From the IMG/VR virus record IMGVR_UViG_3300049617_000207, positions 1 through 64,000 of that record: 64,000 nucleotides of DNA; one strand, 5' to 3'. Shown piece by piece: positions 1 through 64,000 of the stretch (its first letter is position 1; each line of letters opens with the position of its first letter). The stretch comes from a virus. Position numbers and translations under genes: made by a program. Below the pieces are notes generated by a model. That model was not told where the DNA came from and made no database searches. It saw nothing but the letters and a program-made list of their open reading frames with translations.

Positions 1-55
1 CCGTGTAGCCGGGGGGGATCGGCGGGACGGAGTAGGGCGGCTCGATGACGCTCAT
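1..55 (-). CDS. 5' end of a further structural gene, cut by the window edge
   Basis: An ATG at 55 overlaps the TGA of the gp10-like gene (ATGA overlap). It opens a Pro-rich frame beginning MSVIEPPYSVPPIPPG that runs off the left edge. Only about 18 codons are visible, so no function can be given. The position suggests a tail-completion or tail gene. Confidence 0.5.
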   Translation of the reverse strand, partial: MSVIEPPYSVPPIPPGYT

Positions 56-762
56 TGGCCGCTTTCGATGAAGTGCGCGAACGCCTTTTCGATAGCGTCT
101 TTAAGGAGCGGTGCGGTGTACGCGGCGGCTTCTTCCAGGAACGGCGCCGCGGCGCGCTGCGGGATGATCCAGCCTTCGCCACCGCGCTTGGGCACGCGCC
201 GGAAGACAATGTATTTATAGCCCGCGGCGGTGCCGGTGCTCGCCTTCTGTGCGGTGCCGACGAGGCCACTCGTTGAGGTTTGCTTCGTCTTGAGGCGGCC
301 GACGAACATCGTGTGAATGTCGGTGTTGGCGACCCGCTTGCCGGTCTTGAGGTCCTGCACGGTGAGCGCCTTCGCGCGCGCGGTGTCGGCGAACGGGAGC
401 GGTACGACTTTCCCGGCCAGGCGGCTCTTTTTGAGGTCGGTCGGCCCGCGCGTACCCTGCTCGACGAAGCTCGCGTAGTCGGCGCTGGCCTGTATCGACA
501 CCGAGAGCGCGTTAAGCTCGACCACTTGGATCGAGCCTGCGAGCTTGCCGGTCTTGCGATGCACGACGAAGGGCTTGCCCTCGAAGGTGCGCACGATGCC
601 CGAGACGTTCGCGACCGCGCGCCGCATCGCGATGCGGCCGTGGTCTTGCAAGACCGAGGTGACGTCGTCGATAGTCGAGAGCGACGTTTTGAGGCGCTCC
701 GCGACTTCGGCGAAGCCCGTGACGTTGACGTTGACTGCGACGTCGACCGGCACGCCCGCCAC
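52..762 (-). CDS. HK97 gp10-like neck/head-tail joining protein
   Basis: The 236-residue protein has the layout of the HK97-gp10 family. A helical N-terminus is followed by TGKLAGSI at about residues 71-78 and by the YASFVEQGT segment at about 96-104 that marks the family. The C-terminus is helical. Family members sit at the connector between head and tail and help tail joining. It lies at the tail-proximal end of the minus-strand head operon and overlaps the next gene by four bases. It is longer than the usual 110-150 residues because of an insert after the GT motif (about residues 105-200). Confidence 0.7.
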   Translation of the reverse strand: MAGVPVDVAVNVNVTGFAEVAERLKTSLSTIDDVTSVLQDHGRIAMRRAVANVSGIVRTFEGKPFVVHRKTGKLAGSIQVVELNALSVSIQASADYASFVEQGTRGPTDLKKSRLAGKVVPLPFADTARAKALTVQDLKTGKRVANTDIHTMFVGRLKTKQTSTSGLVGTAQKASTGTAAGYKYIVFRRVPKRGGEGWIIPQRAAAPFLEEAAAYTAPLLKDAIEKAFAHFIESGQ

Positions 763-763
763 G

Positions 764-1297
764 TTATACCGAGACTTTCGAGATGAGCAGGCGCCATGCG
801 AAAAGGACGTTCTTGTCGACGAGCGGGATCGCGCGCGCCTTGGCCGTCCACAGTTGCCCCATGATGACGAAGCGGTCCATGCGCAGGGTCGCCTCGCCTT
901 TAATGTCCGAGAAGTTGCCGGAGTTGTAATCGGTGAGGCTCGGCGTTGTGCCGAGGATCGGCGGATCGGCGGTCGGATCGGGGTCGACGAGGACCGTCGT
1001 GCCGGGGCGCGGGAAGAACGGCACCGCGAAGTCGAGTTGCGCGTCGCCGATGTCGACCTGGCCGAAGGGCTGCTGCGTGAAGCTCGTGGTCTTACTTGAG
1101 AAGTACGCGAAGACGTTCACCGGCGGCAGGAAGCTCTCGCCGAAGTTGCCGGTGTTCGTGAGGCGCGGGCCGCCGAGGGTTGCCTTGGGCGTGTCGCTCG
1201 ACGGGTTCATTGCGCCGGGCGGCGGGATAACCGAGTGCATCCACCCGATGAGGTTGCCGCGCCGGGCGATTAACTCGGCGACCGCGACGCGGTTCAT
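764..1297 (-). CDS. hypothetical head-tail connector-region protein
   Basis: The 177-residue protein is not recognised. It is rich in Pro, Thr and beta-type segments in the middle and ends in a hydrophobic strand. Its start overlaps the end of the upstream gene (ATG at 1297 against a stop at 1294), so it is translationally coupled inside the head operon. Its place between connector genes and the gp10-like gene suggests a stopper or joining role, by position only. Confidence 0.6.
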   Translation of the reverse strand: MNRVAVAELIARRGNLIGWMHSVIPPPGAMNPSSDTPKATLGGPRLTNTGNFGESFLPPVNVFAYFSSKTTSFTQQPFGQVDIGDAQLDFAVPFFPRPGTTVLVDPDPTADPPILGTTPSLTDYNSGNFSDIKGEATLRMDRFVIMGQLWTAKARAIPLVDKNVLFAWRLLISKVSV

Positions 1298-1863
1298 ACG
1301 CGCTCGGCTGCCGCCTTCTCATCGCGGAAGACCGGCACGTCGGCCATCGTATCGGCCTCGGCGTCGAGGTCGGGGTTGACGATGCGGATGGGCTCGGCGT
1401 AGGCGCCGCTGCCCTCCTCGCCCTGCTGCGACTGCGCCCGCGCGGCGAGCGCCTGCGGGGTCTTGGCGCTGCTCGCCTCCGCGCGCTTGCGCTTGGCGAT
1501 TTGCTCGTCGGCCGCTTCGGAGACGCGGCGCGCCGCTTCGTTTTGCAGAGCGTTGTTCGCGACGAGCCCGGAGCCCGACATCGGTGGCGCGAGCGGGCCG
1601 TCGTGATCCTCGTCGACCGGCACGGGCATGCCCGCGGGATAGGAATAGAGCGGCGGTAGCCCCTGGTCGATGTAGGCGACATTCTCGGGTGAGTCGATGA
1701 GATTCGCGGCTTCTTCCATCGTCATGTAACAGAGGTTATTGAGGAATTGACGGAAGCCGTGGTTCGTCTCGACGACCCGGCCTTTCTCATCTTTGCTAAG
1801 GTCGCGGGTGACTTGCGCCGTGACTTCGCGGTGACGGCTGCGAACGAGTACCTTTTTTCCCAT
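1294..1863 (-). CDS. hypothetical structural protein
   Basis: I chose the ATG at 1863 because GCAAGGA lies about 8 bases upstream. An in-frame ATG at 1890 is the alternative. The N-terminal 70 residues are compact and globular. The C-terminal half (about residues 110-180) is Ala/Glu/Lys/Arg-rich and probably coiled coil. No family was recognised. It is in the head operon, downstream of the connector-like gene. Confidence 0.6.
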   Translation of the reverse strand: MGKKVLVRSRHREVTAQVTRDLSKDEKGRVVETNHGFRQFLNNLCYMTMEEAANLIDSPENVAYIDQGLPPLYSYPAGMPVPVDEDHDGPLAPPMSGSGLVANNALQNEAARRVSEAADEQIAKRKRAEASSAKTPQALAARAQSQQGEEGSGAYAEPIRIVNPDLDAEADTMADVPVFRDEKAAAERV

Positions 1864-1886
1864 TAGTGCATCCTTGCTTTCATGGA

Positions 1887-2837
1887 TCATATCACCATTT
1901 GTATGCCGAAGTCCGGCAGCGTGAGCGAGAGAATCGCCTGCTCTTCGTCGTCGAGGTCGCCCGAGTACGCTTTCGAGCCGTAGCTCTCCGAGCCGCCGTC
2001 GACTGAGAGTGAGGCGAGGCCGTTCGAGATGCCGCGCCAATTCTGTCGCAGAATCCGGTTCGCAACGATGCGAGAGACGCCGTTCGAGACGGCCCGCGGC
2101 ATCCCGCTGCTCCAATCTATGCCGTCGATGAGCACGCCTTGTGGGAGCGGGTTGGGCGGCGCAGGGTTAAGCTCAATCGCGGCGCCGGTGTCGGGATCGA
2201 ATTGGAGTGGCGCGCCCGAAAAATACTTCGTCGGCGGGAAGCCGAACGTGTAGTGAATCTCGATGTTCGTGCGGCCGGGGATAAATGAGTAACTCGAAAA
2301 CGGCACGGCGGCGTTCGCGGTGAGCAGGAGCGCGCGCGGCGGAATGATGATCGTGCGCGCGTTCGTGTCGACCAGGATGTCCGCGTCCTCGATCCCCGTG
2401 TAGGGCGGCGTCGCGCCACTCGTTTCGAGCGAATAGGGCGCCTGGAAGGCGGGTGTATTGGGCGGCTCCAAGAAGCCCGCGCGGTTGAATTCGGTGCCGT
2501 CGATAGCGCGGAACCGCGAGAACCGATACCAGGGCATCGAGGGCAGGATTCGGATGAAGACCACGTTGACGCCCGCGATGTAGCGGTTGGGCAGCACGAT
2601 AGTATCGTCGCCCGTCCCACTTGCGAAGTAGACGCGCCTGCACCAATCGAGCGGCGTGCGGATCGCGGAGACGACCATGCTGGAAATTTCGGGGATGAGG
2701 TCTTCGTCGAGCATGGCGATGAGGCTCGTGTAGGAGCCGTCTTGGTCCTGGAATTGCGCGAGGCTGTTGCCCAGGAGTTTGCCGAACACTTGGCGCGCGT
2801 TGCAATGATTGCGCGGCTGATCGGTGTCGTAGCGCAC
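1887..2837 (-). CDS. probable head-tail connector/structural protein, start uncertain
   Basis: A 316-residue product from a GTG at 2837. The sequence is beta-rich (segments such as GTNIEIHYTFGFPP-like strands in the middle) and resembles connector or head-completion proteins in tone, but no family was recognised. No Shine-Dalgarno sequence precedes the GTG. The same frame stays open and protein-like upstream to a TAG near 2985 without any ATG, GTG or TTG. The true N-terminus may therefore lie further upstream, with an unusual start or after an unseen sequence change. Confidence 0.65.
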   Translation of the reverse strand: MRYDTDQPRNHCNARQVFGKLLGNSLAQFQDQDGSYTSLIAMLDEDLIPEISSMVVSAIRTPLDWCRRVYFASGTGDDTIVLPNRYIAGVNVVFIRILPSMPWYRFSRFRAIDGTEFNRAGFLEPPNTPAFQAPYSLETSGATPPYTGIEDADILVDTNARTIIIPPRALLLTANAAVPFSSYSFIPGRTNIEIHYTFGFPPTKYFSGAPLQFDPDTGAAIELNPAPPNPLPQGVLIDGIDWSSGMPRAVSNGVSRIVANRILRQNWRGISNGLASLSVDGGSESYGSKAYSGDLDDEEQAILSLTLPDFGIQMVI

Positions 2838-3000
2838 GAACCGCGGCGTGATGTACGGTGCGGGCGTTGGTAGTATCGGATCATCCTCCGTGATGCGCGC
2901 GTCGGGCGTCTTCCATGACGCGGGGCCGCTTCGTGCGAGACCGGCGCACCTGGACCGTTGCCGCGTAAAAGGCGGGGCGACCTGCTAGAGTTTGGGATCA

Positions 3001-3042
3001 AAAAAGCGAGCCGCCGAATCGCCGCTCGGTGGCTCGCTTTTC
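3001..3042. terminator. bidirectional Rho-independent terminator after the capsid gene
   Basis: The arms AAAAGCGAGCC and GGCTCGCTTTT form a strong stem with A/T tracts on both sides. It lies just downstream of the major capsid gene in the minus direction and would separate abundant capsid mRNA from the connector genes. Confidence 0.85.
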
Positions 3043-3093
3043 CTCACTCACTCACGAGTAAAGGTGCAGGACTTGAGCTTCACGCGACGATTG

Positions 3094-4173
3094 TCAGTTG
3101 AGGCTCGACGGGAGTGAGAGGTTGAGGCCGGTCAAGAGCGCCTGCGCCTGAGTGATGCCCACCTGCAGCATCGAGGTCTCGTAGACGATGCCGCGGTCGG
3201 CCGTTTGGATCGCCATGAGGTCCACGTAGTGCAGAGGGTCCACGTCGACCATCTCGACGGCGTTACCGGAATTTTTGTCGTCGGTCGTCTGATCGTCGAG
3301 GAAGATGATGCGCTCGTAGCCCGTGACGGGATCGGGGAGCATATACTGATCGTCGATAAGGTCGACCGAGCCCGTGCCGAAGTTCCACGAGTCGACCTGA
3401 AAGCCGCCGGTGAATTGGCCCGTGCTCGTCTGCCCGGTCTGCCGGATCGCGTAGTAGAGGCCGAGCAGTTCCGTGAGCACTTGCTTCATCGCGTACGACA
3501 TGATGAGCGCGCGCGTCTTGAAGCCCGCGCGCCGTACGGCGAACATGAGTTGAACGAAGAGCGAGTACCGCACGCCCGAGCCGCCGCCTGCGGAGACGTC
3601 GAGAATGTTGTAGCCGTCATTCATGATTTGCGTGAGCAAACCGTCGAAGATGAGACCGCCCGACGCCGACGAGTCGCCGTTGAGGATCGCCCACTCTTCC
3701 ATGAGCGCGGTGTTTATCATCTTGACGTCGCGTTGCTGCGCCTTGATGTCGATGTAGGAAGCGTCTTGCGCTTTGTCCTGCCACGGGATCGTGACGGTGT
3801 CGCCGAGGTTGGCGTACGGCCGCGCGATGTATTCGTATTGCGGGTCGACGGCGTTCGGCAGGCCGCCCTTGGCGAAGAAGCCGCCGCTCGGATCGGTGCC
3901 CAAGAATTTGCTCGTGGTCTGATTGAGACCGCTATTGGAGACGAGCTTGTAGTAGGCGTGCGCTTTGCCGTTGCCGGTTTTACGCGACAAGCGTTTGCGC
4001 ACCGGCGTATCGACGTTAGCGGCTAACTTGAGCTTGTCTTCGAGGTCTTGGCGAGTCAGTTCGAGGCCGACCACGCCCGTCGTCGACTTCGCGATTTCGA
4101 GCCGTTTCTTGTCGAAACTGCGCAGCGTCGAGATGATTTCGTTCTGCGAGAGAACGGTTGCGGGTCCTGCCAT
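3094..4173 (-). CDS. major capsid protein
   Basis: The 359-residue protein has the pattern of an HK97-fold capsid protein. There is an N-terminal helical delta-like region (about 1-75), a Gly/Phe/Pro linker, an E-loop-type stretch, then a spine-helix region with WAILNGDSS at about 155-163 and a P-domain. It follows the protease/scaffold gene, has a good AAGGAGAG ribosome site, and is bounded downstream by a strong terminator, as expected for a very highly expressed gene. The assignment is from sequence character and gene order, not from a database match. Confidence 0.8.
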   Translation of the reverse strand: MAGPATVLSQNEIISTLRSFDKKRLEIAKSTTGVVGLELTRQDLEDKLKLAANVDTPVRKRLSRKTGNGKAHAYYKLVSNSGLNQTTSKFLGTDPSGGFFAKGGLPNAVDPQYEYIARPYANLGDTVTIPWQDKAQDASYIDIKAQQRDVKMINTALMEEWAILNGDSSASGGLIFDGLLTQIMNDGYNILDVSAGGGSGVRYSLFVQLMFAVRRAGFKTRALIMSYAMKQVLTELLGLYYAIRQTGQTSTGQFTGGFQVDSWNFGTGSVDLIDDQYMLPDPVTGYERIIFLDDQTTDDKNSGNAVEMVDVDPLHYVDLMAIQTADRGIVYETSMLQVGITQAQALLTGLNLSLPSSLN

Positions 4174-4224
4174 GTCGTCGTAGCTCTCCTTGCTTTGACT
4201 GACTCGTCCGTGAGTATTGCAGTC

Positions 4225-4261
4225 GTCTAGGGCACCATTTTCGGGGGGCGGTGCCCTAGAC
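4225..4261. repeat. perfect 12-bp inverted repeat between protease and capsid genes
   Basis: GTCTAGGGCACC and GGTGCCCTAGAC flank a 13-base loop. There is no T-run, so this is not an obvious terminator. It could be an mRNA processing or stability hairpin 5' of the capsid mRNA, or a protein site. The arms contain the GGTGCCC core seen upstream of many promoters in this window. The 12-mer CTAGACGCCTGC is also directly repeated at 4256-4267 and 4278-4289. Confidence 0.7.
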
Positions 4262-4277
4262 GCCTGCTAGGGTTTGA

Positions 4278-5660
4278 CTAGACGCCTGCGGCGACGCGAC
4301 GCATCTCGCCGAGTTCGGTTTCGACGCGACTCATGTCCTTACGGAGTTGGTCGGCTTCGATGACCTCGTCTTGGGTGAGCTTGCCGTACTGCTGCTTCTT
4401 GATGAGCACCGCACCGCGAGCTTTCTTCTCCGCGAGGTCTTTTTCGAGGTCGGTGTAGCGTTTTGCCATCGACCCTTCCGCGTCGCCGCCGAGAGCCGCG
4501 TCGCCGGGCTTGCCGCCCAGGATCGCCTGCAGCGTCTTCTCGATCCGCGTGCCGGGGTCGCCCGTCTCGTTGCGGGGAGCCAAGGCGCCGCCGCCCGAGA
4601 GCGCGGCGCGCATCTCGTCGAGGGCCTTGGTGATCGGGGTGAGTGCGCTTCCGACGGCCTTCTCGACGAGCTTGTCGATTTGGCCCTGGCTCATGGCGCG
4701 GCCCCGGCCGTTCTTGCGCAGATTGCCCGTCCGGCGACCCATTTGAATGTCGCCCTGGGCGCCGCCGCCGCCTTCGCCGCCGTCGGTGTTGTCGGCACCC
4801 GGATCGTCGGGGTCGGCCGTGGCCTGCTGATAGTGGCCGACGTCGTCGTCGATGCCCGCCATGCCGCAGAGGTCTTTGTGCGCGTTTGCCATGTTCGTCG
4901 CGTGGCCTTCGAGGTCCACGCCACCCATGTCGCCGCCGTTGGTCTGATCGTCGTCGGACATCATGCCCGCGTCGTCAGCGTCGTCTTTGGTGATGACGCC
5001 CGGCGTTGCCGTGCGCTTGAGGATGAAGGTCGCGTTCGCGCCTTCGCCTTGGACCTCGACGTCGCTCTTGCGAATCACGAGCATGTCATCGTTATCGCCG
5101 AGCGTCTTCGCGACCAACCGCAGCGCGGCGTGTGCCTTTCGGATTGCCATGTGACTCCCTCCGTGGAGTGGATCGAGCACCGCGGTTGCGGCCGATTTGT
5201 GGATTGCGGTAATGACGCATTGCGGGTTCGCGGGACTGTCGACGAGCGATAGCTCCGTGAGCGTGTAGTCCGTAATACGATTGTAGGTGCGGCCGGTCGA
5301 CTTGTCGATTTGCCGCGTCGAAGCAAGCTCGTGACCGCCGATAGAGAGTGCCGAGAGCGTCCCGTCCAAGACCTTTTGCCACGTGTCCTCGGCGCCCTTA
5401 CTGATTTTCAGCGTGACGGCGATGGACTTTGTGGCGGGATCGGCTTGCCAATCGAGGCATTTGCCGACGGCCTTCTTTTGGTGCATCTCGCGCACGTTAC
5501 GCGGCCAGGCCGCGAAGGCGCGCTGCGAGGCGCGGAAGTCGACCACGTCGCCCTGGTGATCGGGCGCGGCCTCCACCTGGGCGATGCCCGTGACTTCGCG
5601 CCGGGCGATGTCGATGCTCGACTTTTGGATCGGGGCGTAGAGGTGAATAGCCCGGCTCAC
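4278..5660 (-). CDS. prohead protease (XkdF-like) with C-terminal scaffold-like region
   Basis: A 460-residue protein. The N-terminal about 150 residues look like an XkdF/prohead protease domain: VTGIAQVEAAPDHQGDVVDF, then a MHQKKAVGK segment with a candidate catalytic His at about 60, and LSALSIGGHE at about 102-111 with the candidate Ser. The remainder is acidic and Gly-rich, then strongly helical and charged from about 320 to 460, typical of a fused scaffold. Such proteases cleave scaffold and capsid during head maturation. It is directly upstream of the capsid gene, as usual. It is the natural candidate to process the neighbouring linker-repeat proteins, but that is inference. Confidence 0.75.
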   Translation of the reverse strand: MSRAIHLYAPIQKSSIDIARREVTGIAQVEAAPDHQGDVVDFRASQRAFAAWPRNVREMHQKKAVGKCLDWQADPATKSIAVTLKISKGAEDTWQKVLDGTLSALSIGGHELASTRQIDKSTGRTYNRITDYTLTELSLVDSPANPQCVITAIHKSAATAVLDPLHGGSHMAIRKAHAALRLVAKTLGDNDDMLVIRKSDVEVQGEGANATFILKRTATPGVITKDDADDAGMMSDDDQTNGGDMGGVDLEGHATNMANAHKDLCGMAGIDDDVGHYQQATADPDDPGADNTDGGEGGGGAQGDIQMGRRTGNLRKNGRGRAMSQGQIDKLVEKAVGSALTPITKALDEMRAALSGGGALAPRNETGDPGTRIEKTLQAILGGKPGDAALGGDAEGSMAKRYTDLEKDLAEKKARGAVLIKKQQYGKLTQDEVIEADQLRKDMSRVETELGEMRRVAAGV

Positions 5661-5983
5661 GGGACGCCTAACGTGCGCTTGACGTCCGCGACGATTTTCG
5701 CGGCGATGAGCGTGGTCGATGAAAGCTCGGTCGTAACCGCTTCATCGGTCACGAGGATCGTGATACCCTTGGAGCCCACGCGCTGATCCGCGAGTTGCGC
5801 CGTCACCACGCGCGCCACCGCGAGCCGCTCTTGCGGCGTCGAAGCGAGCACCTTGACGTGGAGGACGACCGTGCCCTCGGGCTCCGTGGTCGCGCCAAAC
5901 GGGAGCGCCGCGGAGCGTTCGACCGAGGGGGCGAGCCCGCCGAAGTCGGGGCGGGGCTGCGGGATCGAGGGCGCGTTGCTCAC
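5657..5983 (-). CDS. hypothetical protein
   Basis: 108 residues with a Pro-rich N-terminus, then an alternating alpha/beta domain (VVLHVKVLAST, ITILVTDEAV). Both ends overlap neighbouring genes by four bases. No family was recognised. The head-operon location suggests a virion-associated or assembly role. Confidence 0.6.
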   Translation of the reverse strand: MSNAPSIPQPRPDFGGLAPSVERSAALPFGATTEPEGTVVLHVKVLASTPQERLAVARVVTAQLADQRVGSKGITILVTDEAVTTELSSTTLIAAKIVADVKRTLGVP

Positions 5984-6708
5984 GGACGCGTGAGCGGTCC
6001 ATAGATGATCGTTCCTGCGCCCGCTGCGGCCCCCTCGGGGGTGTTCGGGTCATATCCTACTTCCGCGGCGGTTCGCGGCGTGTAGGCGAGTCCGTAGAAG
6101 GGCGCAATCGCGACGTTCCCGTTGTCGACGAACGGGGTCGCCGGTGGCACGGACGCCGCGACCAGGACGTAGGGGCCACCGGCAACCGTCTGCATGATGA
6201 TGTCGAAGAGCGTGCCGGGGATATACTTTTCGGCAGGCGTCGTGATCGTGACGTAGTCGTCGGCTGCGAGCGCCGCGGCGGTATCCGCGACGTCCGTGGC
6301 GGGACTCGGGATGCCCCACAGGAACGGCGTGCCTGGCGCGGATTGCGGCCCCGCCGCCGCGGCCGGAGGCCATCCCCACGGCGGCTTACCCGGCACGTAG
6401 TCGAGGTAATTGCCACCCGGCAGCGCGGCACTACCCGCAGGATATTTGAGCGGGTACTTCGGGACCACGCTGTAGAGTCGCGCGACCGCACCCGCGGCGC
6501 CGGTGTAGACCGCGCCGGGCGCGCCGTAGACTTCGGCAAAAGGCTCTATCGCCGCTTCGATAGCGGTATAGATTTGCGCGACTTCGCCTACGGAACCGAG
6601 GAAGCCCTGGCCGACCAAGTTATCGAAGAGCGCGATGCTCGCGATGAGGAGCGGCGTCGACGTCATGGGGAAGTCGATTCCGAGTTGCGTGACCGTGCGA
6701 GTCGACAT
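5980..6708 (-). CDS. hypothetical structural protein
   Basis: A 242-residue product with an N-terminal hydrophobic helix-rich part (about 15-60) and a Gly/Pro/Ala-rich, Tyr-containing middle. No family was recognised. It sits in the head operon, ending in an ATGA-type overlap with the next gene. Confidence 0.6.
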   Translation of the reverse strand: MSTRTVTQLGIDFPMTSTPLLIASIALFDNLVGQGFLGSVGEVAQIYTAIEAAIEPFAEVYGAPGAVYTGAAGAVARLYSVVPKYPLKYPAGSAALPGGNYLDYVPGKPPWGWPPAAAAGPQSAPGTPFLWGIPSPATDVADTAAALAADDYVTITTPAEKYIPGTLFDIIMQTVAGGPYVLVAASVPPATPFVDNGNVAIAPFYGLAYTPRTAAEVGYDPNTPEGAAAGAGTIIYGPLTRP

Positions 6709-6723
6709 CCGTGTCTTTCTCCC

Positions 6724-7125
6724 TTATCGTCCGAGTCGGTCGCGCGCCGCGTAGAGCGGCAGTCCGTGCGCCGCGTGCTCGGGCTTGTTCCCACGGAAGA
6801 TTGCAATACGCGGGGCCGCCTGGCCTGCTAGAGTTTGGCGCGTGGTCTCACTATGCGGGAGCATGTCGGAATATGGGCTCCCCGGCCAGGTCTCAAAGAC
6901 GTGTTCGGGCCGCACGCCGTTCTCGTCGGGAACCTGGCCCGAACGGTGATAGCGCGCGGGCGCGACTCCACCGGCGCGACCTTCGAGCAGCATCACGTCT
7001 TCCTGATCGGTGAGGTGCGGGAGACCGACCTGCTCGTAGCCGTGGCCTTCCATCGCCTTCGCCTGGGCGATAGCGTTTGGGTGGCATAGCTCGTCGCCGG
7101 GCTCGGCTTGCGACCATCGCTTCAT
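6724..7125 (-). CDS. small multidomain-cluster protein
   Basis: I chose the ATG at 7125 (MKRWSQAEPG) because it overlaps the TGA of the upstream kinase-like gene. The protein has 133 residues, is charged and His-rich, and has no recognised family. The recurring CCTGCTAGAGTTT motif lies inside the coding sequence near 6824-6836. Confidence 0.5.
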   Translation of the reverse strand: MKRWSQAEPGDELCHPNAIAQAKAMEGHGYEQVGLPHLTDQEDVMLLEGRAGGVAPARYHRSGQVPDENGVRPEHVFETWPGSPYSDMLPHSETTRQTLAGQAAPRIAIFRGNKPEHAAHGLPLYAARDRLGR

Positions 7126-8324
7126 GTGCGAGGAGCCTCTTGGGCCTGCTGCGCGAGCATCGGCGCGAGCGCCGGATAGTGCGCGAGCGCCCACGCGCGG
7201 GCGTCTGCGATACGTTCGCTCAAAAGCTCGCTGTAGAAGCGCGCGCGCAAGCCCGTAAAGCCCGCGGCGATGATCGCCGCGTTGACACGATCCGGCGCAA
7301 GCTCTTGGCAGACCGACGCGATTTGCATGGCGATGTCGGCGTCGGAGAGCGCCGCAAACGCCGGGTGCGCACGCATTGCGGCGATGTCGCCCGAGACGTC
7401 GCCGTCGAGCCAGGGCTTGAGGTTGCCGTCGGAATAGAACGTGAGCGAGCCTGCGTTCCCGACCCGGTGCGCCTGGCCGCTGCTATCGGCGACAACGCCC
7501 GAGCCCTGCGTGCCGAACACATCGAGATTCGCTAAGATGGCGTCCATTGCGAACCCGTGCCGGATCATCGGGTTGTCGAGCAGCGCGGGACCGGCGCCGG
7601 GGACTTGGCGCGCGAAGATGGCCTTCTTCCCCTCAATCGTGCCAAGTGACGACTCGGGCGCGGCGACTCCGGCGAGCCGGTACAGGTCGTTGGCGAGCTT
7701 TTCGCTCTGCGCGCGCTCGGGATCGTCGTAGCTCGCGGCGATGCCGGGCGTGCCGTCGAGGTCGTAGGGCGCCCGGCCACTCGGGAAGGGCTTGCCGGTC
7801 GGCTTCGCGTTCACCGGCGGCCACACGGCGGCGTCGTGCGCAAGGTCGACGGCCTGCTGCTCGTGCGGCATGAGTGCGCCAGGCGGCGGAATAATCGGCT
7901 CGCCCGGCATCGGAGGCGGATACTCCGCGAGGCTCGGCTCGGGGATCGGGGCGTTGGGATCGCCCGGCACGCCCGCCTGCGGCTGCGGGTTCGCGCCGGG
8001 CGCCGCCTGCATGGCCTGGCCTGGCTGCGGTGGCGGAGGCTGCCCCGGCTGCGGCTGCAGTTGCGGATCGCCAGGGAGCGGCGGCGGCTTGACCTTCCAG
8101 CGCGGAGATTCTTCCCACGCGGGATTGCCCATGCGCGGATCGGCCTCGGTGACGTTCACGTGCGGCGCGGCGTCGGCGTTGGTCGGACGCGCGAAGGCGC
8201 CGCCGACGAACCCGTTACGCCACCGGCCGAAGCCTTTGGGCGACGCTTGCGGACGCAGATACCACGGCGGCCCCGTGCGGCTCGTCACACCCGCGGTCGC
8301 GTGAAGCTCGCGTAGCGACGGCAC
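7122..8324 (-). CDS. protein with Pro-rich linker and degenerate kinase-like C-terminal domain
   Basis: A 400-residue product; the GTG start overlaps the upstream stop region. Residues 1-60 are Arg/Pro-rich, 60-150 are a Pro/Gln/Gly-rich linker, and 170-390 form a folded domain. The pattern (LANDLYRLAGVAAPES, an ANLDVFG segment, then GNAGSLTF) matches kinase-like domains found fused to phage head proteins. From memory of that family, the usual catalytic positions are an Asn in the loop after DVxG and an Asp in RxDNGG. Both appear replaced here (GSGVV; RVGNAGS), so a pseudokinase is likely. Confidence 0.6.
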   Translation of the reverse strand: MPSLRELHATAGVTSRTGPPWYLRPQASPKGFGRWRNGFVGGAFARPTNADAAPHVNVTEADPRMGNPAWEESPRWKVKPPPLPGDPQLQPQPGQPPPPQPGQAMQAAPGANPQPQAGVPGDPNAPIPEPSLAEYPPPMPGEPIIPPPGALMPHEQQAVDLAHDAAVWPPVNAKPTGKPFPSGRAPYDLDGTPGIAASYDDPERAQSEKLANDLYRLAGVAAPESSLGTIEGKKAIFARQVPGAGPALLDNPMIRHGFAMDAILANLDVFGTQGSGVVADSSGQAHRVGNAGSLTFYSDGNLKPWLDGDVSGDIAAMRAHPAFAALSDADIAMQIASVCQELAPDRVNAAIIAAGFTGLRARFYSELLSERIADARAWALAHYPALAPMLAQQAQEAPRT

Positions 8325-8327
8325 GCT

Positions 8328-10541
8328 TTACGCCGCGTCCGTCTCGTCGGCGAGGTCGTCCTCGTCGTCGGCGAGGCCCGTGGGCTTGAAGACCGCGACC
8401 GCCTCTTCGGGGGCGCCCGTCGTGATCGCACCGGACTCGTCTATCGTATACGGCACCTTCCAGGTGAGCGCCTCATCGTTGCAACGCACATAGGCGTGCT
8501 CGGGGAAGGTCGCGACGACGCTGAGATAGTGCGGCGCGTCGCCCCCGACCGGGGAAGGCGCGTAGTTGGACGAGCCGGTCTCGCTGTAGGTCGGCGGATC
8601 GGAGCAGCCGGAGCCTGCGCAGACGGGGCCGCGGATGCGCTGCAGCATCTCTTCGTAGGAGCCGGGGAAGTCGGTGAGGGCATCGCCGGGCGCCGGGTCG
8701 TCGCCCTTCATGATGTCGCCGATGGTGAGCGCCTTATCCCACGGGCCATGCTCCATGTCGTGTCCGATTTGCACCTGATCGCGGAGCGACTTCCCCGCGA
8801 GCGGCGAGGGCTTCTTGCCGGTCGACGCCGCCTTGGTTTTTTCGTGGTGATCGGTCACGCGTTGGAGCAGGCCCTTGAGGCGCGAGGTGTCGAGGTCCTT
8901 ATTCCCGTGCGCGACGTTCGAGCTTCCGAGATGCGTGCCGTCGTGCGCGTAGGCGTGCCGCTCGTGCGAGTATTTCGCGGTTTGGTGTTTCGAGACGTGC
9001 CCGATGTGGTTGCCCTGGTCGTCGTGCAGGTGATAGTTCTCGTGCATCGTCTTGACCGGCTCGCCCGAGAAGCGGTCGACATGCGCCTCTTTTTTGCGCG
9101 CGACTTTGATGCCGTACTTCGTGCCGGACGATGATTTAATCGTGCCGCTGTACCCGTTGCCCGCGGTGAATTGGCCGGTCGAGGGATCGTGCGCCGTCCC
9201 CTCGCCCTTCATGATGTCTTCGAGCGTAAGCGGCATGATGTCCCCTATCGTTAGCGATTTTTCGTATCCGGCGGCCTCGCGCGCGGTCTGCGTTGACTTA
9301 CTGCGTTTGATCGTACCGCGGAAATGTTCGAGCGCCACGGCGCGCGCGGCGTGTTCGGTGTGCTCCGCATCCGGCCCGCCGGGAGAGTTTACCGACGTGA
9401 CGACCTTCGGCTTTTTGCCCCCGGTGTAGACGCCCTCATGGATCGTACGCCCGCGGTCGGCCTTGTGCTCGACGTGGCCGACCTGGGTGCCTGTATGATC
9501 GTCGTGGACGGTGACGCCCGTCGCGTGCGGCTTGAAGGTGTAGGATCGCTTGGTTTTCGCAAGCGTCATCCCGCCGCCCGCGTGATTGATCCGCTTCGTG
9601 CCCGTCGCGACGAATTTGCCGTCCTCGCCGTGCGCGTGCCCGGCATCGTCGGCCTTCATGATGTCCGCAAGCGTGAGCGACTTCTCGGTAGGCGGCGTGT
9701 AACCCGTATCGGTGAATCCGGCCGCGCGCGCCTCCTCGACGTGCTCGGGCCGGTACGTCTTCTTTGCGGTAAAGGTGACGTCATTCGGATGTAAAGCGGC
9801 AAGCCTCTTGATTGACGCTGCGGCCTTGTTCGCCTTCTTGTGAGACTTGATCGCAGCGTTGATTTCTAAACTACGGTCGCGCCCGTCGTTGCGGTGTAGT
9901 GCGACGGCAAGCGGTACGGCTGCGTGCTCGGCCGTTACGTGCATACCTTTGGCGAGTGCCTGTTTAATATACGCTTCGTGCCGCGGGCCGCCGCACGCGT
10001 CGAAAATAAACGACGATCCCTCGTCGAGCGCCTTCGCGAGACGGGACTTCGCGATGTGGCTCGACAGTTCGTGCGTGATTCCGTCGGCGAAGTGCTCGTG
10101 ATCCGCCAGGCCGTCCTTCTCGCGCAGGTACTTGCCGAACGAGGCGACGTCGGGAAACTCGGTATTCTCCCGCACGTGAGCTTCGAGCGCGGCGCGAAGC
10201 TCCGGCGGATAGGCGGCAAGCTCCGCGTTCGTGCGCGGGCCGGACGAACCGTAGCCCTTGCCGTCACCTTCGCGGTTGCTATAACCGGGGATCGACTGTT
10301 TGATCGCGTCGGGCTCGATGACGTTGGTGATACCGAGCCGCTCGGCCATCTCTTTTGCCAGGCGGCCCTTGCCGCTGCCCGCGCCGCCGATAGTAAAGCC
10401 CGCGTGACGAATCGGCGCCGTCTTGGGCGCCGCCTTCGCAGGCTTCGCGCCGCCGCCGGTGTTGCCAAAGCGGCCGTCGGCGCCGTGCTCGTGGCCGACC
10501 GCGTCGCGTGCCTTAAAAATGTCTTCCAGCGTCCGATGCAA
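8328..10541 (-). CDS. multidomain protein with zeta-toxin/P-loop kinase domain and TLADIMK linkers
   Basis: A 737-residue product. The start is TTG at 10541 with AAGGAGGG nine bases upstream. It begins with a linker (LEDIFKARDAVGHEHGADGR), then a P-loop kinase domain at about 45-285 with Walker A GGAGSGKG and a DACGG segment, close to zeta-toxin/UDP-GlcNAc kinase-type folds. Further TLADIMK/TIGDIMK linkers at about 295, 435-445 and 610 separate two small beta-rich His-rich domains and an acidic C-terminal domain that ends in a run of Asp/Glu. It probably acts as a virion-carried effector. The domain call is by motif; the other domains were not recognised. Confidence 0.65.
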   Translation of the reverse strand: MHRTLEDIFKARDAVGHEHGADGRFGNTGGGAKPAKAAPKTAPIRHAGFTIGGAGSGKGRLAKEMAERLGITNVIEPDAIKQSIPGYSNREGDGKGYGSSGPRTNAELAAYPPELRAALEAHVRENTEFPDVASFGKYLREKDGLADHEHFADGITHELSSHIAKSRLAKALDEGSSFIFDACGGPRHEAYIKQALAKGMHVTAEHAAVPLAVALHRNDGRDRSLEINAAIKSHKKANKAAASIKRLAALHPNDVTFTAKKTYRPEHVEEARAAGFTDTGYTPPTEKSLTLADIMKADDAGHAHGEDGKFVATGTKRINHAGGGMTLAKTKRSYTFKPHATGVTVHDDHTGTQVGHVEHKADRGRTIHEGVYTGGKKPKVVTSVNSPGGPDAEHTEHAARAVALEHFRGTIKRSKSTQTAREAAGYEKSLTIGDIMPLTLEDIMKGEGTAHDPSTGQFTAGNGYSGTIKSSSGTKYGIKVARKKEAHVDRFSGEPVKTMHENYHLHDDQGNHIGHVSKHQTAKYSHERHAYAHDGTHLGSSNVAHGNKDLDTSRLKGLLQRVTDHHEKTKAASTGKKPSPLAGKSLRDQVQIGHDMEHGPWDKALTIGDIMKGDDPAPGDALTDFPGSYEEMLQRIRGPVCAGSGCSDPPTYSETGSSNYAPSPVGGDAPHYLSVVATFPEHAYVRCNDEALTWKVPYTIDESGAITTGAPEEAVAVFKPTGLADDEDDLADETDAA

Positions 10542-10572
10542 CCCTGTCGCCCTCCTTGGCGCACGAGGTCCG

Positions 10573-10773
10573 TTAGGTCGTGGGTTTCACGCGGACCATC
10601 TCGCCATCCGTGAGCGTGTAGGATTCGACCTTTCCGGCCCGGAGGTCGGCGTCGAGTTGCTTTTCCCACGGCTGTACGGGCTCGGGCTTCGCGAGCGGCG
10701 CGAGCCGGTCGTACGCTGCCGCGGCCTTTTTATCGTAGGTCGGTTTCGGGTTAGGAGTCTTGTCTGTTTCCAT
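10573..10773 (-). CDS. hypothetical small protein
   Basis: 66 residues, Lys/Pro-rich N-terminus with a helical charged remainder. No family was recognised. It lies between two polyvalent-type genes; the ATG is at 10773, overlapping the end of the upstream gene. Confidence 0.5.
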   Translation of the reverse strand: METDKTPNPKPTYDKKAAAAYDRLAPLAKPEPVQPWEKQLDADLRAGKVESYTLTDGEMVRVKPTT

Positions 10774-11350
10774 CGTGTGTCACCTCCTTCACGTATTCGA
10801 TAAGCGCCGGGAAGGCACCCGCGCCATGCACGTGCCCGGTCGCGTCGCGCGCTTTGGCGACCGCGCCAGGCAGCGCGTAGTGCGCGCGGATCGCCTTCAC
10901 CGCCGTCGCTCGATCCGAGAACGCCAGCGTGTGCGCGCCAAGCGCCCCGTGAACGGTATGCACCGTGAGCTTGCCGACGTTTTGCTCGGGCCGCAGCGTG
11001 CCCGTGATGCCGCACGTCGGACACGTCACGACCGCCGGGCCTGTGTGATCGCCCAGGGTGAGCGGGCGGATACCGACGTTGTCGTCGCCTTCGTTGTGGC
11101 GCTCCGGCAGGGCCGACACGTGCGGCGCCGGTGCCGTGATGATGCCGTTACCCCGCGCGCTGTAGTAGGACGCAGAGCCGTCTTTGAGCGAGAGCAGGCG
11201 GCCCGCATCGGGCGGGCGGATGCGGCCACCGGCGGGGTGCGCGCCGACCGCAATGGCCTGCCCCGGCCGCAAGGGCGCGGGCTCGGGCGGCATCGCTTTC
11301 GCGAGCGCGCGGGTGGCGCGAGCGTGCGTCTCGCGCAGCGTCTCGATCAT
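10751..11350 (-). CDS. stand-alone copy of a zinc-ribbon module found inside the giant protein
   Basis: 199 residues. Residues 1-165 match, in order, a module at about 1,520-1,680 of the giant protein: RxHAxATRALAK, RPGxAIxV, a DAGR segment, PLTxGD, CPxCGxTGT, HTVxGALG and FSDRAxA. The CPTCG ribbon contributes two Cys. The C-terminus has a worn copy of the linker (DATGHVHGAG). This is a clear internal duplication, so modules can exist as separate proteins. Function is unknown. Confidence 0.65.
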   Translation of the reverse strand: MIETLRETHARATRALAKAMPPEPAPLRPGQAIAVGAHPAGGRIRPPDAGRLLSLKDGSASYYSARGNGIITAPAPHVSALPERHNEGDDNVGIRPLTLGDHTGPAVVTCPTCGITGTLRPEQNVGKLTVHTVHGALGAHTLAFSDRATAVKAIRAHYALPGAVAKARDATGHVHGAGAFPALIEYVKEVTHDGNRQDS

Positions 11351-11691
11351 GGCGCGGCCTTGGGATCGGGCGGCGTTCCGAACCGGCCGAAGCGGTCGAT
11401 GGGCGTCTCGGGCGGGTAGTGTTCGAGCCCGAAGAGCGTCGGCGTCCGCTGCAAGAGATAGTAAGCGAAGTCCTCGGGGAACCGCGCCGGGGGCGGGGTG
11501 CCGTGTGGCATGGCCGCAGCGACGGCGGCGAGGTAGCCCCCGACCGTTGTCGTCGGCGCATGGACCTCGTAGGGGTCATATATCGTCTCGCGGCCGTCAC
11601 GCGGGTACGTGGCGCTGCCGGAATTGGACATACCCTCCGGCAGCCACGTGCGCTGCCACTCCCCCGGATCATTCTTGCGTATTTGTATCAT
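11347..11691 (-). CDS. hypothetical protein
   Basis: 114 residues starting MIQIRKNDPGEWQ. The sequence is Pro/Tyr-rich with several aromatic motifs, no known family. A sigma-70 promoter immediately upstream (11702-11731) makes this the first gene of a separately transcribed unit. Confidence 0.6.
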   Translation of the reverse strand: MIQIRKNDPGEWQRTWLPEGMSNSGSATYPRDGRETIYDPYEVHAPTTTVGGYLAAVAAAMPHGTPPPARFPEDFAYYLLQRTPTLFGLEHYPPETPIDRFGRFGTPPDPKAAP

Positions 11692-11701
11692 AGCACCTAC
11701 C

Positions 11702-11731
11702 ACTATACTTTATCGCGCGCAGGAAAGTCAA
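11702..11731 (-). promoter_or_regulatory. sigma-70 promoter, TTTCCNGCGCGC family
   Basis: In the minus direction: TTGACT, an 18-base spacer that starts TTCCTGCGCGCG, then TATAGT. It overlaps the stop codon of the giant gene and fires into the 11347-11691 gene, only about 10 bases before that ATG. Confidence 0.75.
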
Positions 11732-14700
11732 GCAGTATAGGCCGACGTTGTCGGCATCGCGACCGTCGCGCCACTCGCATCGTGAAGGAGTGGGTCGGTT
11801 GCCGTCCGCTTCACGCCGAATAGTTCGGCGAGCTTTGCGGCCGTTTCTTTGCGCACTTGAGCAAGTCCACGGTTAAATTCTCCCCACTTGGTCGGGTAGC
11901 CGGTTTCATCCGTCACGCTCCCGGCGTTGTCGAGCACGATTTCCGAAAGACCGATTGCCCAATCCTCTTGGTAGTCGCCTTGCAGCGTATCGTAATTGTC
12001 GCCGGGGGCGGGGCGCTCGAAGTCTTTGGAGTTGTACGCGTGGTCGGTGATGAAGGCACGGATCGAGCGCATCGCGTGCCCGGTGCCGTCGGCGTTATGC
12101 ACGATTTTTACGTTCGGCTCGGTGGTCGTGCCCTTGACCTTCGCGCGCATCCACTTGTTAAACGCCTTCATCTCCTTGCCGAGCGAGCTTCGCGACATCG
12201 CGTGGCAGTATTCGTGGATGAGCGTCCGGTCGCTCCAATCGTGTCCGTTGAAGCTCCCTTTATTCCAGAGACCGACGCCGACCGTCACGAGGCCGGTCTG
12301 CGGAAACGCGAAGCCGCCGTACGGCGTGCCCTCTTTCATGTGATGAAACGAGAGCGTCGTGCCCATGCCGCTGCGCGTCATCGGGCCGAACGTATCGGTG
12401 AGCGTCTTGTCGACGTGCTCGATTTCCGCCATCGAGAGCCCGTGGACGCCGGTGTAACCCTCCTGCGCGCCCAATCTCCCCGCCCCGCCCCATAAAGGAA
12501 ACGCGTCCTCGCCCTCGTCGATGAGGTTTGTGTTGTGAATAAACATCATCGCCTCGCGCGCGACGACCCGGTCAAACGCCGCGTTATGGACGCTGCCGAG
12601 TTTCTTGACCGCCTCGGCCACGGTCTTTGGCTTTATTTCGGCGATGCGGGCGGCGATGTGGCGGGTCTTGCGAATGTAGTCGCGCCGAGCGTCGTCGTCG
12701 GCAAGGTTCTTAATTTTTTGCAGGCGCGCGCTCTCGTAATACATATTCGGAGACTGCGCACGTGCCGCGCCGCGCGACTGCGGGGTCGCGTCCGAGTTGT
12801 TGAGCGTCCCCTCCGTTAAGCTCACGGAGTATCCAACATTACTTTGTAGAAGCGTAATATAGTCTTTTAGTCTATCCGCAGGAACGCTCGCGAGCGCCTC
12901 ATCGCTATCCCACCGATGCAGGCCGTCCGCGGCGGGAGTCCATGTGTCGTGCCCGCCGTAAGTAACAGGCGGGATGGTCTCGCCAAAGAACCGCGCAATG
13001 GGCGAGTATTCGATAGGATTCATCGGCGCACGCGCGCGCGACATTTCGCGGTCGTTGCGCTTCGGTTTGTCGGACTTCGGTTTTGCCGTCGAAGCGGGCG
13101 CCTCGAATTGAAATTCGGTCGCCCATCCGTTTTCGAGCCGACCCATCCCATCGTCGCCGTACGCGGTATCGTTGCAGCGAGTCGGCTTGCCGAATATCGT
13201 AATAGCGGCGTCTAGCTCGCGCTTGTTCGTGAAGCCGTCGATGTTGAGGCGCACGGCACCCTGCTTCTTCTTCGCCTCTTTGGAGAGTGCGGAAAAGACG
13301 TCGTGCAGCGCGCTCTCGTTGCTTGCATAATACGCCTTAAACTTGCAATAGAGACTTTGGTCGACACGCTGGACACTCGCGTCGCCGCTATCGCCTACGT
13401 CGAGATGGACGACGCCGTCGTCGTCGGTGGTCCGCTTGACGCTCGGCCCGGCCGCTGCCGGAGCGGCGGCAGGCTCCGGCTCGTCATCATCGTCGCCCGC
13501 GGCGGCGCCCCCGCCGCCCTGCGAGACGAAGCGGCCGTCGTTGCCGTGATCGTGGCCGACCTCGTCGCGCACCTTCCGCATGGTCGGCGCGGCGGCGTAG
13601 TGATTGCGCACGGCCTCGGTTGCGCTCGCACGATCCGAGAAGATGCGGTCCCCGTGCCCGAGCGCGCCTTTGACGGTGTGCAGGCCCGCGTTGTCCTTCT
13701 GCGGCTCAATCGTGCCGGTGACACCACACTTCGGGCACACGACGACGGCCGAGCCCTCGGGATCGCCGACGGTGAGCGGCACGATGCGGACGTGCCCGTT
13801 GCCCTCATCGGTGCCCTCGGGCTCTTGCACGTGCGAGACGTGTTCGGCCGAGACCGACGCAACGGCGCCCGAGCCCGCGCTATGGTAGGTGACGACGTGG
13901 CCTCCCAGGAGACTCGTGTCCGTGCGCAGCGCGCGCCCGGCGTCGGTCGGCATCGCCATGCCTGCCGCGATGTGCGGCGCGACGTGGATCGCATCGCCCG
14001 GCCGGACCTGTGCGAAGGACTTCGCGAGCGCGCGCGTGGCCGCCGCGTGGACGCGCGAGAGCGGGGTTGCCATCTTTTCCGTGTCCTTCTCTTCCGGCTT
14101 CCAGGCCATCGCTTCGTGTGCGGGCTTCCATAGGTCGTGGTATTCGTTTTGGACGCCGCCGGAGTAGTCCGTCGCGAAGCGCGTGAGCTTGGGATCGAAC
14201 CCCGCGATGACGTCGAGCGGGGCGTCGCGATAGACTTCCCATAACCGGCGCATGTGCTTTTGACCCGCGAGCGACTCGCGCGCTAAGGCGATGTCCTCTT
14301 TCGAGGCGGGCCTTCTCGGCGTGGTCCCTCGGCGGCTGTAGTCCGGGGTGAGGTAGTCGGGTGCCGAGATTTCGTCGAGGTGCTCCTCCCGGTGTGCGAT
14401 TTCCCGGTCGATGTTCTTGAGATGCTTCGGGGCGGCGAGCTTCGCCTTATGCGCGCGGTCGGCATCGGAGACCATCTTTTTCGAGGTCGCCATGTCCATG
14501 CCGTGACCCGCGAGGAGTTTTTGGGCGCACCCGCTTCCGACCAGGCCGCCCGGCTCGACTTCGTAGACGACGTGATGGAGCTTGCCGCATCGGTCGCACT
14601 CGCGCGGCTCGGTGGAGTCGTTGCCTTCGCCCTTCTTCTCTTCATCGGTGCGCAGGTCGTAGCGCGCGACGATCCGCGGCGGCTTGTCGGCCTTTGCGCC

Positions 14701-17700
14701 GCCGCCGCCGGAGGTGAAGCGGCCGTCGTCGCCGTGCTTGTTTCCGTCGTCGTCCACGACCTTCATGATGTCGGCGAGCGTGAGCGCCTTCTCGGTCTCG
14801 TCGGGCTCGTCGAGGTCGACCACGACCTTCGCGGGGAACGAGGTCGCGCCGAGCAGCCGGAGCGCGTTGAAGCGGTGACTGCCTTCGAGCACGTACGGCC
14901 CGTCATGCGCCTGCACGACGATCATCGGGTCGAGTTGCTTACTATCCGCAATCGCCGCGGCTAACGCCTCCGTGCGCTCCTTCTCCGATTTCGAGTAGAA
15001 GCTCGGCGGCCTGCTCACGTCACCAAACGCGGACATGGGCACCTCGCGGATGCCCGGCACAAGCTCGTAGTTGTCGAGCGATGCGCCGATAGACTCGAAA
15101 TTCGCAATCGTCTCGCCGACCTCGCGCCCATCGACGACGTCGCCCACATGAATCCGCGGATACTTCCCGGCCGCCGCAACGGTTGCCTCATCCTTGTCTT
15201 CGAGGCCGGTCTTGGGAGGCGGCTCCGCGACCTTGGGCTTCTCGGGGACCGGCTCGTGTGCGCCCCACCCGAGCGGCTCGCCCGTCTCGCGTTCGATAGC
15301 CGCCTTGATCGCGTGCGCGTCCATATCGCGCGCCGGGTTGATCCACGTGAGCACGCCGTTGGTCACGATGGCGGTGCCGCTCGCGCTGCCCTTGACGTTG
15401 AAGTTGTAAACGACGCCGCCGCGAGGCCCCTTCCCGAGCTTGACGGTAACGCCCTCGGGTATGCCGGTCTTACTCGCGGTCGCGGCTTTCGCGCCGCCCC
15501 CCGTGTTACCAAACCGCCCGTCGGCGCCGTGCTCGTGGCCGACCGCGTCGCGCACCTTCATGATGTCGGCGAGCGTGAGCGCCTTCTCGGTCTCGTGCCG
15601 CGCGATTGCAACGCCGTCGGAGTCGGAGGGCACGCCAACCGACGCCGGGCTAAAGAAACCCGTGCTGCCGACGTCTTCCGCCTTCACGCCGTCGGGCAGC
15701 GAGAGTGGCTGCGTGTCGTTGTTCGAGAGCGACGCGCGCTGGCCGAAAGCCGGGGCATGCGTGTACCCGAGCCGCCGGAGCGCCTCGACGCGGTGGTTCC
15801 CCTCGCTCACCGCCTGCGCCGGGCCGTCGGCGTGATCGGGGTCGACGCTGACCTCTACCGGCTCGCGCAGCCCTTCCTTGGAAACGCTGTCCATTATGGA
15901 CTTGATACGTGCCTCGGACGAATCCTCTCCCGTGTCGTTTCCAGCGATGCGCTTGAGATGCGCGAGCGGCACGAGGCTGACTGCTCCTTTGTCCGCGGGG
16001 TACGACGTCTGCCAATCGCCACCGGGCGAGGTCCATTTTCCGCCCTCGTCGCGCGGCTCCCCGCTCACGTCGTGGACGTGGCCCTTCATGATGTCCGCGA
16101 GCGTGAGCGCCTTCTCGGTCTCGGGCTCGGCATCGTGAATCTTATGCGCGACGACCGCGCCGCCGCGCGCGTGCATCTTCCACGCGCGCGTGACCTTGTC
16201 GAGCCCGATTGGCTTCGGCGCCTTGTAGTAGTAATCGCGTTTATCTTGCGGCGTCTGCTCCGGGTCGTGCTTAATCTCGATCATATAGGTCGGCTTGCCG
16301 GTGACGCGCGGATCGTCGCGGCCATAATTGGCGTACCCCTCGGCGCTTGGCGCGTTATCGTCGAAGCACGTGCCTTCGCTCTTGTCGCTATAGGCGCCCG
16401 AGCTTTGGATGAATCCGGCCTTCTTGTGCGCCTCGAATTCATCGGAGGTCATGCCGCGATAGAGATGCCCCGGCCGCGTCATCTCGCCGACGGCGTCGTT
16501 TCCGGCCTTCCACCCGTCCGGCCGAATCTCCACGCCGCCCGGATCGTCGGGCTTGACGTCCTCCGAGCCCGCGGCGAACCCGTCGCCTGCTGGCCCATTG
16601 CCTGCCGCGCTCGCGCCGGTGCGGCTTTCCCATAACTTATTTCCCTCGGGAGTGCGGTGCGTCGGGCTCGGCTTTAGCTTTGAGCCAAGTTCGCTCTCGA
16701 TGTGGTCATACAAAGCACTCGCAACGCCCTTGCGCCGGTACGCGGGGTCGACCGTCACGCTCGTCACGTAGCTTTTGTCGTCGCTAAGATTAACGCGCGC
16801 AATCTCTTTCGGCGGCGTAACCCCGAATTTCGTCTTCACCGGCTCGCCAATGGTCGCAACGTAGGTGCCGTCGCACGGACTCGATATTTTCGCGCCGTCC
16901 GGCAGATGTTTTCCGCCGCCCGCGCCGCCGGTCGTCCACTTCCCACCCTCGTCGCGCGTTTCGCCGCTAACGTCGTGCTCGTGGCCTTTCATGATGTCCG
17001 CGAGGGTTAGCGCCTTCTCCGTGGGCGCGTCCTCGGGCTTCGGCAGGTCGGCAAGCGGCGTGCCCGGCCCCTTCCCGCGCGCCGCCATCTCCGCCTGATA
17101 CACCTTGCCCGCAATCGGATGCGGGAGTTGCGCCGCACCCTTGAGATACGACGTCCCCCCGCCCGCGTTGCGCAAGGCGAGGTAAAGCTCGGTCTGCGCC
17201 GGGGTCATCGCAACACCGAAATACTTCGCGCGCGGCGTCGTCGTCTCTTGAATGACGCCGTCGCGCTCGATCCACGAGTGCCGCACCCACAGGCCCGACT
17301 CATCCGCCGCGTAGCCCGTGAAGAGCTTGTTCTTCTCGGGGTCGTCGAGGTGCGCGATGGCCGAGTTTTGGTGGCAGTTGTTATGCCCGAATTGGCCTGT
17401 GATTTGCACGGCGCTCGCGCCCGAGTGGTAGGCGCCGTCGCGCAGGATCATCGTGTTGTCGGGGTCTTTTGGGTCCTGGCTGATATAGACCGCATGGCCG
17501 CCGTGATCGAGAATCTTATCGCGCAGCGCCGCGAGGTTTTTGGCGCGGTTGGGCGGGACGTTGGGGATCGGCGCGCCCTTCGTGTCGCCCTGGCGCGTGA
17601 AGCGCGCGACCTCACGCGCAGACATGGCCTCGAAGCCCGCGTGCGCCGCGCCCGCGCCGCCTCCCCCGGCCGTCCACTTACCGTCGGCGTCGCGCGCTTC

Positions 17701-18630
17701 GTCGGCAGCCTTCGCGACCGGCTTCTTCACGAACGGGCTAAGGTCGACGGTCTCCGAGGTGCCGTATTTGTCGTGGGTGATAATCCCGTCGAAGCCGTCC
17801 TTGACGATAGCCGCAGAGAGCGCCTTGCCCGTCTTGCCGTAGTGCGCGGCGAGCACGCTCTTCCAATTCGTCGCGTGCCCGTACTCGCCGCCGAACGGCA
17901 TCACGATAGGCGATTTGAAGTGCGCCGTGCCCGTCTCGTAGTTGCGCTCCTTAAACCACGCGTCGTCTTCTTGCATGTTCGTGCGCTCGGAGAGGTAGCG
18001 CCCGTGCGGCTCGATGTCCTGGCCGAAGCCGCCGGTGTTCTTGGGCGCCTTCTCGGTGTTGCGCATGTACGGGAACGCCGTCGGCGCGCCGTGTTTGTAG
18101 CCGCCGCCGTCGGTTCCCTTAAACGCGTCGTCGCTCGGAAAATAGCCCTGCTCGTGGATCGAGTCGGCGTTCCCGAACAGGTGCCGCGCCTTGACCTTCT
18201 TCGAGGCTATCGTGTATTCGCCGTTAAGCGCAGACTCGCCGTGCATTTTCGCGTAGTCGCGATTTATCGTCACCCAATCGTTCGGGTTTATCTCGGCCTT
18301 GACTCCTTTCGGCAGCGCGCGGTAAGCCGTCACCATCGCATCCGGGTTCCCGCGCACGCTCTGCAGCACGCGCAACGTGTTGCGGTCGAGCGCGTCGTCG
18401 CCGGTCCCGTAATACTGCATCGCGTCTTTGGAATAAATGTCGGGGATCGCCGTGTCGAGGTCGTGTAACGGCGCGGCGCCGCCGTCCTGCTTCATCGGGC
18501 GATGTTGCCCGGCGTACGAGGTCGGCTCACCACCGCCGCCGCCCGCACCCGCCGTCCACTTCCCGCCATCATCACGGTCTTCGCCCGAGACGTCGTGCTC
18601 GCGGCCCTTCATGATGTCGGCGAGGCTCAT
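11728..18630 (-). CDS. giant polyvalent protein: strings of ART, peptidase, GNAT, ParB, zinc-ribbon and zincin domains
   Basis: About 2,300 residues from an ATG at 18630 that overlaps the MuF stop. Domains, by motif and with rough positions: ADP-ribosyltransferase-like 60-310 (DWVTINRDYAK; GFDGIITHD); papain-like peptidase 325-530 (Cys in GHNNCHQNS, His in RHSW); GNAT 570-680 (RRKGVASAL); second ART-like 715-825 (LYRGMT); ParB-like 860-985 (GNHRVEALRRLG); unknown 1040-1130; ParB-like 1140-1270 (LEGSHRFNALRLLG); zinc ribbon 1310-1460 (CDRCG, GSGC); module shared with the 10751 gene, 1520-1680 (CPKCG); unknown 1720-1830; zincin metallopeptidase about 1900-2290 (HEYCH near 2140, Glu in GLSE near 2228). 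TLADIMK linkers separate most of them. Known context: polyvalent proteins of phages and plasmids are thought to enter the host with the DNA and counter host defences. Separation by proteolysis is inference. Confidence 0.75.
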   Translation of the reverse strand: MSLADIMKGREHDVSGEDRDDGGKWTAGAGGGGGEPTSYAGQHRPMKQDGGAAPLHDLDTAIPDIYSKDAMQYYGTGDDALDRNTLRVLQSVRGNPDAMVTAYRALPKGVKAEINPNDWVTINRDYAKMHGESALNGEYTIASKKVKARHLFGNADSIHEQGYFPSDDAFKGTDGGGYKHGAPTAFPYMRNTEKAPKNTGGFGQDIEPHGRYLSERTNMQEDDAWFKERNYETGTAHFKSPIVMPFGGEYGHATNWKSVLAAHYGKTGKALSAAIVKDGFDGIITHDKYGTSETVDLSPFVKKPVAKAADEARDADGKWTAGGGGAGAAHAGFEAMSAREVARFTRQGDTKGAPIPNVPPNRAKNLAALRDKILDHGGHAVYISQDPKDPDNTMILRDGAYHSGASAVQITGQFGHNNCHQNSAIAHLDDPEKNKLFTGYAADESGLWVRHSWIERDGVIQETTTPRAKYFGVAMTPAQTELYLALRNAGGGTSYLKGAAQLPHPIAGKVYQAEMAARGKGPGTPLADLPKPEDAPTEKALTLADIMKGHEHDVSGETRDEGGKWTTGGAGGGKHLPDGAKISSPCDGTYVATIGEPVKTKFGVTPPKEIARVNLSDDKSYVTSVTVDPAYRRKGVASALYDHIESELGSKLKPSPTHRTPEGNKLWESRTGASAAGNGPAGDGFAAGSEDVKPDDPGGVEIRPDGWKAGNDAVGEMTRPGHLYRGMTSDEFEAHKKAGFIQSSGAYSDKSEGTCFDDNAPSAEGYANYGRDDPRVTGKPTYMIEIKHDPEQTPQDKRDYYYKAPKPIGLDKVTRAWKMHARGGAVVAHKIHDAEPETEKALTLADIMKGHVHDVSGEPRDEGGKWTSPGGDWQTSYPADKGAVSLVPLAHLKRIAGNDTGEDSSEARIKSIMDSVSKEGLREPVEVSVDPDHADGPAQAVSEGNHRVEALRRLGYTHAPAFGQRASLSNNDTQPLSLPDGVKAEDVGSTGFFSPASVGVPSDSDGVAIARHETEKALTLADIMKVRDAVGHEHGADGRFGNTGGGAKAATASKTGIPEGVTVKLGKGPRGGVVYNFNVKGSASGTAIVTNGVLTWINPARDMDAHAIKAAIERETGEPLGWGAHEPVPEKPKVAEPPPKTGLEDKDEATVAAAGKYPRIHVGDVVDGREVGETIANFESIGASLDNYELVPGIREVPMSAFGDVSRPPSFYSKSEKERTEALAAAIADSKQLDPMIVVQAHDGPYVLEGSHRFNALRLLGATSFPAKVVVDLDEPDETEKALTLADIMKVVDDDGNKHGDDGRFTSGGGGAKADKPPRIVARYDLRTDEEKKGEGNDSTEPRECDRCGKLHHVVYEVEPGGLVGSGCAQKLLAGHGMDMATSKKMVSDADRAHKAKLAAPKHLKNIDREIAHREEHLDEISAPDYLTPDYSRRGTTPRRPASKEDIALARESLAGQKHMRRLWEVYRDAPLDVIAGFDPKLTRFATDYSGGVQNEYHDLWKPAHEAMAWKPEEKDTEKMATPLSRVHAAATRALAKSFAQVRPGDAIHVAPHIAAGMAMPTDAGRALRTDTSLLGGHVVTYHSAGSGAVASVSAEHVSHVQEPEGTDEGNGHVRIVPLTVGDPEGSAVVVCPKCGVTGTIEPQKDNAGLHTVKGALGHGDRIFSDRASATEAVRNHYAAAPTMRKVRDEVGHDHGNDGRFVSQGGGGAAAGDDDDEPEPAAAPAAAGPSVKRTTDDDGVVHLDVGDSGDASVQRVDQSLYCKFKAYYASNESALHDVFSALSKEAKKKQGAVRLNIDGFTNKRELDAAITIFGKPTRCNDTAYGDDGMGRLENGWATEFQFEAPASTAKPKSDKPKRNDREMSRARAPMNPIEYSPIARFFGETIPPVTYGGHDTWTPAADGLHRWDSDEALASVPADRLKDYITLLQSNVGYSVSLTEGTLNNSDATPQSRGAARAQSPNMYYESARLQKIKNLADDDARRDYIRKTRHIAARIAEIKPKTVAEAVKKLGSVHNAAFDRVVAREAMMFIHNTNLIDEGEDAFPLWGGAGRLGAQEGYTGVHGLSMAEIEHVDKTLTDTFGPMTRSGMGTTLSFHHMKEGTPYGGFAFPQTGLVTVGVGLWNKGSFNGHDWSDRTLIHEYCHAMSRSSLGKEMKAFNKWMRAKVKGTTTEPNVKIVHNADGTGHAMRSIRAFITDHAYNSKDFERPAPGDNYDTLQGDYQEDWAIGLSEIVLDNAGSVTDETGYPTKWGEFNRGLAQVRKETAAKLAELFGVKRTATDPLLHDASGATVAMPTTSAYTA

Positions 18631-19541
18631 CGCGGCACGTCGTACCGGCTGCTCACGTCGAGCGGGTCGCCGACTTTGTACGGAAGCCAGGCACAACGGC
18701 ATTGCGGGTGCAGAGGAATTGTCGCAACCCAGGCAGTTTGTTTAATACCGTAGTTACTGCGCCCGATAAGATCGGCCACGCGATAGACCTTACCGTCGAT
18801 AAGTTCGAGACAACGGTCGCAACATTTATCATCGTGTGCCGACGACCCTATTGTTAGCTCTAAGCCCGCGTCCTCGAATTCGCGCAGCCGTCCGACGCTT
18901 TCGGCGCGCGACGTTTCCGTGATCGCGATGCGTCCCCACGCCGTTTCGCGGTCCTTTAGCTCGTTCTCGATCCGGCGCGAGATGACTTTTGGGTTCTCCC
19001 CGTTTTGCATGCCGTCGATGAGCATGCGCCGCAGGTCGGCCTTGAGGTCGTTAAACGAGTCGTCGATTTCGTTAAAGGTCGTATGTTCGAGGAATCGTAT
19101 CGCGCGCCCATCGGTAGGCAGGAGCGGCCGGTGCAACGGTTTCGCGAGCGCCTCGCTCGCAAGCATTTGCCCAAGCGCGTACGCGCGCATGGGATGCGTC
19201 GCTAACTCGAAAAACGCGTGCCGCCGCCATTCCTCGATGGGCTCGTCCATTTGCCAAGGGTCTATCCCCTCCCACGATTCATGTTTGTCGAAGAGTTGGT
19301 TCACAAGTTCGGTGACGCTCGCGAACGCGCGCTTCTGCCCGGCCGTGAGCGCGTCGTAAAACGCCTTCTCTTGTCGGCCGATTTCAGGATCGCCGTGGTT
19401 GCCGGGGAATTTCCCCTCGGCCTTCGCGAGCGTGCGCTCGGGGTAGCCCCATATCCGCTGCATGGTTTTCGCGAGCGCGCGCGGGTTGGGCGAGCCCGTA
19501 AGGACGCAGAGCGCAAATTCCGCTTCGAGGGCGGCGTGCAA
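18627..19541 (-). CDS. MuF/SPP1 gp7-type head morphogenesis protein
   Basis: About 304 residues from a TTG at 19541. The C-terminal half carries the family pattern: RIAITETSRAES at about 201-212, a CCDRC...DGKVY segment at about 238-250, and the closing HPQCRC at about 277-282. MuF-type proteins are minor head proteins bound at the portal and often carry C-terminal effectors. Here the effector string is a separate, translationally coupled gene just downstream. Confidence 0.85.
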   Translation of the reverse strand: MHAALEAEFALCVLTGSPNPRALAKTMQRIWGYPERTLAKAEGKFPGNHGDPEIGRQEKAFYDALTAGQKRAFASVTELVNQLFDKHESWEGIDPWQMDEPIEEWRRHAFFELATHPMRAYALGQMLASEALAKPLHRPLLPTDGRAIRFLEHTTFNEIDDSFNDLKADLRRMLIDGMQNGENPKVISRRIENELKDRETAWGRIAITETSRAESVGRLREFEDAGLELTIGSSAHDDKCCDRCLELIDGKVYRVADLIGRSNYGIKQTAWVATIPLHPQCRCAWLPYKVGDPLDVSSRYDVPR

Positions 19542-19550
19542 GGCGGCCCG

Positions 19551-19919
19551 CTAGGGCTGGAAGCCGTCGACGGAGGGCGTCGCGAGCGGCGCGGCCGTGA
19601 TCGTTGCGGGTACGCCGGAGAGCGCCAGCGTGTCGCCCGTCTTCGAGGTGAGCTTATACTGCGTTGGCTTCCCGGCGATGCCTGCGATGCTCGGAAGCAA
19701 GCCCGGCGGCCCTTGCGCGAGGATGCGGGCGTCCGCGGCGGGATCGTGGATGCGGGCAACGATGGTGAAGCCGGAGACGAACGAGCCGGGGGCGCCTTCG
19801 AGGACGCCCGGCTCGTGTTCGAGCACGAGCCCGACGACGACGTCGTTGATGTTCGCGAGCGCGGTGCCGTTCTTGGACAGGGCGCCGGTCGTGAGGTTGA
19901 GGGCGTACGCGTCTGCCAT
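19551..19919 (-). CDS. hypothetical head-region protein
   Basis: 122 residues, beta-rich, rich in Ala/Thr/Pro/Gly, starting MADAYALNLT with GGAGG upstream of the ATG. The tone is that of small virion decoration or Ig-like proteins, but no family was recognised. It sits between portal and MuF genes. Confidence 0.55.
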   Translation of the reverse strand: MADAYALNLTTGALSKNGTALANINDVVVGLVLEHEPGVLEGAPGSFVSGFTIVARIHDPAADARILAQGPPGLLPSIAGIAGKPTQYKLTSKTGDTLALSGVPATITAAPLATPSVDGFQP

Positions 19920-19996
19920 GTTGCCTCCGTGCTGCTGGCTTGGTCCGGCTCCTTTCCCCGCTACACCGCGGGCGGCCCGCTAGACTTCCGAACACG

Positions 19997-20020
19997 AAAA
20001 AGGACCCCTTACGGGGTCCT
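19997..20020 (-). terminator. Rho-independent terminator downstream of portal and tRNA genes
   Basis: In the minus direction AGGACCCC-GTAA-GGGGTCCT is followed by TTTT. It would end portal/tRNA transcripts before the next head genes. Its first arm overlaps by three bases an alternative hairpin (20018-20068), so mutually exclusive folding is possible. Confidence 0.75.
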
Positions 20021-20055
20021 CGGGCTTTGGTTCCGGTCGCGTTGCCAACACGCGC

Positions 20056-20085
20056 ATTATACCCGAGGACACCGTAAAGGCGCAA
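20056..20085 (-). promoter_or_regulatory. possible minus-strand promoter facing the terminator
   Basis: TTGCGC, an 18-base spacer and a perfect TATAAT in the minus direction. Transcription would meet the terminator at 20020-19997 after about 30 bases, giving either a very short RNA or an attenuated leader for the downstream head genes. The -35 is only fair. Confidence 0.4.
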
Positions 20086-20099
20086 GCCCCTTGCCTGCT

Positions 20100-20168
20100 T
20101 GGAGCGGACGGGGATCGAACCCGTACAGTCATGTTGGCAACACGACCGGGCTACCAAGCCACCGCCCC
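20100..20168 (-). tRNA. tRNA-Gly (anticodon GCC), short D-arm
   Basis: The minus strand folds as a tRNA. The acceptor arm GGGGCGG pairs with CCGCTCC (one G-U), the anticodon stem TCGTG/CATGA holds loop TTGCCAA (anticodon GCC), and the T-arm is ACGGG-TTCGATC-CCCGT. No CCA is encoded. The D-arm region is only about 16 bases, shorter than normal, so the molecule is about 69 nt. It reads glycine GGC codons, which are very common in this genome. Confidence 0.85.
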
Positions 20169-20194
20169 ATCCTTATTTGTTTCGACGCGAGCGA

Positions 20195-22084
20195 CTAACC
20201 CCCCGCCATCTTTGAGAGCGCCCGCGCGAGCCGCTGCACTTCGTTGACGGCCTTGGCGACGGCGGCCGGTGAGCCCGGCTTCGTATCGGCGCCGGGCGGC
20301 TTGGGTGGCCCAGGCGGCGCGTTATCCTCCTGGCCGGGCACGCCCGGCTTCTCCGGCGGCTTGGGCGGCTCGCCCGGCTTCGGCGCCCCTGGCGCACCCG
20401 GTGCCCCGCCGGGGGGCGCCTGCGACGGATCGGCGGGCGGCGGGATGTTGGGCAGGTCCTCGACCTTCACGAGCCCGGCGCCGGACATCACGAGCGTATC
20501 CCCACCGGCCACGGGCGGGAGCTTCTCTTCCTTGCGGCCTTCGTTCACCGTCATGATCCCGCCGGAGATGAGCGCGGTGATCCGCCCGGCGCGGTCGATA
20601 AGGTCGTCGTCGGACTGATCCTCGAATTCGAGCTTCACGTCGCCGAACGGGAAGCACGCGACCGTGTGACCGTCGAGTGAGTTGACGTCCTCGGGGTCGG
20701 TGCGCAGCCACATTTTCCCGCGCAGGACGCCGCCGTTGAGTTGCTCGGCGAGTCCCTTTATCATCGAGTTGACGCCGCGGCTCTGTGTGAGTCCAGACTG
20801 ATTCTCCGCGGTCGCCTTGGCTTTAATGTCTTCGGTGAATCCGATGTCGCCCAGGCCCAGGCCGTACGCCGCGCATTTACGGTTGGCCCAATACTTGAGC
20901 TTTTCGATAGTGGGCGAGTCCTTGTCGCCGCTGCTTTGGATCGGCATGAAGCCCTTGACGCCGTCTTTGTTCGCGACGAAGATGACGCGGTGCTGGCCGC
21001 TGCTTACGCGTTCGTCCCACGCGCGCTCGACCGAGAGCTTCTCGCCCGGCCCGACGTTCGGCCCGAGGTCGAAGATGCCGTAGGGCATGTTATTGTTTGC
21101 GAACCCGTCGAGCAGGTAGGCGTCGCCATAGAGCGAGCCGACCATTTGCTCGACGAGCGATTCGAGCGGCGACTTCCCATAGCCGTCGTTTTGCGGATTG
21201 ATCGAGAGGTACGTTAGCTCGTCGCGGTTATAGAACGCGCGGACCTTGGAGTCGACGCTCCAATCGTAGCCGACGTTTGGGGGCGAGGGCATGTTGCGGT
21301 CTTTGGCGCGGTAGAGCGTTATCTGTTCGCCCGGCAGGTTATAGATTTCGCCGAGCTTCCCATCGAGTGTCGGGTTCTTCACGAGGACGGCCGCATCGTA
21401 GAGCGTGAGGTCGTCGATGAGCAGGTCGAGGAGCGAGCGCAGCGTGGTTTGCGTTGGGTTCGGGCGCATGAGCAGGGCGTTGACGGGTGCGACATGCGAG
21501 AGCGCAATCGCTTCGTGGGCGGCGACCACGTTCTCGAAGAATCCGCGAATCTCGGGTGCCCGGCTCGGGTCTTCGCCGCCTTTGATGACCTCGCGCAGTT
21601 TATCTTTCAGCACGCCCGCGGCTTTATGGTAAATGTCCAGGCTCATCGCCTGCGGGACGAATTCAAGGTCGAGCCCCGGCAGCGCCAGGTTCACGAGCAC
21701 TTTCTTTTCCCATTGGTCGAGGTCGGCTTTAACGGTGTCGAGGTCCGGCACGATTTTCCAGGCCATATCGCCGATAGCCATGCGGATCGTGCGCCGGATC
21801 GCCATGATGATGTCGTCGCGTTCGGCGAGGCTCTTGAGCGTTTGCATCGTAATCGCGGAGTCGCGGCGCTGCGGACTCTCGGCGATGCCACGCTGCTGCA
21901 GGGCGATGAGCGGTTGCAAGCCTTGATCGTGCTGGCCCTTGCGCGGCTCGATGCGACTTGGCCCCGAGGCTTTGGCGAGGAACGAGCCGACGCGCTTGGC
22001 GATACCTCCGGCGGTACGCGGGCGCGTCACCGGCACGAGCGCGCGCACCGCGCGGGGCTCGACGTAGATCGGGTCTAGGTCCAT
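20195..22084 (-). CDS. portal protein
   Basis: About 629 residues from the ATG at 22084 (MDLDPIYVEP); a longer frame exists but has no ribosome site. Portal signatures include the N-terminal arm, LAERDDIIMAIRRTIRMAIGD at about 90-110, a central wing region with DELTYLSINP and YGKSPLESLVEQM, and a crown/stem region with AENQSGLTQSRGVNSM. The last 100 residues are Pro/Gly-rich, typical of a disordered tail. The portal is the DNA channel and the docking point for the terminase. It is the first gene of the leftward head operon. Confidence 0.9.
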   Translation of the reverse strand: MDLDPIYVEPRAVRALVPVTRPRTAGGIAKRVGSFLAKASGPSRIEPRKGQHDQGLQPLIALQQRGIAESPQRRDSAITMQTLKSLAERDDIIMAIRRTIRMAIGDMAWKIVPDLDTVKADLDQWEKKVLVNLALPGLDLEFVPQAMSLDIYHKAAGVLKDKLREVIKGGEDPSRAPEIRGFFENVVAAHEAIALSHVAPVNALLMRPNPTQTTLRSLLDLLIDDLTLYDAAVLVKNPTLDGKLGEIYNLPGEQITLYRAKDRNMPSPPNVGYDWSVDSKVRAFYNRDELTYLSINPQNDGYGKSPLESLVEQMVGSLYGDAYLLDGFANNNMPYGIFDLGPNVGPGEKLSVERAWDERVSSGQHRVIFVANKDGVKGFMPIQSSGDKDSPTIEKLKYWANRKCAAYGLGLGDIGFTEDIKAKATAENQSGLTQSRGVNSMIKGLAEQLNGGVLRGKMWLRTDPEDVNSLDGHTVACFPFGDVKLEFEDQSDDDLIDRAGRITALISGGIMTVNEGRKEEKLPPVAGGDTLVMSGAGLVKVEDLPNIPPPADPSQAPPGGAPGAPGAPKPGEPPKPPEKPGVPGQEDNAPPGPPKPPGADTKPGSPAAVAKAVNEVQRLARALSKMAGG

Positions 22085-22206
22085 GCAGGTCCGCGGTCCC
22101 TTCCTTGGGTGCTGCCAGGTTCGCCTTTTGGCCCGCTTCTTCCGTTCGCCCGCCGGGCGGGGAACACCTCCGCGCAGAAAATAATGCGAAGAGGTGCCCC
22201 GAACCA

Positions 22207-22235
22207 TTGACTTTATGACGCGGGCGGCGTATTGT
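22207..22235 (+). promoter_or_regulatory. sigma-70 promoter for the DUF932 gene
   Basis: TTGACT, 17-base spacer, TATTGT. A GGTGCCCC box lies six bases upstream of the -35, as at several other promoters in the window. An inverted repeat (GGAACACCTC and GAGGTGCCCC, 22161-22200) overlaps this box between the divergent portal and DUF932 genes. Confidence 0.75.
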
Positions 22236-22291
22236 AGCGGGAGAGGTCGCCCATAAGCGGCGGCCCACCCCGACAAAAGGAAACGAACATC

Positions 22292-23239
22292 ATGGGCGCA
22301 GTCCCCGAAAACATGGTCTCAGTCGACCTCACCGGCAACGGCCAAGCTCCGTGGCATGGCATCGGCACGGTCGTCGCCGAAGCCCTCACCGCCGAAAAAG
22401 CCCTCGAATTGAGCGGCCTCGATTGGGAAGTTAAGCTGAACCCCGTCTACGACGGCGACATGAAGCCCATCGACGGCTTCTTCGCAACGACCCGCTCGGA
22501 CAACGGCGCAGTCCTCGGGATCGTCGGAAAGAAATACCGCGTCATTAACAACGTGACCGGCTTCTCGATGGTCGACACGATCCTCGGCGACGACTCGGCG
22601 AAAATCCACACCGCAGGCGACCTCTTCGGCGGCAAGACGGTCTTCATTCTCGCGAAGCTCCCCGAAGACGTCAAAGTCGCAGGCGATACCATCTCGACCT
22701 ACTTCCTCTTGACCAACACCCACGACGGGTCGGGTGCGCTGAAGTGCATCACGACGCCGGTGCGCGTGGTCTGCCAAAACACGCTCAACTTCGCGATTGG
22801 CGGCGCGAAGCGCACGTTCTCCGTGCGCCACACGACGAGCTACGAAGAGCAGTTGTCGACGGCGCGCACGGTGCTCGGCATCACGCGTTCGTACTACACG
22901 AGCTTCGTGCAGTTGGCCGAAAACCTGGCAGCGCAAGCCTTCACGAAGGCCGCCTTCGAGGACCTCTGCAAGTCGCTCTTGCCGGTGCCCACAGACGAAG
23001 GCCGCGGTCGCACGACGGCGATGGCCGAGCACGAGAAGCTCATGATCGCCTACAACGTCGATAACCTCGACAACATCCGCGGCACGAAGCTCGGCGCATT
23101 GAACGCAGTCGCCGACTACGCGGACCACGCCCGGCGCCTGGTCGGCGTGCCCGCGGTACGCCGCGACAACGCCTACGCCCGCACGTTCACCGGCACCGAC
23201 CTCAAGGATCGCGCCCTTGAGATTCTGACGGGGGTCTAG
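22292..23239 (+). CDS. DUF932 family (phage/plasmid-like TIGR03299) protein
   Basis: 315 residues with the family hallmarks: PWHGIG near residue 20, DGFFATTRSDNG, LPEDVKVAGD, and the central CITTPVRVVCQNTLNFA at about 152-168. The family is common in phages, plasmids and ICEs; its biochemical role is not established. AAAGGAA precedes the ATG. It is the first gene of the rightward early operon. Confidence 0.9.
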   Translation: MGAVPENMVSVDLTGNGQAPWHGIGTVVAEALTAEKALELSGLDWEVKLNPVYDGDMKPIDGFFATTRSDNGAVLGIVGKKYRVINNVTGFSMVDTILGDDSAKIHTAGDLFGGKTVFILAKLPEDVKVAGDTISTYFLLTNTHDGSGALKCITTPVRVVCQNTLNFAIGGAKRTFSVRHTTSYEEQLSTARTVLGITRSYYTSFVQLAENLAAQAFTKAAFEDLCKSLLPVPTDEGRGRTTAMAEHEKLMIAYNVDNLDNIRGTKLGALNAVADYADHARRLVGVPAVRRDNAYARTFTGTDLKDRALEILTGV

Positions 23240-23260
23240 GCGCCACGGCAGGACTTCCGG

Positions 23261-23292
23261 GGGCCGGTGTGCGACTTCGCACAACACGGCCC
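23261..23292 (+). promoter_or_regulatory. RNA hairpin in the leader of the csrA operon
   Basis: GGGCCG-g-TGTGCG-ACTT-CGCACA-aca-CGGCCC forms a two-part stem between the DUF932 stop and the next ribosome site. There is no T-run, so it is more likely a stability or translational control hairpin than a terminator. Confidence 0.6.
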
Positions 23293-23323
23293 TCGGAGCC
23301 CTTTCCAACGCGCAAGGAAGCCC

Positions 23324-23620
23324 ATGATGAATCCACAGGATCGGACCCAGGACCGGAGCGCCGTGCGAGACTCGTTAGAGTTTCGTTTTATGCTGCCATG
23401 CCACGACCAGGACGTCGTCTTCGCCGCGCCGTTCGTCGCCTACGACGACGGCGGTGCCGACTACGAGACCGCCGAGGCCACGTTCGTTTGCGAGACGTGC
23501 AAGCGTCTGTACCTGGCAACTAACGTCGGACGCGTCGCGCACATGAACCTGCGCGACGGCGAGCCCGAGGCCGCCCAATTCACCAAGCTCCGTGACCGTA
23601 TCACGGGGAAGAGGCACTAA
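23324..23620 (+). CDS. small zinc-binding-type hypothetical protein
   Basis: 98 residues from ATG 23324, supported by AAGGAAG. It contains one CETC pair (near residue 62) plus an upstream Cys and His, so a single metal site is possible. It directly precedes csrA. No family was recognised. Confidence 0.65.
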   Translation: MMNPQDRTQDRSAVRDSLEFRFMLPCHDQDVVFAAPFVAYDDGGADYETAEATFVCETCKRLYLATNVGRVAHMNLRDGEPEAAQFTKLRDRITGKRH

Positions 23621-23812
23621 ATGCTCGTTCTCACGCGTAAGCTCAACGAATCCATTCGGATCGGCGACGACGTCACTATCACCATCGTCGAGGTCGACCG
23701 CGACACCGTGCGCATCGGCATCGACGCGCCGCGGGCGGTGAAGGTGCATCGCAGCGAGGTGTACGATGAGATAGCGACGGGCGAGCCTCGCAAGCGAGCG
23801 CGCGCGACCTAG
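23621..23812 (+). CDS. csrA: CsrA/RsmA-like RNA-binding translational regulator
   Basis: 63 residues, the normal length for the family. The first strand begins [16 protein letters not shown], followed by the conserved [15 protein letters not shown], which carries the RNA-binding Arg (here in VHRSEVY). CsrA dimers bind GGA motifs in mRNA leaders and repress or stabilise them. A phage copy could redirect host mRNA use or time its own genes. It has a strong Shine-Dalgarno (GGGGAAGAGG) and follows the previous stop immediately. Confidence 0.95.
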
Positions 23813-23838
23813 CTTTCCCGGTTTGCACGGAGGCAAGC

Positions 23839-24243
23839 ATGCAAGCAGACCTCTTCGACACCGAGCCGCCCGAGCCGCAGAAGGCGAGCCGGGAGCCTGC
23901 GCCGGTAAAGCCGCCGGTGCGCCGTCCGAGTCCGTGCCCGTATTGCGGAGCGCGGATTCTGCGCGCTATCGCAGACCAAGGCCACCCTATGAACGTCGAG
24001 GGTGCGCCGCGCGGCCCGTACGTCGTCGACGGCGTGAGCGCGCTAGAACGCCCGCTGCTCCGGCTCGTCAACGGCGCGGGCGAGGTCTTGCGGTGCGGCG
24101 GGCAGGTGCTACGTCGCGCACGCCCCGATGAACCTCGGTATCAGTCTCACTTCGCGACGTGCCCCAAGGCCGCGACCTGGAACCCGCGCGGCGCCTGCGA
24201 TCCGCTGCAACGCGCGTGGCTCGCCGAGCGCGCGGACGAGTGA
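23839..24243 (+). CDS. zinc-ribbon hypothetical protein
   Basis: 134 residues from an ATG with GGAGG upstream. The Pro-rich N-terminus leads to CPYCGARIL at about 33-41, with later Cys/His residues (RYQSHFATCPKA near 107-118) that could complete a zinc site. No family was recognised. Confidence 0.65.
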   Translation: MQADLFDTEPPEPQKASREPAPVKPPVRRPSPCPYCGARILRAIADQGHPMNVEGAPRGPYVVDGVSALERPLLRLVNGAGEVLRCGGQVLRRARPDEPRYQSHFATCPKAATWNPRGACDPLQRAWLAERADE

Positions 24244-24464
24244 GCCGCCCGGAGTATCCGGGCTCGCCCCGCTGCGCAACCTGCGGTCATGCCGACCTCC
24301 GGCACGTCGACCGCTACGGTGGCGAAGTAGCGGAGTGCCTCGGCTGCCGCCAGGGCCAAAAGCGCCACGCGTTCACCGCCGCGAGGCTCGCGGGAGGCGC
24401 GCTCACACCCGCGGAAGAGCGGGCCGCCTACGAGGCCGCAATGTCAGAATCGAACAAACACTAA
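24240..24464 (+). CDS. small zinc-ribbon protein
   Basis: 74 residues starting at a GTG that overlaps the upstream stop (GTGA). Two Cys pairs, CATCG (about 12) and CLGC (about 34), make a classic four-Cys ribbon; the C-terminus is helical. It may bind nucleic acid or host proteins; not identified. Confidence 0.65.
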   Translation: MSRPEYPGSPRCATCGHADLRHVDRYGGEVAECLGCRQGQKRHAFTAARLAGGALTPAEERAAYEAAMSESNKH

Positions 24465-24510
24465 CAGGTGTGAAGTATCGAGCAGGTAGTTACGAGGTGC
24501 GCATTTAGTC

Positions 24511-24540
24511 TTGACTTTCCAGCGCGCACGGAAGTATAAT
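24511..24540 (+). promoter_or_regulatory. sigma-70 promoter, TTCCAGCGCGC family
   Basis: TTGACT, 18-base spacer beginning TTCCAGCGCGC, perfect TATAAT. The leader holds a perfect hairpin CCGCGGG-CGTT-CCCGCGG (24565-24582) before the first ATG. Confidence 0.85.
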
Positions 24541-24597
24541 AGGGAGACGCCCTCCTCTTCCGCTCCGCGGGCGTTCCCGCGGTTAAAGACTTGTTCG

Positions 24598-24843
24598 ATG
24601 TCTCTCATGTTTGCGTTCATGCCCCACGACGCGCCGCTCGTCGCCTGCCTCTATACGGAGGCGCTCCAGGCCGCGCAGGGCGACCCGCTGCAGGCCGCGC
24701 AAGACCTCGTGCGCACGGCTCGCAGCCGCAACGACGGCGAGCTTGGCGTGCAAACCTTTTGGCTCGTCGACGAGGCGGTTGAAGCTATCGGCACGGCGCT
24801 GCGCGAGGTGGCCCGCCGCGGCGCCGCGGCTGCGGCGGCGTAG
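24598..24843 (+). CDS. hypothetical small helical protein
   Basis: 81 residues from the ATG at 24598, the first start after the promoter and leader hairpin. It is largely helical and Ala-rich at the C-terminus; no family was recognised. Its stop overlaps the GTG of the next gene by one base. Confidence 0.55.
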   Translation: MSLMFAFMPHDAPLVACLYTEALQAAQGDPLQAAQDLVRTARSRNDGELGVQTFWLVDEAVEAIGTALREVARRGAAAAAA

Positions 24844-25103
24844 TGGCCGACCATGACGCCGTCATCGAGGCCGTGCAGCGCGGCCTCGCCCGGATCGTCG
24901 TACGCGACGGCGAGCTTTGCGTCGAGCAGACTCCCGAAGGCCGCATGGTCCTCGACGCGTACGCACGAAAAACCGGCGTCCCGTGCCTGCGCTGCGGCCG
25001 GGCGTATCCGGGGATCGGGACACTTCCGAAGTATTCTCTTTGTAGCGACTGTCGCAAGGCCCTCGGGCACGTGCGTTTCTATATGGAAAGGCCCCGCCGA
25101 TGA
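24843..25103 (+). CDS. zinc-ribbon hypothetical protein
   Basis: 86 residues from GTG 24843. CLRCG at about 48 and CSDC at about 67 form a four-Cys ribbon after a small alpha/beta N-terminus. It is coupled to both neighbours by overlaps. Confidence 0.6.
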   Translation: MADHDAVIEAVQRGLARIVVRDGELCVEQTPEGRMVLDAYARKTGVPCLRCGRAYPGIGTLPKYSLCSDCRKALGHVRFYMERPRR

Positions 25104-25297
25104 ACGAAGCCGACCTGCTGCCCGCGGCGCTCAACGCGATCCACGAGGCCCACGGCACGCCGTCAACGGTCTGCCCGTGGCTCAACCGGCTCCTGCGCGA
25201 GTATCCCGACGCGTCGCGTCGCGGCCTCATGTGGCTCTTGGCCGAGCACGAGGCGGGCGAGCCGACGCACCTGGCCGCCTGCAAGCAATACGCGTGA
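25100..25297 (+). CDS. hypothetical small protein
   Basis: 65 residues, helical, with WLNRLLREYP and a closing Cys. ATGA-type overlaps at both ends place it firmly in the operon. No family was recognised. Confidence 0.6.
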   Translation: MNEADLLPAALNAIHEAHGTPSTVCPWLNRLLREYPDASRRGLMWLLAEHEAGEPTHLAACKQYA

Positions 25298-25713
25298 GCG
25301 ACGAGCGCGTCTCGAACGACGACATCCGCGCGATGTTCGACGCCTTCGGCCGCTCGGGCGACGTCGAGGTGCAAGACATCGACGGCGACCCGTACGCCGC
25401 GCGGATCGTCGCGAAGGAAGGCGTCGCGCTCTGCGACTTCTGCTCCTCGCGCGACGTCGTCGTTGCCTTCCTCACGCCGCCGAGCGACGTCGTCGGTACG
25501 ACCATCGACGCCGCGTGGCCCGGCCGCCGTCACCGCTCGGAAGCGAATTGGGCGGCCTGCGCGCCGTGCAAGGAACGCATCGAGCGCAAGGATCGGCGCG
25601 GCCTCGTCGACCGAGCCGAGCGGAGCTTCACGATCCGCTACGGCCGCACGCCGGGCTTGCGCGCGCACGTCACGGAGATGCACGACGCGTTTTGGGCGGT
25701 CTTCAAGGATTAG
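25294..25713 (+). CDS. zinc-binding hypothetical protein
   Basis: 139 residues from the GTG at 25294, which overlaps the previous stop. CDFC (about 49) and CAPC (about 88) flank a 35-residue insert containing a WPGRRHRSE segment. The C-terminus is helical and ends in an FWAVF motif. The layout recalls small Cys4 domains; no family was recognised. Confidence 0.6.
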   Translation: MSDERVSNDDIRAMFDAFGRSGDVEVQDIDGDPYAARIVAKEGVALCDFCSSRDVVVAFLTPPSDVVGTTIDAAWPGRRHRSEANWAACAPCKERIERKDRRGLVDRAERSFTIRYGRTPGLRAHVTEMHDAFWAVFKD

Positions 25714-26051
25714 TGCCGCCGGTATGCGTCCGCTGCTTGCACCCGCCGCACATCGACGCCGCCTGTCCGGCGCAGACGATAGCCGGAAGCGGCGTGCCGC
25801 GGCCGTGCGGCTGCTTACTCTTTCCCGCGCACACCTGGCTGCCCGCCACGACCAGGCCCGATTGCCCCGACTGCGTGACCGGCTACGCCTCGGGTCCGGC
25901 CTGGCAACACTCCTACCATTGCATTGCCGGGGAGGGTCCGACGTGTCCAAGTTGTTTCGCGTGCCTGTGCGAGATGCCGACCTGTTCAAGCCCGTGCCGA
26001 TGCGGTTGGAGAGCGTGGATCGGGGCCGTCGCGCCCGCCTGCGGCTCGTAA
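25713..26051 (+). CDS. Cys-rich hypothetical protein
   Basis: 112 residues from GTG 25713. Many Cys pairs (CVRC, CPDC, CPSC, CLC) suggest two or three zinc sites. The last 36 codons overlap a different-frame gene with a good ribosome site (25943), so either the overlap is real or this gene ends earlier in its natural form. Confidence 0.5.
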   Translation: MPPVCVRCLHPPHIDAACPAQTIAGSGVPRPCGCLLFPAHTWLPATTRPDCPDCVTGYASGPAWQHSYHCIAGEGPTCPSCFACLCEMPTCSSPCRCGWRAWIGAVAPACGS

Positions 26052-26146
26052 CGCTCGGCCTGGGCGTCATCGTGGCCGGGCTCCTCGCGCCGGTGGCCTG
26101 GGCCTTCCTACGCGCCCTTGCGCACGTGGCCGTCGCGTGCCGGTAA
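25943..26146 (+). CDS. single-pass membrane protein
   Basis: 67 residues from GTG 25943 with GGGGAGGG six bases upstream. An N-terminal charged part with an Arg-rich RGRRARLR stretch is followed by a clear hydrophobic helix (about 36-60, LVTLGLGVIVAGLLAPVAWA). The positive-inside rule predicts an N-in topology. The role is unknown. Confidence 0.55.
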   Translation: MSKLFRVPVRDADLFKPVPMRLESVDRGRRARLRLVTLGLGVIVAGLLAPVAWAFLRALAHVAVACR

Positions 26147-26406
26147 TCAAAACGATCCGCAACGGGGACGGCTGTTGGCCGGACCTCACGGACATCGGCG
26201 CGCGCATGAAAGACGGCCGGGTCATCCACCTCGGTAACGGCGCGCCTGCGATACAAATGGCGCTGCTCAAGGCGGGCATGGGAAGCGGCAAGGCGAGCGT
26301 GACGATCCGGCTCGACTTGCCCGACGGCCGCGTCGTGCTCGCCGAGACGAGCCTTTCGCTCCTCGTGACCGCCGTCGACGTACTCAAGGCAATGGACGAC
26401 TCGTGA
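26137..26406 (+). CDS. hypothetical small protein
   Basis: 89 residues, mixed alpha/beta (ASVTIRLDLPDGRVVLAETS). The GTG start lies inside the end of the membrane-protein gene. No family was recognised. Confidence 0.6.
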   Translation: MPVIKTIRNGDGCWPDLTDIGARMKDGRVIHLGNGAPAIQMALLKAGMGSGKASVTIRLDLPDGRVVLAETSLSLLVTAVDVLKAMDDS

Positions 26407-26618
26407 GCGCGCCCGTCTATATGCGGCACTCGAAATTCTTTGCGGGCGACGACGTGCCGACGTTGTTTTGCGTCGAGGACTTCTGTACGCGACCGGCCGA
26501 GATGCTCGAATTCACGAACGTCCCGCTCACGTTTGAAGAGTTCGTGGCGATGTCGACCGGCAACGCCTGGTGCCAGGACTGTTGGGCGCGCGTACGGCCG
26601 TACGAAGCTCCGCCGTGA
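26403..26618 (+). CDS. hypothetical small protein with Cys pairs
   Basis: 71 residues from an overlapping GTG. It has Cys at CVEDFC and WCQDCW, consistent with a single zinc site. No family was recognised. Confidence 0.6.
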   Translation: MSAPVYMRHSKFFAGDDVPTLFCVEDFCTRPAEMLEFTNVPLTFEEFVAMSTGNAWCQDCWARVRPYEAPP

Positions 26619-26866
26619 GCGACGACGCGGAGTGGCACGAGAGCGTCGACCATCCGGCGCACTACAATATGATACCGGCCACCTGCGCGAATTGCGGTCA
26701 CGGGATCGAGTGCATCGACGTCGTCGAGCACCTTAGCTTCGGCATCGGAAATGCCATTAAGTACCTGTGGCGCGCTGACTTCAAGGGCGACGCGCTCGCC
26801 GACCTCCGCAAAGCCGCCTGGTACATTGCTCGGGAAACGGCACGACGTGAAAAGGAGAACGTATGA
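26615..26866 (+). CDS. DUF3310 family protein
   Basis: 83 residues with the family signature: VDHPAHYN at about 11-18, IECIDVVEHL, then NAIKYLWRADFKG and DLRKAAWYI. DUF3310 proteins are frequent in phages and are sometimes annotated as nucleotide kinases on weak grounds; the function is unsettled. An extra CANC pair is inserted after HYN. Confidence 0.85.
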   Translation: MSDDAEWHESVDHPAHYNMIPATCANCGHGIECIDVVEHLSFGIGNAIKYLWRADFKGDALADLRKAAWYIARETARREKENV

Positions 26867-26979
26867 CCCTACAAGAGCGAGCCCGCGCGAACCCCTGGGG
26901 CAACGCGACGGACGGCGGCCTCCGCCAATTCGAGCGGCGTCCCGGCGGGATCGTCGTCGGGTTATCACTCAATTTTTGA
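26863..26979 (+). CDS. micro-protein of 38 residues
   Basis: The ATG overlaps the DUF3310 stop and has AAAAGGAG at good spacing. The sequence starts MTLQERARANPWGN and ends GLSLNF. It is too short for a family call, but the ribosome site and overlap support translation. Confidence 0.55.
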   Translation: MTLQERARANPWGNATDGGLRQFERRPGGIVVGLSLNF

Positions 26980-26988
26980 CGGGACGCG

Positions 26989-27432
26989 ATGGAAGGCCGA
27001 CCTGTATGGTTGGCATCACTCTCGCGACGCGACGCAAGCGATGCGATTCTCGCCACCGGCACGTGGTCGAAGCGCGAGCGTAAGCGCCTTATCGCCTACC
27101 TGCGAAGCGACGTCCTCGCCGGGGTCGGTGATCCGAGCGTCGAGCGCGTGTTCCGCATGAATTCAACTCTGTGCGTCCACCGGCTCTGCACGGCCGAGGA
27201 AGCCGCGTACGCCATGTCGATGTGGGCCGGGGTGACGCACCGCGACCTCGCCGGGCAGCCGGTCGAGGTGATCGAGGAGGTTGGGTGTACGAGCGCGCTC
27301 TCGACCCGGCCGTGCGACGAGCCGCTTCACGAGGTCATCATCCCCGACCGGCCCGACCTGTGGGTGCCGCGCGATTGCGGCTCCTGCCCGTCGTGCGTGG
27401 CGCGTTGCCAATACGACGCACCTACACCTTGA
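26989..27432 (+). CDS. hypothetical protein
   Basis: 147 residues with a WSKRERKRLIAYLRSDVL helical N-terminal part and a Cys-rich C-terminus ending in CGSCPSCVARC. No family was recognised. It is the last gene before an RNA-type unit; the next promoter overlaps its stop codon. Confidence 0.6.
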   Translation: MEGRPVWLASLSRRDASDAILATGTWSKRERKRLIAYLRSDVLAGVGDPSVERVFRMNSTLCVHRLCTAEEAAYAMSMWAGVTHRDLAGQPVEVIEEVGCTSALSTRPCDEPLHEVIIPDRPDLWVPRDCGSCPSCVARCQYDAPTP

Positions 27433-27457
27433 CTTTCCCGCGCGCGTGATGTAGAGT
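27429..27457 (+). promoter_or_regulatory. sigma-70 promoter of an RNA unit
   Basis: TTGACT, 17-base spacer starting TTCCCGCGCGCG, TAGAGT. It belongs to the same promoter family as 24511 and 28876, but no credible coding frame follows before a terminator about 110 bases on. Confidence 0.75.
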
Positions 27458-27463
27458 TGTGCG

Positions 27464-27601
27464 ACAAGACGCCCGCCGGGGACTCATGAGCCCGCGGCGG
27501 CAACCTGGAATCCGCTAATAGAATGGCATGTCGCGAGTGTCATGAGGCGTCTCACGGAATCCCAAGGAAGGCCCGCCCCAATAAAGAAGGGGCGGGCCTT
27601 C
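27464..27601 (+). ncRNA. candidate structured small RNA (about 140 nt)
   Basis: This is an orphan transcription unit: promoter, no convincing ORF, strong terminator. The RNA can fold as a three-way junction. AGACGCC (27467-27473) pairs with GGCGTCT (27546-27552). Inside, CCGCCG (27473-27478) pairs with CGGCGG (27495-27500), and ATGGCA/TGTCAT forms a second arm near 27523-27543. A 3' terminator hairpin follows. It has no tRNA-type T-loop. The target is unknown; it might act on phage or host mRNAs, or be related to CsrA control. Confidence 0.6.
27567..27601. terminator. convergent terminator hairpin
   Basis: GAAGGCCCGCCCC and GGGGCGGGCCTTC are perfect 13-bp arms around an A-rich loop, between the plus-strand RNA unit and the end of the minus-strand operon 27607-28857. 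Only short T tracts follow, but the stem is very strong. Confidence 0.8.
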
Positions 27602-27606
27602 TGCGT

Positions 27607-27825
27607 TTAATGCTTCGGTGCGGTAATTTCGTCCGGCAGCGTCTTGGATCGCACGTCGAGTTGCCGGTTATATTCGTTGTAACAGGCGAGCCGTAAGTCA
27701 CGGTCGTCGAGCCCGCGTAAGTCGAACCCGCGCTCGAACGCCGCACGCACCCACGAGGCGACCTCTTCGTCGCGATAGTCGCGAGCGGCCTTGAGACGAG
27801 CGGCGGTGCCGTCGTCAATAATCAC
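27607..27825 (-). CDS. hypothetical small protein
   Basis: 72 residues, charged and helical (DEEVASWVRAAFERGFDLRG, then DLRLACYNEYN). It is the last gene of a four-gene minus-strand operon. No family was recognised. Confidence 0.55.
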   Translation of the reverse strand: MIIDDGTAARLKAARDYRDEEVASWVRAAFERGFDLRGLDDRDLRLACYNEYNRQLDVRSKTLPDEITAPKH

Positions 27826-28049
27826 GGAGATGCCAGGCAGAGAAGAAACCCCGAAAGTGCTTTAGCGAGAACGAACCCGGCGCACCCGACACCGAGAGCG
27901 ATACTCGATTGGACAACCGGCGCCGGAGTCCCCTGATACGCGCGCAGATCGAAGATAATCGTACGCGCGAGGCCGGTTAGGCCGATAGCGACTAACACCG
28001 TGCCTGCGCCATAGAGCACGACGCAGCCGACGATGTCGAGTAGCATCAC
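27822..28049 (-). CDS. two-helix membrane protein
   Basis: 75 residues with two hydrophobic helices (about 4-28 and 49-72) around a short charged loop with DLRAYQGTP. It could be a holin-like or membrane-modifying protein. It overlaps both neighbours by ATGA-type junctions. Confidence 0.6.
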   Translation of the reverse strand: MMLLDIVGCVVLYGAGTVLVAIGLTGLARTIIFDLRAYQGTPAPVVQSSIALGVGCAGFVLAKALSGFLLCLASP

Positions 28050-28408
28050 GTCCGCAGGATCGGGCCGCGCGCCCCCACGATCCGCCGCGCGGGGTCCTGT
28101 TGCATGGCCCCTAGCTCCTGGGCGACACGCTTGGCCTCGGCCTGCTGCGCGGCAAAGGCATCGAGTCGCCGCTTGGCTTCGGTCGCGCCGAGTTGCTCGA
28201 TGAACAAGACCTTGTCGGAGTGGTACGAGAACCGCTGCCCGTTATCGGTTTGGAACGTGAACGCGCGCCGGTGCGGGGTCGCCCAAGCCGCAACGACGGC
28301 GTCCGTCGCGGCCTCCGAGCCGAGTGAATACATCATCGCCGTATTGCCTTCGCCGATGATAAGTTGGATGTGCGTGAGCGGCTCGGGCGCGCCGGTGTCC
28401 TCGATCAT
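28046..28408 (-). CDS. hypothetical protein
   Basis: 120 residues from ATG 28408, which overlaps the upstream stop. The first 70 residues are beta-rich with an FTFQTDNGQRFSYHSDKV segment; the rest is a charged helix likely to form a coiled coil. No family was recognised. Confidence 0.6.
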   Translation of the reverse strand: MIEDTGAPEPLTHIQLIIGEGNTAMMYSLGSEAATDAVVAAWATPHRRAFTFQTDNGQRFSYHSDKVLFIEQLGATEAKRRLDAFAAQQAEAKRVAQELGAMQQDPARRIVGARGPILRT

Positions 28409-28857
28409 CGCACGAACCACGACGCCGGGAGCTTCACGCGTTCGGTTGCGCTACAGACGGTGTTGCCGTCGTTGCGCCAATCGTAGACGGGCGTGAGCGC
28501 CTTACACACGAAGTAGGTGGGCGCTCCGGCCTGGGCCGGTGGCTCTATCGCGAGGATTTCGACGTAGCCGTTGGAGGGGAATTTCCGCCCTGGTATCGGC
28601 TGAAAGACGCGGCACGTATCGCCCGCCTTCCACCCGGCCCACGCGACCTCGGCCTTCGGGTCGACCCGCGGATCGGTGAGGGCGCCGCGTGAGGTTTTGA
28701 ACGAGACCACTAGCTCGATCCCGCCCGGCCGTTCGTCGAGGACGACCTCGGCGGCCACTCGGCGGCCGTTGACGTAGAGCGCGAAGTCCTGATCGGCGAG
28801 CTTCGAGCTTGCCTTCGAGTCGGGAACCGGGGTCGTTGCCGCCGCGCGTGAGAACAT
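28405..28857 (-). CDS. hypothetical beta-rich protein
   Basis: 150 residues with strands such as FALYVNGRRVAAEVVL and GIELVVSF, and two late Cys. It is the first gene of the minus operon, with AAGGAAGG about 12 bases before the ATG. It is divergent from the promoter at 28876. No family was recognised. Confidence 0.6.
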   Translation of the reverse strand: MFSRAAATTPVPDSKASSKLADQDFALYVNGRRVAAEVVLDERPGGIELVVSFKTSRGALTDPRVDPKAEVAWAGWKAGDTCRVFQPIPGRKFPSNGYVEILAIEPPAQAGAPTYFVCKALTPVYDWRNDGNTVCSATERVKLPASWFVR

Positions 28858-28875
28858 ATCGGGGTGCAGCCTTCC

Positions 28876-28904
28876 TTGACTTTCCAGCGCGCATCCCGTA
28901 TCCT
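28876..28904 (+). promoter_or_regulatory. sigma-70 promoter, TTCCAGCGCGC family
   Basis: TTGACT, 17-base spacer starting TTCCAGCGCGC, TATCCT. It starts a new rightward transcript with a 70-base leader ahead of the GTG at 28975. Confidence 0.85.
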
Positions 28905-28974
28905 TGGGAGGTGGCCTGCGCGGGGCTGCACTCCCCTTTTCCCCCCGCGCGCTAGAAACCTGTTAGGAGCCCAC

Positions 28975-29160
28975 GTGAACCCTCGCCCCGACTGCGAAAT
29001 GCGCATCCGCCCCGACTGCCAAGAGGAAGCCGCCTACGTGACCGCACAAGGGGCCGGGGGTGACACCTACGCGTGTGGTCCCTGCATGAACGCCGCCGAA
29101 GACGTCGAGCCGGGCGATTGGGTCGCGCTCACCGAGTTGGCTCCGTGGGCGCTCCCGTAA
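28975..29160 (+). CDS. small Cys-containing protein
   Basis: 61 residues from a GTG preceded by TTAGGAG. Four Cys, including CGPC, suggest one zinc site. The C-terminus is acidic and Trp-rich. No family was recognised. Confidence 0.6.
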   Translation: MNPRPDCEMRIRPDCQEEAAYVTAQGAGGDTYACGPCMNAAEDVEPGDWVALTELAPWALP

Positions 29161-29162
29161 CC

Positions 29163-29486
29163 GTGCGGAAGACCGCGCAGCCGACGCTCGAAAAGCTCTT
29201 CGCCGACATCCCGCCAGGCGACCAAGTCCGCATAACGGTGACACGGAGCGGCTACAAGGACGACTACCACATCGAGATTGCGGCGCACCGCGGCTCGGGC
29301 ACGAAGGCGCCCATCCACGTGAAGTCCGGCGTCTACACGAGCGCGCACGCCGGATCGCCGCAGCAGGCGTTCGCGCTCGCCGTCGACTCACTCGCGAAGG
29401 TCCGCGCGCTGCGTGCCGAAAGCGACGCAGCCTTCCGCGCAGACTACGGCTTCCTCCCCGACGACAACCCCGCCGCCGATGGCTAA
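29163..29486 (+). CDS. hypothetical protein
   Basis: 107 residues from GTG 29163. The alpha/beta sequence includes QVRITVTRSGYKDDYHIEIA and a helical C-terminus. Its stop overlaps the next ATG. No family was recognised. Confidence 0.6.
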   Translation: MRKTAQPTLEKLFADIPPGDQVRITVTRSGYKDDYHIEIAAHRGSGTKAPIHVKSGVYTSAHAGSPQQAFALAVDSLAKVRALRAESDAAFRADYGFLPDDNPAADG

Positions 29487-29661
29487 CGCCGACACGTGCG
29501 CACACGAGCACCTCGTTGCAGCCGGGCAATGCTCGACCATTGCCTCGGACTGCTATTTCGAGTGCGACCGCGAGCCGGGCCATACGACCCCGCACGGCGC
29601 GCCCTGCTACGACGACGACGGCGAGCACGTACTACACGTCCACGAGTGGCCCCGTGGCTAA
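29479..29661 (+). CDS. small Cys/His-rich protein
   Basis: 60 residues from ATG 29479. It has many His and Cys (CAHEHL, CYFECDREPGHTTPHG, HVLHVHEW), a likely zinc-binding fold related to small phage proteins with a C-x3-C...GHxxPH pattern. Overlaps at both ends. Confidence 0.6.
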   Translation: MANADTCAHEHLVAAGQCSTIASDCYFECDREPGHTTPHGAPCYDDDGEHVLHVHEWPRG

Positions 29662-29836
29662 CCCATTCGCGCAGGCCGCCGGGAAGTGGGTCTTCACGTG
29701 CGAGACGTGCGGCCACGTCGAGAAGCGCAAGCTTAAGCGCGCCGTCGTGCTCGCGGCGACGCAGCACGAACGCGCGTGCTCGGCCGATGCCCTTAGCGCG
29801 CAAGTCGCGAAGCTCCGAGGCGAAGCCGGTGGATGA
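29654..29836 (+). CDS. small zinc-finger protein
   Basis: 60 residues from GTG 29654. FTCETCGHVEKRK with a later HERAC gives a likely C2HC finger at about 16-42, followed by a short helix. Overlaps at both ends. Confidence 0.6.
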   Translation: MANPFAQAAGKWVFTCETCGHVEKRKLKRAVVLAATQHERACSADALSAQVAKLRGEAGG

Positions 29837-30125
29837 TCCCATAACGCGCGTCGCGCTCGCACGCTGCCCGCATTGCAACGAACCGTATGACGCCATCACG
29901 CCGGTCGAGGGCGACAAGCGGCCCGAACCCGGCAGCGTCTCGCTTTGCATGGTCTGCGGATTCCCCGAAGTCTTCGGCCCCTCGATGATCCGCCGCCCGT
30001 TATCGTACGCCGAATTCGAGGGAATGGACCCTGAAGACAAGCGTACGATCCTGGTGGCAAACGCCGCGCGCTTCCTCGCGATGCTCCAATACGGCCCGCG
30101 TCATCACTCGAAGCAGCGCACGTGA
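29829..30125 (+). CDS. zinc-ribbon protein
   Basis: 98 residues from GTG 29829. CPHCNEPYD (about 12) and CMVCGFPE (about 40) form a four-Cys ribbon. The C-terminus is helical and ends RHHSKQRT. It resembles small phage ribbon proteins with a CxxCG(x)PE pattern. Confidence 0.6.
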   Translation: MDDPITRVALARCPHCNEPYDAITPVEGDKRPEPGSVSLCMVCGFPEVFGPSMIRRPLSYAEFEGMDPEDKRTILVANAARFLAMLQYGPRHHSKQRT

Positions 30126-30496
30126 TGCCCGACTTAGCGACGGTGTCGATGCGCGAGTGCGCGAGCCTGTACGGCGTCTTCGTCGTGCGCTCGCAAAACA
30201 AGAAGAGCACCTCCACCTACGAAGTCGCGTTCTCCCGCGGCAACCCCGGCCCCTATGAGGTTAACGGCTCCTGCACGTGTCCCGCGTTCACGTTCCGCAA
30301 GGACGAGCGCGATTGCAAGCACATCGCCGACGTCGTGCTGCACGCGTGCCAATGGACCGAGCACGCCGGGCGCCTCTCCCCTGATCCCGTGGAATTTCTC
30401 ATGCCGGACACCTTTAGCGTGCGCGTTGACGCGGACACGGCGGATCGGTGCCCGGTGTGTGGCGGGCCGACCGTTAGCGCGATGGTGGGCGTGTGA
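30122..30496 (+). CDS. SWIM-type zinc-finger protein
   Basis: About 124 residues. CTCPAF at about 52-57 followed by DCKHIADVVLHA gives the CxC...CxH pattern of SWIM domains, which bind DNA or proteins. A further CPVCGG pair lies near the C-terminus. The GTG at 30122 overlaps the upstream stop; the ATG at 30125 is the alternative. Confidence 0.7.
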   Translation: MMPDLATVSMRECASLYGVFVVRSQNKKSTSTYEVAFSRGNPGPYEVNGSCTCPAFTFRKDERDCKHIADVVLHACQWTEHAGRLSPDPVEFLMPDTFSVRVDADTADRCPVCGGPTVSAMVGV

Positions 30497-30843
30497 AGAG
30501 CACGGACCCGTGCGCTTACAACTACGGCAAACGCGGCTGTCTCCAAACGCGCCAGCGCCACAAGACCGGCACGTTTAACCACGACTTCGTCAACCCGCGC
30601 CGCAAGCAGAGCGCGACCGTCTTCGGCCTCTTGCGACGCGTGCGGCTCACGTTCCGCGGCGACGGCCTGGTCGTACAAGGCGAGCGCGTGAACGACATCG
30701 AGGTGTTCGTCCCCGAAGCCGTCGTCGCGGCCCTCAAGCCCGGCGCCTTGGTGAAGGTCGAGAAGGGGCGCAGCGTCGAGATTGACACGGTGCAAGTGCT
30801 CGACGACGACGGCCGTATCCACATCGGGCCGGTCCCGCGATGA
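30493..30843 (+). CDS. hypothetical protein
   Basis: 116 residues. The basic N-terminal part is followed by a beta-rich region (VRLTFRGDGLVVQGERVNDIEVFVP) of small-barrel character. No family was recognised. It overlaps the SWIM gene stop. Confidence 0.6.
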   Translation: MKSTDPCAYNYGKRGCLQTRQRHKTGTFNHDFVNPRRKQSATVFGLLRRVRLTFRGDGLVVQGERVNDIEVFVPEAVVAALKPGALVKVEKGRSVEIDTVQVLDDDGRIHIGPVPR

Positions 30844-30847
30844 CGCG

Positions 30848-31024
30848 ATGCCCGTGGCGCGTTTACGGATGACCTGCTGCCCCGGCTGCAACCCTCGCGG
30901 CTGCCATTGCCAGGAATGTTTCTGCCACCTCGACCGCCCGTGTTCAAAGCGCCCGTGGGTCGGATACCCACGCGAAGACGCTCCTGCGCGGCGTGACGCA
31001 CCGGCCCACAAAGGGCAACATTAA
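30848..31024 (+). CDS. small Cys-rich protein
   Basis: 58 residues from ATG 30848. CCPGCNPRGCHCQECFCHL packs seven Cys and two His into about 20 residues, so it probably binds two metals. The start is uncertain; an inner ATG at 30869 is possible. Confidence 0.5.
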   Translation: MPVARLRMTCCPGCNPRGCHCQECFCHLDRPCSKRPWVGYPREDAPARRDAPAHKGQH

Positions 31025-31028
31025 CGCG

Positions 31029-31514
31029 ATGCCTGTGCCCATGTCCGTTTACCTGCTGCGTATGCTCGCGCTCAAGAAGGACGCGACGCCGTATGAGTTA
31101 TTCGATATTCCCGCCGCCTCGCTCGGCGCGCCGAACCGCCTGCCTCGCGAGTACCTCGAAGCGGCCTACGCCGACCACATCGCCCGGATCGTGAACGCCT
31201 GCCGCGTGTTCCCAAGCGACGTGCAGCCCAAGGTGGCCGCAAGCCAAGTGGTAGAGTGGCTCGCCGAGCCCGGCTCGTGGTTCTACGTCGCGCGCATGTG
31301 CCGGTCGTGGAGCCGCGTGATCCTGGGCGACTATCTCGTCTTTGCGGACTTCTACACGTGCCACTACGGGATGATCGCCGACGTGTTAGCGGAGCTTGAC
31401 GGCGACTACGTGCTCGTCCGCGCCGCGGCGGCGGCGCGTTACGTCGACGCCTCGCGCCCTATCCTTGGGCCGGGGGACATCGTGTTTATGAGCGAAGGGC
31501 GCGAGCGTGGATAA
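31029..31514 (+). CDS. hypothetical protein
   Basis: 161 residues from ATG 31029, helped by AAAGGG upstream. Helical, Tyr-rich (EYLEAAYADHIARIV, WSRVILGDYLVFADFY). No family was recognised. Confidence 0.6.
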   Translation: MPVPMSVYLLRMLALKKDATPYELFDIPAASLGAPNRLPREYLEAAYADHIARIVNACRVFPSDVQPKVAASQVVEWLAEPGSWFYVARMCRSWSRVILGDYLVFADFYTCHYGMIADVLAELDGDYVLVRAAAAARYVDASRPILGPGDIVFMSEGRERG

Positions 31515-31857
31515 CGACGACCCCGACTTTCACACCTGCCGCTACTGCGGCAAGAACCTCACGCCGGAGAATGAGCCGATTGGCGTGATACCCGTGCGCG
31601 TTGCGCTCGATCCCGACGCCGCGAATTTCGGCACGGTATCCGCCTGCACGCCCTGTTGGGAGCAGATAACGGCGAACGACCCACGCGAGCCCGTACGGCT
31701 GCGCTGGACGCCGCTGCCACCGCCGCCCGCGCGCGTATTCCCCGACCGTATCCGCGAACGCGCCACACGGCCGCCGTTCCACGGGTGGCCGCTCTCGGTT
31801 CGCAAAGACGCGTTGCCTTCCTCCGACCCGCCGCCGCGCAAAAGGACTATACGATAA
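31507..31857 (+). CDS. zinc-binding hypothetical protein
   Basis: 116 residues. CRYCGKNL at about 11 and CTPCWEQI at about 47 form a ribbon; the C-terminal half is Pro/Arg-rich and probably disordered. The GTG start overlaps the previous gene. Confidence 0.6.
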   Translation: MDNDDPDFHTCRYCGKNLTPENEPIGVIPVRVALDPDAANFGTVSACTPCWEQITANDPREPVRLRWTPLPPPPARVFPDRIRERATRPPFHGWPLSVRKDALPSSDPPPRKRTIR

Positions 31858-31935
31858 CGCGGCGATACAGTTCCTTACCCCTTATCACTTCAAGCCGAGC
31901 ACTTTCTAGCGTGCTCAAAGGAAGTAGTGCTACCC

Positions 31936-32430
31936 ATGCAAACAGGACCGACGAGATACCCCGGCCTTCGCGAGAACCTCACAAAGAAGTTTAAGGACCA
32001 TCCGCAGCACGCCTTTGCCGTAACGGACCTCTGCAAGTCCTTTCAGGGCATCACAAATAGCAATCTCTCGTATCATTGCAAACAAATGGTGAAGCACGGC
32101 GTGCTCACCGTTCCGAAGCCGGGCTTCTATCAGTTAAACGCCACGAAGCCAAAGTCCAGCGAACAAATACGAGCCGAAGTCGCAGCGCAACCCTCACGAG
32201 TCGTCCAATCGCAAGAGTCCTTCCAGCACGGCAAAGAGAATGGCATAAAACCCGTCGACACCCTGTGGACGAAGTTGCTTACAAAGCAACTCGATTCGAT
32301 TTTAGCCCGCATGGATAGCGAGCTTCCCGCGAAGGCGCTCTTCATGGTCGCGGATCGCGATGCCTTAACCGAGATGCTAAACCTCGCTATCTCGCGACGG
32401 CCGATGCTGCCAAACACCGTCGAGGTGTGA
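31936..32430 (+). CDS. winged-helix-type DNA-binding protein, lower GC than its neighbours
   Basis: 164 residues. Residues 15-70 (FKDHPQHAFAVTDLCKSF, NLSYHCKQMVKHGVLTV) read as a winged helix. A polar linker and a second helical region follow (TLWTKLLTKQLDSILARM). The codons are visibly more A/T-rich than the flanks, which hints at recent acquisition. A GAGCAC...GTGCTC inverted repeat (31898-31917) lies just before AAAGGAAG and could be an autoregulatory operator. Confidence 0.65.
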   Translation: MQTGPTRYPGLRENLTKKFKDHPQHAFAVTDLCKSFQGITNSNLSYHCKQMVKHGVLTVPKPGFYQLNATKPKSSEQIRAEVAAQPSRVVQSQESFQHGKENGIKPVDTLWTKLLTKQLDSILARMDSELPAKALFMVADRDALTEMLNLAISRRPMLPNTVEV

Positions 32431-32585
32431 TACAGGTTGGCGGCGAGTATGTTTGCGCCTGCGTGGTTCCCCTACCGCCGTATCATCGTCTCGCAGACGA
32501 CGTGACCGCCGCCTGCATGTGCGTGTGTCACCTGGGCGCCTGCGACTTCGCGCGGTGCGCAGCGCACGCGAAGACCAAGTCGTAA
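32427..32585 (+). CDS. 52-residue Cys-rich protein
   Basis: The GTG overlaps the stop of the winged-helix gene. It reads VIQVGGEYVCACVVP and later CMCVCHLGACDFARC, with eight Cys in total. It is the last gene before a strong terminator. The function is unknown. Confidence 0.55.
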   Translation: MIQVGGEYVCACVVPLPPYHRLADDVTAACMCVCHLGACDFARCAAHAKTKS

Positions 32586-32590
32586 AACGC

Positions 32591-32629
32591 GAGAGGCCGC
32601 CCGTCGCAAAACCGGGCGGCCTCTCTTTG
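32591..32629. terminator. convergent terminator
   Basis: AGAGGCCGCCCG and CGGGCGGCCTCT are perfect 12-bp arms followed by CTTT in the plus direction. It separates the rightward early operon from the leftward operon that ends at 32693. Confidence 0.85.
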
Positions 32630-32692
32630 ATCGGTTCGCACTCTATCCGGGCCATAGTCACGTGGGATGCCTATGAGGATTTATTGCCTTCG

Positions 32693-33016
32693 TTATACGC
32701 CGTCGTAGCCCTTGTCCGGCGGCTTGTCAGGATCGGCGCCGGGAATCATCCACGGCGGGAGCGGCTCCGCGCGAAACCCCTCGTCGAGCATGCCCTGCCG
32801 CGTGAGTTGCTCGCGCCGGGCGAGGTGGTACTGATCCACGTAGGACAAGAGCGCCGCCTGATACTCCTTCGCGGCTTTTAGCTCGGCCTTCGCACCGTCG
32901 TACGCGCGCTCCGCGCGGTCGCGCTCGCGGTTGGCCGCAAAGAGCTTCGCGAGCGCATCGTCGGGCGAGGCGATTTCGACGTTCGTGATTTGATACGGCG
33001 GGTTGTTTTGCGGCAA
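32693..33016 (-). CDS. coiled-coil hypothetical protein
   Basis: 107 residues. The middle (about 20-75) is a long charged helix, NRERDRAERAYDGAKAELKA, likely a coiled coil; the C-terminus is Pro-rich. Downstream of the membrane protein, it could be a virion or lysis accessory protein. No family was recognised. Confidence 0.6.
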   Translation of the reverse strand: MPQNNPPYQITNVEIASPDDALAKLFAANRERDRAERAYDGAKAELKAAKEYQAALLSYVDQYHLARREQLTRQGMLDEGFRAEPLPPWMIPGADPDKPPDKGYDGV

Positions 33017-33031
33017 GGGCGCCTCCGTGCG

Positions 33032-33346
33032 TTACGCGCGAGTGAGCTTGGCGATGGCCTCGGGTGCGACGACCGCAACGCCCGCGGCGACCGCGCCGAC
33101 GCCGCCCGTGGCAACCACCGGCACCGTGTTCGTTGGGATGATCGCCGCGGTCGTGCCCGGCGCAGGCGTCGGGTTGAGGAGCGTCCGCACCAGGCCCGCG
33201 ACTGAAGCAAGCGCCAGGCCGACCGCGACGATAAGCGCCGCGTGGCCGGGGAGGATGATCGCCACGGCGGCGCCGACGACGCCGAGCCCGCCACCGGCGA
33301 CGTAGGTCACGATTGCGAGGAGGTCGGCCGGGTGGCGCGATGTCAT
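33032..33346 (-). CDS. holin-like membrane protein
   Basis: 104 residues from ATG 33346. There are two clear hydrophobic helices (about 10-32 and 36-56) and a third weaker, Ala/Val/Gly-rich one (about 76-96). Short charged N-terminus. Size and topology are holin-like, but no lytic enzyme is adjacent, so this is a topology call only. Confidence 0.55.
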   Translation of the reverse strand: MTSRHPADLLAIVTYVAGGGLGVVGAAVAIILPGHAALIVAVGLALASVAGLVRTLLNPTPAPGTTAAIIPTNTVPVVATGGVGAVAAGVAVVAPEAIAKLTRA

Positions 33347-33690
33347 CGGTGGTACTCGGCGACGCGCGCGCGGATCGCCTGCTAGAGTTCGCGCGGAGAA
33401 CGTGCTAACATCGCGGCACTCGCCGGGCTCGCCTTCGCGACGCGCAGAGACCCTCACGGGTGAGTATGCCGAGGAGGCGGGGCGTACGACCGGCGGGAGC
33501 GACTTGGCAAGAGCCGTGAAAGCATCGAGGCCCCTGCAATGTGGGATCGCCTCGGACGCTCGGACGCCGCGCTGATCGGCGGTCGCGTGAGTCAGAGTGA
33601 AGCGAGGGGACGCTCTCGCGAAAGGCCGTGCGATACGACACGGAGAGCGCGCAGCGAGGCGGGGCGGGCGCGCACAAAAGGAGGCAAGCA
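33347..33690. other. 344-bp divergent intergenic region without a convincing gene
   Basis: It lies between the leftward holin-like gene and the rightward gene at 33691. It holds one CCTGCTAGAGTTC junction motif (33378-33390) and, near 33691, the AAAAGGAGG ribosome site. Open frames here are Arg-rich and look non-coding. No promoter matched the family seen elsewhere; GATACGACA near 33631 could be a weak -10. Confidence 0.5.
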
Positions 33691-33921
33691 TTGGGCTACG
33701 CGCTCACGCGCGACCGGGTCGTCGCCAAGTGTCACATCGGGGAGGGCGCGCGCTGCTGCAAGTATCTCATGGCTGCGCTGCAAGGCTTCGAGTGCGCCGC
33801 GACCAACGTCACCGAGCGCGAGAGCATCGACGCGCGTGCCGCGAGCTTCACCGCCAAGAGCGGTCCCTGCGCGGACCCGAGCGACGCCACAAGCGAGGCG
33901 CGCGCGTACGAGCCGCCTTAG
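33691..33921 (+). CDS. small rightward gene of unknown function
   Basis: 76 residues from a TTG with a perfect AAAAGGAGG six bases upstream. It contains CHIGEGARCCKY and two further Cys. It is transcribed against its neighbours and overlaps the end of the next leftward gene by four bases, as an independent insertion would. Confidence 0.55.
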   Translation: MGYALTRDRVVAKCHIGEGARCCKYLMAALQGFECAATNVTERESIDARAASFTAKSGPCADPSDATSEARAYEPP

Positions 33922-34115
33922 CCGTTCTTCACGGCGCACGACACGCAGCCGAACGTATCACCATCGCGCACCCATCCCAGGCTACCCGCTAACCGCTTCA
34001 CCGCGTCTTGCGGGTCGACGTCGTCGGGCGGATCGCGCGCGAGCGCCCCGATGAGCGCGAGCGCGCATGCCGGACATGTGAGCGGGCGCTGCGCGGGCAC
34101 GTAGAGCGCGCTCAA
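33918..34115 (-). CDS. small zinc-binding protein
   Basis: About 65 residues from TTG 34115, or GTG 34100. CPAC near the start and CVSC near the end frame an acidic middle (DPPDDVDPQDAVKRLAG). Start uncertain. No family was recognised. Confidence 0.5.
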   Translation of the reverse strand: MSALYVPAQRPLTCPACALALIGALARDPPDDVDPQDAVKRLAGSLGWVRDGDTFGCVSCAVKNG

Positions 34116-34140
34116 CGGAGCGAACGTGGGCGGGCGGGCC

Positions 34141-34344
34141 TTACGCGAAGCCGTTGCGGTGCCGGGCAAGTGCCGCGGCGTGCCATTCTTCGAGGATCGG
34201 ATCGTAGACCGGCAGTTGCACGAGCGCCGGACGATAGCCCTGCGTGACGCCGACGACGAGCGCGGGCGGCACGTGTTCGGGCGCGGGATCGGGCGCGACG
34301 ACAACGGCCGTCGTGGGCTGCGTGAGCTTCACTCCCTTCGCCAT
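34141..34344 (-). CDS. hypothetical small protein
   Basis: 67 residues, Pro/Val-rich N-terminal half, ending WHAAALARHRNGFA. It follows the next gene by one base. No family was recognised. Confidence 0.55.
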   Translation of the reverse strand: MAKGVKLTQPTTAVVVAPDPAPEHVPPALVVGVTQGYRPALVQLPVYDPILEEWHAAALARHRNGFA

Positions 34345-34345
34345 G

Positions 34346-34954
34346 TTACGCGCCGCCTTTCATGACGTCGGGCTTTACGGTCGACGTCGCCGCCGCGGTC
34401 GCCGCCGGTGCCGGTCCACTCGCGAGGTACGGGCGGCCGGGCAGCGTGCGGTTTCCGGGCCGCACCTGGCCGCTCTGCGTATCGAACGTGACACCGGCGG
34501 AGGTGCCGGGGTGTCCGGCGGCAACCGCGATGGTGCCGCCGTCGCTCAAGGTTGGCGGCGCAGGCCGTCCGGCGAGCGCCGCGTCCGCGGCGGCGACCTT
34601 CCGTGCGCCTGCGCCAAAGAGGTACGCGCGCGCATGTGCGGCGGTCGAGATAACCGCCTGGGCGACGCGTTCGTAGACGGGGCCGCCCGCCTGCGGGACG
34701 ATCCCCGACGGCAGCGTCGCGGGCTTGACGGCCTCGTCGGCGGCCTCGGGCTCTTCTTCTGCGGGTGCCGGAGCGGGCTCGGGCGGTGCCTGATCGGCGA
34801 TGGCCTCGGTCGGCGTCGTTGCCGTGACGGGCGGCGGCGCATCGGGCGGGAACGTGCCCCCGTGCGCTTCCACCTCTGCGCGAGCCGCGGCCTCGGCGTC
34901 CGTGTGGGCCTGCGCGGCGCGCTCGGCTTCGAGCGCCTGCTGTTCCTGTTCCAT
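34346..34954 (-). CDS. low-complexity Ala/Pro/Glu-rich protein
   Basis: 202 residues. The Glu/Ala helix at 1-35 is followed by a long Pro/Ala/Glu-rich disordered tract (35-85) and a helical AQAVISTAAHARAYLFGAGA segment. AAGGAGG is well placed before the ATG. It lies downstream of the terminase. It may be a head-assembly or scaffold-like accessory; no family was recognised. Confidence 0.55.
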   Translation of the reverse strand: MEQEQQALEAERAAQAHTDAEAAARAEVEAHGGTFPPDAPPPVTATTPTEAIADQAPPEPAPAPAEEEPEAADEAVKPATLPSGIVPQAGGPVYERVAQAVISTAAHARAYLFGAGARKVAAADAALAGRPAPPTLSDGGTIAVAAGHPGTSAGVTFDTQSGQVRPGNRTLPGRPYLASGPAPAATAAATSTVKPDVMKGGA

Positions 34955-34995
34955 GTCGCCTCCTTGCGTTTACGATCCGAGTGCGCGCGCCGTCC

Positions 34996-35235
34996 TCATT
35001 GCACCTGCTTGACTAAGGCGTACTGTGCGAGCACCTCGAAGTGATGGGACTGCGTCTCGTGGCGCCGCAGCCACCCGAGATGCGACGCGCACGTGAAGCG
35101 CGCGCCGCACTCCTGGCAGAGCACGACGGCTACCGGATACTCGTGACACGTCGCGTAAAAGCACGCGTAGTCGACGCCGCGGTGCATCGTGACGTCGCCG
35201 GTCATACGCGTCGTCTTTTCCTCGCTCGACCTCAT
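34996..35235 (-). CDS. small zinc-finger protein
   Basis: 79 residues overlapping the terminase stop (ATGA). CQECGARFTCASHLGWLRRHETQSH-type spacing gives a clear C2H2-like finger (about 40-65), which is unusual in bacteria and their phages. It may bind DNA. Confidence 0.6.
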   Translation of the reverse strand: MRSSEEKTTRMTGDVTMHRGVDYACFYATCHEYPVAVVLCQECGARFTCASHLGWLRRHETQSHHFEVLAQYALVKQVQ

Positions 35236-36740
35236 ACGTCAAGCATACCCCGAAAGAGCCGCACGAGTAGGTAGCGTCCGGCATCCATCGCGTGATCGTC
35301 GCTCTTGACCGGCCGCTCGTCGATATTCTTATCGTCTTTCTCGTCGGGGTGGTGGTACTTCTTTATCTCGCGGATCGTGTTGACGCACCTGCGCGCGATA
35401 TACAGAATGGGCCGCCTGCGTCCCATTGGCTTGAGCGCCCACCGCACGACCGAGATACCGCCGACCACGTTGGGGAGGTTATTGATGAGCGCATGCTTAT
35501 TCGCGGGCTCCGTCTGCACGCCGAGCGCCGCGAGCGTGGCCGCGTCACCGGCGTCGTGATCGGCCACGCGCCACGCCGTGTTCGTGAACCAGGGCTCGGC
35601 GATGATCGAGCGGGCGAAGACGTCGGCCGTGCGGCCCGAGGCGTAGTCCTCGGCAAAGATGATGACGTCGTCGCTCGGGGTCGGCTGCGCGTAGAGCGCG
35701 ACGCACGGATTCGTGTAGCCGAAGTCGATGCCCGAGACCACGGGGAAGGCCGGGTTGTAGTCGTAGTCGACGACGTGGAGCTTCTCGTCGAACATCGGAT
35801 AGGCGAGGCCCTTCGTGTCGGGCCGCAGCGAGAGCCATTGCGAATTCCACACGGACTCGTCCATGCGGAGATACTTGTGAATGACGTCGTCAATGGGCAT
35901 CCACCCGTGCGAGCGCGACGCGCGGCCGGGGCCGGGCACGTAATGCTCGACGCCGTTCACGTCGGTCGTTTTCGCGCGGCACGTGGCTTCAAGTTGGCAT
36001 GATCCGCAACCCGTGGGCGCGCCGTCCTGGTGACGCTCCGGCGGGCAGTTCTCAATAATTTCCCACACGCACCAAAAGTAGCGGCGCAAGTCACTCGCTT
36101 CTTCGAGTAACTGCTCCATCGGGCCGTACGCCTTCTTGCGGCTCGACGTGTAGATCGTCGCGGGCGGGTTGCCATTCGTGCGCACCGGCATGCTCAGACC
36201 TTCTTGAATTATCGTCCAGGATGTTAGCTCGATTTCGTCCCAATGCGCGCGCTCGGGATGCGGCGAGTTCACGCGGTTCATCGTTGCGGGCATAATCTCG
36301 ACTTCACCGCCGTTGCGTAGCGTCGTCTTCGAGATGAGCGACTCGCCCCGCACATCGTTACGGAATTCCGGCAGCGCAAGAAAGCCCGTGATGTATTTGT
36401 AGCACTTCTTCGCCTGCTCTTCGATGGCGCCGATGTTGGCGATGGTCGTGCCGAAGTGCTTCATCATGAGATGATCGAGCAGCGCGAATTGCACGGTTTT
36501 GCCGCCCGTTCGCGGGCCAACCCATATCGCATCGAGCACGACGCGAAAGAACGCATCGGCCAGCGCATCGAACGGGGAGCAATGCCCGTCGCACACGGCC
36601 ACGCGTGGGATCGTGTAGCCGTAGTGCTCTTGGATGTAGAGGTGCAGGTCGTCGCGGTCCTGCGGCGGGAGCGCGGCGGAGAGGACCGCGTACGATTCGG
36701 CAAGGGCTTTGACGTATTCGATTTCGTCATCCGTGACCAC
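35232..36740 (-). CDS. terL: terminase large subunit
   Basis: About 502 residues from GTG 36740, with AAAAGGAG upstream; longer in-frame starts lack a ribosome site. ATPase motifs: Walker A VGPRTGGKT at about 75-83 and Walker B HWDEIE at about 156-161. Nuclease motifs: SGIDFGYTNP at about 335-344 (first Asp) and DDHAMDAGRYLL near the C-terminus. It cuts and packages phage DNA through the portal. A Cys-containing insert (CGSCQLEATC) lies in the middle. It is unusually far (about 13 kb) from the portal. Confidence 0.92.
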   Translation of the reverse strand: MVTDDEIEYVKALAESYAVLSAALPPQDRDDLHLYIQEHYGYTIPRVAVCDGHCSPFDALADAFFRVVLDAIWVGPRTGGKTVQFALLDHLMMKHFGTTIANIGAIEEQAKKCYKYITGFLALPEFRNDVRGESLISKTTLRNGGEVEIMPATMNRVNSPHPERAHWDEIELTSWTIIQEGLSMPVRTNGNPPATIYTSSRKKAYGPMEQLLEEASDLRRYFWCVWEIIENCPPERHQDGAPTGCGSCQLEATCRAKTTDVNGVEHYVPGPGRASRSHGWMPIDDVIHKYLRMDESVWNSQWLSLRPDTKGLAYPMFDEKLHVVDYDYNPAFPVVSGIDFGYTNPCVALYAQPTPSDDVIIFAEDYASGRTADVFARSIIAEPWFTNTAWRVADHDAGDAATLAALGVQTEPANKHALINNLPNVVGGISVVRWALKPMGRRRPILYIARRCVNTIREIKKYHHPDEKDDKNIDERPVKSDDHAMDAGRYLLVRLFRGMLDV

Positions 36741-36754
36741 CAGGGCGGCTCCTT

Positions 36755-37045
36755 TTACGGTTCGAGTTCGTCCGCGTTGACCCACCCGCTCACGCCGCGG
36801 GTTCGCCCGGCGAGTGACCGCACGCGCACGAAGCGGCCTTTACATTCAAGCGTGACGACCTGCCTATCGTTATCCGCCACCCTCGCGCGCCGCAGGATTT
36901 GCGATGGGCTCGGCCACTCACCCGCATCGTATTCTTCGAGGTTCTCCTGCGAGTTCCAGATAAGCACGTACGGCGCGCTATGTGACATGCCTGAAATATG
37001 CGCGGGTGCGCCGACCGCGCATGCAAGAACGGTCGCGACGATCAT
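36755..37045 (-). CDS. exported SH3-like protein
   Basis: 96 residues from ATG 37045, overlapping the upstream stop. The hydrophobic N-terminus (MIVATVLACAVGAPAH) looks like a signal sequence. The C-terminal half (VVTLECKGRFVRVRS, GVSGWVNADEL) reads as a bacterial SH3 domain of the cell-wall-binding type. Periplasmic or wall-directed, perhaps lysis-related. Confidence 0.6.
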   Translation of the reverse strand: MIVATVLACAVGAPAHISGMSHSAPYVLIWNSQENLEEYDAGEWPSPSQILRRARVADNDRQVVTLECKGRFVRVRSLAGRTRGVSGWVNADELEP

Positions 37046-37458
37046 TGGCTTTTCTCCTTGCATGAGTTGGAGCCGAGTGCGTCGAGGTCATGGAAGAGTG
37101 TATCGAACGCATAGAGGCGCGCCTGGTTAAACGCCGGGGTCTCTTTTTGCTGCAGTTGGTCCGCGATAGCTTGGTTGGCCTCAAACTTATGCACGGCGGA
37201 AACGAATTTCGACGTGTAGGCGCATTGCACCGCGCGTTGCGCTGCGGCTTGCGCCGCGCGGTTGACGATTTCGTCGTGCGCGGCGTTGACCACGAATTGC
37301 GTGCGGATACTCTCGTACCCGAGCGTCGCAATCATGATGAGCCCGACCACAACGGTCATGAGCATGAAGCGATTGAGTTTATCGTTAGTGAGCGTGTGAA
37401 TGTGCTCGTTGCTTTTCTCGATGGAAATTTCCTCGTGACCGTCGACAAGTGGCATCAT
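37042..37458 (-). CDS. single-pass membrane protein with periplasmic domain
   Basis: 138 residues. A charged N-terminal part (1-30), one transmembrane helix (about 32-50, LMTVVVGLIMIATLGY), then an Ala/Gln-rich helical domain with a single pair of Cys. The topology recalls an inner-membrane spanin or signal-anchor protein. It is followed by the SH3-like gene. Confidence 0.55.
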   Translation of the reverse strand: MMPLVDGHEEISIEKSNEHIHTLTNDKLNRFMLMTVVVGLIMIATLGYESIRTQFVVNAAHDEIVNRAAQAAAQRAVQCAYTSKFVSAVHKFEANQAIADQLQQKETPAFNQARLYAFDTLFHDLDALGSNSCKEKSQ

Positions 37459-37934
37459 GTCTTCTTCTTCCGTGCAAATGAATTCGCCAGCGTTTGAAAA
37501 AATGTCAAATTTTGCAAGTCGCGCAGTTCGTCTTTGACCGAGGTGAGTTCGCGAAGAAGCTCCACGTTTGCACGCAGAGCTTCCGTGTTCGTGGTCTGCA
37601 GGTCGCCGATTTGCGCAATGAGCGTACTCATACGGCCGTCGACCAGGCCATGCACCTCGTCGATTTTCTCGCCGTTGGCATCGGTGCCGTCCTTAATCGC
37701 CGCGGCGTCGTTCTTGAATTGGCGCAGGGGCGTGACGATAAGGAGCGTGACCATCGCGCCGAGCGCGGGCGTGAGGATGGAGGCGAGTACGCCGATGATC
37801 GAGACCGTCAGGCCGTCGCCGTACTTGAGCGCCAGCAGCGCGCACACGGCGAATACCGTGGAGACCGAAAGGATCGGGACGACGACTTGCCATTGCTTCG
37901 GGTGCAGCGCCGCATTAGCGAGCGTCGGTTTCAT
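37455..37934 (-). CDS. two-helix membrane protein with coiled coil
   Basis: 159 residues from ATG 37934, with AAGGAAGG eight bases upstream. Transmembrane helices at about 17-38 and 42-68; then a cytoplasmic or periplasmic helical region with heptad character (about 85-150). It is first in a three-gene membrane-protein set (37934 to 36755) that could form a lysis cassette. No family was recognised. Confidence 0.55.
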   Translation of the reverse strand: MKPTLANAALHPKQWQVVVPILSVSTVFAVCALLALKYGDGLTVSIIGVLASILTPALGAMVTLLIVTPLRQFKNDAAAIKDGTDANGEKIDEVHGLVDGRMSTLIAQIGDLQTTNTEALRANVELLRELTSVKDELRDLQNLTFFQTLANSFARKKKT

Positions 37935-37999
37935 AAGAGCCACCTTCCTTGGTGCATACTGCTTCTTCGTACGTGTAGCAGGAGTGACCCGCTAGAGTT

Positions 38000-39046
38000 T
38001 TAGTTCACCCGGCGCAGGTCGGCGGGTGCGGGGTCGCTCGCGGGCTCGATGATGTGCTGCCCCGGCTCGGGCCGCTCGACGTCGCGGATCGCCTCGAAGA
38101 GCATCTCGGCGCCTGGGCTCTCGCGCGCAAGCTCACGCGCGCTCCACCCGCATCGCGCGCAGACCATCGTGCTCGGCGCAAAGTCGTGCTCGGCCCCGGA
38201 GCACCGGCGCGCGGGTTTACTCGTGTATTGCTCGCGAAATTCCGCCTTCGTGACCGGCGGCGCCTCGACGTCGATGATCGGCCCGGTGCGCCGCTTGGGT
38301 GGCGCCGGTAGCTCGGGGCGGGGCACGTAGTCGTGTGGGATCGCGCGCACGGCCGCGATGCGCTCGGGCGTCACGATGCCGGGAGCGCCTGCGCAGTAGC
38401 GCCGGACGCGCGTGTTGAGGCCGTCGTCGTCCTCGCCGGGGTTACGCGTGAGGCCGTAGACGGCCGCGACCTTATCGGCGCGGGTGGGCGCCGCGGGCGC
38501 GAGTAGCTCGCCGACGAGCACCGTCTGCACCGGCCGAGGCGGCTCGGCGAGCGGCGCGAGTACGTTGAAGCCTTCTTCTTCCACCGTGTCGACGAGCCCG
38601 CGGAACGGATCGGGCGGCATCGGCAGCGCGATGTGCTCGACGCCGGGGATCGCCGACGCCGCCTCGGCCATCGCGCGCCCGTAGGCGGAGTCGGGCGAGT
38701 AGCCGTGCCGGTCCATAAGTTCGAGCATGCGGCTCGCGGTGTTACGCGGCACGCCGCCCGCTATCAGTCGCGCGAGCGTGCCGTTGTGCTCGTCGGCCGC
38801 CGCCTGGCTCGTTACGAACGCCTCGCGCGCGAAGCTCTTGAAACGCTGGCTCGGCTCGTCGATTGGCGCCGCGGCCGGGCCGACCGTGCGCATCTCGTTG
38901 CCGGTCTCGACCGCGGCCTCTTGCATCGTGCGCTTGCACTTCGTACAGGGCGCCCGGCCGCTACCGAAGTCGTGTGTTCCGCGGGGGCATAGCGGCCTTG
39001 TATGCAGCGAACGTGGGTCGGGGCGGCGGGGCGAGAGGTTGTCCAT
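38000..39046 (-). CDS. large hypothetical protein with zinc-ribbon ends
   Basis: 348 residues. CPRGTHDF...CTKC at about 20-39 and CSGAEHDF...CARCG at about 281-301 are two similar C-x-HDF-CxxC sites, so the protein has matching zinc ribbons near both ends. The middle is helical, then Pro-rich. No family was recognised. It precedes the membrane-protein set. Confidence 0.6.
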   Translation of the reverse strand: MDNLSPRRPDPRSLHTRPLCPRGTHDFGSGRAPCTKCKRTMQEAAVETGNEMRTVGPAAAPIDEPSQRFKSFAREAFVTSQAAADEHNGTLARLIAGGVPRNTASRMLELMDRHGYSPDSAYGRAMAEAASAIPGVEHIALPMPPDPFRGLVDTVEEEGFNVLAPLAEPPRPVQTVLVGELLAPAAPTRADKVAAVYGLTRNPGEDDDGLNTRVRRYCAGAPGIVTPERIAAVRAIPHDYVPRPELPAPPKRRTGPIIDVEAPPVTKAEFREQYTSKPARRCSGAEHDFAPSTMVCARCGWSARELARESPGAEMLFEAIRDVERPEPGQHIIEPASDPAPADLRRVN

Positions 39047-39158
39047 CGGGGTCCTCGATGCTCGGATCGTAGAAGATGATCGTCGGGCGGGGCTCGGCGC
39101 GGAAGATCATCTTACGCGGCGCCTCGCCGGTGAGCCCCTTCTTCACCCGCTCACTCAT
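38961..39158 (-). CDS. hypothetical small protein
   Basis: 65 residues, Pro-rich C-terminus. The start overlaps the preceding stop (ATGA). It overlaps the next gene by 86 bases in another frame, an unusually long overlap. No family was recognised. Confidence 0.5.
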   Translation of the reverse strand: MSERVKKGLTGEAPRKMIFRAEPRPTIIFYDPSIEDPDGQPLAPPPRPTFAAYKAAMPPRNTRLR

Positions 39159-39291
39159 CGCGCCGCGCGTCCCCGCGGATCGGCCACTCGGCGGAGCCGT
39201 AGCGCGGCGTACCTCGCTCCACTCTCTCCGCCAGGCGCGCCAATAGGTAGCCTAGCGAGAACGCGAGCATCATGCGCTCGAAGTCGTTCAT
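39154..39291 (-). CDS. 45-residue protein
   Basis: From ATG 39291, overlapping stops at both ends. Starts MNDFERMMLAFSLGYLLARL, a possible amphipathic or membrane helix, then a charged tail. Supported by tight coupling to its neighbours rather than by homology. Confidence 0.55.
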
Positions 39292-39686
39292 ACGTTACGC
39301 GGCTCGTCGAGCGCCGCGGTCGTCGCGCAGATTGGCTTGCCGGGGCCGTGGTCGTGGCCGCTCGCGCACGCTTCGGTCTGGAAGCGTTCGCCGTCGGTGC
39401 AGCACTCCGTGCAAATGTCGTACTCGTGCAGGCACGTGAGACCGATGTCGTCGATGCCCTTGACCTCGCCGCCTGCCTCGGTGTGACCGTGGCCGCACTC
39501 GCCATAGACGCCCCAGGGCCGATGAATTCGGCGGATGCGCAAGAGGGCGGCTTTCGCAAGCGCAAGGTCGGCCGCGATGATGTCGAGCAGCGACCTGTCG
39601 AGCACCTCTCCCGGCGGCACGACGGTCTGCCCGGCCTGCGGCACGACGGTCTGCCCGGCAACGGAAAGGTCGCCGTCGTTTACCAA
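39288..39686 (-). CDS. Cys/His-rich hypothetical protein
   Basis: 132 residues from a TTG overlapping the previous stop. Helical middle (LDIIAADLALAKAALLRIRR), then CGHGHTE, CLHEYDICTECC and ACASGHDHG, suggesting more than one zinc site. No family was recognised. Confidence 0.55.
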   Translation of the reverse strand: MVNDGDLSVAGQTVVPQAGQTVVPPGEVLDRSLLDIIAADLALAKAALLRIRRIHRPWGVYGECGHGHTEAGGEVKGIDDIGLTCLHEYDICTECCTDGERFQTEACASGHDHGPGKPICATTAALDEPRNV

Positions 39687-39811
39687 AGCGGCACGCAGTC
39701 CGTGCAGTAGTACGGGTCGCGTTTGAAGTCCGGGGCATCGCGGCGCACGTCGTACTCACGACCGCAGTAGCGGCACCGGATCGAGACCACCGGCGGCAGA
39801 CTAGTTGCCAC
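39680..39811 (-). CDS. 43-residue zinc-ribbon protein
   Basis: GTG 39811 overlaps the upstream stop. CRYCGREYD and CTDC form a compact four-Cys ribbon in a protein with almost nothing else. Good example of the tiny ribbon proteins in this genome. Confidence 0.55.
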   Translation of the reverse strand: MATSLPPVVSIRCRYCGREYDVRRDAPDFKRDPYYCTDCVPLW

Positions 39812-40139
39812 CGCAGCAGCCCCCACGCTCGTGCAGGTGAACGTGGACGACCATGTGATCGAGCCCGCGACGCAGGCCGCCAAGTTCACGGCGCTCGGCG
39901 CTCGCCTGGCGCACTAAGTCGCCCAGGCGGCGCGTTGCGGCGTCAAGATGCCGGTCGACCGCGTCGAGGTGCGCCGTCTCGGCATCGAGCGATGCGCGCA
40001 CGTCGCGCAGGTCACTCGATGAGCGGGCAATCGCGTTACGCTGCGAGTCGATAGCGATGATCGCAAGTATAATGATCGCCGCCGCGACCACGAGGTAGAC
40101 GACGAGCGAGATGAGATTCGCAACGCCCTTGGTGCTCAT
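39801..40139 (-). CDS. membrane-anchored coiled-coil protein
   Basis: 112 residues. One N-terminal transmembrane helix (about 8-29) and a long heptad-type helix (about 32-92), ending HLHERGGCCGGN. The design resembles i-spanins or phage membrane anchors; not proven. Confidence 0.55.
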   Translation of the reverse strand: MSTKGVANLISLVVYLVVAAAIIILAIIAIDSQRNAIARSSSDLRDVRASLDAETAHLDAVDRHLDAATRRLGDLVRQASAERRELGGLRRGLDHMVVHVHLHERGGCCGGN

Positions 40140-40402
40140 GGGTTGAGCCTTTCTTGGATGGCCTCGGCGCGCCGGTACTCTCCGCGCGCGGTCTTGCGCT
40201 GCCGCTTGACGTCGACCGGCTTGCCGGACTCGGCCATCACGCGCTCGTAGCGTACGACGTCAAGGCACGTCGGCCCGTAGCCCGCTCGGCGCCACTTCAC
40301 ATTAACGAGCTTGCGATTGCAGCGCAAGCACGTGGGATGGTCGGCGTTCGGTACGGGCGGGAAGCCGCTCGTGTCGTGCTTGATCCGGTGTTTCTTAGGC
40401 AA
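40136..40402 (-). CDS. DUF6011-like zinc protein
   Basis: 88 residues from a TTG overlapping the methyltransferase stop. CLRCNRKL at about 25-32 and GYGPTCLD at about 41-48 match the short CxxC...GPxC domain common in actinophages and mobile elements. The rest is basic and helical. Confidence 0.65.
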   Translation of the reverse strand: MPKKHRIKHDTSGFPPVPNADHPTCLRCNRKLVNVKWRRAGYGPTCLDVVRYERVMAESGKPVDVKRQRKTARGEYRRAEAIQERLNP

Positions 40403-41898
40403 CGTAGCCTCGCTCTGCCGCCGCGCGCGCGCAGCGTGCGGTTGCGGTCGCGGCCGAGTCGGGCTCGCGCTCGACGAGGATCGCGGACACGCCTTCGGCT
40501 GCCGCTGCGACGCCGGTCGTGCCGGAACCCGCGAAGCAATCGAGGAGCAGGCCGCCCGGCGGGCACACGAGCCGGATGAGGTATTGCATGAGCGCGACCG
40601 GCTTCACGGTCGGGTGCGCGTTCTTCTCGGGCTTCTCGCTCGGGTTGGCGTCGAAGAGCGAGAGCGTCCGCAGCGCGTCTTGTTTCTCGGCGCTGCTCGG
40701 CTTGGCGACGTAGAAGAATCGCGACGCGCCGCCGCGGTCGTCATACCCGCGAGCGTTATCTTCCTTTCGGTTCTTGGAAAGCCAATCACCGCCGTCTTTT
40801 CCGTTCCGCAAATAACTCCGCGCCGACTCGCTCTCGCCGCTCTGCGCGTCGAGTTCGGCGACGCTGCAGCCGGGGACGCACTCCCACACCTCCTGCGTTT
40901 CGTCGCCGTAGAGCTTCCCGTTCGGAGCGCCGTCGCCGTTCTCGGCGCCGACGTTGAGAAACCCGCCCGGCGCGCTTTCCGCCTTCGCGCGGGTCGCCCT
41001 TCACGATGCGTTCGCCGACGCGCGCGCAGATCGGGTGATGCGAGAGGACCACGTTCGCAGGCCAGCGCCCACCGGCGGCCTGCTCAAAAGCCGGTAAGTC
41101 GGGATGCGCTCGATGCCCCGCTGCGAAGTGACCGCCGCGTATGTCGTTGCGCACCGTCGAGCCCTGCAGCGCCTCGCCTTCGGTGCCAATCCGACACGCG
41201 TCGATGTTAAGGGCGCCCGTGCCGTACTTGAGCACGTTGGCCGCGACGCTCTTTTCCGCGAGCGGCTTGCGAACGACGATCCAATGCTCGGAGGCGGGCT
41301 TGAGCGCCGTGCCCCACCCATTCCACTTCTTCGCCGCGTCGGACTTCGCTTCGTACGCGGGCAATAGCTCGCCGGGCGGAAGCGGCGTCCCATCGGGACG
41401 CACTTTTGATGCCGTCGAAATCGCATGCCCGCGTGGGCCTGTCCCCAAGAGTTTGCGGTCGATAGCCGCGGAGACGTTATGTGATTTCGGGAAACCCTGC
41501 CCAAACAAATGAACGACGCAGTCCCTTACCTCGAAGCCCGCATCCTCTAACGCCGTCGCGGTCCAATGCGACGTGCGCGGCAGCGCCCACACGACCCCGT
41601 GCGCGCCGGGCTTGAGCACCCGCAAACACTCGGCGAAGATCGGCGTGAGGGAGGCGATAAACTTCTCGCGATTCCCTATGTCGCGCGTGCCATTCGTGCC
41701 ATAACGCGTCGTCGCGCGACGAGCATACGGGGAGTCAAATGCGCCCCACGATTCCGCAGAGGGGTCATCCCAATTTTTGCCCATGAACGCGATACCTGCG
41801 GGCGGATCGGTCACGAGCGCGTCGACGGAGTCCTCGGCCATGTCGTGCAGCGCGTCGAGCGCGTCGGCGCACAGGACCCGCACGTACGCCTCACCCAT
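40395..41898 (-). pseudogene. DNA methyltransferase interrupted by a +1 frame change
   Basis: Two frames together give one amino-methyltransferase. The first (41898 to about 40970) has DALVTDPPAGIAF at about 27-39 (catalytic DPP motif) and a long target-recognition middle. The second (about 40965 to 40395) has HPTVKPVALMQYLIRL and DCFAGSGTTG (SAM-binding FxGxG). The break falls at CCGGGCGGG near 40962-40970; with one G fewer, GGFLNVGAENGDG continues naturally. Either a real inactivating insertion, phase variation at a G-run, or a sequencing error. Beta-class N6A or N4C modification; specificity unknown. Phage methyltransferases often protect against host restriction. Confidence 0.8.
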
Positions 41899-42076
41899 AC
41901 AGGCGCAGCCCCGCGGGATGCGTGCCGTGCTGCCGGATTTGATCGAGCGCGGCGTGCGCGACGTGTAGCGCCACCTCGGCCACGGGCGTCCGCGAGCCGC
42001 CTGGCAGGATGATGACGAAGACGCCGAGCTTCTGCAGTTGCACGCGCGGATCGAGCGCGATGCGGTTGCGCTTCAC
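41891..42076 (-). CDS. hypothetical small protein
   Basis: 61 residues from GTG 42076, overlapping the methyltransferase start. It has a VQLQKLGVFVIILPGG strand and a helical HVAHAALDQIRQ segment. No family was recognised. Confidence 0.5.
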   Translation of the reverse strand: MKRNRIALDPRVQLQKLGVFVIILPGGSRTPVAEVALHVAHAALDQIRQHGTHPAGLRLYG

Positions 42077-42174
42077 AGGTCGCCGTCGCCATGCCGGATC
42101 GTGATGTTGGCGGAGGTGGCGATTGCGACGGCAACGATGGCGACGGCGGCCAGCAGGTAGAGCACGACCTTCAT
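42073..42174 (-). CDS. 33-residue single-helix membrane peptide
   Basis: ATG 42174 overlaps the upstream stop. MKVVLYLLAAVAIVAVAI is a clear transmembrane or signal helix followed by a short polar tail. Confidence 0.5.
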   Translation of the reverse strand: MKVVLYLLAAVAIVAVAIATSANITIRHGDGDL

Positions 42175-42479
42175 CGCGCGTAAATCCCACGGCTTACATC
42201 GAAGATTTCGCGCACGGCTCCGCCCGCGTCGAGCGCCTCTACGCGTACCGCCCACGGTTGCCGCTCTAGCGAAGCCAAGGTGCGCGCGGTTAGCTTCGGT
42301 ACAAAGCCCGCAATCCATGACGGCATCCCCGGCTGACTCCAGATAACCCGCCACCCGCCGCCGTAACTCGCGAAGGGCGCGTCGTCGTCGACGACCGCGG
42401 TCTCGACGGCAGGCAGCGCGATAGCGAGCGGGGCGGCCAGCAGCGCGCCGAACCGAGCAAAGAACGATCCGCGCTTCAT
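42171..42479 (-). CDS. exported hypothetical protein
   Basis: 102 residues from ATG 42479. The N-terminus MKRGSFFARFGALLAAPLAI is a signal peptide with a twin-Arg-free n-region; the mature part is beta-rich with several Trp. Exported or membrane-anchored. No family was recognised. Confidence 0.55.
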   Translation of the reverse strand: MKRGSFFARFGALLAAPLAIALPAVETAVVDDDAPFASYGGGWRVIWSQPGMPSWIAGFVPKLTARTLASLERQPWAVRVEALDAGGAVREIFDVSRGIYAR

Positions 42480-42613
42480 CGCGCGAGGTCCTCGGCGGCG
42501 GCGCCGCACCGTTGACAGTAGAGCATGAGGTCGAGCCGGTGCTCGCAGCCCGCGCTCGGCGCCACGCGTTCGATAGCCGCTCGCGCGCGCTGTAGGATAC
42601 GCTCGGACGTCAT
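42476..42613 (-). CDS. 45-residue Cys-containing protein
   Basis: ATG 42613 and TGA overlap both neighbours. It is helical, then CEHRLDLMLYCQRCG, a possible single zinc site. Confidence 0.5.
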   Translation of the reverse strand: MTSERILQRARAAIERVAPSAGCEHRLDLMLYCQRCGAAAEDLAR

Positions 42614-42846
42614 CGCGCGGCCTCGATCCGCGCGAGCGCCTGATCGGCCGCAACAGCAAGCTCGTAAAGCTCTTCACGCGACACGGAGAGCGTCGTCGTG
42701 AATTGGTTCTCGACCATCGCCTGCGACCTGTCGATGAAATAGGCGCGCAGCCGCGCGAGCCGGGCGTAGCTCGGCTCGAAGGTTCCGCGGGCTGCGAGGC
42801 TCCCGCGGATCGGATCGCGGACGTCCGCGAGGTCGACGACGGCCAT
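42610..42846 (-). CDS. hypothetical helical protein
   Basis: 78 residues. Two helices (SYARLARLRAYFIDRSQAMV and ELYELAVAADQALARIEA) separated by TTTLSVSR. No family was recognised. Confidence 0.55.
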   Translation of the reverse strand: MAVVDLADVRDPIRGSLAARGTFEPSYARLARLRAYFIDRSQAMVENQFTTTLSVSREELYELAVAADQALARIEAAR

Positions 42847-42894
42847 GTTTGCGCCCTCCGTGGCGATGCGAGGTGTTAGGTCGGCGAGGTCATC

Positions 42895-43077
42895 CTAGAC
42901 GCGACGATACCACGTGGACGCACGCCGCTCTATCTCTCCGAGCTTCCGCTCGGCCTTCTTCTGCCGCAGGTACTTGGCAAGCACGCGCACGGCCTCGCTC
43001 TCGGTCACGCCTGCGTGCTTTGCAATATCGGGTAAGGCGCGCCATTCACCGGAAAGCGCGTTCCACAGATTCGCCAT
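42895..43077 (-). CDS. winged-helix/HTH regulator, 60 residues
   Basis: From ATG 43077, with GGAAG upstream. MANLWNALSGEWRALPDIA, then HAGVTESEAVRVLAKYLRQK is a helix-turn-helix; the rest is basic. It is probably a small repressor. Its own promoter has the GGTGCCCC box in the spacer, so self-control is possible. Confidence 0.6.
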   Translation of the reverse strand: MANLWNALSGEWRALPDIAKHAGVTESEAVRVLAKYLRQKKAERKLGEIERRASTWYRRV

Positions 43078-43087
43078 ATCGCTTCCG

Positions 43088-43116
43088 AGTATATCAGCGC
43101 GGGGCACCAAAGTCCA
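43088..43116 (-). promoter_or_regulatory. sigma-70 promoter for the small HTH gene
   Basis: In the minus direction TGGACT, a 17-base spacer containing GGTGCCCC, then TATACT. The -10 is 11 bases before the ATG, so the leader is about 4 bases or absent. Confidence 0.65.
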
Positions 43117-43134
43117 CTTTTCCGCGCGCGCGCA

Positions 43135-43461
43135 CTACGTCCATCGCACCACGACTTCGTTCCAGAGCGTCGCGACCGGCACGAACACACGCGGCCACGA
43201 CCGCGCCCACGCCTTGCAGCCCGCCCACTTCCAAAGCCGCTTGGGCACGAGCAGCGCCACGTAATACGGGCGGGTCGCGCGCCGGGTCGCGCGCCGGATC
43301 GCCCGCGACGCCCGCTCCCAGGGCGGCCCGTCGCACGACGGGCAGACGTTGACACTACGGTCCTCGCCATGACGGCAATAGCCGAGAAAGCGCGGCCGGA
43401 AGACCATCTCACTCCGACCCTGCGGCACGAGCCAATACGGCAGCCGCAGCCTCTCTTTCAT
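43135..43461 (-). CDS. zinc-containing basic protein
   Basis: 108 residues from ATG 43461, overlapping the upstream stop. CRHGEDRSVNVCPSCDGPPW gives a zinc site at about 32-50. An Arg-rich stretch (RAIRRATRRATR) and a Trp-rich C-terminus follow. Possibly nucleic-acid binding. Confidence 0.55.
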   Translation of the reverse strand: MKERLRLPYWLVPQGRSEMVFRPRFLGYCRHGEDRSVNVCPSCDGPPWERASRAIRRATRRATRPYYVALLVPKRLWKWAGCKAWARSWPRVFVPVATLWNEVVVRWT

Positions 43462-44141
43462 TGCATGGCCTGGCCCGGTGCCGACGGCAACACCGTGCGC
43501 ATCCGTGCGACCTTGGCCGCCAGGGTGTCCGTGCGGATACCGACCCGCTGCGCCGAGGTCATGTTCCGCCACGCGGTTATCATCGTTTGCATGGCCTCCC
43601 CGATGTCCGTCGTCGGCTCGGTCTTCGTGGGCACCGCAAGGCCCAGGAGCGCGCACAGGGCCTTCTCGATCCCGAGCAGCGTCTTGCGCTCCGAGGCGAT
43701 GACCGAGCGCAGCGACGCGGCCGATTGGAGCTTACCCGCGGCCCACGCGGCATCGGCCTGGGCCTCGTACTTCGTCATCGCCGCTTGACTGCGCGCCATG
43801 AGCTTCTCGTAACGGTCGGCCTGGACGGTTACGAGCGCCGCCCGCTCGGGGTCGCCCTCCTCGATCCGGCGCCGGGTCTCCATCCGCACGTCAAGAGAGA
43901 CCGTGCGCCGGTCCACGTCGAGCATCCCGGCGATTTGCGAGAACGTGTACCCGGCGATACGCGCGTCGTAGGCACGCACCTGGCGTTCGAGAACCGCCGG
44001 ATCGGTTGGGTCGAGCACGCGCTCGCCGCGGTCGTAAATCGGGTTCGCAGGATCGTGCGGCACCCCCTTACGCGCCCGGCGCGCTTTGCGGTTGAGCGGC
44101 CGAGGGCGGCCGTCCGTGGACCCTAATGCGACATCGTCCAT
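43458..44141 (-). CDS. probable terminase small subunit
   Basis: About 227 residues from ATG 44141. A helix-turn-helix at about 70-95 (GYTFSQIAGMLDVDRRTVSLDV) is followed by helices with EADAAW-type packing and a LRSVIASERKTLLGIEKAL segment, the layout of terminase small subunits that recognise the packaging site. Distance to terL is about 7 kb. A regulator is the alternative. Confidence 0.6.
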   Translation of the reverse strand: MDDVALGSTDGRPRPLNRKARRARKGVPHDPANPIYDRGERVLDPTDPAVLERQVRAYDARIAGYTFSQIAGMLDVDRRTVSLDVRMETRRRIEEGDPERAALVTVQADRYEKLMARSQAAMTKYEAQADAAWAAGKLQSAASLRSVIASERKTLLGIEKALCALLGLAVPTKTEPTTDIGEAMQTMITAWRNMTSAQRVGIRTDTLAAKVARMRTVLPSAPGQAMQ

Positions 44142-44213
44142 GATGATGCGCACCGTATTCCCGCACGAATACCCCTCTTTCCTGCGCGCGCGTATCCTAG
44201 TATGCTTTAGCAC

Positions 44214-44432
44214 ATGACAACGGAACGAAAAGCCGCGATAGCGGCCGACCTGCGCGAGCCGGGCTTCGAGTGCGCGTGGCGCGACGACGCGCGTGACCTC
44301 CTCGACGCCCTCGAAGAAGCGGATCGCAAGCTCCTCACTCGCGCGCCGCTTCGGGATAGCCGGGCAGGTCGGATCGCTTCACGCCACGTTCGAGGATGTC
44401 GCGGGTCGGCACGAGGTGCGTCTTGCCGGTGA
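44214..44432 (+). CDS. hypothetical small protein, convergent overlap
   Basis: 72 residues from ATG 44214, directly after a TTTCCTGCGCGC element, TATCCT and one par-type site. The first 42 residues (DLREPGFECAWRDDARDLLDAL) look like a real charged helical protein; the last 30 overlap the opposing gene and are Arg/Ser-rich. The true extent is uncertain. Confidence 0.45.
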   Translation: MTTERKAAIAADLREPGFECAWRDDARDLLDALEEADRKLLTRAPLRDSRAGRIASRHVRGCRGSARGASCR

Positions 44433-44877
44433 CGGCGTCGACGATCCGCTTGGTCGGCCCAAACTGCGCGACGACGTGCTCGATATAGGCAAGGTGGCAC
44501 GGCTCGGAGCACGTGTTCTCGTAGGCCATCCGCTCGAAGCTCTGCCCGCAATTCTGACACCGCTTCATTTCGTTCCACTCCTTGAGCGCGTCGCGACACG
44601 CGACCATGAACCGGGCGGCGGCGTCCTCGTCCATGCCCAGGCTCTTCGCGACCGTGTAAAACGTCGCATCGTGACGCGCCGCGGTCGCCGCCTCGATGAG
44701 ATAGGTGGCCTGCCGGATCGCCTCGGCCGGATCGAGCAACACGTGCAGCCGCCGGTCGCCTTCGACAAGTTCGAGCTTCACGAACGGCGCCTTATTCCAG
44801 AGCCCAAACATCGAGTCGATGAGGATGTTGGAGGATGTCGGCTGCTCGGATGCGCGCTCGCGCTCGGGGCCGCTCAC
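44335..44877 (-). CDS. hypothetical protein with zinc ribbon
   Basis: 180 residues from GTG 44877, overlapping the upstream stop. The beta/alpha N-terminal domain (VKLELVEGDRRLHVLLD) is followed by CQNCGQSFERMAYENTC...CH at about 107-128, a likely treble-clef-type zinc site. No family was recognised. Confidence 0.6.
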   Translation of the reverse strand: MSGPERERASEQPTSSNILIDSMFGLWNKAPFVKLELVEGDRRLHVLLDPAEAIRQATYLIEAATAARHDATFYTVAKSLGMDEDAAARFMVACRDALKEWNEMKRCQNCGQSFERMAYENTCSEPCHLAYIEHVVAQFGPTKRIVDAVTGKTHLVPTRDILERGVKRSDLPGYPEAARE

Positions 44878-45065
44878 GCCGCGGCCATCGCGGCCTTGTA
44901 GGCGGCGCTCTCGACGGCGTAACGCGACAGGCGGCACGGACACTCCTCACCGTGCTGGCGACCTCGGCAGCCGCTCCCGAAGTCGTCGTGCGCCTGAGCC
45001 CCGTGCCCGCACCCACAGACCGGCCCGCAGCGCCGCGGCTCGGCGTCGACCACGCCCTCCCTCAT
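44874..45065 (-). CDS. small Cys-rich protein
   Basis: 63 residues from ATG 45065. CGPVCGCGHGAQAHDDFGSG and CPCRL supply seven or more Cys/His ligands; the pattern GCGHxxxxHD is seen in small zinc proteins. Overlaps at both ends. Confidence 0.55.
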   Translation of the reverse strand: MREGVVDAEPRRCGPVCGCGHGAQAHDDFGSGCRGRQHGEECPCRLSRYAVESAAYKAAMAAA

Positions 45066-45298
45066 ACCCACGACTCCACGATGCACGGATCGTCCGTGAC
45101 GTCACGCGGTATGCGATAGAGCCCCTGCTCCTGCAACGGCGCGCGCGCTTCGGCCAGCGTCGCGAACGTCTGCGCCTCGCCATTCGTGACCGGCCCATGC
45201 GCACCGCTCAAGACGCCCCACCGGCGCACGACGTAGAGGCCGGGGAAGTCGCTCGGACTCTCATACACGGTCCAGCAGGCGAAGACGTCGGTTTCCAC
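45062..45298 (-). CDS. hypothetical protein
   Basis: 78 residues from GTG 45298 with GAGGAGAGGAGG upstream. Beta-rich (VFACWTVYESPSDFPGLYVV). A par-type site lies just before the ribosome site. No family was recognised. Confidence 0.55.
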   Translation of the reverse strand: METDVFACWTVYESPSDFPGLYVVRRWGVLSGAHGPVTNGEAQTFATLAEARAPLQEQGLYRIPRDVTDDPCIVESWV

Positions 45299-45324
45299 TC
45301 GTGGCCTCCTCTCCTCGTATGCTC

Positions 45325-45705
45325 TTACACGCTTCGAGGGGAATCCCGCCGGGCCTTTGCCTCGTGCCGGTCGACCGCGGCGGCGACGCCTTGGGCGTCA
45401 CGCAATAACAGTTCCCTCATGGCAACTTCAAAGAGCGCGGACACCGACACCTTCCGCTTCCCCCGCTGCAGCACGTACTTTGCCTCACCGGCCGCGTCGA
45501 GCACCGATTGCGGAATCGTGATCCCGATGCGGATGAGCGTATCGGGCGGGGCGGCCGAATAATCGGGCAGGCCGGGCGTCGGGCTGCGCCACTCCCCCGC
45601 TTCTTCTGCCGGTGGCCGCCGTCCGCGAGCAGGCGCCTCCGTCATGAGCGCGGCCACGTCCCCGGCGGCCCCACCGATAGCCTTGGCTTTTTCGAGTCTG
45701 TTCAT
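45325..45705 (-). CDS. ribbon-helix-helix partition partner (ParG/CopG-type)
   Basis: 126 residues. A disordered, Pro-rich N-terminus (1-55) is followed by IRIGITIPQSVLDAAGEAKY and KVSVSALFEVAMRELLLR, a strand-helix-helix of the RHH class. Small RHH proteins pair with Walker-type ParA proteins in type Ib partition loci, bind the centromere and repress the operon. It lies directly downstream of parA, with its own promoter overlapping the parA end and AGGAGAGG before the ATG. Confidence 0.65.
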   Translation of the reverse strand: MNRLEKAKAIGGAAGDVAALMTEAPARGRRPPAEEAGEWRSPTPGLPDYSAAPPDTLIRIGITIPQSVLDAAGEAKYVLQRGKRKVSVSALFEVAMRELLLRDAQGVAAAVDRHEAKARRDSPRSV

Positions 45706-45726
45706 CTCGTATGCACCTCTCCTGTT

Positions 45727-45756
45727 ATCCTAGTACGCTCGCGCCCTAGAGTGCAA
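45727..45756 (-). promoter_or_regulatory. promoter for the RHH partition gene
   Basis: TTGCAC, 18-base spacer, TAGGAT in the minus direction, overlapping the parA stop codon. The spacer and -10 overlap a partial par-type site, which suits autoregulation. Confidence 0.55.
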
Positions 45757-46474
45757 GAGTAGATGAGAGCATGCCGTACGCCTGGGCCGCTGCCGACCGC
45801 GGCGCGTATGCCAGCACGGATCGCTTCGCGAGCCCCGCCTCCGCCGCCGCAACGCCGCGCGGGATCGTCGCGATGATCGGGCCGTAGCGGGCCACCTCGG
45901 CCTCCTGGTCACGCGTGAGCGCAAGCCGGGCCTGATACATCGTAAGGACGATCCCGGCGAGCTTATGGGCCGCCTCTAGGCCGTGCAGGAGGCCAAGGCT
46001 CTGCTCCGCCCCGCGTACCGCGAGCGGCTCGGCGAGCACGGCGAGAAGCACCTGATCGGCCACGGTCACGGCGGCCTGCACGAGCGACCCGAACCCCGGC
46101 GCCGAGTCGATGATGATGACCTCGAAGCTCGACCGGCGCAACGCCGCGAGGATCGAACGGTCGCGCGAGCCGTCAAAGAGGAAGCCCAGGCGCGGCGGCG
46201 CCGCCAGGAGTGCGAAGCCCTCGGCCACGCGCACCGCGGCCTGGTCGCCCGTGTCCGCTCCGGCCAGGACCGGCAGAATCGTGCGGCTCTCCATGAGAGC
46301 GCCGGGGTCGATACCGCACGCGAAGCTCGCACCGCCCTGCGGATCGGTGTCCACCAGGAGCGTCCGCTTCCCGCTGGCCTGGGCCGCTGCCGCAAGCGCC
46401 ACGGCAGTCGTCGTCTTACCGACCCCGCCCTTGCCCGAGATAACCCCGATGATCCGGGGTGTGACAGTTCCCAC
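45746..46474 (-). CDS. parA: ParA-family partition ATPase
   Basis: 242 residues from GTG 46474. Deviant Walker A KGGVGKTTTA at about 13-22, LLVDTDPQGGASF (switch/A' motif) at about 38-50, and Walker B VIIIDSAPGFGS near 95-106. It lacks an N-terminal DNA-binding domain, as in type Ib ParA. It moves or tethers plasmid DNA on the nucleoid. With the RHH gene and repeated sites it forms a partition locus. Confidence 0.85.
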   Translation of the reverse strand: MGTVTPRIIGVISGKGGVGKTTTAVALAAAAQASGKRTLLVDTDPQGGASFACGIDPGALMESRTILPVLAGADTGDQAAVRVAEGFALLAAPPRLGFLFDGSRDRSILAALRRSSFEVIIIDSAPGFGSLVQAAVTVADQVLLAVLAEPLAVRGAEQSLGLLHGLEAAHKLAGIVLTMYQARLALTRDQEAEVARYGPIIATIPRGVAAAEAGLAKRSVLAYAPRSAAAQAYGMLSSTLAL

Positions 46475-46577
46475 CGCTGCGCTCCCTCGTCCTCTCGTAT
46501 GCTTTTGCACTAGTCTACCACATGGCACGAGGATACCAGGACAGGGGACGCCGAGGATACGAGAAGAAGAAGCGCCG

Positions 46578-46994
46578 ATGGACGCTAACTCGTGTCACGC
46601 CCTGATCCTGTCGCGCGACATCTCGGCCGGGCTCCTGGTCGCAACGATGGCCCTGCTCATCGCAACCGCGGTGCTCAGCGCGAAAACGCAGCGCATCCTA
46701 ATCGAACGCCAGGGCCGCCTCGATGAGATGCGCGAGATGATCGTGCGTGCAGAGTCCTCGGCGATGATGGCGTCGCGCGTCTCCGTGCCGTCCACCGGCG
46801 TCGCCTGCGCCGGGCTGCCCGACGGCGACCCCGCGGCCGTCCTGATCGTCCCGTGCCTCGTCTGCCATGACCCGGTACGCCTCGGCCCCCACGGGCGCAC
46901 CGTCCACTCCGACTTCGGCATGCCCGTGTGCTGCCTAACCTGCGCCGCTCGCGGGCCGGGCGACAAGCTCATCACGATCCTCGCCACGCCGTAA
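46578..46994 (+). CDS. membrane protein with cytoplasmic zinc domain
   Basis: 138 residues from ATG 46578. One transmembrane helix (about 14-34, AGLLVATMALLIATAVLS), a charged linker, then CLVCHDPVRLGPHGRTVHSD...CCLTC, a zinc-ribbon-like domain near the C-terminus. It is divergent from parA. The function is unknown. Confidence 0.6.
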   Translation: MDANSCHALILSRDISAGLLVATMALLIATAVLSAKTQRILIERQGRLDEMREMIVRAESSAMMASRVSVPSTGVACAGLPDGDPAAVLIVPCLVCHDPVRLGPHGRTVHSDFGMPVCCLTCAARGPGDKLITILATP

Positions 46995-47096
46995 TCTCGT
47001 GCGCTCGTATGCTCTTACGGAACAGGACACGACTTGACGCGTACGCTAGGATGGGTGGAAGAAGAAGGTCTACCACAAGCACAAGGAGGTGACGCC

Positions 47097-47360
47097 GTGG
47101 ACCGTATCGACCTGCACGCCCTACCCGGCGTCGCGAAGTATCTCTGCGCGCGCCTGGCCTGGGACGGCTTCGACTACGATGTCGACGCTCGGCTCGATCC
47201 GGCCTCGGCCACCGTGCTCGTGACCCTCTTCGGTGAGCGGCGCCGGTGGCTCGACGAGGAGCCGCGGGTCCTGGCGCGCCTGCGTCGTCTCTACGAGCCC
47301 GCGTGGCGCACGCCCGGCTTCGCCGTGAGCTATCGCGTCGCGGATCGGGCCGCCGCCTAG
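47097..47360 (+). CDS. hypothetical protein
   Basis: 87 residues from GTG 47097 with AAGGAGG upstream. Mixed alpha/beta, beginning VDRIDLHALPGVAKYLC. It is followed at once by a strong terminator. No family was recognised. Confidence 0.6.
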   Translation: MDRIDLHALPGVAKYLCARLAWDGFDYDVDARLDPASATVLVTLFGERRRWLDEEPRVLARLRRLYEPAWRTPGFAVSYRVADRAAA

Positions 47361-47366
47361 CAGAAG

Positions 47367-47404
47367 AAGAAGACGCCCGCGGCGGTTAGCCTCGGGCGTC
47401 TTCT
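47367..47404. terminator. convergent terminator
   Basis: AAGAAGACGCCCG and CGGGCGTCTTCTT form a perfect 13-bp stem with A- and T-rich flanks on either side. The 3' end of the leftward gene 47386-47532 lies inside it. Confidence 0.8.
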
Positions 47405-47532
47405 TGGTCCCACTCGATCCGGCGGTCGCGAACCGCGGGGCGCCGCTTCTGTTTGTGCGAGCCGCCCGGCCGCAGATTCACCGGCGGCCCCAGGCGCCCG
47501 ACGCTCGGGGCCTTGGCGTTCTTCTTTGCCAT
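47386..47532 (-). CDS. 48-residue basic protein
   Basis: From ATG 47532: MAKKNAKAPSVGRLGPPVNL, then a basic tail ending in DQEDARG. The stop lies within the terminator stem. It is probably a nucleic-acid-binding or disordered peptide. No family was recognised. Confidence 0.5.
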   Translation of the reverse strand: MAKKNAKAPSVGRLGPPVNLRPGGSHKQKRRPAVRDRRIEWDQEDARG

Positions 47533-47533
47533 G

Positions 47534-47881
47534 CTAGTCTTCGAGGTCTTCGAGCGTGCGCACGATGCGGTCGACCCGCAGCCCGCCGCAGCCGTTGATC
47601 GGCGAGATGCTCATTTTCCACAGGGTCACGGCGCCGTCGAGGGTTTGGATCGCGCCCGAGATGGCACCGTCGAATTCGCCTGCTCCGGCGAGCCAATTCG
47701 TCTGCTTCACGGAGAGCCACTTCCCGGCGTGCATGTGCAGGTGCGCGTCGTCCACGTAGTCGCGGCGGAAGGTCGACACGTTCTTGCGGATCATGTCGAG
47801 CACGACGGGGACCACGAGCGCCTGCACGGCCGGGTGCAGGTTCTTCGCGCTGTATTTCGGGGCTCTTTTGGCGTATGCCAT
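47534..47881 (-). CDS. hypothetical protein
   Basis: 115 residues from ATG 47881 (MAYAKRAPKYSAKN). It contains VQALVVPVVLDMIRKNVSTF, a helix, and a HLHMHAGKWLSVKQTNW segment. No clear ribosome site precedes the ATG. It is driven by the promoter at 47927-47955. Confidence 0.55.
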   Translation of the reverse strand: MAYAKRAPKYSAKNLHPAVQALVVPVVLDMIRKNVSTFRRDYVDDAHLHMHAGKWLSVKQTNWLAGAGEFDGAISGAIQTLDGAVTLWKMSISPINGCGGLRVDRIVRTLEDLED

Positions 47882-47926
47882 GATGTCGGGGTGTGCTTTC
47901 TGCGGGCCTTCGCTCGCGACTCGCTT

Positions 47927-47955
47927 ATCGTACACCCTGCGCGCTGGAAAGTCAA
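47927..47955 (-). promoter_or_regulatory. sigma-70 promoter, GGTGCCCC/TTCCAGCGCGC family
   Basis: TTGACT, 17-base spacer TTCCAGCGCGCAGGGTG, TACGAT. A GGGGCACC box sits seven bases upstream of the -35. Confidence 0.85.
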
Positions 47956-47971
47956 TGCGACAGGTGCCCCG

Positions 47972-48058
47972 TTATCGCCGCTTCCACAGGTGGCACGTCT
48001 TCGCGTGCCAAGGTCCGGCCGGAAGCCCGTTCGCCGAGTAGCACGCACACTTGCTCAT
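47972..48058 (-). CDS. 28-residue Cys-rich micro-protein
   Basis: ATG 48058 overlaps the upstream TGA. It reads MSKCACYSANGLPAGPWHAK then TCHLWKRR. Cys and His positions suggest one metal site. Supported by coupling only. Confidence 0.4.
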   Translation of the reverse strand: MSKCACYSANGLPAGPWHAKTCHLWKRR

Positions 48059-48228
48059 CCGCGCGTGCCCTCGAAGCACATGCAGTCGCCGCCCGCGGCG
48101 AGTGCCCCGCACCGGCAATAGCTCCCATCGGGGTGCCGGTTCGCGTCGTAGCGGGGATCGAGGCTCGGGCGCTGCGCATCGGAGCAGTCGCAGCCCAAGG
48201 GGCGGCAGGTCGGGCACTCGTCGTCCAT
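48055..48228 (-). CDS. small Cys-rich protein
   Basis: 57 residues from ATG 48228 (TAATG overlap). CPTCRPLGCDC, CRCG and CMC give up to eight Cys, probably two zinc sites. No family was recognised. Confidence 0.55.
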   Translation of the reverse strand: MDDECPTCRPLGCDCSDAQRPSLDPRYDANRHPDGSYCRCGALAAGGDCMCFEGTRG

Positions 48229-48548
48229 TACGCGAAGACCTCGTCGCGCTCGGCGCGCTCGAAGTCCAGGAGCGCCGTATCGTGCGCGGCCTCGGCTTCG
48301 GCGGCCTCCGCCGCGTCGGCGGCGCACCGCGCGATGTGGTCGAGGCGGCGCTGCCCGAGCTTCCCGGCGAGTGCCTCCGCGATGCTCACGTTGTGCGCGT
48401 ATGCGGTCCCGCTCTTGCGGCGAGCGGTGACGTTGGCGCTGCCGCTCTTGAGGATGCGCACGTGGGCGTCGGAGGCGACGGTGCCGCCGAAGTGCTCCGC
48501 CCACAGGCGGGCCACGGCGCGGAATTGGTCGGGAGTTGGTGTTTCCAT
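48228..48548 (-). CDS. hypothetical helical protein
   Basis: 106 residues. The N-terminal part TPDQFRAVARLWAEHFGGTV is compact, then RLDHIARCAADAAEAAEAEA is a long helix. Its ATG lies only six bases after the promoter -10, so the mRNA is probably leaderless. Confidence 0.6.
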   Translation of the reverse strand: METPTPDQFRAVARLWAEHFGGTVASDAHVRILKSGSANVTARRKSGTAYAHNVSIAEALAGKLGQRRLDHIARCAADAAEAAEAEAAHDTALLDFERAERDEVFA

Positions 48549-48554
48549 GCGCCT

Positions 48555-48583
48555 ATCGTACGCCCTGCGCGCTGGAAAGTCAA
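48555..48583 (-). promoter_or_regulatory. sigma-70 promoter giving a leaderless mRNA
   Basis: TTGACT, 17-base spacer TTCCAGCGCGCAGGGCG, TACGAT, then AGGCGC and ATG. GGGGCACC seven bases upstream of the -35. With a start site about 7 bases past the -10, transcription begins at or next to the ATG. Confidence 0.85.
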
Positions 48584-48599
48584 TGCCGGAGGTGCCCCG

Positions 48600-49136
48600 T
48601 TACGTCACTCCGGCCTCGTCGTAGAGCGCGTCGATGTCGAGCGTGAAGTCGACGGAGTGTAAATGCACGAGCCCGGCGATTCGGTCGACATCGTAGGCAA
48701 AGTCGCCGGTCTCCGTGCGACGGTGCAGCCGCACCCACCGGCGCGTGGAGTCTACCACGAGATATTCCTGGAATTCTGCCATCGCCCGATATTCCGTGAG
48801 CTTCGGGCCGAGGTCGTCGCCCCGGTTCGGACTCATGATTTCGCACACGAGCTTACGCGGCTTGCCGTCGCAGATGACCATGAGGTCGGGGCTGCGCTCG
48901 GGGAATCGGCCGTGCTTGCCGGTACGCAGGCGCCCGGCGAGCCGCACCTTGCAGCCCGACGGCCGGAGGTGCGGGTTGAGCATCTCTAGCAGCCGCCCGG
49001 CGAGGTCTTGGTGCGCATCGCTCGGGATGCCCATATCGACGACCTGGCCGTCCACGTACTCGAAGCGGCCTTCGTGGCTCTCGGCGTACGCGAGAAATTC
49101 CTCGTAGGTAAGGGGCTTGGGCGTGGGCTCGTTCAT
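48600..49136 (-). CDS. Uma2/DUF820-type PD-(D/E)XK nuclease-like protein
   Basis: 178 residues from ATG 49136. Family landmarks: LTYEEFLAYAESHEGRFEYVDGQ, then the SPDLMVICDG segment (Asp) and KLVCEIMSPNRGDDLGPKLTEYRA (Glu...Lys), ending with YLVVDS. The fold is the restriction-endonuclease type; many members are uncharacterised. In a phage it could attack host DNA or other mobile elements. Confidence 0.8.
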   Translation of the reverse strand: MNEPTPKPLTYEEFLAYAESHEGRFEYVDGQVVDMGIPSDAHQDLAGRLLEMLNPHLRPSGCKVRLAGRLRTGKHGRFPERSPDLMVICDGKPRKLVCEIMSPNRGDDLGPKLTEYRAMAEFQEYLVVDSTRRWVRLHRRTETGDFAYDVDRIAGLVHLHSVDFTLDIDALYDEAGVT

Positions 49137-49390
49137 GCGCCGAGCTTCCCGGCGTAGCAACGCGCGCCTTTGTGCGCCCGGCGAAAGGCGAGCCGCGCGG
49201 CCATCGTCGCCTCGCGCGAAACGTGCCAGGAGATGACCCGCGAGGTCGCGTTCACCGGGTTGCCGGTGCTGCTGTAGCAACGGTGCCACGCGCTCACGCC
49301 GCCCGCCTCGGCGCTCGTGGTAAGCAGCGCCCAGGACTTGCCGGACACGCGCGGAGCGCACACGCCGCAGGTGCTCGTCGCGACGGTCAT
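49133..49390 (-). CDS. hypothetical small protein
   Basis: 85 residues from ATG 49390. MTVATSTCGVCAPRVSGKSW contains a CxxC pair; the remainder is basic and Trp/His-containing. Overlaps at both ends. No family was recognised. Confidence 0.55.
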   Translation of the reverse strand: MTVATSTCGVCAPRVSGKSWALLTTSAEAGGVSAWHRCYSSTGNPVNATSRVISWHVSREATMAARLAFRRAHKGARCYAGKLGA

Positions 49391-49569
49391 GTCGCGTCGT
49401 CGTCCGCAGTCCGGTTCCACGAGACGAGCGGGCGGCGCCCACCGTCGTCGTCGCCGCCGTAGTAGGCGGTGTGGCGGCCGGGGTGGCCTTGCGGCTTCTC
49501 GCATGGGGCGCCCGCCTTGTGCCAGGCGGCGCAGGTCTCGGAATCGGCCGTCTCGGTCGAAGTAGTCAT
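49387..49569 (-). CDS. small Cys/His protein
   Basis: 60 residues from ATG 49569. The segment CAAWHKAGAPCEKPQGHPGR then H is similar in pattern to the short C...C...GHxGxH motif of the 29479 protein, so the two may be distant relatives. Confidence 0.55.
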   Translation of the reverse strand: MTTSTETADSETCAAWHKAGAPCEKPQGHPGRHTAYYGGDDDGGRRPLVSWNRTADDDAT

Positions 49570-49570
49570 G

Positions 49571-49783
49571 TCAGTTGCTTTCTGTCGAGTAGACGACGGT
49601 GCCGGTCTCGTGATCGTAGACGAAGGCCGGGATGTATTCGCTCGCCGTTCCGAAGCCGAGTGACCGGCGCTTGCGAGCCTCGACCTGGGCGCGTCCGAGG
49701 GCGCTGCCGAGGTCGGCATACATCGAGCGGGCGACCTTGATTTCGGGGGCACCGACGAGATTCACGGAGTAGCGTTTGTTCAT
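49571..49783 (-). CDS. hypothetical small protein
   Basis: 70 residues starting MNKRYSVNLVGAPEIKVARS, an alpha/beta fold. The ATG is six bases after the -10 of its promoter (leaderless). No family was recognised. Confidence 0.6.
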   Translation of the reverse strand: MNKRYSVNLVGAPEIKVARSMYADLGSALGRAQVEARKRRSLGFGTASEYIPAFVYDHETGTVVYSTESN

Positions 49784-49789
49784 GCGCCC

Positions 49790-49818
49790 ATGCTACACCC
49801 TGCGCGCTGAAAAGTCAA
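49790..49818 (-). promoter_or_regulatory. sigma-70 promoter giving a leaderless mRNA
   Basis: TTGACT, 17-base spacer TTTCAGCGCGCAGGGTG, TAGCAT, then GGGCGC and ATG. GGGGCACC seven bases upstream of the -35. Nearly identical to the promoter at 48555. Confidence 0.85.
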
Positions 49819-49834
49819 TGCCGGAGGTGCCCCG

Positions 49835-50437
49835 TTACGCCTCGTCGAGCAACGCACCCATCCGTCGGGCCTCCGCAGCGATGAATTGCAGCGCCATCGC
49901 GTCGTCGGAGAAGTCGTCCAAGAAGGCCGTGATCGAGGCTTTCACCTCGTCGCTCACGCCGACCACGATCCCAACGCTTGCGAGCTTGCGGATGAGGTCC
50001 TTGGGCGCGACGTCGGGGAATAGCTCCATCGCCCGCGGCAGGCCGCCTGTCGTGTACCCGAGCGCGAGCTTGACCGCCTGCGCGTTGCTCCACGCCTCGC
50101 GCTGCTTACGCTGCCGCGGCGGATCGGCCGAGCCCGATGGTCCCGGCGGCGGCGGGGGCGTCTCCGGCGGCGGCGCGGCGCGGCCGTTGGTCGACGGTTG
50201 GCGGATCGTGTTTCTCACGGCCTCGGGCTCCTCTCGCGCGGGCGGCGGGGTCTCGGGGGCGTCGCGGCTCTCGACGTCGTCGCCGGGCTCCGGGGGCGCC
50301 CAATACGGCCGCTCCGCCGGAGGCGGCACGCGCTCATCATCCCGCTGCGGCGCCCCGCCCACGATTCCCCGCAGGAAGACGGGCACGGTATCGCCGCGCC
50401 TGGCCAGTTGCAGGCCGGGGATCGGCGTGCTAGACAC
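49835..50437 (-). CDS. hypothetical protein with Pro-rich linker
   Basis: 200 residues from GTG 50437. N-terminal beta part (1-35), disordered Pro/Glu region (35-110), then a helical C-terminal domain (WSNAQAVKLALGYTTGGLPR onward). No family was recognised. Confidence 0.55.
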   Translation of the reverse strand: MSSTPIPGLQLARRGDTVPVFLRGIVGGAPQRDDERVPPPAERPYWAPPEPGDDVESRDAPETPPPAREEPEAVRNTIRQPSTNGRAAPPPETPPPPPGPSGSADPPRQRKQREAWSNAQAVKLALGYTTGGLPRAMELFPDVAPKDLIRKLASVGIVVGVSDEVKASITAFLDDFSDDAMALQFIAAEARRMGALLDEA

Positions 50438-50465
50438 GTGGAGCCCGCTTGCTCATACGGCGTGC

Positions 50466-51035
50466 TTACGGCGTGCGCGCAAATAAGTCCCCCGTTAGCG
50501 GCTTTTGCGCCACCCGGATCGCAGCCAGCGCCCAAGCTCGGGCCACGTCCGCACGCCGTCGCTCCCGATGGCCGTCGCGATAAACCACACGCCGAAGAGG
50601 ACGGTCGCAAACCTGGACCGTCCGCACAACGTCCTGCCCGAGCTTCCTGCGTAGGCGCCGCACGTGGACGTCAACCGTCCGCTCGTCGGCGACGACGTCG
50701 CCCCAAAGCTCGTCCATAAGCTCGTCGCGCGAGAACGCGCGCTCCGGGTTGCGCGCGAGATGCACGAAGAGGGCGTACTCCTTGGGCTTCAGCGCCACCC
50801 GCACGTGCCCGAAGCGCACCGTGTGCGCCACGGTGTCGACGACGATCCGGCCGACGCGTAGCTCGTCGCTCTGCGCCCGGCGTGCGCTACGCAAGGCGCA
50901 CACGATCCGCGCGACGCCCTCGCGCAAGTCCGGCTCGTCGGGGGGAACGGGATCGTGCCCGTCCATCCCCTCTTCCGCGTAGTAGGCGACGGCCTCGGCC
51001 ATCGCGGGCGTGAGCTTAACAACGACCTCCTTCAC
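50466..51035 (-). CDS. OmpR/PhoB-type winged-helix regulator without receiver domain
   Basis: About 189 residues from GTG 51035 (overlapping the upstream stop). Residues 65-145 are the OmpR/PhoB DNA-binding domain: LRVGRIVVDTVAHTVRFGHV, LKPKEYALFVHLARNPERAF, SRDELMDELWG and VDVHVRRLRRKLG. There is no phosphoacceptor domain; the N-terminal 60 residues are unrelated. After RTV the usual closing wing (GxGYR) is replaced by a long basic tail, so the end may be altered. Probably a phage transcription factor. Confidence 0.75.
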   Translation of the reverse strand: MKEVVVKLTPAMAEAVAYYAEEGMDGHDPVPPDEPDLREGVARIVCALRSARRAQSDELRVGRIVVDTVAHTVRFGHVRVALKPKEYALFVHLARNPERAFSRDELMDELWGDVVADERTVDVHVRRLRRKLGQDVVRTVQVCDRPLRRVVYRDGHRERRRADVARAWALAAIRVAQKPLTGDLFARTP

Positions 51036-51397
51036 GTCGGGACACCGTCGCGACGGATCGGCCAGGGCCGATGCGGCAGGCCCTTCCAGGACGCGGGCGG
51101 CCACGTCGCACGCTCGTCGTCGTAGGCGGCGAAGGCGAGCCGCGGCGGCGGGCCAGGATCGCGCGGCGGATCGGCGTTGACCGCCTCCCATCGCGCCTGC
51201 TGCTCGATGTCGCGCGGATCGTACGAGTCGTGCCAAACCACAAACCCGCAGTCGAGGTGCCGGTAGCGAAAGCAACACCGCAGCCCTTGGCCGTCCCGTC
51301 CGTCCATGTCGACGACGCGGCGCCGGTAGCAGTCGGGGCAGCGCGTGTACGCGGGGCGCGGCCACGGAATCGAGGTCTTCGCGCGCGGCTCGCTCAC
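51032..51397 (-). CDS. zinc-containing hypothetical protein
   Basis: 121 residues from GTG 51397. CPDCYRRRVVDMDGRDGQGL then CCFRYRHLDCGF looks like a zinc ribbon with a four-Cys core (about 20-52). The rest is Pro/Trp-rich. Confidence 0.55.
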   Translation of the reverse strand: MSEPRAKTSIPWPRPAYTRCPDCYRRRVVDMDGRDGQGLRCCFRYRHLDCGFVVWHDSYDPRDIEQQARWEAVNADPPRDPGPPPRLAFAAYDDERATWPPASWKGLPHRPWPIRRDGVPT

Positions 51398-51744
51398 CCG
51401 CGCGGCTCCATGCTCTCTTCGACCTTCTCGTTGAACCAGGCAAGCGCCACGCGCGCGGCAGCCAAGAGGGCGCCGTCGCCGTCGTTGGGGGCGTCGCCGC
51501 TCTGCGTGTAGCTCCCGAGGTCGGCGCGCCACGAAATGATCCGCGGGTTGTGGCGCTGCACCCACACCTCAATGCCGATGTCGCCGACCTCGATGTTGGT
51601 CGCGAGGAGGGCGCCGGGCCGGGCGAACCATTCGAGCTTGCAGGCGCACGAGCAGCCGAAGTAGCGGCCGTGGTTGCACATCGACTCGTGGAAGTCGAGG
51701 TCGGCCACGGGCACGAGGGTCATGGGCGCGGTCGGCGCGGTCAT
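51394..51744 (-). CDS. hypothetical protein
   Basis: 116 residues from ATG 51744. CNHGRYFGCSCACKLEW gives a Cys cluster near 25-41, followed by a beta-rich region (IEVGDIGIEVWVQRH) and a helix. No family was recognised. Confidence 0.55.
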   Translation of the reverse strand: MTAPTAPMTLVPVADLDFHESMCNHGRYFGCSCACKLEWFARPGALLATNIEVGDIGIEVWVQRHNPRIISWRADLGSYTQSGDAPNDGDGALLAAARVALAWFNEKVEESMEPRG

Positions 51745-52154
51745 GCCGACACCGTGCGGCCCAGGCGCGCGGCGGCGGTGGCAGCCTGCTTGCGGAAGTG
51801 CTCGCGATGTTGGGCGGCGTGACGGTCGGCGTCTTCGCGTGTCGGGCACGGCGAGTTTGCTTGCACGCCGTTGATCGAGACGAAGAAGACGGTGCCGCAA
51901 TCGTACCAGGGGACTTCGACGACCATGACCGAGCGAAAGAAGCGCCCGAGCATGAGGTCGACGCAGTCCGCGCACACGTACTTCGCGGGCACGTCGCGCA
52001 GAGTCTCCGACGCCCATCCGTCGGCGTTGCCGCTCTCGCCGCAGAGCGGCAGGCGGATGCGGTCGCTCGGCACGGTGAGGTGGCGGGTCGGGCTGCTCCG
52101 GCGGTTCGTCTTGAGGGTCTCGGTCATCGGGTCGATGCCGTCGATTTTTGCCAT
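51741..52154 (-). CDS. zinc-binding hypothetical protein
   Basis: 137 residues from ATG 52154, with AAAGGA upstream; ATG 52178 is the alternative. One CVDCVD-like CADCVD pair, an earlier LCGES and a late HREHFRK helix. No family was recognised. Confidence 0.55.
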   Translation of the reverse strand: MAKIDGIDPMTETLKTNRRSSPTRHLTVPSDRIRLPLCGESGNADGWASETLRDVPAKYVCADCVDLMLGRFFRSVMVVEVPWYDCGTVFFVSINGVQANSPCPTREDADRHAAQHREHFRKQAATAAARLGRTVSA

Positions 52155-52204
52155 GTGGGTCGTGTCCTTTGGGCGCATCTCGCGCCCGGTGTCGGGGTGC
52201 CTTC

Positions 52205-52233
52205 ATGCTACGCTTTGCGCGCTGGAAAGTCAA
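52205..52233 (-). promoter_or_regulatory. sigma-70 promoter, GGTGCCCC/TTCCAGCGCGC family
   Basis: TTGACT, 17-base spacer TTCCAGCGCGCAAAGCG, TAGCAT. GGTGCCCC seven bases upstream of the -35. The leader is about 45 bases before ATG 52154. Confidence 0.85.
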
Positions 52234-52284
52234 GCGCATCGGGGCACCTCTCCGTCACTCGTCGCATACGAGGGCACGAGGGGA

Positions 52285-52316
52285 AAAGAAGAAGAGGCGA
52301 TGGTGAGTCGCCTCTT
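52285..52316 (-). terminator. minus-strand terminator
   Basis: GAAGAGGCGA and TCGCCTCTTC form a perfect 10-bp stem, followed in the minus direction by TTCTTTTCC. It ends the short unit 52526-52346. Confidence 0.75.
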
Positions 52317-52345
52317 CGGGGGTGGGATCGGGCCGCCTGGCCCGG

Positions 52346-52499
52346 TTAGAAGACGTCGGTGTCGAGCGCCCGGCGCGCGTCCGCGTAGGCCGCGAACGCG
52401 ACCTCGGCGCCGCGCGCCTCGCGGCAGAATCGCTCGCCGCTCTTGGGATCGTAGGCGTGGCCGCAAGCCGGGAAGGTCGGGCACTCGTACGCGTACCAT
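52346..52499 (-). other. coding-like frame without a normal start codon
   Basis: In the minus direction a frame reads WYAYECPTFPACGHAYDPKS and ends with DTDVF and TAA. It looks like a small Cys/His zinc protein, but it has no ATG, GTG or TTG between the TGA inside the promoter and the frame. The only nearby ATG (52500) is in a different frame with Arg-rich content. Either an unusual start, a frame change, or a decayed gene. Confidence 0.4.
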
Positions 52500-52522
52500 G
52501 ATACGCCCTGCGCGCTGGAAAG

Positions 52523-52526
<4 letters not shown>
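52498..52526 (-). promoter_or_regulatory. sigma-70 promoter, TTCCAGCGCGC family
   Basis: TTGACT, 17-base spacer TTCCAGCGCGCAGGGCG, TATCAT. AGTGCCCC lies six bases upstream. It drives the short unit that ends at the 52285 terminator. Confidence 0.8.
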
Positions 52527-53236
<710 letters not shown>

Positions 53237-53240
<4 letters not shown>

Positions 53241-53452
53241 GGCGCCCGCTTGAGGTAGTCGAAGACGCCTTGCCGGGCGAGGTCGCTGTAGCGTTGCGTG
53301 CCGAACATCGGCCGCCCGCACGCCGAGCACGCGTACCATCCGACGTGCTCCGGCGCCCCCGGCCGCAGGAGCGTGAAGCCAAGCGGCGCCTCATCGACAC
53401 GCGCCACCGGCAGCACGTGGCGCCCGAAGAGACAACGCACGGCCTGCAGCAC
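53237..53452 (-). CDS. hypothetical small zinc protein
   Basis: 71 residues. CSACGRPMFGTQRYSDLARQ supplies a CxxC pair; an upstream Cys and His (CLFGRHV) may complete the site. The TGA overlaps the GTG of the broken deoxyribosyltransferase gene. Confidence 0.55.
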
Positions 53453-53715
53453 TACGGGTCCTCCTCGCTGCGGAACGCGCGGTCGGCGCCGTCCTCATCG
53501 TCGGGGTCGACGGGCTCGATCCCGTAGCCGACGATAGTGCCGCGCGTGGCGTGCTGCGGGATCATCCGCTTGAGCTTGGCCTCGGCCTCCGTGAACGGCA
53601 TCTCCGTCGAGAGCACCGCTGCAACGCGGACCTGCGCGCCTTGGAGGTCGTCGCCGCGGCCGAGATAGACGACGAAGAGCCGGTAGAGGTGCGTCGTCTC
53701 GTCGGGCGCGCTCAC
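53452..53715 (-). CDS. hypothetical protein
   Basis: 87 residues from GTG 53715, which overlaps the stop of the displaced gene end (53712). The sequence is acidic, alpha/beta, ending in DRAFRSEEDP. No family was recognised. Confidence 0.55.
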   Translation of the reverse strand: MSAPDETTHLYRLFVVYLGRGDDLQGAQVRVAAVLSTEMPFTEAEAKLKRMIPQHATRGTIVGYGIEPVDPDDEDGADRAFRSEEDP

Positions 53716-53801
53716 TTACGCACCGGCCGCGGCGCGCCTGGCGCATAGCCCCCGGCGAGCACCTCGCGCAGTTGCGCGATAGCCGTGGCGCCCGTGATGT
53801 G
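53712..53801 (-). pseudogene. displaced 3' end, homologous to the end of the 55070 gene
   Basis: The frame HITGATAIAQLREVLAGGYA then PGAPRPVRK and TGA matches the C-terminus of the 55070 gene (HISGSVAISQLRDVLSGGYA, PGAPRPRR) at about 20 of 28 positions, with many synonymous differences. It begins about 20 bases after the TnpB stop, has no start of its own, and is coupled to the 53452 gene. It looks like the original 3' end of the target gene, cut off by the TnpB element. Confidence 0.7.
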
Positions 53802-55069
53802 CTTTCGATGTGTGCGTCCTTTAGGCAGCATTTTCACGCCTCCCGAGCCGGGTGCCCCCCGGCGATAACTCACTTAAAAGCGCCAACTGCGCTCGCCCTA
53901 GGATATTCCGCGCGGCGTTCACGTCGGCGTGGTCGCGATGACCACACGCTACGCAAACGAACCGCACGCCATCCCGATTCTCCGGCGCGACGTGCGCGCA
54001 CTCGGCGCACGTCCGCGACGTATTCCTTGGATTCACGCTAACGACTACGCGAGCGGCACATGCTGCCTTCTCGCGGATTAACGTGACCAATGTTCCCCAT
54101 GCAACATCCCCGATGCTACGATTAAGGCTCGACTTCGCCGCGACGTTCGTGCCCGGCTTCTCGACTGTACCTCTCGCCGACCGCATCATGTTTCGCACGG
54201 TGAGAGCTTCGACCGCGATGCCGTCATACGCGTTCACGATCCGGCGCGAAAGTTTATGCAGCGCGTCACGTCGTGCGTTCGCCTCGCGCTCCCGAGCCCG
54301 CGCCAATCGTCCTACCGCCGCCGCCCGCGCCGGGTCCTTCCAATTCACACAACGGCCCAGGCTGTCCGTTGCGGTACGCTTGGCGACAACGCGCGAGGCG
54401 ACCGCCACGCGCTCCGCTCGCTTGGCGAGATGACGCGGATTCGTGACAAGTTCCCCGTCCGAAGTGGCGGCCAACACGGTCACGCCAACGTCAAGTCCGA
54501 CGACGGCGCCGGTGCGCGGGAGCGGCTCAACCTCGCGGTTGCACTCGAATATCGCGTGCCAACGCCCATTCTTCTCGACCACGAAGGCACGACCGAACGC
54601 GGGAATGGGCCGCCCCTTCCGCATGGTGATCGTGCCAACGCCGGGGACTCGCACTTTCGTCTGCGCCGCGTTGAATTGGAAGTAGCGGTCGCCGTGCGAA
54701 ACCTCGATTTGATTCCAGCGTGAGGCTGCACGATAGCGCGGGAACCCACGCCCCTTGCCTTCCTTAACCCGGCGGAAGAACGCCGCGAAGGCGAGGTCGA
54801 GCCGGTGGAGAACCGCGTCCTGGCACTCCCGATGAATCGCCTTTACGCCAGGATCGTCGGCCCGTAACGCGGTCAACTCTGCAGACTGCATCTTTACGGA
54901 CACCGTAACGCGGCGCATCCGGTACGCGTCTTTTCGCTCTTGCAGCGCCGCGTTGTAAAGATTCCTAGTGGCGTGCAGGACGTGCCAAAGTCTTCGCTCC
55001 TGTGAAGCGGACGGGTATAAGCGAACCTTGTGCATCCAGCGCATATTCTCTACCACTAAGTATAACACA
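53802..55069 (-). mobile_element. IS605-type TnpB cassette (no TnpA)
   Basis: This is the segment between two homologous gene ends. It holds a full TnpB gene and little else. The 3' end of tnpB contains a GCCGGG...CCCGGC hairpin near 53860 (region of the guide-RNA scaffold in this family). The exact left and right ends were not found; the boundaries given are the limits of flanking homology. Confidence 0.65.
53821..55044 (-). CDS. tnpB: TnpB RNA-guided nuclease
   Basis: About 407 residues from ATG 55044 (an inner ATG at 55035 is possible). The three RuvC acidic residues are present: VVGLDVGVTV (Asp), YDGIAVEAL (Glu) and HADVNAARNI (Asp). The zinc ribbon CAECAH...CVACGH is intact. TnpB uses an RNA derived from its own right end to cut matching DNA next to a transposon-adjacent motif. 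No tnpA is present, so spread would rely on homing-type repair or a transposase elsewhere. Confidence 0.9.
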   Translation of the reverse strand: MRWMHKVRLYPSASQERRLWHVLHATRNLYNAALQERKDAYRMRRVTVSVKMQSAELTALRADDPGVKAIHRECQDAVLHRLDLAFAAFFRRVKEGKGRGFPRYRAASRWNQIEVSHGDRYFQFNAAQTKVRVPGVGTITMRKGRPIPAFGRAFVVEKNGRWHAIFECNREVEPLPRTGAVVGLDVGVTVLAATSDGELVTNPRHLAKRAERVAVASRVVAKRTATDSLGRCVNWKDPARAAAVGRLARAREREANARRDALHKLSRRIVNAYDGIAVEALTVRNMMRSARGTVEKPGTNVAAKSSLNRSIGDVAWGTLVTLIREKAACAARVVVSVNPRNTSRTCAECAHVAPENRDGVRFVCVACGHRDHADVNAARNILGRAQLALLSELSPGGTRLGRRENAA

Positions 55070-55354
55070 CTAGCGTCGCGGGCGGGGGGCGCCAGGTGCG
55101 TAGCCGCCCGACAGGACATCTCGTAACTGCGAGATGGCGACCGAGCCGGAAATGTGCTCGGGCATCCGCTGCCAATGCGTCACGAGGAGCTTCGCCTGCT
55201 CGACGATCCGCGCGTCGGCCTGCGAGAAGAGCATCGTGTCGAGCCCGGCGAGGATCGCCCCGCGAAGCTCCGGCTGCTGAATCCGCTCCGCGACCGTGCG
55301 CGCCGTAGCAATCGCCTGCTGCGCCGGGGTCGGCTCGACCGTCATCTTACTCAT
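55070..55354 (-). CDS. hypothetical protein, target gene of the TnpB cassette
   Basis: 94 residues. Helical: TPAQQAIATARTVAERIQQP, LLVTHWQRMPEHISGSVAIS. It ends PGAPRPRR. A second, diverged copy of its last 28 residues lies beyond the TnpB cassette (53712-53801). The function is unknown. The ATG lies in the divergent region with ssb. Confidence 0.6.
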   Translation of the reverse strand: MSKMTVEPTPAQQAIATARTVAERIQQPELRGAILAGLDTMLFSQADARIVEQAKLLVTHWQRMPEHISGSVAISQLRDVLSGGYAPGAPRPRR

Positions 55355-55410
55355 GGGCGCCGCTTCGCGTCTCGCGTACGCCGTCCCTACGGCCAGGGCA
55401 CCCCGTTACG

Positions 55411-55439
55411 TTGTTTTTCGCGCGACGGCGTGGTATGCT
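55411..55439 (+). promoter_or_regulatory. sigma-70 promoter for ssb
   Basis: TTGTTT, 17-base spacer starting TTCGCGCGACGG, TATGCT. AGGGCACCCC lies just upstream. Same spacer theme (TTCGCGCG) as the other promoters. Confidence 0.75.
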
Positions 55440-55465
55440 AGAGGCCACCAAGGAGGGCAAGTCTG

Positions 55466-55897
55466 TTGCCTAGTTTCAACCACATAACGCTCGTGGGCAA
55501 TCTCACGCGCGACCCCGAGATTCGCTACGTCGACGGCGGCGGCAAAGCCGTTACCAAGTTTTCGCTTGCCATAAATCGCAAGACCAAGGGCGCCGACGAA
55601 ACCATGTTTATCGACATCGTCGCATGGGATCGCCTGGGCGAAGTCTGCAATCAGTATCTCAAGAAGGGCGACCCCGCGCTCATCTCTGGACGCCTCGCCA
55701 TTCGCAAGTACGACGACAAGGATGGCAATAAACGCACGGCCGTCGAGGTCGTCGCAAGCGACATGCAGATGCTCGGAACCAAACGCGATGCCGCGGCACC
55801 GGCACCGGCACGTAGCGGCGCAGGCGGCGGATACGCACCGGCGAGCGGCGGCCGCACGGAAGAGGAAGAGGATGCTTTCGACGACATTCCCTTCTAG
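55466..55897 (+). CDS. ssb: single-stranded DNA-binding protein
   Basis: 143 residues starting with TTG 55466 behind AAGGAGG. OB-fold hallmarks: ITLVGNLTRDPEIRYVDGG (8-26), KFSLAINRK, FIDIVAWDRLGEVC, ISGRLAIRKYDDKDGNKR, VVASDMQML. Gly-rich linker, then the acidic tip DAFDDIPF that recruits partner proteins. It coats ssDNA during phage replication and recombination. Confidence 0.97.
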   Translation: MPSFNHITLVGNLTRDPEIRYVDGGGKAVTKFSLAINRKTKGADETMFIDIVAWDRLGEVCNQYLKKGDPALISGRLAIRKYDDKDGNKRTAVEVVASDMQMLGTKRDAAAPAPARSGAGGGYAPASGGRTEEEEDAFDDIPF

Positions 55898-55928
55898 CGC
55901 GCTGAAAAGCCCAAGGAGGGGCGCACCG

Positions 55929-56444
55929 ATGCAACCGCTAACCGAAAACCCTATGCCGACCAAAGTGCGCGTGAGCGCCGAACCGAAGTTTACCCAATGG
56001 TTATGGTTCCAGCGAGACCGCTCGGACTCCGTGGGCCGCGTCGCACGCTTTGCGTTCGCCGACGTCGGCCCCGGCGGGCGCGAGCGCCCCTGCTGGCCGC
56101 ACGCCTCCAAGACCGTCGGGCACTTCGTCATGCACCTGCGCACCGAGCACCCGAAGGACCCCGACGCGCCGACCGAGATAGTCGTGCGCGACGCGTTCTC
56201 GGAGTTTCGCGAGTTCCTCGCCTCGGGCGGGAAGGTCCCCTTGCGACACGGCGGCGTCCGCGCGACCGTCGCCAACGTCAACCGGCACCGCGGGTACGTG
56301 CTCCCCGGCGATACCATCGAAAAGATCAAAGAGCTTGCCGAGCACGGCGACGTGAAGCAAGGCAAGCTTCTTGAGCGGCTCGTGGCCGCCGAGCACCGGC
56401 GGGTCTTCGGCAAGCCGAAACCAAGCGAGGCCGTGCCGTCTTGA
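55929..56444 (+). CDS. YozE-like (SAM-like) domain protein
   Basis: 171 residues from ATG 55929 with AAGGAGG. Residues 15-70 (FTQWLWFQRDRSDSVGRVAR...FVMHLRTEHP) fit the YozE_SAM-like helical domain. The C-terminal half contains DTIEKIKELAEHGDVKQGKL and is unassigned. It follows ssb, so replication-linked expression is likely. Confidence 0.6.
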   Translation: MQPLTENPMPTKVRVSAEPKFTQWLWFQRDRSDSVGRVARFAFADVGPGGRERPCWPHASKTVGHFVMHLRTEHPKDPDAPTEIVVRDAFSEFREFLASGGKVPLRHGGVRATVANVNRHRGYVLPGDTIEKIKELAEHGDVKQGKLLERLVAAEHRRVFGKPKPSEAVPS

Positions 56445-56469
56445 CCTTTTCTGCGCGCTAAAGTAGTAT
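56441..56469 (+). promoter_or_regulatory. sigma-70 promoter for the RHH-like gene
   Basis: TTGACC, 17-base spacer TTTTCTGCGCGCTAAAG, TAGTAT. It overlaps the stop of the upstream gene and lies ten bases before ATG 56480, leaving almost no leader. Confidence 0.8.
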
Positions 56470-56479
56470 GAAGGATATT

Positions 56480-56734
56480 ATGCCATCCCCAAAGCGAATC
56501 GCCTCCGGCGTGATGGGCCGCCCTCGGACTCCCGAGACCGAGCGGCTCGTCGCGTACGGCCTGCACATCACGCCCGACAAGAAGAAGAAGCTCGTCGAGG
56601 TGAAGGACTTCGAGGGCGTCTCCATCCGCGAATGGATCGAGACGCAGATCGAACGCGCCTGGGTGAGCATGCAAGAACGCAAAGCCGAAGAGCGCGCCGA
56701 CAAGAAGCTCGGCCGCCAACGGATCGCAAGCTAA
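56480..56734 (+). CDS. small basic DNA-binding-type protein (RHH-like)
   Basis: 84 residues from ATG 56480 with GAAGGA five bases upstream. VAYGLHITPDKKKKLVEVKD then VSIREWIETQIERAW has the strand-helix-helix tone of ribbon-helix-helix proteins; the C-terminus is very basic. Candidate regulator. Confidence 0.55.
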   Translation: MPSPKRIASGVMGRPRTPETERLVAYGLHITPDKKKKLVEVKDFEGVSIREWIETQIERAWVSMQERKAEERADKKLGRQRIAS

Positions 56735-56743
56735 AGAAGCCCC

Positions 56744-56965
56744 GTGCGCGCGAAGAAGCCCGCGCCTTCGGTGCCCACTCCCGCCCCGCCGCCGGTCCCT
56801 CCACCGACGTGGCGCGAGCGAATCGCAACGGTCGCGAACGGCATCGGCCGAGCCCTAGCGTATCGCGAAGCCCTCAAGGGAAGCCTGCCGACCTTTCGGG
56901 TGGGGCGCCGCCTACTCGTCGGGGTCGCAGCCCTCGAACGTCTTCTCGGCGAGGCTATTGATTGA
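56744..56965 (+). CDS. excisionase-type HTH protein
   Basis: 73 residues. After a Pro-rich N-terminus, IGRALAYREALKGSLPTFRV then GRRLLVGVAALERLLG matches the MerR/excisionase-like fold (HTH_17). It could be a recombination directionality factor or a repressor. No integrase is present in the window. Confidence 0.65.
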   Translation: MRAKKPAPSVPTPAPPPVPPPTWRERIATVANGIGRALAYREALKGSLPTFRVGRRLLVGVAALERLLGEAID

Positions 56966-57130
56966 CAGCAAAAGAGCAGCGACCCCGCGGGATGTGAGAC
57001 CGCGGGGCCGCCCGCTATCCCCTCGGGTCTGCCGTGTGCCCCGAGGGCGAAGAGGCTCCCCCAATGCGGTGCCTACGGACACACGGGAGAAGCGCCTTCG
57101 TACGCGGCTCCTGTCGCACGCCGCGGCCCC
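56966..57130. terminator. intergenic hairpins between convergent genes
   Basis: Two strong stems: CCCCGCGG (56983-56990) with CCGCGGGG (57000-57007), and CCCTCGGG (57020-57027) with CCCGAGGG (57040-57047). Neither has a T-run. They lie between the plus-strand excisionase-type gene and the minus-strand lysozyme-like gene, so termination in both directions is plausible. Confidence 0.5.
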
Positions 57131-57847
57131 CTAGACTTCCGGCATGATCCGCGGGTGTCCTAGCGCGTCAGAAAAGTGGTTACAGAAGCACGCGACCGCC
57201 CGCGCGAACGTCCCCGAGGCAGCCGCGCCGGGATCGGGCAGCCCGAGCCGCTCGTACGCCCCCGCGGCGAGTGCGTAGCGGTTGAGCGACTGCGGCACCT
57301 CCGAGCCTTTCACGAGCGCGTCGGCCGCGGTAAGTAGCTCGGCGTACGTCGCGCAAAAGAGCGGCACGGAGTAGTGCGGATCGGCGAGCTTCTCGGCCCG
57401 CTGCGGCCACGTGAGCGCCGCCATGCCGGGCAGCGCGACCACGGTCGCCCCCGGCACCTGGCCCGGTCCCCAATCGGTGCCCTCGGGCGTCTGCGTCGGG
57501 TTCGTGTCGAGATAGTGCCCATTGCGGCAGGCGAGCGAAAACCGGCTCTCCGCGCACATCGCCGCGGCCAAGAAGTCGACCGGCACCCGGTACTCCGCCG
57601 CCCCGGCGGTTAGCTCGGCCGCGATAGCCTCGACCTCCATGCTATTGGGGGGGATCATGAGCACGCCGCGGATCGGCACGTCGAGGTGCAGCACGTGCGC
57701 GACGATGATTCCCTGTAGCGTCGCGTTCTTTACCGGCATCGGGCCGGACTGAAAGCCGTCGCGATGCCCGAACGCACGCTCAAGCTCGGCGACGACGTCG
57801 GCGATTCCCTGCGAGCCGGTCGTGGTGAGGATGATGGGCGAGGTCAT
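57131..57847 (-). CDS. lysozyme/lytic transglycosylase-like protein
   Basis: 238 residues. The middle (about 85-215) matches the lysozyme-like fold: FLAAAMCAESRFSLACRNGH with the catalytic-type Glu, DWGPGQVPGAT, then PHYSVPLFCATYAELLTAAD and NRYALAAGAYERLG. The first 80 residues are a separate alpha/beta part. No signal peptide. It could be an endolysin or a virion-borne wall-degrading enzyme. Confidence 0.65.
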   Translation of the reverse strand: MTSPIILTTTGSQGIADVVAELERAFGHRDGFQSGPMPVKNATLQGIIVAHVLHLDVPIRGVLMIPPNSMEVEAIAAELTAGAAEYRVPVDFLAAAMCAESRFSLACRNGHYLDTNPTQTPEGTDWGPGQVPGATVVALPGMAALTWPQRAEKLADPHYSVPLFCATYAELLTAADALVKGSEVPQSLNRYALAAGAYERLGLPDPGAAASGTFARAVACFCNHFSDALGHPRIMPEV

Positions 57848-58530
57848 GAAGCGAGACTCCCGATAGGCTTGGCGTGCTCGGCGTCGGCGGCGAAGGCCGC
57901 CTCCGCGTCGACGCCGGAGAGGTATTCAACAGCGAGGTACTCCAACGCTTGCGCGTCGGCGTTCTTGGCCCCGACTAGCTCGTGCTCGGTCAACAGCACG
58001 TCGAGCGCGCGCCGGACGATGTCGTATTGGCCTTGAAACAGCGTGAACGTGAGCTTCACCGGCGGCGCTTCGGTCGGCTCCGGCGCCATCACGCGCTCCA
58101 TCGCGGCAACGACGTCGGCGTCCGCGCGCATGAGCAGTTGGAGGTCCTCGATTTGACTCTGCGACTCCGGCAGCATGAGCGCGAGACTCTTGGCGTCCAC
58201 GCCCGCACGTAGTATTTCATCGACAAGCTCGGCGCGCTTGCGCGGATCGTCGTTGCCGCGCAGGCGATTGAGCGAGGCGAGCGCGATGTCGGCTTCCTTC
58301 TCGGAGACATCCCACACCTGACATTCACCTTCGGTGCGCCCGAGCTTCTGTAGCGCGAGCCGCCGGTGATGTCCGTCGAGCAGCATGTAACGGTCGCCGG
58401 TCGGCCGCACGATCATCGCCGGGTAATGGCCCGTGCGTTTGATGTTCGCCACGAGCTTCTTAAAGTCGGCCGCCGCAAGGACATTCGCGTTGCGTGGGTT
58501 CGGGTCGAGCCGGTCGAGCCGGAGCATCAT
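57844..58530 (-). CDS. ParB-like nuclease-domain protein
   Basis: 228 residues from ATG 58530 (MMLRLDRLDPNP). N-terminal ParB/Srx-type domain: NANVLAAADFKKLVANIKRT, YMLLDGHHRRLALQKLG. The remainder is helical with VDEILRAGVDAKSLALMLP. It overlaps the DHH gene by four bases. Such stand-alone ParB-like proteins in phages are often DNA-binding or nuclease-like rather than partition factors. Confidence 0.8.
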   Translation of the reverse strand: MMLRLDRLDPNPRNANVLAAADFKKLVANIKRTGHYPAMIVRPTGDRYMLLDGHHRRLALQKLGRTEGECQVWDVSEKEADIALASLNRLRGNDDPRKRAELVDEILRAGVDAKSLALMLPESQSQIEDLQLLMRADADVVAAMERVMAPEPTEAPPVKLTFTLFQGQYDIVRRALDVLLTEHELVGAKNADAQALEYLAVEYLSGVDAEAAFAADAEHAKPIGSLAS

Positions 58531-59357
58531 GTCCCGTCGCCCTCCCAATTCCGATTTCGCTGGAAGCCCGCGGCGCGTGGATGGCCGCCGCCGCCGTAGC
58601 TCTCTGCGATTTTGCTCACGTCGACGTCGCCGACGGATCGCAGCGAGAAGACGCGCCCTTTCTCCGTATCGAAATAGCAAGCCGCGAACGGCTCGCCCAC
58701 GGCCATCGCGTTGCCTGCATCGCTAATGAGCGTGATCGGCAGGTTTGCGACCGGCACGTCGTATCCGCCGATGACCATGCGACGGCGCGTGATCGGCACG
58801 AGCATCGCGACATCCGCTAACTGCTTACGCTCTAACGAAACGCCCTCGCGCCGCAGCGATTCCACCGGGCGGCGCATTAGCTCATCCCACGTCGCGAAGT
58901 CCTGCGGATACGACGAGAGGGCGGCGAAGATTTCGCGCGTGCCCGGCAACGCGAACCGCCACAAGTCGCGGTCCTCGATGTGGAGCAGTAACGGCGGAGG
59001 CGGCCCGGAGTGAAACCACGACCACGCAAGGATGGCGCCGGAGTTTTCCATGCGGAAGACGGCCGCGGCTCCATCCCCTCCCCACTCGCCATGCGCGTCG
59101 GGAAGAAAGCACAAGTCCGCTTCGGCCGTCTTGTGATGATCGAGCACGAGCAGCGTCCGGCACGACGCGATCATCTTTTCGAGCACGGGCCGCGGGTACG
59201 AGAAGTCGACGATGACGACGTCGCGGCCGGTAACGTCGGGCGGATCGAACCCGAAGACGCCGCCGACAAATTCGGTGTTTGCGTGCGCCGCGTGAACGGC
59301 CCAGGCCGCCGCGAAGCCGTCGAAGCACGGGCTATGGAAAATGCACAGGCGCCTCAA
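58527..59357 (-). CDS. DHH-family phosphoesterase
   Basis: 276 residues from TTG 59357 with GCGGAGGA upstream. Motifs: SPCFDGFAAAWA (first Asp), VIVDFSYPR, LLVLDHHKTA (DHH at about 72-74) and GGGGHPRAAGF near the C-terminus (DHHA1). The family includes nanoRNases, pAp phosphatases, c-di-AMP hydrolases and RecJ. It could recycle short RNA or destroy cyclic-nucleotide alarm signals of host defence; the latter is inference. Confidence 0.9.
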   Translation of the reverse strand: MRRLCIFHSPCFDGFAAAWAVHAAHANTEFVGGVFGFDPPDVTGRDVVIVDFSYPRPVLEKMIASCRTLLVLDHHKTAEADLCFLPDAHGEWGGDGAAAVFRMENSGAILAWSWFHSGPPPPLLLHIEDRDLWRFALPGTREIFAALSSYPQDFATWDELMRRPVESLRREGVSLERKQLADVAMLVPITRRRMVIGGYDVPVANLPITLISDAGNAMAVGEPFAACYFDTEKGRVFSLRSVGDVDVSKIAESYGGGGHPRAAGFQRNRNWEGDGT

Positions 59358-59647
59358 ATGACGTCCTCCGCGCGCGTCACGAGCCCGTCGCCCTCCACGA
59401 GCATGACGTCGGAGAGGAACGTGCAGCGCAGCGCGCAGGATCGGCCGGTACGCATGTGCGTGCCCCACCGCCACTCTTCCCGGTTCACGACCGGCTGCAG
59501 CCTGCGCGCGCAGCGCGGGCAGCGTCCGCAGGCAATCAGGATCGCCCGGCGCAGGCGCAGCGCCGCGTGCCGCCGCACGAGCAGCCACGTGCGTAGCGCC
59601 CCGTGAGGCGGCATCGCGACCTCGGTTAAGATCGGCGCGCCGGTCAC
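59354..59647 (-). CDS. zinc-containing hypothetical protein
   Basis: 97 residues. CGRCPRCARRL at about 40-50 and a later SCALRCTF give four to five Cys. Basic N-terminus with several Arg. Overlaps at both ends. No family was recognised. Confidence 0.55.
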   Translation of the reverse strand: MTGAPILTEVAMPPHGALRTWLLVRRHAALRLRRAILIACGRCPRCARRLQPVVNREEWRWGTHMRTGRSCALRCTFLSDVMLVEGDGLVTRAEDVI

Positions 59648-60021
59648 AGGCGCTCGCCCGTGGGCGCCCGGCGGGGGATCGGCGACTTCGACCGGGCGAC
59701 GATAGCGGCCCAGGCGCGCGATTCCGCGGCGGGCGGCACGCGGATCGTCCCCTTGGCCTCAAGCTCGCGCCCGAGCAGCCGCCCGTCGTAGACCTCGTGG
59801 CAGCCCCAACACCCACGGATCGCCACGTCCACGTGATCCCACGCCTTTGCGCACTCCGCGCGCCGGTAGACGTGGCACGTCGCGGCGGAGACGCTCGTAC
59901 ACCGGCGCCACGCGCCGCCCGCCCGGAGCTTCTCGAAGGCGCATTGCGGACCATCCCGCGCGAGCACCGCCGCCCGCTGCGCATCCTCGCGCTGCCGGGT
60001 GTCGTCGGTCTTGGGCTTCAT
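59644..60021 (-). CDS. HNH-like endonuclease
   Basis: 125 residues from ATG 60021. AAVLARDGPQCAFEKLRAGG, then ATCHVYRRAECAKAWDHVDV and IRGCWGCHEVYDGR follow the HNH order (Cys, HxxxR, CxxCHxxYD). Such small HNH proteins occur near replication or packaging genes. Confidence 0.6.
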   Translation of the reverse strand: MKPKTDDTRQREDAQRAAVLARDGPQCAFEKLRAGGAWRRCTSVSAATCHVYRRAECAKAWDHVDVAIRGCWGCHEVYDGRLLGRELEAKGTIRVPPAAESRAWAAIVARSKSPIPRRAPTGERL

Positions 60022-60035
60022 CCCGTTGCCCCGCC

Positions 60036-60371
60036 TCACGACGTGCCCGCCCGCAGCGACGTGCCCGCCCGCCCGGCCGCGGCCCACGGCGCGGCGGTGT
60101 CGGCCATCCGGTCGGGGCCGAGGCTTACCTCGGTGAGCGCCGGTAGCTCGCCGAGTACCTCGACGGCATCGACGAGGTCGCGTGTCACCCCGCCGAGCTT
60201 GCGGATCGCCTGGCGCATACTGCGCAGCGCGAAGAACCCGGCCTCGCTAATCTCGAAGGTGGACACCCGCGCGCCGCACCGCAAGCACTTGCGCCGACGC
60301 CGGATGATGTTCCCTAAGAGCTTGCGCGAGTCGATGACGCTCGTGTCGCCGCCGCAGGTATCGCAGGTCAT
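60036..60371 (-). CDS. NrdR-like zinc-ribbon protein
   Basis: 111 residues from ATG 60371. MTCDTCGGDTSVIDSRKLLG, then RRRRKCLRCGARVSTFE matches the NrdR N-terminal ribbon. It lacks the ATP-cone domain, having instead a helical C-terminus. It may act as a small DNA-binding regulator. Confidence 0.75.
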   Translation of the reverse strand: MTCDTCGGDTSVIDSRKLLGNIIRRRRKCLRCGARVSTFEISEAGFFALRSMRQAIRKLGGVTRDLVDAVEVLGELPALTEVSLGPDRMADTAAPWAAAGRAGTSLRAGTS

Positions 60372-60763
60372 TGGGCCGCCCCGCGCCATACGGTGAGCTT
60401 CTTGCCGTGCGTCACCGGCCGGTCGCTCCGCACGACGGTCATCGTGTCGACGATAACGCCTTGGCGGGAGAGCGTGCGAAAGAGCGTGCCCGCGGCCTGC
60501 CGGTCTTTTGGCACGTCGATGTCCGCGCGGCCCGCGAGTAGCTCGTCGACCCGGTCCCACACATCGTCGGAGGTGAACGCCTCGCCGAGCCCCGCGCGTT
60601 CGCTAATCGCTTGCGACACGAGCGCAAGCCAGGCCGGATCGGCCTTGAGCGACGCGACGGCGACGGCGCGCTCCGTCACCTCGCGAGTCTTGGCCTTATT
60701 CCTCGTCCGAGTCGAGTTGGGCTTCGGCCTCGTAGACCAGGCGAAGAGATTCGGTTGCTCCAT
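60368..60763 (-). CDS. hypothetical protein
   Basis: 131 residues from ATG 60763 (MEQPNLFAWS). A basic linker, then WLALVSQAISERAGLGEAFT, DDVWDRVDELLAG and TLFRTLSRQGVIVDT look like a winged-helix domain. Possibly DNA-binding. Confidence 0.6.
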   Translation of the reverse strand: MEQPNLFAWSTRPKPNSTRTRNKAKTREVTERAVAVASLKADPAWLALVSQAISERAGLGEAFTSDDVWDRVDELLAGRADIDVPKDRQAAGTLFRTLSRQGVIVDTMTVVRSDRPVTHGKKLTVWRGAAQ

Positions 60764-61040
60764 CCGTGGGCGTACCTTTCTCACCCATCCGTGGGCGAGC
60801 GTGCGGGCTGCTCGAAATGTGGTAGTGGCCCTCGGGACACGGGCCGTAGGCGTGGAAGTATCCCCGCATCGCGGGGTTGAGCCGCCCGATGTAGACCTCG
60901 GCCTGCCACATCGTGTAGAAGCGGCGCTTCGGGCGGTTGATCCGCGGGTTCATACAGGCCCGCGCGGGCCGCGCGGGCGCCACGTAGGGGATGCCGTGCC
61001 GGTTGCGCGGGAGCGCCCCGTCCGTGGGTGATCCGAACAT
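60696..61040 (-). CDS. hypothetical protein
   Basis: 114 residues from ATG 61040 (or GTG 61043), overlapping the helicase stop. Basic N-terminus, MNPRINRPKRRFYTMWQAEV and an acidic end. It overlaps the next gene by about 68 bases. No family was recognised. Confidence 0.5.
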   Translation of the reverse strand: MFGSPTDGALPRNRHGIPYVAPARPARACMNPRINRPKRRFYTMWQAEVYIGRLNPAMRGYFHAYGPCPEGHYHISSSPHARPRMGEKGTPTDGATESLRLVYEAEAQLDSDEE

Positions 61041-62794
61041 CACGACGCCTTACGACGCGGCGCGCGGATCGTCCCGCGGGCGAGCCCTAGCATGATCGCA
61101 TCGAGCGCCTCGATGGCCTCGTGCTTGGTCATGGTCGCGCTCGCCTCCACGTTGAACCGCCGCAGCGCCGCGCGCTGCTTCGCGGTCGCCGGTTCGCTGC
61201 GCCACTTCGCGTTCTTGTCCACGAAGATGCGCAGGTCGCCGCGGAAGTCCCGCACCCAAAGCTCGGCCTGCGCGAAGGCGAACCGAATCTCGTTATGCAC
61301 GCCGAGCGTCTCGTCGCGTGCGCCCTTGCGCGAGAGCGTCACCGTGTATTTGCCCAAGAGGTCGCCGCGGATCGTGACCGCCTCATTGCGCAAGTTTAGC
61401 CGGTACACATCGTCGCCCACCGGCGTCCACACCATATACGTGAACGCATCGAGCGTCGAGGGCATCGGCGGCGGCAGGAACATGTCGACCGGCACGTAGG
61501 TATGTTTTTCACGCGCGCGCTCCATGAGGTGCCGCACGAGCACGCCCATTTGCTCGGACTCACTTACCCCCGAGAGACGCGCGAGCATGCCCGCATCGTT
61601 GACGAGTGCGGCCACGAGCGGGTTATCGTTCATGAGGGCGGCGTGCTTGGCCGCGACGGCCACGACGGACCTGCCGCCCAGGTTGAAGGTCGGCGGCAGC
61701 CCGAGCAGCGTCGGCAGGTTCATAATCGAGTGGCGGCGCGTGGCATCGACAATGTCGATAACGGCGGCTTTTTTCTTGCCGGGGAAGAGGCGCGTGGCGC
61801 GCCCAATCATTTGACAATACAAAACGGGAGACTTCGTCGGCCGCGCGATGATGACGACCTCTAGGCTCGGCTCGTCCCAACCTTCGCAAAGCACGCCGCA
61901 ATTTGTCACAACGTCGTACGCGCCGTCGGTGAAGCCTGCGATGATCGCGCCCCGTTCGTCCTGATCGGTCGTGCCGTCGAGGTGCGCGGCGTTGAATCCG
62001 GCAAGAGAGAACATTTCCGCTAAGTGCTGCGAGTGCGCGACCGATGCGGCGAAGACGACGGCTTTGCGGCCGGGCGTGATGTCTTTGTAGGCGGCAATGA
62101 CGCGGGCGTTTCTCTCTGCGGTATCGACCGCGTTTGAGAGTTGGCCTGCGTTAAAGTCGCCTGCGACCGTCTTGACCGCATCGAGCGAGGTCTTCGTTTC
62201 CACCCGATAGCCTGCGAGCGGTACGAGTGCGCCGAGTTTCGTTAGCTCCGCGATGCCGATGCTGTAGGCGATAGCGTCATACGTGGCATCGAGCCCCACG
62301 TTATCCGAACGCTTGGGCGTAGCCGTCACGCCGACGTGGAGCGGGCCGCTCTGCGCGGTCACGCCGAAGGCGATGTAAATCTCCTGATAACTCGCGGACG
62401 GCGCGTGATGGCACTCGTCGGTCACGATGAGCGCCGGGACGCCCCACCGGCTCGCGAAGTCCGCCAGGCGCGCGCCTTGGAGGGTCTGCACGGAGGCTAC
62501 GCACACGCGATCCATCGGAGTCGCCCGGCTCTCGGCCTTCTCGATGCCTACCATCTCGCCCGGATTCTCACCGAGGTACTTTGCGCGCGCCTGCTGGACG
62601 AGTTCGTCCCGGTGCGCGAGAATCAGGATGCGGTCGGTCGGCCGTAAGCCGAGCCGCTTCCCTAAATGCGAGAAGAGGATCGTCTTTCCGGCGCCCGTGC
62701 TCATCGCGACGACCACGCGCCGCGCGCCGCGGGCGATGTGGTCGGCGACCGCGTCGAGTGCGGCGACTTGGTAGGGGCGAAGCGCGTAGGGCAT
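61040..62794 (-). CDS. superfamily 2 DNA helicase
   Basis: 584 residues from ATG 62794 with GGAGGA. Motifs: I MSTGAGKT (about 30-37), Ia LILAHRDELV, II TDECHHAP (DECH box), III VGVTATPKR, IV/V around VVTNCGVLCEGWDEP, VI CQMIGRATR (about 326-334). The architecture is that of DEAD/ResIII-type phage helicases used in replication or branch migration. The C-terminal 200 residues are extra and unassigned. Confidence 0.93.
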   Translation of the reverse strand: MPYALRPYQVAALDAVADHIARGARRVVVAMSTGAGKTILFSHLGKRLGLRPTDRILILAHRDELVQQARAKYLGENPGEMVGIEKAESRATPMDRVCVASVQTLQGARLADFASRWGVPALIVTDECHHAPSASYQEIYIAFGVTAQSGPLHVGVTATPKRSDNVGLDATYDAIAYSIGIAELTKLGALVPLAGYRVETKTSLDAVKTVAGDFNAGQLSNAVDTAERNARVIAAYKDITPGRKAVVFAASVAHSQHLAEMFSLAGFNAAHLDGTTDQDERGAIIAGFTDGAYDVVTNCGVLCEGWDEPSLEVVIIARPTKSPVLYCQMIGRATRLFPGKKKAAVIDIVDATRRHSIMNLPTLLGLPPTFNLGGRSVVAVAAKHAALMNDNPLVAALVNDAGMLARLSGVSESEQMGVLVRHLMERAREKHTYVPVDMFLPPPMPSTLDAFTYMVWTPVGDDVYRLNLRNEAVTIRGDLLGKYTVTLSRKGARDETLGVHNEIRFAFAQAELWVRDFRGDLRIFVDKNAKWRSEPATAKQRAALRRFNVEASATMTKHEAIEALDAIMLGLARGTIRAPRRKAS

Positions 62795-62813
62795 GTGGTA
62801 TCCTCCGGGGACG

Positions 62814-62842
62814 ATGATACCATATAGCGCGCCGCAAGTCAA
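62814..62842 (-). promoter_or_regulatory. sigma-70 promoter for the helicase operon
   Basis: TTGACT, 17-base spacer TGCGGCGCGCTATATGG, TATCAT. GGTGCCCC seven bases upstream of the -35. The leader is short, with a good ribosome site. Confidence 0.85.
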
Positions 62843-62893
62843 ATGATGCGGGGCACCGCTCCGACTGTTTTCCCGCGCCTGGGGCGCCGTGTC

Positions 62894-63091
62894 CTACACG
62901 CGGGCAGCCACTTTTAGGATGCGGTGCGCGTTTAACTGAAAGCCGACCGCGGCCTCGCTGACACGCTCGCCAAACCGGCTATTGAAACCGGCCGTCACTT
63001 CGCGCAGCGTCATGGACGGGTAGTTGTCGCGCAGATAGGAGATGCGTTCGCCATCCGTGGGACCCCACCGTATTTGAGGAGTTCTTCGCAT
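62894..63091 (-). CDS. small HTH-type protein
   Basis: 65 residues. GERISYLRDNYPSMTLREVT, then FNSRFGERVSEAAVGFQLNA has a Myb/SANT-like three-helix pattern found in small phage regulators and beside HNH nucleases. It lies upstream of the helicase promoter. Confidence 0.55.
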   Translation of the reverse strand: MRRTPQIRWGPTDGERISYLRDNYPSMTLREVTAGFNSRFGERVSEAAVGFQLNAHRILKVAARV

Positions 63092-63181
63092 GGACGAAGA
63101 TCGTTCGTGCTAAAGTCTAGCTCCGCCTGGTTATCGGGCCGCCCGCGCCGTTAGTTAGTTAGTGCGGTGCCCCGGTTCACC

Positions 63182-63210
63182 TTGCATTTCGCGCGCTACT
63201 CTGTTAGGAT
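63182..63210 (+). promoter_or_regulatory. sigma-70 promoter giving a leaderless mRNA
   Basis: TTGCAT, 17-base spacer TTCGCGCGCTACTCTGT, TAGGAT, then seven bases and ATG 63218. GGTGCCCC eight bases upstream of the -35. Confidence 0.8.
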
Positions 63211-63217
63211 TGGTGAC

Positions 63218-63787
63218 ATGATGACCCTACCCGCTACCGTCGACGACGCGCACCGTAAAGACGCACTCCGGCAAACCCTGCGCGCACTCGTGGCCGCAGG
63301 CGACACCGCCTCCGTGAAAGAGATAGGCAAAGAAGCCTACGCCACGTGTGCTCGCCTGGCAAACGAGATGCGTCCGCACAAAGACACGCTTGACGTCGTG
63401 CAAGACGTCATTTTAGAGCTTCTCGTCAATGATGGCCGCGAAGCCGTCAACGATCCCGACTTCGTGATCGCCCTCGAAGAGAAGAAGAGCGCGCGGCCGA
63501 TAACGGACCAGGCGGCGCTCTACGACGCGCTCCACGCCCTCACCGTCGACGGCGAGCCGATTCCCGAGGAGCTTCTACGTGAAGCCGCCTACATCGACTT
63601 GCCGCCGCCGCCGCTCCCGGCCAAAGTCACGAATCTCACAAAGATAAAGCCCTTAATCAAACGCTTCGGCAAGCCTATCCAAGACGCTATCGACGCATGC
63701 GTCTCGTATTCACCAAGCCCGCGGCGCCTGATATTCCGCCCGAAAGAAAAACATGCTGGAAACCCAATTAACGCCCTTACTCACTAA
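63218..63787 (+). CDS. hypothetical protein upstream of the ERF recombinase
   Basis: 189 residues from ATG 63218 (or 63221). Helical N-terminal half (RQTLRALVAAGDTASVKEIG), Pro-rich link (PPPPLP), then KVTNLTKIKPLIKRFGKPIQ. No family was recognised. It overlaps the ERF gene start. Confidence 0.6.
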   Translation: MMTLPATVDDAHRKDALRQTLRALVAAGDTASVKEIGKEAYATCARLANEMRPHKDTLDVVQDVILELLVNDGREAVNDPDFVIALEEKKSARPITDQAALYDALHALTVDGEPIPEELLREAAYIDLPPPPLPAKVTNLTKIKPLIKRFGKPIQDAIDACVSYSPSPRRLIFRPKEKHAGNPINALTH

Positions 63788-64000
63788 CGCCCTCGTCTCG
63801 CCCCGCCACTCCGACGTCCACACGAAAATCCGCGCCGTCTGCGATGCCGTGGGCAACATGAGCAAAGAGAGCCAAGGCCCCGGCTATAAATTCGTGTCCT
63901 ACGATTCGACGATGCAAGCCATTCGGCCGCACCTCTCCGCGCATCGGCTGCGCATTAAATTCTCGGAAGTCTCGTGCAGCGTCGACCCGAGCCTTAAAAC
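63753..64000 (+). CDS. ERF-type single-strand annealing recombinase, truncated at window end
   Basis: 82 codons visible from ATG 63753. VHTKIRAVCDAVGNMSKESQ, GPGYKFVSYDSTMQAIRPHL and LSAHRLRIKF match the start of the ERF superfamily (phage P22 Erf and relatives). It promotes annealing of complementary ssDNA in phage recombination. The rest lies beyond the right edge. Confidence 0.8.
   Translation, partial: MLETQLTPLLTNALVSPRHSDVHTKIRAVCDAVGNMSKESQGPGYKFVSYDSTMQAIRPHLSAHRLRIKFSEVSCSVDPSLK

What the first reader, a model, noticed from the sequence alone, without database searches (positions are those of the whole stretch)
53712..55354. TnpB cassette that appears to restore the 3' end of its target gene
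Seen: the 55070 gene is intact and ends PGAPRPRR. Right after it comes a TnpB cassette; right after the cassette comes a second copy of the last 28 codons (53712-53801) with about 20 of 28 residues identical but many synonymous changes and no start. Known: TnpB cuts DNA matching a guide taken from the flank of its right end. Inference: the cassette arrived with a diverged copy of the target's 3' end, keeping the gene working while the original end was displaced. The recoding would also protect the restored copy from the guide. This is homing logic like that of elements that rebuild the gene they invade.
Basis: partly seen in the sequence, partly recalled or inferred. Interest (0 to 1): 0.75.

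Follow-up and report, generated by a model that had tools for sequence, protein, structure and literature searches.

The report
TnpB beside a duplicated gene end
In an uncultured phage, an intact RNA-guided DNA-cutting gene (TnpB) lies between two clearly related but heavily diverged copies of the same gene ending; the layout matches fungal mitochondrial selfish endonucleases that bring a replacement end for the gene they invade, but no TnpB-free relative could be found to prove it.

Summary
Gene A (55070-55354, minus strand, 94 aa) is intact. An intact 407-aa TnpB (53821-55044) starts 25 nt after its stop. After TnpB lies a second copy of A's last 28 codons: 21/28 residues identical, only 6 codons identical, 15 changed synonymously, 64% DNA identity. 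None of 37 other TnpB loci tested shows this. The downstream copy is in frame and its TGA overlaps the GTG of the next operon gene, so it looks like the native end. One correction: it does have a possible start, an ATG at 53831 behind GGGAGG, overlapping the TnpB stop.

It fits the fungal mitochondrial 'mobile ORF' pattern, in which an endonuclease carries a foreign C-terminus for its target gene (PMC3630166: 63.5% DNA identity between atp6 copies, against 64% here). I favour that reading at about 0.5. The rival, a tandem paralogue truncated by TnpB insertion plus deletion, is almost as likely. The deciding test, a TnpB-free relative, failed: gene A has no detectable homologue in any collection searched, including the three records that share the phage's capsid protein. 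The element's right end, guide and TAM could not be fixed. Active recoding against the guide is not shown.

The parts
55157..55354 (-). Gene A, first 66 codons ('body'); first gene of a minus-strand operon, divergent from an SSB gene (55466-55897 +)
   Evidence: Intact ORF; codon usage phage-like, GC3 0.90. AlphaFold single-sequence model, four helices, mean pLDDT 70.7. No homologue found in Pfam, PHROGs, NCBIfam or PADLOC.
55070..55156 (-). Last 28 codons plus TAG of gene A ('A end'): proposed incoming replacement 3' end
   Evidence: 75% amino-acid but 64% DNA identity to 53718-53801; encodes the predicted last helix (residues 70-82) and the Pro-rich tail; codon usage weakly atypical for the phage.
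55045..55069 (-). 25-nt spacer between gene A stop and TnpB ATG, with a TATACT -10-like box; presumed left end of the cassette
   Evidence: Sequence, GC 0.32. No sigma-70 promoter passes the consensus scan.
53821..55044 (-). TnpB RNA-guided endonuclease, 407 aa, apparently intact (RuvC D-E-D and zinc ribbon align with ISDra2 TnpB)
   Evidence: NF040570 guided_TnpB E 4e-68; PF01385, PF07282, PF12323; PDB 8bf8 E 1.8e-27 with catalytic residues aligned. Not called as phage-like by codon usage.
53802..53960 (-). Probable 3' part of the omega/reRNA: overlaps the TnpB 3' end and runs up to the displaced gene end; exact RNA end not determined
   Evidence: Fold z = -2.39, none of 200 shuffles as stable. 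Hairpin spacing resembles the closest TnpB relatives. No IS605-type terminal hairpin with GGnnGTCAA.
53712..53831 (-). 39-codon ORF made of the TnpB/gene junction plus the displaced end: ATG behind GGGAGG, TGA overlapping the next gene's GTG
53712..53801 (-). Displaced (native-looking) gene end, 29 codons plus stop; candidate guide region CACATCACGGGCGCC...
   Evidence: 8 of the first 20 nt differ from the A end; no other match in the window with up to 3 mismatches
53452..53715 (-). 87-aa operon gene whose GTG start overlaps the displaced end's TGA (GTGA); no known family

Best explanation
A TnpB cassette entered the 3' part of a single phage gene together with a diverged homologue of that gene's last ~28 codons. 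The gene kept working as a hybrid (native body plus foreign end), and its original end was pushed downstream of TnpB. The likely route is homing. TnpB carries a guide copied from the sequence just after its right end (the native gene end). It cuts TnpB-free alleles in a co-infecting related phage, and repair from the TnpB-bearing phage copies in TnpB plus the flanking diverged gene end. The hybrid gene differs from the candidate guide at 8 of 20 positions and so should escape cutting. Shown here: the two diverged copies, their order, the intact TnpB, and coupling of the displaced end to the next gene. Inferred: which copy is foreign, the homing route, the guide and the immunity. How the cassette first captured a gene end is unknown.
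For: Two copies at 75% amino-acid and 64% DNA identity, with conserved frame and synonymous sites near saturation: both were held under selection in functional genes while diverging, so the displaced copy was a working gene end until recently. Its TGA overlaps the GTG of the next gene, and the two following junctions are equally tight (TAGTG, GTGA), so it sits where the native end belongs. TnpB is intact and foreign in codon usage. The A end is less phage-like than the A body (2.7% of comparable phage windows; permutation p = 0.056). The same architecture and near-equal divergence is published for fungal mitochondrial mobile ORFs (PMC3630166). Homing in phages co-converts flanking sequence (PMC2988022). 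TnpB takes its guide from the flank beyond its right end (PMC8612924) and can drive copies of itself between replicons (PMC11870625).
Against: No empty allele found. No homologue of gene A outside this record. None of the other 37 TnpB loci tested shows a duplicated gene end, so this is a single case. The codon-usage shift is not significant once amino-acid content is normalised (P = 0.146). No recognisable right end, TAM or transposase. Codon differences do not exceed saturation convincingly (P = 0.07).
Confidence: 0.5

Rival explanations
1. Tandem paralogues. The operon held two neighbouring homologous genes, A and B. A TnpB element inserted at the start of B, just after the A stop codon, and a deletion removed its right end and the first two thirds of B, leaving only the B end. 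No restoration, no homing.
For: Gene A's stop reads TAGTG, the same stop/start overlap used at another junction of this operon, as if a gene once began right there. A deletion would explain why no standard right-end hairpin with GTCAA is seen. A second TnpB remnant sits in the same operon, so insertions with decay happen here. Other paralogous modules exist in this phage.
Against: Needs a tandem pair plus an insertion plus a deletion, where the other reading needs one event. No remnant of B's first 66 codons is left. Only a few paralogue pairs exist among 82 called genes, and the adjacent ones are confined to one structural cluster.
Confidence: 0.36
2. The downstream 39-codon ORF is a small native gene, sharing a short C-terminal module with gene A, and TnpB inserted between the two without damage.
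For: It has an ATG behind a good Shine-Dalgarno sequence and is coupled to the next gene.
Against: The ATG and GGGAGG lie inside the TnpB 3' coding sequence, so they came with TnpB, and similarity to A starts 30 nt downstream at CACAT. Only gene A and this copy carry the module in the genome.
Confidence: 0.08
3. Assembly chimera: reads of two phage strains were joined through TnpB.
For: The record is a metagenomic virus contig and mobile genes are common misjoin points.
Against: No near-identical TnpB was found in the viral or genome collections (best about 40% identity). The two gene ends share too little exact sequence for a graph join, and the operon reads on through.
Confidence: 0.05

Closest known systems
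Mobile ORFs of fungal mitochondria (Allomyces macrogynus atp6; Glomus sp. atp6, atp9, cox2, nad3; PMC3630166)
   Same: Endonuclease gene inserted near a gene's 3' end; a foreign, diverged C-terminus completes the gene; the native C-terminus lies downstream of the endonuclease. Glomus atp6 copies share 63.5% DNA identity; here 64%.
   Different: LAGLIDADG or GIY-YIG protein endonucleases, not an RNA-guided one; mitochondria, not a phage. There, relatives without the element prove which end is native; here none was found.
Free-standing homing endonucleases of T4-like phages (Seg/Mob; PMC2988022)
   Same: A nuclease gene between phage genes that can spread with co-conversion of flanking sequence in mixed infection.
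   Different: The review passages read here report flank co-conversion, not a spare copy of the target's end left behind; fixed recognition site rather than a guide RNA.
IS200/IS605 TnpB elements, ISDra2 type (PMC8612924), and TnpB gene drive in plasmids (PMC11870625)
   Same: TnpB protein family, catalytic residues, 3' structured RNA region, guide expected from the right flank.
   Different: No TnpA, no identified left or right end, no TAM; TnpB sits between copies of a host gene end, which normal IS elements do not carry.

Membership tests
TnpB RNA-guided endonuclease | Family profile match above curated cut-off | tested here: met
   NF040570 230 bits against a cut-off of 100; PF01385 and PF07282 above gathering
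TnpB RNA-guided endonuclease | RuvC D-E-D triad and CxxC zinc ribbon | tested here: met
   Aligned to ISDra2 TnpB 8bf8
TnpB RNA-guided endonuclease | Omega/reRNA at the 3' end with guide from the right flank | tested here: inconclusive
   3' region folds better than shuffles, but no right-end hairpin with GTCAA motif; exact end unknown
IS200/IS605 or IS607 transposon | Defined left and right ends and a transposase (own or in trans) | tested here: inconclusive
   25 nt to the left, no right end recognised; no transposase gene in 53-56 kb; transposase in trans not excluded
Mobile ORF with replacement C-terminus (mORF) | Endonuclease ORF placed between two copies of the host gene's 3' end | tested here: met
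Mobile ORF with replacement C-terminus (mORF) | Upstream copy in phase, giving a complete hybrid gene | tested here: met
   Gene A is one open frame of 94 codons
Mobile ORF with replacement C-terminus (mORF) | Element-free relatives end with the downstream (native) copy | not testable with these tools
   No relative holding gene A found
Mobile ORF with replacement C-terminus (mORF) | Endonuclease cuts the element-free allele | not testable with these tools
   needs experiment
Tandem paralogue pair | Second copy homologous over the whole gene | tested here: not met
   Only the last 28-29 codons remain; upstream of 53801 the DNA is TnpB and junction. A truncated pair stays possible

The most novel reading that the evidence does not exclude
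A TnpB, the RNA-guided ancestor of Cas12, acts as a homing element that carries a diverged, guide-resistant copy of its target gene's 3' end. It can then invade a coding gene without killing it: a natural 'rescue gene drive' in a phage.
Probability: 0.35. Interest if true: 0.8.

Novelty: new variant of a known kind. Interest (0 to 1): 0.52.

Why it matters
If true, it would be the first case I know of in which an RNA-guided nuclease carries a rescue copy of the gene it attacks, as laboratory rescue drives and fungal mitochondrial mobile ORFs do. It would extend TnpB's role from keeping a transposon in place to true homing between phages, and would explain how TnpB can sit inside coding genes without harm. 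It is directly testable with a TnpB-free relative and a plasmid interference assay.

Tried and rejected
Relatives: single-protein scans of the viral collection with gene A, the 87-aa gene, the 57-kb gene, the helicase and the terminase gave nothing. The A/B alignment scan gave two loci that are chance matches overlapping other genes. The capsid protein found three related records; the 85-kb one shares structural genes, SSB, terminase and helicase but lacks gene A, and the other two are short. Gene A in phages, plasmids and about 800 genomes of two phyla: only weak, scattered matches. Structure search of gene A: nothing with E <= 0.001. Rfam: nothing above gathering score. A first flank-duplication test was swamped by GC-rich composition and was redone with shuffled controls. 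The idea that the A end was actively recoded against the guide is not supported beyond saturation. Full-text searches found no paper describing a TnpB that restores its target gene.

Full report
What is there. The window is part of a 96,014-base virus record, GC 65.8%. On the minus strand a tight operon starts next to a divergent SSB gene: gene A (55070-55354), TnpB (53821-55044), a partial second copy of gene A's 3' end (53712-53801), an 87-aa gene, a 71-aa gene and a nucleoside-deoxyribosyltransferase-like gene (the last name rests on motifs read by eye). The two gene ends align over 28 codons: 6 identical, 15 synonymous changes, 7 amino-acid changes, DNA identity 54/84. A search of the whole record with gene A finds these two places only, E 3.9e-59 and 5.6e-10.

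TnpB. The protein is 407 aa from ATG 55044. It passes the NCBIfam guided_TnpB cut-off, matches Pfam OrfB_IS605 and Cas12f1-like_TNB, and aligns end to end with ISDra2 TnpB with the catalytic D, E, D and zinc ribbon in register. Relatives are at most about 40% identical: Acidimicrobiaceae, Streptomyces, Arthrobacter, Deinococcus. Its codon usage is foreign to the phage (z -8.3). I found no transposase in the cassette. Only 25 nt separate gene A's stop from the TnpB ATG, and 19 nt separate the TnpB stop from the start of similarity to gene A.

The displaced end. It is in frame, without defects, and its TGA overlaps the GTG of the 87-aa gene; the next two junctions are TAGTG and GTGA. Because synonymous sites are near saturation (6 of 21 codons identical against 9.8 expected for independent codon choice, P = 0.07) while 75% of residues are kept, both copies must have been selected as protein for a long time, so the downstream copy was part of a working gene until recently (inference).

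Is it chance or a general TnpB feature? I compared 240 nt of flank on each side of TnpB in 38 loci from phages, plasmids and genomes, in translated frames with codon-shuffled controls. Only this locus stands out (116 against a null maximum of 56). It is a single case.

Which copy is foreign? The A end is less phage-like than the A body, but after normalising for amino acids 15% of phage windows are as low, and a within-gene permutation gives p = 0.056. This leans towards a foreign A end and is not proof. The model of gene A puts helix 4 and the Pro-rich tail in the replaced part (modest confidence), so losing it would probably matter.

Right end and guide. The 3' part of TnpB folds unusually well (z -2.39). 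Many relatives end in a hairpin followed by GGnnGTCAA or GGTCAC, which this locus lacks; but the closest relatives (L003-L011) also lack it and share the spacing of two hairpins with this locus. Whether the right end is complete cannot be decided. If the guide is the displaced end, the first 20 nt differ from the A end at positions 6, 7, 9, 13 and 15-18, enough to expect protection (inference).

Search for an empty site. Eight viral scans, one genome scan, phage and plasmid searches and about 800 genomes gave no homologue of gene A. The capsid query gave three related records with 89, 81 and 63% identical capsids.

Literature. The layout is the same as that of mobile endonuclease ORFs in Glomus and Allomyces mitochondria, where a foreign C-terminus completes the gene and the native one lies downstream; in Glomus atp6 the two copies share 63.5% DNA identity (PMC3630166). 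Phage homing endonucleases co-convert flanking sequence (PMC2988022), TnpB guides come from the right flank (PMC8612924), and TnpB can act as a gene drive in plasmids (PMC11870625). No paper found describes a TnpB with a replacement gene end.

Verdict. Works like a mobile ORF with a replacement C-terminus: plausible, about 0.5. Membership is not established, because the defining comparison with an element-free relative could not be made. The tandem-paralogue reading stays at about 0.36; chimera and small native gene are minor.

Noticed in passing
window 52984-53190 (+): Second TnpB remnant: zinc-ribbon end only (PF07282, 49% identical to TnpB 1 over 37 aa), followed by a right-end-type hairpin and GTTCAT. 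It lies antisense inside a nucleoside-deoxyribosyltransferase-like gene of the same operon (VKVYVASSWRNDIQPMIV / TVLRAAGHEVYDF), which also has a frameshift further on.
   Followed up: partly
L003, L004, L005, L007, L011: The closest TnpB relatives, in Acidimicrobiaceae MAGs, appear bounded by 13-bp terminal inverted repeats GGGTAGTGGCTCA ... TGAGCCACTACCC, unusual for IS605/IS607-type TnpB elements.
   Followed up: no
window 47926-47958, 48554-48586, 49789-49821, 52204-52236, 52497-52529: Five-copy ~33-nt repeat between genes; on the minus strand it reads like TTGACTTTCCAGCGCGC...GCGTAGCAT, possibly a repeated phage promoter.
   Followed up: partly
window 8328-18702 (-): Very large proteins (up to 2324 aa) built of repeated modules containing LADIMK...GEDRDDGGKWT-like stretches, with paralogy between neighbouring genes.
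   Followed up: no
L082 (Deinococcus sp. QL22 plasmid): A TnpB lies between two annotated HNH-endonuclease genes on opposite strands.
   Followed up: no
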